Shown: positions 1 to 22,783 of the stretch, piece after piece | Position numbering within the stretch: the stretch's first letter is position 1 | Layout: each line of letters starts with the position of its first letter | IMG/VR virus record: IMGVR_UViG_3300048112_000064 | Span: 1-22,783 of that record | DNA: 22,783 nucleotides | Origin: a virus | Direction: 5' to 3' (one strand) | Notes under the pieces: generated by a model | Told to the model about the DNA's origin: nothing | The model's input: only the letters and a program-made list of their open reading frames with translations | Database searches by the model: none | Program-made: the position numbers and the translations under genes

Positions 1-1231
1 TTACACCTAGGTCGTTGTACCTATTCTTCAATTGTTTAACTAATATTTGACCATTTGCATTCAACTCATCATTACTGATCAGAGCAAACATCAAATCTGC
101 TGTGGCAGGGAGACCGAACGATTCAGAGGTGTCCTCAAGACTCACATCATCGTTGCTGTAACCCGAGCGAGTAGTCTGGGTTGCAGATACTACCGGAACG
201 TCAAACTCAACAGCAAGTCCACGCAGTTCTTCAGCAATGGATTTGATATATGTATAAGAGTTGATAGCACCACCCATCGACTTCATTCTAGCAGAAGAAC
301 ATATGTTAAGATAATCGATGAAGATGATATCGGGTAGGAACTTCTTCTTCAGTTTCAACTCATTAAGAAGTGCACGGAAGTGATTTGCATGTGCACTGCC
401 AGTCGGGTATTCTTTAATGATCAGTTTACCAGTAGTCTTGTCTGCGACAGTCTTAACACGATTTGTAAACATGTCTTTACTAAGATGTTCCAATTGGTCA
501 ATAGGCACGTTCAATAAGTTTGCATCGATACGTTCTGCAATACGTTCTTCGGACATCTCCATAGTGACATACAAAACGTTCTTGTTCTGACTGAGTGCTG
601 CAGCTGCAGCATGACACATAAACAGAGACTTACCTACACCAGTACCAGCAAGAGCGATATTGAGAGTTTTGTTAGGTAACCCGCCTTTGGTTATACGGTT
701 GAAGTAGTCTAGATCCCAAGGGAGACGTTCTTCGTCCATATGGTAGAAGTCCCACCGAGCATCGATATTTTCTAAGTAGTCGTGACCGATGTTAGTGTCA
801 AATGACACAGACAGTGCCTTAGACAATACGTCAGGTATCGCATTCTTAGATAACTCTTGGTGCTTACCATCAATGATGGAAATAGACTCCATCACTGCAT
901 TGAATACTGCACGGTCTTGACACCACTTCTCAGTGCGTTCTACCAACCACGATAAGTCTTCCTCAGCATACTTGAAGATGTCTGGAAGGATATCCATAGT
1001 GTGACGATAATGTTCGTCAGACATACGGTCCTCAGAATCAATCTCAATCTTGAGTGCTTCCTTAGATGGGAGATTGTTGTACTTTGCGATGTAGGCAGTG
1101 AACTCTTTGAAGACACTTTTATAAGTACCTTCAAAGTATTCGGGAGAGAGGAAGGGGGCGACCTTCCTCATGTAGGAATCGTTAGTCAGTAGATTCCGGA
1201 GAATCGTCTGCTGTAGATTGATGTCCGTCAT
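1..1231 (-). CDS. 41: Replicative DNA helicase, T4 gp41-like (DnaB family), 3' end cut by the window
   Basis: This is the hexameric 5'-3' helicase that unwinds the fork for gp43 and works with a primase. Translating from the ATG at 1231-1229 gives 410 codons, open to the window edge. The N-terminal helical domain starts MTDINLQQTILRNLL. A RecA-type ATPase follows, with Walker A GTGVGKS near residue 200, the Walker B-like segment DIIFIDYLNIC near 300, and VVSATQTTRSG (the DnaB-type Q/R motif) near 350. T4 gp41 is about 475 residues, so roughly 60 residues lie outside. The first 49 bases overlap the end of the upstream hypothetical gene. A consensus promoter inside that gene (1329-1357) would start about 90 nt upstream of this ATG. 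Its place directly downstream of uvsX fits the T4-like core. The assignment is firm from the motifs; only the C-terminus is unseen. Confidence 0.93.
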   Translation of the reverse strand, partial: MTDINLQQTILRNLLTNDSYMRKVAPFLSPEYFEGTYKSVFKEFTAYIAKYNNLPSKEALKIEIDSEDRMSDEHYRHTMDILPDIFKYAEEDLSWLVERTEKWCQDRAVFNAVMESISIIDGKHQELSKNAIPDVLSKALSVSFDTNIGHDYLENIDARWDFYHMDEERLPWDLDYFNRITKGGLPNKTLNIALAGTGVGKSLFMCHAAAAALSQNKNVLYVTMEMSEERIAERIDANLLNVPIDQLEHLSKDMFTNRVKTVADKTTGKLIIKEYPTGSAHANHFRALLNELKLKKKFLPDIIFIDYLNICSSARMKSMGGAINSYTYIKSIAEELRGLAVEFDVPVVSATQTTRSGYSNDDVSLEDTSESFGLPATADLMFALISNDELNANGQILVKQLKNRYNDLGV

Positions 1232-1544
1232 TTGAGTCCTTCTTCTGTAGTGAACCAGTTTCGATTGCCGATTCTAGAATGTCTCCTAGTACCTCACCGG
1301 CAAACCCTTGTAGCTGTGTATTGTCTGTATTATACACGCTTGGGTCTAATGTGTCAACCACGTCGAAGGTAAAACTAATATTTTGCTCTTCCCCATTAAT
1401 ACGAACGTTATTAAAACGAATTGTAACATCTTCGTACGGTTCTCGTTTGAGATTCACATTCCATGTTTCTGCACCATCAACTACAGCTGGTTCTAATGTA
1501 TAGTCGATGTTTTCAGACGGTTTATCTAGATCTAGGTCTTTCAC
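1182..1544 (-). CDS. Conserved hypothetical protein between uvsX and gp41
   Basis: A 120-residue acidic protein of unknown function. The start is GTG at 1544: it overlaps the uvsX TGA (GTGA, 4-nt overlap) and has a GAGG ribosome-binding site 7 nt upstream inside the uvsX 3' end, so translational coupling is likely. The middle (residues about 18-75) alternates charged and hydrophobic residues and looks like a beta-rich domain. The last 25 residues are polar and acidic, rich in S, D and E, and probably disordered. The tail is read through the first 49 bases of gp41 in another frame. I recognise no catalytic motif. The gene also contains the gp41 promoter at 1329-1357. Its position within a replication operon suggests an accessory role, but that is only context. 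Confidence 0.8.
   Translation of the reverse strand: MKDLDLDKPSENIDYTLEPAVVDGAETWNVNLKREPYEDVTIRFNNVRINGEEQNISFTFDVVDTLDPSVYNTDNTQLQGFAGEVLGDILESAIETGSLQKKDSNDGHQSTADDSPESTD
1329..1357 (-). promoter_or_regulatory. Sigma-70 consensus promoter for gp41, inside the preceding gene
   Basis: The -35 is TTGACA (1357-1352), the spacer 17 bp, and the -10 TATAAT (1334-1329), a perfect match on the minus strand. Transcription should start near 1322, about 90 nt before the gp41 ATG. Host-type RNA polymerase would use it early in infection. Confidence 0.75.
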
Positions 1545-2596
1545 ACCAGTTCCTCTTCAATCAATGTTTCAGGGTTAATCTCGCTCTTGTATCCTATCTG
1601 ATACGTCTTCTTCAAGAACTCTGCAAAGTCAGTTGACTCAAAAATAGGTTCCCAGAAGTCAGCGGTCATGGTTTCTTTCAATCGCAATTTAGAACCAAGT
1701 ACTTCACCTGTAGTCAAGTCAACACGTTGATACCAACCATTGGATGGTTTGTCGACATACCCACCCGCAAGGGCAACATCAAGAAGACCAGAGTACTTCT
1801 GCACCCCACCTTCCCAAGATACGCCAATCGGAATCTTAGATTGTTCTTTCACGAATCGAGACTTCTCGACTTTAATAACAAAGTCATAACCAACAATTTC
1901 AGTACCCTGCTTCTCTTGACGACGACCGATGATCCAGATGTTGTCGGCAGAGTAATAGATACCAGTACCACCACTCACGATATCTTTTGGAAACAAACCA
2001 ATCTCTTTATAAGTGTGATTGATTGCAAGCATCGGAATGTTCTTCATCGCAAGGTATGGTGTTGACATACGGAACAGACCTTTCAGTGCCTTCGCACGTG
2101 ACATGTCTGCAACACCCTTTTCAGCCAACGCATCTTCTAGTTCTTTCTTAGACGCAAGGTTACCGATAGAGTCAATCACGATAATGACATCGTCGTTGCG
2201 GTCCAACTCTTCTAGTTGGCTGATCAAGTCAAACTTTAACTCTTCGACGTTTGCAATAGGTGTGTGCAATACTCGACTAGTATCAATACCAAATTGTTCA
2301 AAGTAAGACTGTGGCGAACCAAACTCTGAGTCATAGAACAACATGACCGCATCTGGTTTCGCGTTAAGGTATGCACCTGCCATGAGTAAGGCAAATGATG
2401 TCTTAAAGTGTTTCGATGGTCCAGCGAGGACAGTAAGTCCTGGCGAGATACCACCGTCGACTGACCCCGACAACGCAACGTTCACCATCGGAACGTCGGT
2501 CGGAACCATATCTTTTTCAGTGAAGAACTTACTAGTGGAGAGTGTCGCCGTCTCCTTTATCTTCGAGTTCTTCTTCAGTTTGTCCATTATCGACAT
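1541..2596 (-). CDS. uvsX: UvsX, RecA-like strand-exchange recombinase
   Basis: UvsX forms presynaptic filaments on ssDNA and drives strand invasion for recombination-dependent replication, loaded by UvsY. The protein aligns from end to end with T4 UvsX as I remember it: ASKFFNEKD versus TSKFFTEKD, and the SGG...LAGPSK block. Walker A is GPSKHFKT (residues 59-66) and Walker B VIIVIDS (137-143), followed by GNLASKKE. AINHTY and GGTG segments follow around residues 195-215. The start is ATG at 2596, with an ideal GGAGG five bases upstream; an in-frame TTG four codons earlier is less likely. At 351 residues it is shorter than T4 UvsX (about 390) and lacks the long acidic C-terminal tail. The first 65 bases overlap the end of the UDP-glucose dehydrogenase gene. 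A probable promoter lies at 2657-2686. Confidence 0.96.
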   Translation of the reverse strand: MSIMDKLKKNSKIKETATLSTSKFFTEKDMVPTDVPMVNVALSGSVDGGISPGLTVLAGPSKHFKTSFALLMAGAYLNAKPDAVMLFYDSEFGSPQSYFEQFGIDTSRVLHTPIANVEELKFDLISQLEELDRNDDVIIVIDSIGNLASKKELEDALAEKGVADMSRAKALKGLFRMSTPYLAMKNIPMLAINHTYKEIGLFPKDIVSGGTGIYYSADNIWIIGRRQEKQGTEIVGYDFVIKVEKSRFVKEQSKIPIGVSWEGGVQKYSGLLDVALAGGYVDKPSNGWYQRVDLTTGEVLGSKLRLKETMTADFWEPIFESTDFAEFLKKTYQIGYKSEINPETLIEEELV

Positions 2597-3521
2597 TTTT
2601 GCCTCCAAAATCTACAAATGTAATGTTGTTTACTTTTTCACGTTCATCGAGGTCATATTGTACACGATAAGCACTATTGATGTCAAGTACTTTCTCCAAT
2701 AAATCGAAACTAGTTCCAGTTCCGTCCTCAAACTCATGTGTAGAGAAATCCAGAAAAGCACGTGTGTCTTTAGGGAGACATGCACCACCGAATCCACGTT
2801 TACCATCGAAGCCAGGAACACGAGTGTGACCTAGTCCTACACGGTCATCTGCACCCACGGCGCGGACGATAGTGTTGAAGTTACACCCATATAAATTTAC
2901 TAGATCATACAATTGATTAAAGAATGTAATCTTAGTAGATAAGAATGAGTTGATTGAATACTTGACAAAGGATGCCTCGTACGCAGTCATACGATGATAA
3001 TTGTTAGACTCACATGATCCGAAGATTTCATAAATGTCAATAAGGTCTTGACATGCTTCTGGCATACCACCCATGACATGAAACTTCGCAGTAACGAAGT
3101 CTGCCTTTGCATTCTTCTCTGTGAGAAATTCTGGATTATAACAAAATCGATTCACCTGTTCTCTGTTCATCGCAGAGTATAGACGGTCGACAGACTCCGG
3201 AGTGATGGTCGATTTAACAACTACTAGTGCATCGGTATAAACCAGACAGTTAGCAACTGCCGCTTCGACTATAGTAGAGTCAACTGAACCATCGTCATTC
3301 GACGGAGTAGGAGCGCACACGAAGAAACACTGTGGATGATTCTCTCGCGGTATGTGTTGTAAATTTTCAACAGCAGTATCATACTTTGGATCATAGAAAT
3401 TAAAGTCTACGAGAGGATGCGTGAATGCATACTCGACCGCTTGACCTACAAACCCATGACCAACAATTCCAATTCTGAATCGTGATACTTCACCATCAGG
3501 CATTGTTCTATCTTCAGACAT
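2532..3521 (-). CDS. UDP-glucose 6-dehydrogenase-like protein lacking the C-terminal domain
   Basis: UDP-glucose dehydrogenase oxidises UDP-glucose to UDP-glucuronate with two NAD+. Visible features are an N-terminal Rossmann motif GHGFVG (residues 21-26), CAPTP (69-73), VVKSTITP (101-108), NPEFLTEKNA (129-138) with the conserved Glu132, the helix with Lys187 and Asn191, and the catalytic loop GFGGACLPKD (243-252) with Cys248. The usual family length is about 390-450 residues; this one has 329. It stops about 75 residues after the catalytic Cys, so the second nucleotide-binding domain is missing. The last 20 or so residues are acidic and are read through the uvsX start in another frame. The start ATG shares one base with the epimerase stop (TAATG), so the two enzymes are coupled. 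The family is clear; whether the short form is active is uncertain. Confidence 0.88.
   Translation of the reverse strand: MSEDRTMPDGEVSRFRIGIVGHGFVGQAVEYAFTHPLVDFNFYDPKYDTAVENLQHIPRENHPQCFFVCAPTPSNDDGSVDSTIVEAAVANCLVYTDALVVVKSTITPESVDRLYSAMNREQVNRFCYNPEFLTEKNAKADFVTAKFHVMGGMPEACQDLIDIYEIFGSCESNNYHRMTAYEASFVKYSINSFLSTKITFFNQLYDLVNLYGCNFNTIVRAVGADDRVGLGHTRVPGFDGKRGFGGACLPKDTRAFLDFSTHEFEDGTGTSFDLLEKVLDINSAYRVQYDLDEREKVNNITFVDFGGKNVDNGQTEEELEDKGDGDTLH
2657..2686 (-). promoter_or_regulatory. Probable promoter for uvsX
   Basis: The -35 is TTGACA (2686-2681), the spacer 18 bp, and the -10 TACAAT (2662-2657). It has one -10 mismatch and a spacer one base longer than the other promoters in the window. 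It lies in the 3' end of the UDP-glucose dehydrogenase gene and would start about 54 nt before the uvsX ATG, which carries a strong GGAGG site. Confidence 0.5.
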
Positions 3522-4462
3522 TATTCAATCCCATTGTAGTCTTTATACCATTCATAAAACCGTTCAACACCTTCTGCAATACTTACTTTTGGTTCGTATC
3601 CCAGTGCTTCTAACTTGGTGGTATCAGACCAAGTCTCTAGTGTGTCTGCTGGATGTTTTGGAGCAAGATTCTTGATAGCATCTTTCCCCGTATTCTTTTC
3701 AATCTCGCTGATGAAGTCCATCAATGCGACCTGTTCACCACGACCAATGTTAAATATCTCACCTGCCTCGATGTCGGTATTACCTAAAACGATTTCAATA
3801 CCATCTAGGATATCATCCACGTAGGTAAAATCCCGTTTCATATCACCATAATTATACACGGTAATTTCCTTTTCGTCAAGTATGTTCTTGGTAAAATCAA
3901 ACAATGCCATGTCTGGTCGTCCCCAAGGACCATATACTGTAAAGAATCGTAGACCGACTGTGTTCAGACTAGATGACTGCATCTGACATTCGTTGGCCCA
4001 CTTGGTGTAACCATACGCGTTCAACTGCTTGCCATGTTCTTTACCTTCCACCCACGGTACCGGAGAACCAGCATAAACGCAAGATGTTGACGCATAGACA
4101 ATACGAGTGTCTGGAAGATGTGTCTTACACACGTCGATTATGTTCTGAGTTGCGTCGATGTTGTTCTGGTGATAACTCTTCTCTTTACCTAGAGAGTCTC
4201 GCACACCTGCCATTGCAGCAAGGTGAACGATAGTATCTGGTTGAAAGTCTCGAAGTAGTGCCTCGACCTTTAATTCGTCGCGAAGGTCACATCCCCAGAT
4301 ATCAATATCGAAATGAACCATTCGGTCTCTTTTCAGTGATGGGGTGTACAGATGATTATTAAAGTTGTCCAGACCCTTAACCTCTAGACCCTGTCTTTGT
4401 AATCTGTCACATAATTGCGAACCGATAAATCCGGCCGCACCTGTTACTAAAACTTTTTTCAT
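3521..4462 (-). CDS. NAD-dependent UDP-sugar 4-epimerase, UDP-glucuronate epimerase-like
   Basis: This is an extended short-chain dehydrogenase of the GalE/UDP-glucuronate 4-epimerase group. The NAD-binding motif is G8xxG11xxG14 (TGAAGFIGS) at the N-terminus, followed by the LDNFNNHLY segment (31-39) that the glucuronate epimerases share. Ser125/Ser127 (ASTSCVY) and Tyr150...Lys154 form the catalytic set, and LRFFTVYGPWGRPDMA is the substrate-loop signature. Length (313) is normal. With the adjacent dehydrogenase the pair would give UDP-glucose to UDP-glucuronate to UDP-galacturonate, precursors for surface or virion glycans. The ATG at 4462 has AGGA nine bases upstream. A related family such as dTDP- or GDP-sugar epimerase/dehydratase cannot be excluded from motifs alone. 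Confidence 0.88.
   Translation of the reverse strand: MKKVLVTGAAGFIGSQLCDRLQRQGLEVKGLDNFNNHLYTPSLKRDRMVHFDIDIWGCDLRDELKVEALLRDFQPDTIVHLAAMAGVRDSLGKEKSYHQNNIDATQNIIDVCKTHLPDTRIVYASTSCVYAGSPVPWVEGKEHGKQLNAYGYTKWANECQMQSSSLNTVGLRFFTVYGPWGRPDMALFDFTKNILDEKEITVYNYGDMKRDFTYVDDILDGIEIVLGNTDIEAGEIFNIGRGEQVALMDFISEIEKNTGKDAIKNLAPKHPADTLETWSDTTKLEALGYEPKVSIAEGVERFYEWYKDYNGIE
3851..3879 (-). promoter_or_regulatory. Possible intragenic promoter in the epimerase gene
   Basis: The -35 is TTGACG (3879-3874), the spacer 17 bp, and the -10 TATAAT (3856-3851). It has the same geometry and one-base -35 change as the gp46 site. The next start codon (dehydrogenase, 3521) is about 320 nt downstream, a poor distance, so its use is less certain. 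Confidence 0.4.
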
Positions 4463-4463
4463 A

Positions 4464-5405
4464 TCAACTATTCCTGTAAATAAATTCTAATGCCCTGTCC
4501 GCCTCTACGGTCAATGGACGGTTCTCATACCAGTTACCTGTTTCACTATCAAACTCACGACACATGTCTGCAATCTGGGATGCGGTGATAGGATAACCTT
4601 TGGCATATGCATTGCCTGCAATAGAAATCATTATCTTATACATCTTAGAATACCAACCAGTTTCACTAATAGTTTGATACTCCACCGCCAGACGTTTGGG
4701 CCAGAACGGACAGTCGCGGTATGACGACCATCTGTAGTCGGTGTTATTTAGACTATCTTTACGGTGTTGTATTATCGCCTGTTGCATCGCTGTAGGTAAT
4801 CGGTCAAGAAAAGAGTTACCTGTTCTCTCATGGTATGGGTGTCTTGCCATTAACTCAGATGTGTTTAGAGAGATCCCATCGTTGTGAAAGAAGAAAGATT
4901 CTGCATCCGGATATACTGCTGGGACATAATACATGCGAGCAAGGTCTTTGGTCTGAGGGTCACCCATCTCACCAAGTTCGGTATTGAGTGCATACCAGAA
5001 TGACTTGATGCGTTCGTTTTCGATATGTTCATCGAGTTCAAACACGATACGAAACTTGAGGTGGTTCTTACGAGAGCTTGCAGTGCTGTAAACGATATAA
5101 TTATACTGACCGAATCGTTCATATAGGTTTTGTTTTATTTCATCAATTCCCACGCCAACCATAAAATCATCCACATCGACAGCACACCAACCACCCCAAT
5201 GTAAAGTAGATTTATTACTGCGTGTACTGCTTTCCTGAAAACAAGCAGGAGTAATAAGAGGAGAACTATTTCCACCGCCTTTCTGTCCTTTCTGTTTGCT
5301 TAGTTGAAATAATAAATCACGAAAAGACTCCCAAGATTGTAATACTACTTTCCTGTGAGTCTTATTATCGAACTGATTTTTGAATATAGTAATTTCATAA
5401 TTCAT
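4464..5405 (-). CDS. Probable AEP-superfamily (archaeo-eukaryotic type) primase
   Basis: This 313-residue protein carries the three motifs expected of archaeo-eukaryotic primases in order. These are a DxD pair in WCAVDVDD (Asp77, Asp79), a conserved His in SRKNHLKFRIVF (His115), and a third acidic residue followed by Arg in GDPQTKDLARMYYVP (Asp149 or Asp153, Arg157). The C-terminal 80 residues are helical (SKMYKIMISIAGNAYAKG and onward) and resemble the small helical domains that follow AEP cores. An AEP enzyme would make RNA or DNA primers for gp43; T4 itself uses the unrelated DnaG-type gp61, which is not in this window. The start is ATG at 5405: it aligns with a promoter 7 bp away, and the earlier in-frame start would lie inside the polymerase gene. 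A RepB-like plasmid primase or other DxD nuclease fold is the alternative. The motif assignment is inference. Confidence 0.6.
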   Translation of the reverse strand: MNYEITIFKNQFDNKTHRKVVLQSWESFRDLLFQLSKQKGQKGGGNSSPLITPACFQESSTRSNKSTLHWGGWCAVDVDDFMVGVGIDEIKQNLYERFGQYNYIVYSTASSRKNHLKFRIVFELDEHIENERIKSFWYALNTELGEMGDPQTKDLARMYYVPAVYPDAESFFFHNDGISLNTSELMARHPYHERTGNSFLDRLPTAMQQAIIQHRKDSLNNTDYRWSSYRDCPFWPKRLAVEYQTISETGWYSKMYKIMISIAGNAYAKGYPITASQIADMCREFDSETGNWYENRPLTVEADRALEFIYRNS

Positions 5406-5440
5406 GCAAGCATTATACCATAATATAGGGGACGTGTCAA
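5405..5440 (-). promoter_or_regulatory. Perfect sigma-70 promoter placed to give a leaderless primase-like mRNA
   Basis: The -35 is TTGACA (5440-5435), the spacer 17 bp, and the -10 TATAAT (5417-5412). Six bases follow, then the ATG at 5405. The expected start, about 7 nt after the -10, is therefore the A of the start codon. No Shine-Dalgarno sequence precedes the ATG. The -35 overlaps the polymerase stop codon (5439-5437). Confidence 0.8.
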
Positions 5441-7911
5441 CCGAAGAAATCCTCAAGTGATGCCTGTGGTTCTGCCACCCAACCGACTGCGTCAAGAATT
5501 GGTTCCAGTGGGTCTAGGAAAGTCTTCTCAAACATGAGGTCATAATCCACATACTTATGGAGACCCAGTTCTTCGGGTAAATTAAGTGGATAAGAAACGA
5601 CATTCTGTCCCAGACGATTAGGCATCTTGAGGTAAATGAACTTTATCTTCTCACCCTGTTTGACAAACTCATATCGTCGGGAGATGTCGTTCTCGATAAT
5701 CGCATTGTTATAACATAGGGCGCCACGCACATGGATGGGAGTTCCCTTCTTGAAGATGGTTTTGCGGTCTTCCCACTTGGATAGATTAGATATGCCACGG
5801 GGAAATGAAACCTCTTCGGGAGGCAGAGACTTGAACAATATCTTGAAGTCACGGATGAAGCCCTGAGTAGTGTCTTCAGTCCCCTCAATCAGAACACGGA
5901 AGATCTCTTTCATCTTGTCACGGACGACCGAAGGAGTCGACGACTTGATTGCCTCGATACCCATCATCTTGAGTTTAGGTTCTGCGTACTGGACACCCTC
6001 GTTGTTGTGCACGTTCAGGATGTATCGTTTCTTCGCCATCCAGATACCACGGTCTGCGATGACCTCACGTCCCATCTCCATACGGTTTTCGTATGCGCCA
6101 GTAACATCTGCCATAATTTTATAAGAGTCAGACAGAACTTTCTCGAAGTGGTCTGCGCAAATCTTATCTAGGAACTTGACGGGATTGTTTGGCGCAAACT
6201 TCTCGACCAGATCACCCATGCGAATATACACGGAGTCAGTATCGATTGCGACGACGTAGTCCTCATCTGTTTTGAGAACATCTTGCATCGCACTATTGAC
6301 CGCACGTTCTGCCCACTTGATTGCAAGTTGACCAGCAAGAGTAATAGACTCTGCGACACGTTGGTCAAAGTAACGAAAGTATCGATTACCCAGCGCACCA
6401 TAGAGAGAGTTCATAAGAATCTTGATCGCCATCTGTTGGTTATCTAGAGATGATATCCGATAAGCAAGAGAGTTAGACGGAGTCTTCTGGTATTCTTGCT
6501 GGAGTTTAATCATCTCACTCTTTATGATACGCCGTTCGGTATAGTATTGTTTAATCACCGTAGGAATAACACCCTCACGATCATGAGAGAATCGAACACC
6601 AGTGGGAGCAAGAGAGAATTCAGAATCGTTGATAGTTGTCCCATTCAAGAAACTGTCGACCGAAACATTAGGAGTAATACCATCAATCACAGTCTCAGGC
6701 GACATGTTATATTGAACAATCAAGTTTGGATATAGAGAGTTCAAGTCAAAAGAAGTGACCCAGTCATGCGCACCGACCTGTGGGTCTTTCACATAACCGC
6801 CTGGGTATGAAGTCTTAGGTTTCTCAGTCTTAGGAGGCACCACGACCTTCATCTTGTTCAACATGCGATAGATGATGCTGTCCCAAATATTAGTGGTCCC
6901 CAGAGTGTCACCGTAATTCACACCACCACGATACGCCATAGTGAGAACCAAGGTAATGAGGTCTAGTTTCTCATCGATCTTGTGGACCAACTCCACGTCT
7001 TTGATGTTGTAGTCAATAAACTTCTGGAAGTCATTCTCGTACAGAGAGTGAAGATTACCGTGTTCCTCATACGAAAGTTTACGTTCTTCTAAGACGACGT
7101 GAGCGATATGGTCTAGTCGATAAGATTCTTGTTGACCAAGAGTGTTAAGGGTAAACTTCTTGAAGATTTCAATGTAGTCTAAATGTTCAATGCCTTCGAT
7201 GATGTACTCTTGATTAGAGCGACCTTGAATATTGATATTGCGTTCACGCACAGCACCCCAAGGAGAGAGACGTTTTAGTAACGTGTCGTCGCCAAACAGT
7301 TTGTGACATCGGTTGACAATATATGGGATATCGAAGAAACGAGTGTTCCACCCAGTGATAATGTCAGGAGAGTAGTGAGACCAATGTTCGACAAACTTAC
7401 GGAGAAGATCCATCTCATTGTCGCACTTTATATAGAGCACGTCCTCACGAGTGACTTCATAGTCACCACAAGACCAGACCCAGTAGTTACCGTCGTTCTT
7501 GCGTATTGCAATAGAAGTAACTGGATATGCCGCCTCGCCTGGTTCTGGGAATCCGTCGGCAGAGTAAACCTCAATATCGATATTCATCACGCGGACTAGG
7601 TCGCGGTCAAAGGGTATCTTGTTGGGGAATTCGTCAGCGAGGTACTGTGCAACATAGTTATTGTTACCGTACACCTTGAAGTTTGCTACGTCAGAGTATC
7701 TCTTGAGGAAGTCTGTCGCATCGGACATAGAATCCAAGACGCACTCAGCCACAGGAAGACCTTCCAGAGTTTTCCACTCTGACTCGTTTTCACTGGAGAC
7801 GTATAGTTTAGGTTGATACGGAATACGTTTTTTGACCTGTTGGCCATTTTCGTAACCGCGATAAAGTATGTGTCTACCCATACGGATAGCAGAAGAGTAA
7901 AATTTTGTCAT
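5437..7911 (-). CDS. 43: Family B DNA polymerase, T4 gp43-like
   Basis: The replicative polymerase with a proofreading exonuclease. Exonuclease motifs are NIDIEVYS (Asp112, Glu114), GWNTRFFD (Asn189-Asp194) and YNIKD (Tyr301, Asp305). Polymerase motif A is [10 protein letters not shown] (387-396, Asp389), motif [10 protein letters not shown] (497-505), and motif C AIDTDSVY (Asp557, Asp559). Length is 824 residues against 898 in T4. The start is ATG at 7911, because [15 protein letters not shown] matches the T4 N-terminus MKEFYISIETVGNNI; a TTG 13 codons upstream would lie within the promoter. The C-terminus QASLEDFFG matches T4 KASLDFLFG, the peptide that binds sliding clamp gp45. It has its own promoter at 7918-7946. 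No intein or intron interrupts the motifs. Confidence 0.98.
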
Positions 7912-7946
7912 GCAGCCATTATACAAAATTACGAGGGAGTTGTCAA
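7911..7946 (-). promoter_or_regulatory. Perfect sigma-70 promoter placed to give a leaderless gp43 mRNA
   Basis: The -35 is TTGACA (7946-7941), the spacer 17 bp, and the -10 TATAAT (7923-7918). Six bases (GGCTGC) follow, then ATG at 7911, which coincides with the predicted transcription start. No Shine-Dalgarno sequence lies upstream. The -35 overlaps the stop codon of the glycosyltransferase-like gene. Confidence 0.8.
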
Positions 7947-8743
7947 TCAATTACCTTAAAAAATTTGTGTCGAGTCCACGGTTGTTCTTGCTTCTTATCT
8001 GAGTACCCATGATGGTCCTGAGTTACCGCAAGACGTTTTGAAATCACCTGAGTAGTTGGCGTAGGTATCCCAGTGCGATGTCTATCTCTCTGATTAAAGT
8101 ATATCCCGATGTCACGACCAACACCTATTGTATCACATTCAGTCCAAGGATGCAAGGCAGTATTGCGAATTCCGTAATAATTTATATCTGGACGATTTAG
8201 GAAGTCCGTCGTGTAAGTTCTGAAAAGACGCTGGAGAACACAGTAAGGTCCACAGTTGATAGGAAATTCATTGGTGGTCATCATATGATGCGCCCAGTGT
8301 GCGAACCCTCTGTCCATGCAGTACATACCCATGAACAATCCTATATTCGCATAGAGCGTATTATCTGCGTACTCAGCAAGTAGTTTGAATGCTTCGTAAC
8401 GTTCTTCGATCAACCATGTGTCGTGTTCCATAATCCAGAACTTTTCGTCTGACTGTCCTTGCAGACGCATTAGTTCCCAGTGAGAACACATCCCTGCCTT
8501 TTCTGTGGGAGAGTGATCCTCTTTACCGTTACCAGACAATGTGTCTAGAGTCATGAGACTTTTAGACCAGTTATAACTAGACGCATGTTCTTCAAAGTTT
8601 GCAGAGGCCGGGGTAATTGCATCGAAGGTTTCGATAGAATCTATGAAACCCTCGTCGATGGCACGTTGGAAGGAATAACGGGAGAGCGAAGCATACTCTT
8701 CAGACCGTTCATCGCCCTTCATTACAATCTGTATTGCTTTCAT
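7943..8743 (-). CDS. GT25-like glycosyltransferase or related GT-A protein
   Basis: A 266-residue soluble protein. The block [14 protein letters not shown] (residues about 81-94) followed by [12 protein letters not shown] (about 105-116) resembles the GT25 (LPS glycosyltransferase) pattern of a GC..SH helix followed by a strand ending in an acidic E-D-D metal-binding triad. Here the triad reads E-H-D, a change at the expected DxD-type position. The N-terminus [17 protein letters not shown], with [10 protein letters not shown], fits the start of a GT-A fold. The ATG overlaps the upstream dioxygenase stop by 4 nt (ATGA), so the two are translationally coupled. Its stop lies within the -35 of the gp43 promoter. 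A role in glycosylating a phage or host surface molecule is inferred. It could also be an inactive relative. Confidence 0.55.
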
Positions 8744-9330
8744 CGTGTAAACGGTTCTCTATAAAACCCATCTAAACTTATGGGTTTGTCTGCATACACA
8801 CAAGCGTATAGGCCTCTTGCATGTGGACTTTTGTTTGGGTAACTGCGATGCATAGTGTTTCCGTTAATCACTAATACATCACCTCTTTTCAAAACAGGTG
8901 TGGACCATTTCCTGTTATCAATATTCTGTACTTCTAATGACCCGTTCGTTGCTGTTATGTCGTCTAGTATCCATGCAACGTTTATAGTATGAATACCAGA
9001 ATTTTTATTAGGACCATACTGATTATCATAATGTGCTGGGAACTCTAAACTATCTCTAGGCATTTTCATAACCATTTGATCGTTGAACAAGTATACCACA
9101 TCACCCAGTATCTGTCTAGTCAAATCATACATGACCTCTGAGGTATAAATGTTGAATAGCTCCTCACTGAATTTACCAGCACAGGATATACCTTTCCAGT
9201 CCGAATACTTAGGATAGTCCTTGCGGAGTTCAATACCGATCTTCTTGACCTTACTTATAATGTCATCATCTATCAAAGAAGGTAAATGCATCCACCCCTT
9301 TGCCTCGTAATGTTCTATATCGTAGTTCAA
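8740..9330 (-). CDS. PhyH-type Fe(II)/2-oxoglutarate dioxygenase
   Basis: A 196-residue enzyme with the double-stranded beta-helix signature of phytanoyl-CoA dioxygenase relatives. The metal ligands are His100 and Asp102 (FPAHYDNQYG) and His161 (NTMHRSYPN), and Arg172 (HARG) would bind 2-oxoglutarate. WILDDITATNGSLEV (120-134) is the conserved strand-turn before the distal His. The start is probably TTG at 9330, because AAGGA lies six bases upstream and no ATG follows until residue 14. An intrinsic terminator lies immediately upstream (9349-9374) and no promoter is visible between, so expression depends on read-through or an unrecognised start. It is coupled to the glycosyltransferase-like gene downstream. 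Substrate unknown; hydroxylation of a small molecule or sugar is possible. Confidence 0.8.
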   Translation of the reverse strand: MNYDIEHYEAKGWMHLPSLIDDDIISKVKKIGIELRKDYPKYSDWKGISCAGKFSEELFNIYTSEVMYDLTRQILGDVVYLFNDQMVMKMPRDSLEFPAHYDNQYGPNKNSGIHTINVAWILDDITATNGSLEVQNIDNRKWSTPVLKRGDVLVINGNTMHRSYPNKSPHARGLYACVYADKPISLDGFYREPFTR

Positions 9331-9348
9331 TTGATTTCCTTAGGGCAT

Positions 9349-9374
9349 AAAAAAAGGGAGAATTAATCTCCCTT
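9349..9374 (-). terminator. Intrinsic terminator after the Hsp20 unit
   Basis: On the minus strand a 7-bp stem, AAGGGAG/CTCCCTT (9374-9368 with 9360-9354), encloses a 7-base loop and is followed by a T run (9353-9349, seven T counting the stem end). It ends the unit holding Hsp20 and the 33-residue micro-ORF. The opposite strand lacks a T run, so it is unidirectional. Confidence 0.8.
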
Positions 9375-9379
9375 CCATC

Positions 9380-9481
9380 CTACATTATTGATGCTAAACA
9401 CAGCATCACAGTCCATATACATGCAAGATTAATTCCGATTAGACCTAATACTTCTAGATCTGCGGCATCTCTCTTAGCCAT
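9380..9481 (-). CDS. 33-residue single-pass membrane micro-ORF
   Basis: The reading frame ATG (9481) to TAG (9380) encodes 33 residues. A short charged N-terminus (MAKRDAADLE) is followed by a hydrophobic stretch of about 22 residues, including LGLIGINLACIWTVML, to the C-terminus: one membrane helix with the N-terminus probably inside. Its start overlaps the Hsp20 stop by 8 bases, which suggests coupled translation; no separate Shine-Dalgarno is visible. The intrinsic terminator begins 5 bases after its stop, so this frame fills the space exactly to the end of the transcript. No family recognised. Many phages carry such tiny membrane proteins; a chance frame is possible. Confidence 0.5.
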   Translation of the reverse strand: MAKRDAADLEVLGLIGINLACIWTVMLCLASIM

Positions 9482-9959
9482 GTAACGTTTTATCTGTTGC
9501 ATTGATTGTCTCCTCGTTTAGAAGTTGTGGGTCATTGATAGTGTTAGACCCGTTAATTTCTACTTTACGAGGCCGCTGGTTTTCAGGTATTATGACTTCC
9601 AATTTAATGGCAAGTAGTCCTTGTCTGAAATCAGCTCCCATTACTTCAACATACTCCGACAGCCTAAATTGCCGCTCGAACTTTTTCGTTGAAATACCCT
9701 TATGGATATAGTCTCTTCCCGTATCGTTATGCTGCCCTCGAATGGTCAGTGTTCGGTTCTTTACTTCGATTTCTAATTCAGCCTCGCTGAAACCAGCGGT
9801 GGCGAGTTCGATTAGGTATTGATCCTCACCCGTCTTTAATATATTATGCGGAGGGAATGTGTCACCCGAATGCCGCGAGATACGGTCTAGTTCGTCGATC
9901 ATTGTATCAAAACCGACAAACGCTGAGCGTGGAAATAGTTGTTTTGCTGTTAACGTCAT
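9474..9959 (-). CDS. Small heat-shock protein, Hsp20/alpha-crystallin family
   Basis: A 161-residue ATP-independent chaperone that holds unfolding proteins. The N-terminal arm (MTLTAKQLFPRSAFVGFDTMIDELDRI) precedes an alpha-crystallin domain (about 40-135) that starts NILKTGEDQYLIELATAGF and contains the AELEIEVKNRTLTIRG strands and the FERQFRLSEYVEV block. The end of the domain has GLLAIKLE, matching the family A-x-x-x-G-L-L pattern. KVEI near residue 136 resembles the C-terminal IxI anchor. The ATG at 9959 has AGGAG seven bases upstream. Phage Hsp20 genes near regA and gp43 are a hallmark of marine T4-like phages, where a role in virion protein folding is assumed. It probably lies in its own unit, between the hairpin at 10049-10065 and the terminator at 9349-9374. 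Confidence 0.93.
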   Translation of the reverse strand: MTLTAKQLFPRSAFVGFDTMIDELDRISRHSGDTFPPHNILKTGEDQYLIELATAGFSEAELEIEVKNRTLTIRGQHNDTGRDYIHKGISTKKFERQFRLSEYVEVMGADFRQGLLAIKLEVIIPENQRPRKVEINGSNTINDPQLLNEETINATDKTLHG

Positions 9960-10063
9960 GTTGTGACTCCTAAATAATTAGCAAGTTTATTATGGATACC
10001 CGACCATTCGGCATATCCGGTACTATATATACAAATTATGAGAATAAAAGTAACGAAATGTTA
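9960..10063. other. Intergenic region upstream of Hsp20
   Basis: About 104 bases hold the Hsp20 ribosome-binding site (AGGAG near 9970) and an AT-rich segment with TATATATAGT-like sequence near 10020-10030. I could not pair that with a -35 box, so no promoter is called. The hairpin at 10049-10065 enters its upstream end. Confidence 0.5.
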
Positions 10064-10065
10064 CT
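10049..10065 (-). terminator. Weak hairpin terminator candidate
   Basis: On the minus strand AGTAAC-ATTTC-GTTACT forms a 6-bp stem with a 5-base loop, followed by TTTATT. It overlaps the stop codon of the upstream hypothetical gene and would end the gp44-gp62-regA transcript. The stem is short and AT-rich, so partial termination is the most I would claim. Confidence 0.4.
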
Positions 10066-10306
10066 ATTCTGGACTATCTTCGTCATCAATATTAATTATA
10101 GGCAACGAAGCATCAACCAACACAACCTTCTCATTTTCAATCATGTTGATTATTTCTAACGTAAGATTTATGTCCATCTGAATATAGGACATTTTTCTCT
10201 CGCACATTTCGAGATGCTTACGATAAAATTCTAATTCTTGTTCTTTTTCTACTTTTCTTGCACTTATGTCGGCAAGAGAAATTATATTGTTCTTTTTGCC
10301 AGACAT
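10064..10306 (-). CDS. Conserved hypothetical coiled-coil protein
   Basis: An 80-residue protein of unknown function. The N-terminus MSGKKNNIISLADISARK is followed by a charged helix (about 18-62, KVEKEQELEFYRKHLEMCERKMSYI and onward) with a heptad-like spacing of hydrophobic residues, then an acidic tail (INIDDEDSPE). It starts 9 bases after the oxygenase stop and has AAGGA upstream, so it is the last gene of the clamp-loader/regA unit. I believe similar small proteins occur near regA in marine T4-like phages, but I cannot name a family. Confidence 0.75.
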   Translation of the reverse strand: MSGKKNNIISLADISARKVEKEQELEFYRKHLEMCERKMSYIQMDINLTLEIINMIENEKVVLVDASLPIINIDDEDSPE

Positions 10307-10315
10307 ACTTCGTCC

Positions 10316-10858
10316 TTAATAGTACATTGATGGGTCCGGAATTCCTTCTATTCCAAATGAAAAAGATACACGAGATTCTCTAGGGAATACTTGATGATGA
10401 GTTTGTCTTGGTAAATAAACATACATACCAGGCTCAAAATCAAATTGCTCTTCGTTATTAATGCCTTCTACCTTTAGACCGACAGTACTTATAACCTGAA
10501 CTAAGAACACGTCCATAGCATCTTTGTGCCAAGGGTATGACCCACTTGCACGACCAAAACCACTAAACGCAATGTTAGTGATTTTGTTTTCATGCAGCGT
10601 GAACACATCCTGTAGTTCTGTATATATGTTCTTCGCAAACTCTGGTGAACTACCACGAGTATGGAAGTTGTTCAAACCTATACGCATCTTATCTGAATTT
10701 CTGTCGTATAGGTCATTTGGATGCGAGTCCATCATTTGCATGAACTCGTTCCAATTGTAAGTCTCTTTCATATCAAACGGAAGTTTGCCTACGAACGGAG
10801 TCTTGGTGCGAATATTCTCTTCGCGATCTTCAAATATATCATAACAAGTATTTGACAT
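10316..10858 (-). CDS. 2OG-Fe(II) oxygenase-like cupin-fold protein
   Basis: A 180-residue protein with a plausible full set of Fe(II)/2-oxoglutarate residues: His111 and Asp113 in YPWHKDAMD, a distal His154 or His155 in RQTHHQVFPRESR, and Arg163 as the 2-oxoglutarate anchor, with VSFSFGIEG as the closing strand. GMYVYLPRQTHHQV is the turn typical of JmjC/cupin-type oxygenases. The start codon shares one base with the regA stop (TGATG), so translation is coupled to RegA. Substrate unknown. Protein or nucleotide hydroxylation are both possible. It is not closely related by motif to the PhyH protein at 8740-9330 or the 21480-22124 protein. Confidence 0.68.
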   Translation of the reverse strand: MSNTCYDIFEDREENIRTKTPFVGKLPFDMKETYNWNEFMQMMDSHPNDLYDRNSDKMRIGLNNFHTRGSSPEFAKNIYTELQDVFTLHENKITNIAFSGFGRASGSYPWHKDAMDVFLVQVISTVGLKVEGINNEEQFDFEPGMYVYLPRQTHHQVFPRESRVSFSFGIEGIPDPSMYY

Positions 10859-11232
10859 CAGCTATTCCCAATGTTATATTTTGGTTGCAGTGTCCATTGT
10901 GACTTATCCTTGTATGAGATTATTTTAATCTGTCTCATAGGAGCACAGTCTCGTGCAACTTCTTTATTGACTATGGCTACTAGACCCCAGTCTGCTAACA
11001 ATGTAGCTATTGTGTTACGTCTCTCCATATCAGAGATTTCTAGGTTAGACTTTTTTCCGTCTAATAGAAACAACTCTTTGAAGTGGACGATGAAGTACCT
11101 ACCTTGCTTATGCAAGATATGGCATGACTGATATAGCGTATTATCTCTTCTTGAGGCAACACCTATACGCGTTAAAGTTTCTCTAACTTTAAGAAAGTCG
11201 TCTGGTTCTGATAGACTGATTTCCAACATCAT
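10858..11232 (-). CDS. regA: RegA translational repressor
   Basis: RegA binds the start regions of early phage mRNAs and blocks ribosomes, including on its own message in T4. The protein matches T4 RegA across its length: EPDDFLKVRETLTRIGVA, LYQSCHILHKQGRYFIVHFKELF, DWGLVAIV and the C-terminal W-LQPKYNIGN block. The chosen start is ATG at 11232, giving 124 residues (T4 has 122). An in-frame TTG 15 codons upstream would overlap the end of gp62 and add a segment absent from T4. The ATG is 22 bases after the gp62 stop, with GGA nearby. The order gp44-gp62-regA is conserved in T4-like phages. Confidence 0.93.
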   Translation of the reverse strand: MMLEISLSEPDDFLKVRETLTRIGVASRRDNTLYQSCHILHKQGRYFIVHFKELFLLDGKKSNLEISDMERRNTIATLLADWGLVAIVNKEVARDCAPMRQIKIISYKDKSQWTLQPKYNIGNS

Positions 11233-11254
11233 ATCAGAATTCCATTGAACAAGA

Positions 11255-11635
11255 TTATTCTCTTCCACCTTTGGCAACCTTATTTTTAATTGTTTTTATT
11301 TGTGATTCCGTCAAGAGCCCTACAACTTGTTTCGCCTTCTGTTCACTGTAACCAAAATACTCTTTGATACATTCCATGTCAGCTCTTTGCTCAGGTTTAT
11401 CCCATTTAGAGAATCGCTTCTTCTTCCTTACAATATTTATAAGAAAGTCGTACTGCATTTTATCATCTAAGTGATGCAGTCTATTCATTTCGTTAGACAA
11501 AAGTATAGTGTCTGGGAAATAAGATAGAGATCTATTCACGACAAATCCATTATAGTACTTGGCATTGTCTGCATCATTATCTATCAAATTTACTTTAGTG
11601 TCATTTATACTTTTCAGAAAGTCAAATGGACTCAT
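11255..11635 (-). CDS. 62: Clamp loader small subunit, gp62-like
   Basis: gp62 forms the clamp loader with four gp44 subunits and opens sliding clamp gp45. At 126 residues it is far shorter than T4 gp62 (187). The central block is recognisable: VNRSLSYFPDTILLSNEMNRLH, then LQYDFLIN-like sequence and RKKKRFSKWDKP, equivalent to T4 YSKFMVENALSQFPE and RGKRYGKWAK. The C-terminus (YFGYSEQKAKQVVGLL) is helical. Its ATG overlaps the gp44 TGA by 4 bases (ATGA), which couples translation and fixes the subunit ratio. Identification rests on this block plus position between gp44 and regA. Confidence 0.88.
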   Translation of the reverse strand: MSPFDFLKSINDTKVNLIDNDADNAKYYNGFVVNRSLSYFPDTILLSNEMNRLHHLDDKMQYDFLINIVRKKKRFSKWDKPEQRADMECIKEYFGYSEQKAKQVVGLLTESQIKTIKNKVAKGGRE

Positions 11636-12576
11636 GGTTTAATATCCACGTTCGCCATAACTTCGGTCATACATGCGACAAGATTCAGTTCGTGGTCAGC
11701 AACAAACGCATTCTTGTATTGGTAATCCGCAAGGATAAGAACCAACTGAGGAATACTGTTTGGTGCGACGTGGTCATACATTTTATCGTAGACACCACGG
11801 AAGATTGACGCCGGTTCAACATCTATATTGTTGACTACCCACGATCTCATCTTCTTAAAGTTCTTCTCACGGATTGCGCTGAATAACTGTGTATAAGTGT
11901 CAGAGATATCCGCACTCACACTATTGGGGACATTGAGAGTACCAGACATAGAGCCTTTCTGACTCTCATTCAGCACACGTCTCCAATCTGGAGCATGTTT
12001 CATGATGACGTTTGCCACCACATTGTTATCGAACTCCACTCCTTCTCCTTGCAAGATTCCTTGGAGTCGCTGCATGAACCCACCACATAGCGAGGTCATA
12101 GTTTTCTTATCGAAATTGAAGGCGTATTTAGAACACCTTGAGTGTAGAGGTTCGATGATGCGATTCTCAAAATTACATGTCATAATGAAACGACAGTTAT
12201 TCGAGAACTCTTCGATGAACCCACGGAGAGCAGGTTGCGTCGATTGGGGATTTAGGTAATCTGCCTCATCTAGGATGACAACCTTGTAACCACCGGACAA
12301 AGACACGGACGATGCGAACTGTTTAATCTTGCCGCGCAAGGTGTCGATGTTACCTTCTTCCGACCCGTTGATGACGATATAGTCTAGGTCTAATTCCTCA
12401 CAGATGGCACGTGCCACCGTGGTCTTACCAGTACCGGCAGTGCCGGTGAACATCATGTTGAGGATTTCACCACCATCCACAATGTTCTGAAATGTTTGTT
12501 TTAGATCATCCGGAAGGATAGTTTCAGAAACTTTCTTCGGACGGTATTTCTCGACCCACAAAAACTCATTACTCAT
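11632..12576 (-). CDS. 44: Clamp loader large subunit, gp44-like AAA+ ATPase
   Basis: An AAA+ ATPase that loads gp45 onto primer-template junctions. The N-terminus LWVEKYRPKKVSETILP is the RFC/clamp-loader signature. Walker A is GTAGTGKT (45-52), Walker B VVILDEAD (99-106), sensor 1 lies around TCNFENR (133-139), and the SRC arginine-finger motif at 146-148. The start is ATG at 12576 with GGAG upstream; a TTG 10 codons earlier is in frame but has no support. Length is 314 (T4 319). It is the first gene of a unit gp44-gp62-regA-oxygenase-hypothetical driven by the promoter at 12615-12643. Confidence 0.96.
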   Translation of the reverse strand: MSNEFLWVEKYRPKKVSETILPDDLKQTFQNIVDGGEILNMMFTGTAGTGKTTVARAICEELDLDYIVINGSEEGNIDTLRGKIKQFASSVSLSGGYKVVILDEADYLNPQSTQPALRGFIEEFSNNCRFIMTCNFENRIIEPLHSRCSKYAFNFDKKTMTSLCGGFMQRLQGILQGEGVEFDNNVVANVIMKHAPDWRRVLNESQKGSMSGTLNVPNSVSADISDTYTQLFSAIREKNFKKMRSWVVNNIDVEPASIFRGVYDKMYDHVAPNSIPQLVLILADYQYKNAFVADHELNLVACMTEVMANVDIKP

Positions 12577-12614
12577 TACAGCTCCATAATATAAATTAAC
12601 TTTCAATAGGGGAT

Positions 12615-12643
12615 ATTATACTACAAAACCCCCTTCATGTAAA
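12615..12643 (-). promoter_or_regulatory. Promoter for the gp44-gp62-regA unit
   Basis: The -35 is TTTACA (12643-12638), the spacer 17 bp, and the -10 TATAAT (12620-12615). Start near 12608 gives a leader of about 32 nt that carries GGAG before the gp44 ATG. The bases before the -10 (TTTTGTAG) are the same as in the gp47 promoter. Confidence 0.78.
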
Positions 12644-12657
12644 CCATCTGTAAACAA

Positions 12658-13257
12658 TTATTTATAATTATCTTCAGTTTCATCAGCATAGTTATGGTTA
12701 ACTTTTGCGTGATGTTGTTCATCTTTTCGCACACATTTTATCATGTCAGACAAGAGTGCATCTTCCGACATTGCATAATATTCTATTGCTATCTTAGGGG
12801 CCGGGATGTCCTCTATTTCCCCCAATTGAATCAACGCTAAATAATTGGTATAACTACGTACGGCCTCGTCCTCAAAGTACCCCACCATGCGATGAGCGGT
12901 CTTAGGGAATAAGATGTATAACACTAGGTAGTAGTGCCAGAACACGAACTGTGCGATGATGATAATTATACGTTCTACCATAGAAGGCTGGACCACTTCC
13001 ATGAAGAACATTAGGTGTTTTCTTTCGTTCTCTGCTTCAGCGAGTAACTCGTGTATCTTAGTACCGTTACCAGACTGAAGTCTTCGCAGACTTTTCAGGT
13101 GAGTCAACATACCACCCACCATGCCTGGTACCCCTGCTACTGTTTCTAAAACAAGTGCACGATGTCCATAACGATTACCAAAAAAGGTATCCGCAAAGAA
13201 CCTAAAGAATGCAGTCATTGACCGCGCTACAAAATCAGATATTTTTTGGTGTGTCAT
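12658..13257 (-). CDS. aox: Alternative oxidase (di-iron ubiquinol oxidase)
   Basis: AOX moves electrons from ubiquinol to oxygen without pumping protons, as a monotopic protein on the inner membrane. The di-iron ligands are all present: Glu38 (VLETVAG), Glu78 and His81 (ENERKH), a Glu in FEDEAVRSY (129-131), and Glu180 and His183 (RKDEQHH). Hydrophobic helices lie around 82-92 and 97-117. RYGHRALVLETVAGVPGMVGGMLTHL is the bacterial/mitochondrial AOX pattern rather than the PTOX pattern of cyanophages. Length is 199 residues, compact but complete. The start ATG at 13257 is preferred over a TTG five codons earlier. A late-promoter-like motif lies at 13284-13291. The gene sits between clamp and clamp-loader genes and is clearly an auxiliary metabolic gene. 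Confidence 0.92.
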   Translation of the reverse strand: MTHQKISDFVARSMTAFFRFFADTFFGNRYGHRALVLETVAGVPGMVGGMLTHLKSLRRLQSGNGTKIHELLAEAENERKHLMFFMEVVQPSMVERIIIIIAQFVFWHYYLVLYILFPKTAHRMVGYFEDEAVRSYTNYLALIQLGEIEDIPAPKIAIEYYAMSEDALLSDMIKCVRKDEQHHAKVNHNYADETEDNYK

Positions 13258-13356
13258 TCCTAGTTCCAACAAGCTTGGACTTGTATTTATTACTAAAAGA
13301 ACATAAAACAGTATGACTTTTTTCTATGATAAAGATTATGTGTGTTCATATGTAAG
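13258..13356. other. Intergenic region between tRNA-Thr and the oxidase
   Basis: About 100 AT-rich bases. It contains a late-promoter-like motif (13284-13291) and an imperfect inverted repeat around the HindIII-like palindrome CAAGCTTG (near 13270). No open frame worth naming. Confidence 0.5.
13284..13291 (-). promoter_or_regulatory. Possible late promoter for the alternative oxidase
   Basis: The motif AATAAATA on the minus strand matches the T4 late consensus TATAAATA at 7 of 8 bases. It lies 26 bases before the oxidase ATG, close to the 22-base distance at the structural gene (22608-22615). The region is AT-rich, so a chance match is possible. Confidence 0.35.
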
Positions 13357-13432
13357 TGGAGCTCGGAACAGGAGTCGAACCTGCGACCTGCTGATTACAA
13401 GTCAGCTGCTCTACCAACTGAGCTATCCGAGC
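13357..13432 (-). tRNA. tRNA-Thr (anticodon UGU)
   Basis: A 76-nt cloverleaf. The acceptor stem GCTCGGA (13432-13426) pairs with TCCGAGC (13367-13361), followed by discriminator T and an encoded CCA (13359-13357). The D arm has AGTTGGTAGA; the anticodon stem-loop is GCTGA-CTTGTAA-TCAGC with anticodon TGT (13399-13397); the T loop is GTTCGACTC. It reads ACA and, by wobble, other Thr codons. The 5' end overlaps the stop codon of the upstream membrane protein gene by 10 bases. Confidence 0.97.
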
Positions 13433-13665
13433 GTGTTCTTACGTTTCTTACGCTTTTCTGTAAGGGTACGTACTATGTATATGCGTGTGAACGCAATAAC
13501 TGAAATACCAGCGGTTAAAGTTGTAGATAAAAATACCGGATCAGTATTTTTCCATTGAACAATAACCAACCAAGTGAAGAATATGTTAAGAGGATAGTTT
13601 ATAAGAGTGCCCAAAGACACATGTATTAGCGTTTCTCTCGCTATCTCTTTGTCATAATACTTCAT
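13423..13665 (-). CDS. Small two-helix membrane protein
   Basis: An 80-residue protein with two hydrophobic segments (about 14-38 and 43-62) and a strongly basic C-terminus (RTLTEKRKKRKN). This is a helical hairpin with both ends probably cytoplasmic. The N-terminus MKYYDKEIARETLIHVSLGTLINYPLNIF, with ETLIH...G..INYP, and the later ISVIAFTRIYIVR resemble a small phage membrane family I recall but cannot name. Its TAG stop (13425-13423) lies inside the tRNA-Thr gene. A start at ATG 13665 is used, without a strong ribosome-binding site. It lies just downstream of the inverted repeat at 13675-13763. Confidence 0.65.
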   Translation of the reverse strand: MKYYDKEIARETLIHVSLGTLINYPLNIFFTWLVIVQWKNTDPVFLSTTLTAGISVIAFTRIYIVRTLTEKRKKRKNTLG

Positions 13666-13674
13666 AATTAAAGA

Positions 13675-13763
13675 CGGTTCCCTGAGCCAAATAAGTCATA
13701 ATGTAACTACAGTTTCAATTCGAATCATATCTTAGGGCAAAGACATTATGATTCAGGGAACCG
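13675..13763. repeat. Long two-part inverted repeat with a competing internal stem
   Basis: The outer arms CGGTTCCCTGA (13675-13685) and TCAGGGAACCG (13753-13763) are perfect over 11 bp. Inner arms TCATAATGT (13696-13704) and ACATTATGA (13743-13751) are perfect over 9 bp, separated from the outer stem by 10 and 1 bases. A second stem, GAATCATA (13722-13729) with TATGATTC (13747-13754), uses part of the same right arm and excludes the inner stem. It fills the 105-bp gap between the post-clamp hypothetical and the membrane gene. No T run follows on the minus strand, so it is not a plain intrinsic terminator. Confidence 0.75.
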
Positions 13764-13770
13764 AAGAGGT

Positions 13771-14010
13771 TTACTTCTTAGACGCTTTCGACTTAGAAGT
13801 TTGTGCTTCCTTTGCGGACTCTTCAGCGAATGCCTTTGCGACATTCTCATATAGAGCAACAACACTGACTGCTTGGTCACGTAATTGACCGATAGTAGTG
13901 AGTTCTTCACCTTTGAACCCGCCACGAGTGACGACGGTATCTACTACCGCAACACATGAACGTGCAACACGATTCGCTAGGTCATTTAAATTCTTCTGAT
14001 CTTCAGTCAT
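13771..14010 (-). CDS. Conserved hypothetical protein downstream of the sliding clamp
   Basis: A 79-residue helical protein of unknown function. The start is ATG at 14010, which overlaps the gp45 end by 8 bases and has GGAG six bases upstream; a longer frame reaching 14124 would run through gp45 coding and is not supported. The sequence begins MTEDQKNLNDLANRVARS and ends in a Ser/Lys/Ala-rich basic tail (TSKSKASKK). In T4 the gene after 45 is rpbA, an RNA polymerase-binding protein. I see no sequence resemblance I could defend, so that is only a positional thought. Confidence 0.75.
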   Translation of the reverse strand: MTEDQKNLNDLANRVARSCVAVVDTVVTRGGFKGEELTTIGQLRDQAVSVVALYENVAKAFAEESAKEAQTSKSKASKK

Positions 14011-14689
14011 TTTTTGCTCCGTAAGTAGATGACTTTTCAAGTGCAATAAAGTATTGCGTTTCTGAAGTGATTGATTTGAAGTGAGAAATAAACTTCGTAG
14101 ATGCAGATACTTCGTAGTCTTCACCCAACAACTTCATGTTAGATACTCCCATAATAAAGTTAAAGTCAGCACCTTCGGGGAAACTGCCCTCAACCAATAC
14201 AGAGAATGAGTTAGACGTGGAATCGTTTGTGTCGACTACTGTGATTTCAATCGAGTTTCCGTTTGGACGGATAGAGATATTATCGTAACCGAGCGCAGAT
14301 GATGCACGTTTGATCTTACTTAGGGTTTCATTAGTAAGCAAGAATTTGACTTCACACTCAGGCATGACGATATCTTTCTTAGGTGCAGAGAGCATCTCAG
14401 GGTCAGAGTAGAAGTATTTCACCGATGATAAACCACTGCCGTCAGATACGGTACAGAAGCTTTCACCGAAAGTAATTGATGGACGATCCACCAAAGACAA
14501 CACAGACAAGAACTCAGAGAGATCATAGATGCCGAACGTATTCGGAAAACTCTCATCGATCTCAGCACGAGAAACGATGTTCTTTGCAATAGACATAGTC
14601 TTCAAGACGTTACCGCCATTGACTACGATATTTGGATTGATAGTCGAGAAGTTACGCAGTATCTCGACCGTGCGACTAGATAGTTCCAT
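14003..14689 (-). CDS. 45: Sliding clamp, gp45-like
   Basis: The trimeric ring that holds gp43 on DNA and also activates late transcription with gp55. At 228 residues it equals the T4 length. The start MELSSRTVEILRNFSTINPNIVV and the phrase FGIYDLSEFLSVLSLVDRPSI correspond to T4 gp45 (LYDLNGFLGILSLV). Identity rests on these blocks and on the position between gp44/gp62 and gp46/gp47. The ATG at 14689 has GAGGAAAG upstream within a roughly 24-nt leader from the promoter at 14719-14747. It is followed by an overlapping small hypothetical gene. Confidence 0.93.
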   Translation of the reverse strand: MELSSRTVEILRNFSTINPNIVVNGGNVLKTMSIAKNIVSRAEIDESFPNTFGIYDLSEFLSVLSLVDRPSITFGESFCTVSDGSGLSSVKYFYSDPEMLSAPKKDIVMPECEVKFLLTNETLSKIKRASSALGYDNISIRPNGNSIEITVVDTNDSTSNSFSVLVEGSFPEGADFNFIMGVSNMKLLGEDYEVSASTKFISHFKSITSETQYFIALEKSSTYGAKND

Positions 14690-14718
14690 TGTTTCTTTCC
14701 TCAGTTAATATGGTGACC

Positions 14719-14747
14719 ATTATATAACATTTGTGACCGTCTGTCAA
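14719..14747 (-). promoter_or_regulatory. Perfect sigma-70 promoter for gp45
   Basis: The -35 is TTGACA (14747-14742), the spacer 17 bp, and the -10 TATAAT (14724-14719). Start near 14712 gives a leader of about 23 nt containing GAGGAAAG. The -35 overlaps the end of the gp46 gene. Confidence 0.85.
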
Positions 14748-16468
14748 GTGCTTTCTCTCATTCGACTAAAGTTTTTATCTTTGATGAATGTCAACTTGCG
14801 TTCGAAGTGAGCATCCTCAAGTTCAGTCTTGTGGGAGATAACAAAGACATTGGTGTCATCTTTCAAAGTATCGATAATCTTCATAAGGTTATCAACCCCT
14901 TCACCGTCCAACGAAGAGTCGAACGTCTCATCGAGTATCAACAAATTAGTCGATACTGAATTCTTCATCTTAGCAATCTGTCGCCATGTAAACAGCAGGG
15001 ACAGATCGATACGTTGTTTCTCACCTTCGGAGAAAGAATCGTACGAGAACGTGTCGCGGTAACGTGACCGGATAGTCTCACTAAAACTATCGTCCAACTC
15101 AAAGTGGACAAAGAAATCTAGAATCTGCAAGTACTTGTTTGTCAATTCATTGATGACTGGTACATACTGCTTGATGATCTTGGTCTTGATTCCTGTATCA
15201 CGAAGTAACTCACTTGCGATTCGATTGTACGCAGCCCTCTCGTTCAAGACAAACTTCTCATCTGTCCTTTCGTGTAATTCGGAATCTAGCGTCGTTAGAT
15301 CTGTATTTGCCTGACCCATATCACCATGATTATCTGTCATTTCCTGTAGGTCATGCTGTATCTTACCAATAGACCGTTGCAAACGACTGATAGTATGATT
15401 GTTATTGTTTAGATTATTCTGGTCAGCAAGACAATCTGAGAGTTGATTTTCAAGACTCACAATCTCTTCTTGATATTTCCCTTGTTGTTCCTCTGCCTTA
15501 TCCATTGCCTGCTTGAGTTCTTTCGCTTTGAGATGAGCACACTCTTTCTTATCATGTCTCAAATCTTCTGCGATGTCTTGGTCGCAAGTAGGACAGTGTT
15601 CATGGTTATCAAAGAACTTTGCCTCTTTGACTACCGCCTTGACTTGAGTCTTGAACTGAGCATAGTACTGATCTAGTTGTTGTTTACTAGAACGTACAAT
15701 ACCAAGACTCTCATTGATAGTAGGCAACAAAGTATTGACAGTCTCAGAGAGAGTCGCATTGACTGTGTTGAGTTCACTTATCTCTGTCTGTAGTTCTGAT
15801 ATCTCACTCTCTTTATCTTTACGATGCTGAGTGTTGATAGCAGTAAGGTCACGGATATACTTCTTCTGTGAGTTTATCTTAGTCTTGACTACCTCAATAG
15901 AATGAGTGTTGTTCTCGAGCTCGCCTTTGAGGAGAGAGGTCTTTTCCTTGAGTAACATGTTCATCTTGGAGAAAATGTTGATGTCAAGGAGGTCTTCTAT
16001 CACGTCACGCCTAGATGTTGAGTTGAGTTGCATGAAGGGAATAAAAGACGACGAGCCGAGAACAACGATCTGGTGAAAACTCTTGTGAGACATCTGTAAG
16101 ACGTTCTTCTCAAGAATCTCTTGATATTCACGTGCGTGTGAACTTTGGTTAATCATAGTACCGTCTTTGTAGATTTCAAACTTAGCAGGTTTGATTCCAC
16201 GCACTACACGGTATAGTACACCATTTACTGTGAATGTAACTTCGGTGACACAAGCTTTGTTGTTGATAGTGTTAACCAACTGGTTCTTAGTGATCTTACG
16301 ATGTGCCTTACCAAACAATGCAAACGATAACGCATCAAGCATAGTAGACTTACCGGCACCGTTCTCACCGACAATAAGGTTAGTCGGACTATCGAGAAAA
16401 TTAATTTCGTTATAATAATCACCCGTCGAAAGAAAGTTCTTCCAACGTAGGGTTTCAAATTTAATCAT
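14744..16468 (-). CDS. 46: gp46-like recombination ATPase (Rad50/SbcC family)
   Basis: With gp47 it forms the nuclease that resects DNA ends and creates 3' tails for UvsX. Walker A is GENGAGKS (34-41). A long coiled coil (about 170-400) is broken by the zinc hook CPTC (292-295). The ABC signature is FSEGEKQ (479-485), Walker B LLILDE (509-514), and a D-loop-like TFDSSLDG follows. Length is 574 (T4 560). Its ATG overlaps the gp47 TGA by 4 bases. A second promoter inside the gp47 end (16561-16589) could raise gp46 separately. Confidence 0.96.
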   Translation of the reverse strand: MIKFETLRWKNFLSTGDYYNEINFLDSPTNLIVGENGAGKSTMLDALSFALFGKAHRKITKNQLVNTINNKACVTEVTFTVNGVLYRVVRGIKPAKFEIYKDGTMINQSSHAREYQEILEKNVLQMSHKSFHQIVVLGSSSFIPFMQLNSTSRRDVIEDLLDINIFSKMNMLLKEKTSLLKGELENNTHSIEVVKTKINSQKKYIRDLTAINTQHRKDKESEISELQTEISELNTVNATLSETVNTLLPTINESLGIVRSSKQQLDQYYAQFKTQVKAVVKEAKFFDNHEHCPTCDQDIAEDLRHDKKECAHLKAKELKQAMDKAEEQQGKYQEEIVSLENQLSDCLADQNNLNNNNHTISRLQRSIGKIQHDLQEMTDNHGDMGQANTDLTTLDSELHERTDEKFVLNERAAYNRIASELLRDTGIKTKIIKQYVPVINELTNKYLQILDFFVHFELDDSFSETIRSRYRDTFSYDSFSEGEKQRIDLSLLFTWRQIAKMKNSVSTNLLILDETFDSSLDGEGVDNLMKIIDTLKDDTNVFVISHKTELEDAHFERKLTFIKDKNFSRMREST

Positions 16469-17523
16469 GCAATCTCTACACTCTGTGCTTCAATCATTAA
16501 TTCAGATACTACAGATTTGATTCGTTCTTTATCCAGATCTGTTTCGACTTCTTTGATATAATTATACACTAAAGTTTCGGTGTCGTCAATAGTTATATCA
16601 GCATCCGAGACATTTTCTCCACGAAATTCTCTGAAGTCCTCAGCAATCTTTAATTCATGGATTTTCTGTTGCTGGATTCTTTCAACGTATCGTTCAAACT
16701 TTTTGATATCAGAACGGTTGACCACGATCAACTTAACAAACTTGCCGTCTAAATGAGAGAGATCCTCAAAGTAGTTCACTGTATCTTCATCATAGTGAAT
16801 CTTATGGAACAGGGCAACGGTATTGCGTACAGGAGTCATCTCGCGAGTATCGGTGTCATAGACGTGAAAGAACTTAGGATCGTGGGCATCGTTCCAAAAG
16901 AATTCCATCTGCGAACCTAGATAGGTAATATTACCTTTACTGGACTTGGTGTGAAAGTGTCCGGACAACACAGTCTCGAAGCGTTCTAGTGGCTTTGGAT
17001 CCATACCACTGTGACAGACAATACCTTTGTCCATCTCAAACCCTGCAAGTTCGAAGTGACCGCCGATGACATCAGCACCACAGTTGTCTAAGAAGGTCAA
17101 TATTTCTTTCTCATTCTCAGGACATATCCAAGGAACGAGTCCAAACTTGACACCGCCATAATCACGCACGATAGGGTCCATAAGGATATCCACTTCGTTA
17201 ATGTAGTGACCCATCAACTCTTTCAGTGAGTTCAACTCGATAGTATTCTTGAAGTAAACGTCGTGGTTGCCTGGAATGATATCCATGTGAATATTATACT
17301 CACGGAGTTTATCCAAGAAGATTTGGCGGTTATGGTTTAACGCTTTGAGGTTGATAGTCTTACGGTTGTCATAGTAGTCACCCAGATGTAGAATCTGAGT
17401 AATACCATTTTCACGAAGATACGGAAAGAACACCTCACCATAGAAGCGTTCCTGATAGTCCATAAAGATATCCGAAGAATTACGACATCCGCAGTGGGTG
17501 TCGTTAAGTATTGCTATTTTCAT
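16465..17523 (-). CDS. 47: gp47-like recombination nuclease (Mre11/SbcD family)
   Basis: A metallophosphoesterase nuclease acting with gp46. The five phosphoesterase motifs are visible: NDTHCG (7-12), HLGDYYDNR (46-54), PGNHDVY (84-90), GGHFE (154-158) and SGHFHT (187-192). These provide the two-metal Asp, His and Asn ligands. The C-terminal 130 residues are helical and would contact gp46. Length is 352 (T4 339). The ATG at 17523 follows a consensus promoter with a leader of about 24 nt and only a weak GAG-type ribosome-binding site. Confidence 0.96.
   Translation of the reverse strand: MKIAILNDTHCGCRNSSDIFMDYQERFYGEVFFPYLRENGITQILHLGDYYDNRKTINLKALNHNRQIFLDKLREYNIHMDIIPGNHDVYFKNTIELNSLKELMGHYINEVDILMDPIVRDYGGVKFGLVPWICPENEKEILTFLDNCGADVIGGHFELAGFEMDKGIVCHSGMDPKPLERFETVLSGHFHTKSSKGNITYLGSQMEFFWNDAHDPKFFHVYDTDTREMTPVRNTVALFHKIHYDEDTVNYFEDLSHLDGKFVKLIVVNRSDIKKFERYVERIQQQKIHELKIAEDFREFRGENVSDADITIDDTETLVYNYIKEVETDLDKERIKSVVSELMIEAQSVEIA
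16561..16589 (-). promoter_or_regulatory. Promoter for gp46 inside the gp47 gene
   Basis: The -35 is TTGACG (16589-16584), the spacer 17 bp, and the -10 TATAAT (16566-16561), with a single mismatch. Start near 16554 is about 86 nt before the gp46 ATG, similar to the gp41 arrangement. Confidence 0.6.
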
Positions 17524-17553
17524 AAATGACTCAACTCAATTTATATGACGACT

Positions 17554-17582
17554 ATTATACTACAAAATAAGGTTTCTGTCAA
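17554..17582 (-). promoter_or_regulatory. Perfect sigma-70 promoter for gp47-gp46
   Basis: The -35 is TTGACA (17582-17577), the spacer 17 bp, and the -10 TATAAT (17559-17554). It shares TTTTGTAG immediately before the -10 with the gp44 promoter. The start is near 17547. Confidence 0.85.
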
Positions 17583-17588
17583 GAGCCT

Positions 17589-18176
17589 TTATTCTAGATA
17601 GTCGGATAAATCTGAGTCAACATAAACAGCACGTTTCTTTCTCTTCTTCTCTTCTTTTGCGTATTCTTTGAATTCTGCATCTGCGCCTTTGACAAGATCG
17701 ATACGCTGTCTCAAAGTATCAACGAAAGGAGAACTTTGTTGTTGGAAAGAACCACCTTCGTCATCACCCATGAAGGAACCTATATCTGCCTCAGCAATAT
17801 ACTTCATCTTGATGTCTTGTTGTTTCTTTTCCTTCTGTATCCTACGCAAGAATGCATACCATGATATCTGTGTGAAGTATGCGAAGGCGTTAGGTTTACC
17901 CGAACGGGTTGCCGCCTCGATATCATAATTCTCTATTGCCTTCAGACAGTTCTCTACCGCATCCATAACCATTTCTTCCCGATAGGTATAACGAACGAAG
18001 TTTGCTTTATGAGATAGTCCTTCTGCAATCTTTAAAAAACAAGTAGCAATATAATTAGTCACCACAGGATGTGGACTGCCTTGTTCTTTAGCCTCCATTA
18101 CAGTTGTACAGTAATCAACAACTGCATTAGAGAAGTCCCGATTATTTACGTAATGTGGTTTTTCTTTTGGTTTCAT
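17589..18176 (-). CDS. 55: Late-transcription sigma factor, gp55-like
   Basis: gp55 directs host RNA polymerase core to late promoters (TATAAATA) and is coupled to sliding clamp gp45. At 195 residues (T4 185), the blocks KPHYVNNRDFSNAVVDY, IAEGLSHKANFVRYTYREEMVMDAVENCLKAI, and NAFAYFTQISWYAFLRRIQKEKK correspond to T4 YNYVNNKEL, IAEGLSKRFNFSGY...EMIADGIEASIKGL and [21 protein letters not shown], a sigma-70 region 2 equivalent. The C-terminus DSDLSDYLE is an acidic-hydrophobic tail like the T4 end SLDFLYE that binds gp45. A matching late promoter appears at 22608-22615. The ATG at 18176 follows a consensus promoter. Confidence 0.93.
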   Translation of the reverse strand: MKPKEKPHYVNNRDFSNAVVDYCTTVMEAKEQGSPHPVVTNYIATCFLKIAEGLSHKANFVRYTYREEMVMDAVENCLKAIENYDIEAATRSGKPNAFAYFTQISWYAFLRRIQKEKKQQDIKMKYIAEADIGSFMGDDEGGSFQQQSSPFVDTLRQRIDLVKGADAEFKEYAKEEKKRKKRAVYVDSDLSDYLE

Positions 18177-18204
18177 ATTATATTACTCGTTTAATTTAGT
18201 AGGT

Positions 18205-18233
18205 ATTATACCAAATAAACACTCGTGTGTCAA
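18205..18233 (-). promoter_or_regulatory. Perfect sigma-70 promoter for gp55
   Basis: The -35 is TTGACA (18233-18228), the spacer 17 bp, and the -10 TATAAT (18210-18205). Start near 18198 gives a leader of about 22 nt with only a weak GAG ribosome-binding site. The -35 overlaps the stop of the upstream gene. Confidence 0.85.
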
Positions 18234-18640
18234 TTAGTTTCTACTACTCTCCGGCGTAAATCGCTAGATGAAAATCTGTGAGAGCGTTCATTGAAGTATA
18301 ACTGTATACCTCTTTTCCTACATATGTCCTTTCCAGTAAAGTCTTTGTCCCTGTACTCTTCACCAAGTATTCGTAGGTCGATCTGATACATGGCCAAGAT
18401 GTCTTCTAAGTCCTGTTCTGTCACATAGGGAATAATTTCGTCTACGTAACCTACGGCATTAAGTTGTGAGTATCTCTCTACAATAGTCTGCACTGGTGCG
18501 TTCTTGTAGTCACGATCTAAAGAAGGATTTACCTGTAACCCACATATCAAATAATCACAATGCGCTTTAGCATCTCTGAGCATGGCAACATGACCAGAAT
18601 GAAGTAAGTCAAATGAAGAACAAGTAAACCCAACTACCAT
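18230..18640 (-). CDS. Cytidylyltransferase-like nucleotidyltransferase
   Basis: A 136-residue enzyme of the HxGH nucleotidyltransferase superfamily, which activates a sugar or polyol phosphate to a CDP- or ADP-linked form. The N-terminus VVGFTCSSFDLLHSGHVAML carries His-Ser-Gly-His (residues 13-16). LRILGEEYRDKDFTGKD and a C-terminal RFSSSDLRRRV segment match the G-x-D and the (R/S)SS-type nucleotide-binding motif. Its length resembles glycerol-3-phosphate cytidylyltransferases (about 130 residues), but the C-terminal motif is nearer to the heptose-phosphate type. The ATG shares one base with the stop of the upstream gene. It may feed the glycan pathway suggested by the epimerase and dehydrogenase genes. 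Confidence 0.78.
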   Translation of the reverse strand: MVVGFTCSSFDLLHSGHVAMLRDAKAHCDYLICGLQVNPSLDRDYKNAPVQTIVERYSQLNAVGYVDEIIPYVTEQDLEDILAMYQIDLRILGEEYRDKDFTGKDICRKRGIQLYFNERSHRFSSSDLRRRVVETN

Positions 18641-19008
18641 TACAATTTACTTCTTTGTTTGACCAACATGTCCCTGACTCTTTCATGAGTAACGTTTAAC
18701 CCATAGAGTGTGCAAATATACGTGGTATATCGGTCGTAGTCCTGAGGCAGACCAAGAAGTTCTCTCTGCTTAATCTGAGTAGCGTATCCTTCAATTTCTG
18801 CCTTGAGACGATACTCATCATTGAACTGATACCAAATAAAGTGTGTACCGAAGGTTCTCCAGAACTGACGTACATGTACCTTTTCATGCTCTATCAAAGG
18901 AACGTTGTTCCTGTATCCTCGACGAACAAAAATAATGGGACCGAAGACAAATGCGGCAAATCTCTTCGGAATAAAGGTACTTATCGTTAAAATTATATAA
19001 TATTTCAT
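18640..19008 (-). CDS. Small HExxH protein, putative metalloprotease-like
   Basis: A 122-residue protein of unknown function. The N-terminal 30 residues are hydrophobic with basic residues (MKYYIILTISTFIPKRFAAFVFGPIIFVRR), a possible membrane-associated segment. HEKVHVRQFW (from residue 41) is an HExxH zinc-binding motif. The segment EYRLKAEIEGYA about 25 residues later could supply a third Glu ligand, as in gluzincin proteases. No other family features are visible. The ATG at 19008 has AAGGGC upstream. The intergenic stretch upstream holds the plus-strand promoter at 19016-19044. Confidence 0.6.
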   Translation of the reverse strand: MKYYIILTISTFIPKRFAAFVFGPIIFVRRGYRNNVPLIEHEKVHVRQFWRTFGTHFIWYQFNDEYRLKAEIEGYATQIKQRELLGLPQDYDRYTTYICTLYGLNVTHERVRDMLVKQRSKL

Positions 19009-19015
19009 TTTGCCC

Positions 19016-19044
19016 TTGACAAAGGTTATTTTATGGTGTATAAT
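19016..19044 (+). promoter_or_regulatory. Plus-strand sigma-70 consensus promoter, antisense to all genes
   Basis: TTGACA (19016-19021), a 17-bp spacer and TATAAT (19039-19044) form a perfect match on the plus strand. Transcription from about 19051 would run antisense into the acidic hypothetical gene and then uvsW. No open frame or tRNA follows on the plus strand, and I see no terminator nearby. Confidence 0.65.
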
Positions 19045-19075
19045 CTAGCTTGTAGTCCAGAGGGAATATAAGCAA

Positions 19076-19510
19076 CTAATTCATTAACATCCCATCTACA
19101 TCTGAGTCGATTTCATCTTCTTTATTCATCTCATCCAACCAATCTTCTAAAGATCTGTCGTCTTCATGGAAATCATCTTCAAGTTTAACTTCAGAGTAAT
19201 TCTCTTCCAAGTACCTCGCCATCTCATCTAAAGCAGTCCTATACTGTTCAACCATTTCCTTAGCGGGAATAGCAAGAGACATAATCTTGTCAGTAAAAAG
19301 TAACATCACATTAATAGGAGTATCTTGATACACCATGTAAGTTTTAAAAGTAAAGAACTTCTCACCATTCTTCAACGTATTCTGCATCAAGCTCATTGCG
19401 TTATTAACAACAATATGCTCTGGGTCCTCATCCAGTACCTCACAGATAACTTCTTCACCCGTGATTAATTTCAAGTGTCTAACCGAAGAATCCTTCTTCA
19501 TCATTATCAT
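19076..19510 (-). CDS. Acidic hypothetical protein with an Sm-like N-terminus
   Basis: A 144-residue protein. Residues about 8-85 (VRHLKLITGEEVICEVLDEDPEHIVVNNAMSL...) follow the hydrophobic pattern of an Sm/Lsm-type small barrel (a G-E-x-V-x-G/C turn after the first strand), but this is only a pattern-level impression. The C-terminal 50 residues are highly acidic (EDDFHEDDRSLEDWLDEMNKEDEID). The gene overlaps the uvsW end by 32 bases. The ATG at 19510 is one of several closely spaced starts (19510, 19504, 19501) and has AGAG four bases upstream. An RNA- or DNA-mimic role is imaginable but unsupported. Confidence 0.72.
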   Translation of the reverse strand: MIMMKKDSSVRHLKLITGEEVICEVLDEDPEHIVVNNAMSLMQNTLKNGEKFFTFKTYMVYQDTPINVMLLFTDKIMSLAIPAKEMVEQYRTALDEMARYLEENYSEVKLEDDFHEDDRSLEDWLDEMNKEDEIDSDVDGMLMN

Positions 19511-21002
19511 TTACTCTTATAGGTTTTAGGTCAATGGGATAGATTTTATATCTGAACCCTTCTTTAGTATATATCTTTATTCTTTCGGCGCTATGTTTCA
19601 AAGTAAAATTCTTATGAGATTTGACATGGAGATCGTCAGCGATATCAATAAGCTTAGTAGTCCGACCATCGTCAGACTGACGCAAGCCCCTGCCAATTGA
19701 CTGGAGCACCTTAACTTGAGATTTCGACGGAGTCGCAAATACAATATTATGCAAATTGCGGATGTTGATGCCAGTGCTGAAAGTGCCAAGAGAGGCAACA
19801 ATAATTGAGTCATTTTCTTTCTCTACAATACCACGTATCTGTTCACGGTCAGTAGCATCAACCTCACCTGAAACATAGAATACTTTTCTTCCTTCAGGTG
19901 CGAGATCTTTAATCATTTCATATAATACTTTACCGTGCTTCTCTACAAACTGAAACATAACCAAGGTATTACCTTTTTGATCCAATGCAATCTTACTTAT
20001 AAACTTATTACGTGGTTCATATGTAACAATATAGTCGAGCTCTTCTTGGTAGGTTTTATCTTTCATCATATTACAAATATCATTATGATACCGTAATAAC
20101 AATATTGAGATATCCAACTCCGCAAGCTGTTTGTTCTTCTGTAACTCCACGGTACGTGTCACCGTAAACGTCGGTCCAAATAAACCTTCTAGCACCAACT
20201 TGTTAGTCTCAGTACCATCCAGTGTCCCTGTGAGACCGAATCTATACTGTGCTTCTGTGCACTTGTCCATCATAGTAGACAATGACTTTGCTTTGAAAAG
20301 ATGTACTTCATCTCCAAAGATAGTATTAAACTGTGAGAACCATTCTGGACCAAACTTGTAGATAGACTGCCACGTGGAGATTATGACACGTTTGTCAGTA
20401 ACCTTTTCTTTACCGGAGTATATCTTATGGCAGAACTCTTCGGTGTCATAACCGTAGTCAGCAAAGTCTTTGTACATCTGCTCCACCAAAGAGGTAGTTG
20501 GGACAATGACCAATATCTTCCCTTCGGTCACCTCATAGCAGTACCTCAATAGATTGTATATGATGAATGACTTACCACTACCTGTAGGACTGAGTAACAG
20601 ACAGCGTCTATTCTCGACCCCGTGTGCGATTGCTTTGTACTGATAGTCTCTAGGTTTGAACGGACTCTCCAGTAGAGACAAGAAGTCAATCAATGCTGGA
20701 TGGTCTATGTCCTCTTTGAAAGAGGGTATCCCATAAACTTCATGTTCGAGTATTTCAAGTTGGTAAAAACGATCGGCACAAAATCTTCGTAGGTGCTGAT
20801 ACAATCCCACGTTCATTTGTTTTGAAACCATGTTGTACAGTTTCACCTTCCCGTCCCAGTGTCGAGATTTGAATGCCGGCATGAATTTATAGCCAGGCAC
20901 GAAAAAAGAGAAGTATTCCCTCAACTCTTGTTCCTGTGCTGGATGAGCCTCTACCATAAAATGGGAGTGGTCTTTCATCCTGATTCGTATCTTGTTATCC
21001 AC
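19479..21002 (-). CDS. uvsW: UvsW-like superfamily 2 helicase
   Basis: UvsW remodels branched DNA, removes R-loops at origins and helps the switch to recombination-dependent replication. The N-terminal domain aligns with T4 UvsW (HxFSHxxI... FRYGNWDGRIRL versus AFKSRHWDGKVKL). Walker A is SPTGSGKS (138-145), motif II DEVH (231-234), motif III FGLTGTL, motif V TGINIRNLHN and motif VI QSIGRGLRQ. I chose GTG at 21002 as the start (507 residues, T4 503) because VDNKIRIRMKDHSH matches T4 MDIKVHFHDFSH. It overlaps the uvsY stop by 8 bases. The C-terminus DNDEEGFFG is absent from T4 UvsW and resembles the gp43 clamp-binding tail. Confidence 0.93.
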   Translation of the reverse strand: MDNKIRIRMKDHSHFMVEAHPAQEQELREYFSFFVPGYKFMPAFKSRHWDGKVKLYNMVSKQMNVGLYQHLRRFCADRFYQLEILEHEVYGIPSFKEDIDHPALIDFLSLLESPFKPRDYQYKAIAHGVENRRCLLLSPTGSGKSFIIYNLLRYCYEVTEGKILVIVPTTSLVEQMYKDFADYGYDTEEFCHKIYSGKEKVTDKRVIISTWQSIYKFGPEWFSQFNTIFGDEVHLFKAKSLSTMMDKCTEAQYRFGLTGTLDGTETNKLVLEGLFGPTFTVTRTVELQKNKQLAELDISILLLRYHNDICNMMKDKTYQEELDYIVTYEPRNKFISKIALDQKGNTLVMFQFVEKHGKVLYEMIKDLAPEGRKVFYVSGEVDATDREQIRGIVEKENDSIIVASLGTFSTGINIRNLHNIVFATPSKSQVKVLQSIGRGLRQSDDGRTTKLIDIADDLHVKSHKNFTLKHSAERIKIYTKEGFRYKIYPIDLKPIRVNDNDEEGFFG

Positions 21003-21441
21003 CGGCTTCGAACTTTCTCCAATCAATCATATTCTTAACTGTCTGGTGTCGCCACTTCAAAGTATCGACGATGTTACTTAGGGTTTCGATAAGTGTCTTA
21101 TGATAGACGATCTTCTCTTCAGACTTTTGTATCTCAGGGTCTGAATCGTAGTAGTAGTCCATCTCACCCTTTAGCATACGGAGACCATTGAATGGATCTA
21201 AATCCCATCCACTAGCTAACACCTCTTCTTGAGACATCTTTCCGTTGTAGTATAAGAACTTTTGTTTGAGTAACGTCTTCTGGTTGTTTTCAGAACGTTT
21301 GAGTTGTAACTTGGCGAGTGCCAGATACTGTAAGTATTTTGCATGTAGTGAGGGAGTCTGTCGGGAGACTTCGTCCAATTGGTGCTGTGATATCTCACAG
21401 TCTTCACGCCACTCTTTGAGAATGGATTCTAAATCAATCAT
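20995..21441 (-). CDS. uvsY: UvsY recombination mediator
   Basis: UvsY helps UvsX displace ssDNA-binding protein gp32 and form filaments. This 148-residue protein (T4 137) starts MIDLESILKEWREDCEI and has the helical, charged composition of the family, with KMSQEEVLASGWDLDPFNGLRM in the middle and a helical C-terminus. Identification rests on the N-terminal LE.I...W..D pattern, size and its position immediately upstream of uvsW. The ATG at 21441 has AAGG seven bases upstream and its own promoter at 21471-21499. Confidence 0.85.
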   Translation of the reverse strand: MIDLESILKEWREDCEISQHQLDEVSRQTPSLHAKYLQYLALAKLQLKRSENNQKTLLKQKFLYYNGKMSQEEVLASGWDLDPFNGLRMLKGEMDYYYDSDPEIQKSEEKIVYHKTLIETLSNIVDTLKWRHQTVKNMIDWRKFEAGG

Positions 21442-21470
21442 ATAATAACCTTATTTCACTGTAACTATAT

Positions 21471-21499
21471 AGTATAACACTAAGTCGTTATAAAGTCAA
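21471..21499 (-). promoter_or_regulatory. Promoter for uvsY-uvsW
   Basis: The -35 is TTGACT (21499-21494), the spacer 17 bp, and the -10 TATACT (21476-21471), one mismatch in each box. A 10-bp palindrome ACTATATAGT (21464-21473) overlaps the -10 and start region and might be an operator. The leader is about 23 nt. Confidence 0.65.
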
Positions 21500-22124
21500 T
21501 ACAATCTTTCCAGTAATCTTCATCATGTCCTAGGACATAACTGAGGGTCATTCGATAACAGTCGGTTCTTGCGGCGTGATAAACCACATCACCAGATCCA
21601 TATGCGCCAAAGTGTCCAGCCTTGAGATTCCACCCCTGTTCGTCTTGAATAGTAATGACCTCTTGGGTCTTTGGATCGACATATTTAAACCACCCATCTC
21701 CTCTTTCTGACCAAGTAAAGATGAGGTTATATGCGGAGGCGTTTGCATTGTTATGCCAACCGATAAATCCTTGGGGTGGATATAACGTGGAAAGGGCACT
21801 GTGTTGCACTCCCAGTTCTTCGGTCAAAGACGCATTTAAATTATGCCAAGTCTTTGCGTACTCTTCTGGGTGTGTACCCTTGTAGTGGTCGGGTTTGATA
21901 GGATAACATACTGACGTGGAGGCGGCACCATCATGCTTTTCTCCCATGTCAATGACTCTCCACATCTCATCTTCACCAGTGTAGTGATCTTCTTTACCCT
22001 TCATCTCCGGAAACATACAAGTGTTAGTATTCTCCGGTTGATAGAGTTCTCGATAGGTATAGCGGAAGTCTTCAAGAATGCTTAGTACTTCTGGATTCTT
22101 GATTTGAAACTTGGTTAAACTCAT
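21480..22124 (-). CDS. 2OG-Fe(II) oxygenase-fold protein with HxN in place of HxD
   Basis: A 214-residue protein. GWHNNANASAYNLIFTWSERGDGWFKYVD (about 122-150) and VYHAARTDCYRMTLSYVL (about 181-198) mark a double-stranded beta-helix oxygenase. His183 is the likely distal ligand and Arg191 the 2-oxoglutarate anchor. At the proximal site His124 is followed by Asn126 where Asp or Glu is usual. As I recall, related proteins beside uvsY in marine T4-like phages share HxN, so this is not a point mutation peculiar to this genome. The start overlaps the upstream structural gene's stop by 4 bases (ATGA). Substrate unknown. Confidence 0.62.
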   Translation of the reverse strand: MSLTKFQIKNPEVLSILEDFRYTYRELYQPENTNTCMFPEMKGKEDHYTGEDEMWRVIDMGEKHDGAASTSVCYPIKPDHYKGTHPEEYAKTWHNLNASLTEELGVQHSALSTLYPPQGFIGWHNNANASAYNLIFTWSERGDGWFKYVDPKTQEVITIQDEQGWNLKAGHFGAYGSGDVVYHAARTDCYRMTLSYVLGHDEDYWKDCIDFITT

Positions 22125-22585
22125 GACAGAACAAATTCACTAAATCTGAAAGTAGTATCAAAGTTGATATATGTAACATCGCCAGTGGTTGATGTTAATT
22201 CGATAGAACCCAACTGTGTCGGTATGCAGTTCTTGTAGAGAATCTGAGCACAGAAGTTGTTATGACTCGTAAGCACGATGACTCTAATGTCATGATAAGG
22301 GTCACCCTCACCGTAGACAGAACCCTCTAACCATTTTTGAACTTCTTTGTATGCAGTCATGTCCTCATCTAGAATGAGACTTAGATTGAGTTCACCGTAA
22401 TTAATAGTGTCGCCAGGAACAGGTAGTCCCGTTATTCTAGGCACGGCGACCTCTACCGCAGAAACAGTCGAGCCTGGGTGTTGTACGGACTGCGCAAAAA
22501 ATTCTAGGTTACCATAATTCTCGCGTTCGATTATTACACGAAATCCGGTAGGTTGTAAAAAGTTTTTGTTATCTGTGAGTGCCAT
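22121..22585 (-). CDS. Tail-tube-fold structural protein (gp19/gp54-like)
   Basis: A 154-residue virion protein. The sequence LQPTGFRVIIERENYGNLEFFAQSV, VPRITGLPVPGDTINYGELNLSLILDEDMTAYKEVQKWL and the end TFRFSEFVLS follow the tail-tube fold pattern of myophages (T4 gp19, 163 residues, and the related gp48/gp54). This includes the sequence L-x-x-x-x-D-E-D-x-x-x-Y-x-E-x-x-x-W-L. Its size fits a tube protein, but the position next to uvsY, where baseplate genes often lie, makes a gp54-like role possible too. The ATG at 22585 has GAGGAT six bases upstream and a T4-type late promoter before it. It is the only clear structural gene in the window. Confidence 0.72.
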   Translation of the reverse strand: MALTDNKNFLQPTGFRVIIERENYGNLEFFAQSVQHPGSTVSAVEVAVPRITGLPVPGDTINYGELNLSLILDEDMTAYKEVQKWLEGSVYGEGDPYHDIRVIVLTSHNNFCAQILYKNCIPTQLGSIELTSTTGDVTYINFDTTFRFSEFVLS

Positions 22586-22607
22586 AATGTATCCTCTGTA
22601 TGCATCT

Positions 22608-22615
22608 TATTTATA
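22608..22615 (-). promoter_or_regulatory. T4-type late promoter before the tail-tube-fold gene
   Basis: TATAAATA on the minus strand is the exact T4 late -10 consensus, read by gp55. Start near 22602 gives a leader of about 17 nt that ends in GAGGAT before the ATG at 22585. This agrees with a structural protein made late. Confidence 0.75.
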
Positions 22616-22623
22616 CAGGTTAA

Positions 22624-22647
22624 TAAGCGCCTTCCTTGGCGATCTTA
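22624..22647 (-). terminator. Weak hairpin between the unknown upstream gene and the late promoter
   Basis: On the minus strand CGCC (22631-22628 side) pairs with GGCG across a six-base loop. Outer TAAG/CTTA pairs lie at 22624-22627 and 22644-22647, with a two-base bulge. It lacks a proper T run, so termination is possible but weak. Confidence 0.3.
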
Positions 22648-22649
22648 CT

Positions 22650-22783
22650 CTATTCCTCTTCTGGTGAAGTTGCATCTGTGCCAGTCTTGTCTGCAACATC
22701 TTTAATCAAATTAGATGTTACATCCAACACACCTGCGGTCACACCAAAGACATCGGAACCGACACCTTTAATAACACCACCAG
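22650..22783 (-). CDS. C-terminus of an unidentified protein, 5' part outside the window
   Basis: Forty-three codons are visible, reading GGVIKGVGSDVFGVTAGVLDVTS... and ending in an acidic tail DATSPEEE before TAG. The Gly/Val-rich run suggests a flexible end. It is upstream of a tail-tube-fold gene, so a structural protein is likely, but the fragment is too short to name. Confidence 0.55.
   Translation of the reverse strand, partial: GGVIKGVGSDVFGVTAGVLDVTSNLIKDVADKTGTDATSPEEE

Follow-up and report, generated by a model that had tools for sequence, protein, structure and literature searches.

Here we report that a T4-like phage carries, within its DNA replication cluster, a gene for an alternative oxidase (AOX) that belongs to a virus-specific family. 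Judged from its sequence and a structural model, the gene product is probably a functional ubiquinol:oxygen oxidoreductase, monotopic and with a di-iron centre; its catalysis, quinone specificity and localisation are predictions. We consider it likely that the product is an accessory, early-expressed, non-pumping ubiquinol oxidase that keeps the quinone pool oxidised while phage DNA is replicated. The gene, its active site and fold, the selection acting on it, its phylogenetic unity, its genomic slot and its promoter sequences can be read from sequence and model, and it is activity, host and role that we infer. The window, the whole stretch of DNA analysed, is a 22.8-kb virus record (22,783 nucleotides) in which Pfam and PHROG matches to gp43, regA, gp44, gp45, gp46, gp47, gp55, UvsX and UvsW bear out the T4-like replication cluster that an earlier note had recognised around AOX. 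The gene is placed as follows:

12658..13257, minus strand: AOX coding sequence, 199 aa, ATG at 13257, stop codon at 12660-12658

The plus-strand reading of 12658-13257 is interrupted by stop codons. The Pfam AOX profile (PF01786) matches the 199-aa protein over profile positions 16-216 of 216 (E=3.1e-70; 236.6 bits, against a curated cut-off of 22.7 bits). The complete di-iron ligand set claimed by the earlier note for these 199 residues was confirmed as E38, E78, H81, E129, E180 and H183 (6/6), which map to E123, E162, H165, E213, E266 and H269 of the Trypanosoma brucei enzyme (TbAOX). Also kept are the catalytic tyrosine (Y136, Y220 of TbAOX) and the quinol-pocket residues R19, D23, R33, L37, E131 and H122, the counterparts, in the same order, of R96, D100, R118, L122, E215 and H206. 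Among proteins of solved structure, T. brucei alternative oxidases come closest in sequence, and an AlphaFold model of the protein (pLDDT 88, pTM 0.85) shares the helical bundle fold of TbAOX when compared with Foldseek (TM 0.88, rmsd 1.7 Å). Structure searching of the viral structure library BFVD gave three good matches at 17-22% identity, the only named one being a cyanophage plastoquinol terminal oxidase. The median NG86 dN/dS across 98 pairs of phage AOX genes was 0.07; the gene is under purifying selection, which excludes a chance ORF and, together with the intact ligands, gene decay.

The family extends well beyond this phage. Scanning viral contigs recovered 85 relatives, and an alignment-based scan found relatives encoded in at least 519 IMG/VR stretches, a widespread family that has been hidden as "hypothetical protein" or by its absence from PHROGs; neither PHROGs nor BFVD contained a member. 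Every ligand is kept in 55 distinct phage proteins, and the ligands, the Tyr220 equivalent and the quinol residues are kept in 80-81 of 81 phage representatives. AOX-bearing contigs reach 340 kb, and virus-type AOX is present in two of jumbo-phage size, L288 (340 kb) and L289 (217 kb), where a single neighbouring protein was compared with PHROGs and had no match. The single GenBank phage with a family member is C48C1 (OQ984149), in which the same gene occupies the same slot and encodes a protein (WJE87901.1) 77% identical to the window AOX, annotated as "hypothetical protein" with its start codon set a few codons downstream. A bacterial AOX query in viral contigs returned only members of the phage family, and thus no second viral acquisition as far as checked. 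The family was undescribed in the freely accessible journal papers searched.

An insertion of one residue near window residues 63-71 is common to all 81 representatives, as are Phe at window position 84 and Tyr (window 161) in place of Trp247 (T. brucei numbering). Trp206 of SgAOX (Trp151 of TbAOX) is missing from all 81, and also from 3 of the 41 bacterial AOX sampled. This loss marks an unusual enzyme, since the residue is highly conserved and had been regarded as essential: respiration fell by 95% in the SgAOX W206A mutant, as cited in PMC9540462. Since microsporidian AOX lacking this tryptophan are active (PMC2820529), function is not ruled out by its loss, and from their sequences the phage enzymes seem to work without it. 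The changes at both tryptophans, with the insertion and Phe84, could instead signal a shift to another di-iron reaction such as COQ7-like hydroxylation of a quinone precursor. We regard such a shift as quite improbable, given that the quinol and ligand residues specific to AOX are all retained, that COQ7 structures superpose on the model far less well (TM ~0.4) and that the microsporidian enzymes offer a precedent for activity.

Phylogenetic analysis separated the phage from the bacterial proteins by a single branch with support 100/100, both in a tree built from 56 phage and 40 bacterial sequences and in a larger one with 81 and 41, respectively. The bacterial sampling covered two proteobacterial classes, with four named MAGs belonging to them; a single eukaryotic AOX was included, and the trees were read as unrooted. 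In neither tree was a phage AOX nested among the 40-41 sampled proteobacterial sequences, and by sequence the phage proteins are a separate virus-only clade on the AOX side. The earlier note's description of the protein as bacterial AOX therefore stands as far as the side of the tree is concerned, but its predicted grouping with proteobacterial AOX was not obtained, and identity to the best sampled bacterial AOX is about 51-61%. Recent transfer from a sampled bacterium was rejected for want of a close cellular relative, the best being ~55% among genome-contig pattern matches and ~61% at most. Proteobacterial and mitochondrial AOX (PF01786) have in common with the phage proteins the six di-iron ligands, catalytic tyrosine, quinol-pocket residues and helical fold; the phage AOX differs from them in being virus-encoded, in its 100/100 separation, and in the insertion and tryptophan changes described above.

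Cyanophages carry photosynthetic electron-transport genes, including one for the plastid terminal oxidase (PTOX). Like the protein described here, cyanophage PTOX (for example in Syn9, S-SM2 and P-HM1) belongs to this superfamily of di-iron quinol oxidases, is encoded by phages and has a proposed auxiliary metabolic role; it differs in its quinol-site residues and in belonging to phages of photosynthetic hosts with psbA/psbD. It is known from PMC3037559 and PMC7472177 and is located in other cassettes (PMC3037559). That the window protein is itself a PTOX, or derives from a cyanophage relative, might be suggested by the phage background: the T4-like gp43 is closest to that of C48C1, which is filed under Kyanoviridae, and next to those of cyanophages at ~46%. 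This origin is refuted, and we give it practically no credence. Identity to cyanophage PTOX is ~20%, PTOX stands apart in the tree with support 100, and it carries His where AOX has Glu215 and Tyr in place of His206, so that the earlier note was right to set the protein apart from PTOX. In a first tree PTOX, on a long branch, placed the root within the phage clade; this rooting was not believed because of a warning of long-branch joining. The psbA/psbD family (PF00124) was missing from 21 AOX-bearing viral records, comprising C48C1 (156 kb), a 160-kb contig and 19 others, several of them fragments; as a control, it was found twice in each of 5/5 cyanophages.

Against a cyanophage origin, the next-closest gp44 after that of C48C1 belongs to a phage of OM43 methylotrophs, Methylophilales phage Melnitz (MZ577097), which is the nearest cultured relative with a named host both by gp44 and by the nrdA of an AOX-bearing contig (L251); it has no AOX, and only 22 bp separate its gp45 and gp44. 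Given this kinship and the absence of psbA/psbD, the host is likely a ubiquinone-using marine proteobacterium, the organism being deduced from phage relatives. The phage probably infects a non-photosynthetic marine bacterium, and a heterotrophic host, as the earlier note supposed, is plausible. Virus-encoded oxidases of AOX/PTOX type also occur in prasinoviruses, where a published tree puts sequences from Micromonas viruses nearest Micromonas (PMC12584671); these are viruses of eukaryotic algae and are set apart here by description.

The position of AOX in the replication cluster is an exchange slot, defined by the following features:

11632..12606, minus strand: gp44 clamp loader, the right border gene of the slot (phrog_168, 4e-112)
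12683..13353 (approximate), minus strand: cargo segment present here and not in close relatives, with flanks that align with the AOX-less contigs L324, L326, L331 and L338
13357..13432, minus strand: tRNA-Thr (TGT), the left border of the slot (ARAGORN)
13423..13665, minus strand: conserved protein of 80 aa, predicted to lie in the membrane from its two hydrophobic stretches, without a family
13771..14124, minus strand: small conserved protein, function not known
14003..14689, minus strand: gp45 sliding clamp (phrog_223, 1.5e-68)

Most T4-like relatives have the order gp45, small ORFs, tRNA-Thr, AOX and gp44. Among 80 relatives with a gp44 ~80% identical or more, AOX is present in 47 and absent from 25 (counted as loci with gp45 visible upstream), and 8 are cut. 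Homology to the AOX-less phages ends at ~13354 and restarts at ~12682, inside the last AOX codons. The tRNA-Thr, which adjoins AOX in most syntenic loci, is identical or nearly so in these relatives, and in kin with a gp44 96% identical the 188-204 bp from the tRNA start to gp44 contain no gene. In L341 the slot holds a Pfam-confirmed S-adenosylmethionine synthetase gene (MetK; 2829-3905). A MetK-like gene, by reading, is seen in L351, L352, L383 and kin, and in L356 the slot has an ORF of 223 aa for a putative glycosyltransferase, likewise by reading. Because the same slot is filled by AOX, by MetK or by another gene, or is empty, AOX is exchangeable accessory cargo and not a core gene. In terms of the criteria for viral AMGs, it is flanked by T4 core genes, has bacterial homologues and is absent from close kin. 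The last AOX codons (12658-12682) are homologous to the gp44 leader of AOX-less phages, and the C-terminal tail (about EDNYK) and stop codon thus seem to have been recruited from intergenic DNA. The 80-aa protein adjoining the tRNA had no match in further libraries searched; it is kept in most kin with and without AOX and is thus not necessarily an AOX partner.

Timing of expression was assessed from four candidate elements:

12615..12643, minus strand: sigma-70 promoter TTTACA-17-TATAAT (11/12) of gp44
12659..12666, minus strand: exact T4-type late motif TATAAATA, in the conserved gp44 leader and overlapping the AOX stop codon
13284..13291, minus strand: 7/8 late-like motif AATAAATA, found only in the nearest kin of the window
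14719..14747, minus strand: sigma-70 promoter TTGACA-17-TATAAT (12/12) before gp45, the probable early promoter for gp45 through AOX

A perfect TTGACA-17/18-TATAAT lies ahead of gp45 in 20 of 21 syntenic loci, and the gp44 promoter matches at 10-11/12 in all 21; immediately before AOX the best sigma-70 matches are 6-9/12, as in background. Early transcription of AOX together with gp45 is the best reading of these promoter sequences. The earlier note had proposed use late in infection from a 7/8 motif upstream. That motif exists at 13291-13284, but its reading as a promoter did not hold: a late motif of at least 7/8 within 80 nt was found at 10 of 81 loci, these being near-copies, against 6.4% of random 80-mers, in a scan whose start codons (ATG) sometimes lie a few codons downstream. 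In most syntenic loci the AOX start appears to be a GTG lying a few codons further upstream, preceded by GGAG and beside tRNA-Thr. The exact motif at 12666-12659 belongs to the gp44 leader, because AOX-less phages carry it at the same place. Late genes of C48C1 do have the motif: TATAAATA occurs 22 times on its coding strand against 3.8 expected, and before several structural genes where checked, but it was not found before the C48C1 AOX. We therefore rejected a late promoter for AOX as chance or as gp44's own.

On the reading that we favour, host RNA polymerase would transcribe AOX early, from the promoter before gp45 and alongside the DNA replication genes. Attached to the host membrane on its cytoplasmic side, the enzyme would reduce O2 with electrons taken from ubiquinol and pump no protons, so that the quinone pool would stay oxidised. 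This could let the dehydrogenases that deliver electrons to quinone (those acting on NADH, succinate and, in pyrimidine synthesis, dihydroorotate) continue to work despite proton back-pressure, and would limit electron back-up and reactive oxygen species (ROS) during phage remodelling of the cell and its demand for nucleotides. In many proteobacteria dihydroorotate dehydrogenase passes electrons to quinone. The same AOX clade is found between nrdA and nrdB in L251 and, by seed matches, in L253, L254, L275 and L286, and near nrdA/nrdB in about a dozen further representatives; in L067-type phages AOX is followed directly by peroxiredoxin, and thyX is also present, and in some phages AOX lies beside DUF6267/cytidyltransferase genes. 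At least 7 changes of context are required when these neighbourhoods are mapped on the tree. The nucleotide-gene association may have been counted several times along one lineage. With nrdAB, thyX and replication genes as neighbours, AOX may be linked to nucleotide supply.

AOX enzymes are well known to control ROS, and the peroxiredoxin gene next to AOX in some phages hints instead at an antioxidant role; both roles could apply. AOX might thus be mainly an overflow valve, draining an over-reduced quinone pool as takeover slows the cytochrome chain and protecting cell and phage DNA from ROS, with nucleotide supply incidental. Peroxiredoxin is near AOX in 6 of 81 representatives, and is encoded elsewhere in the C48C1 genome, but most AOX contexts are replication and nucleotide genes and not redox genes; we hold this account to be possible, if rather less probable than not. 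Far less probable is energy uncoupling, in which AOX would rival the proton-pumping oxidases, lower the membrane potential and hinder host functions or superinfecting phages. An early promoter and non-pumping chemistry would fit, but phage replication requires ATP and comparative support is lacking. Known AOX enzymes have low quinol affinity, which would make AOX a poor competitor unless the pool is reduced.

Taking AOX as an early quinol oxidase, we tentatively suggest, at somewhat short of even confidence, that marine phage groups without photosystem genes share a virus-specific, exchangeable AOX with which they redirect host respiration as infection begins, freeing quinone-linked steps from proton back-pressure, pyrimidine synthesis through dihydroorotate dehydrogenase included. 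With a terminal respiratory oxidase in such phages, the electron flow under phage control would come to include respiration, and, if this is true, virus AOX would be a general respiratory counterpart of the cyanophage photosystem genes. Natural pairs of slots with and without AOX make its effect directly testable.

Other metabolic genes were observed in the window and in related contigs. UDP-glucose dehydrogenase-like and NAD-dependent epimerase genes lie between primase and UvsX (2532-4462), as in C48C1, and a PhyH-type dioxygenase (8740-9330) and a JmjC_2-like protein (10316-10858), both probable Fe/2-oxoglutarate enzymes, are encoded near gp43/regA. A ferrochelatase-like gene, seen in 6 representatives, lies between nrdA and nrdB of a 146-kb contig (L223:2516-3523), ~2.5-3.5 kb upstream of AOX.
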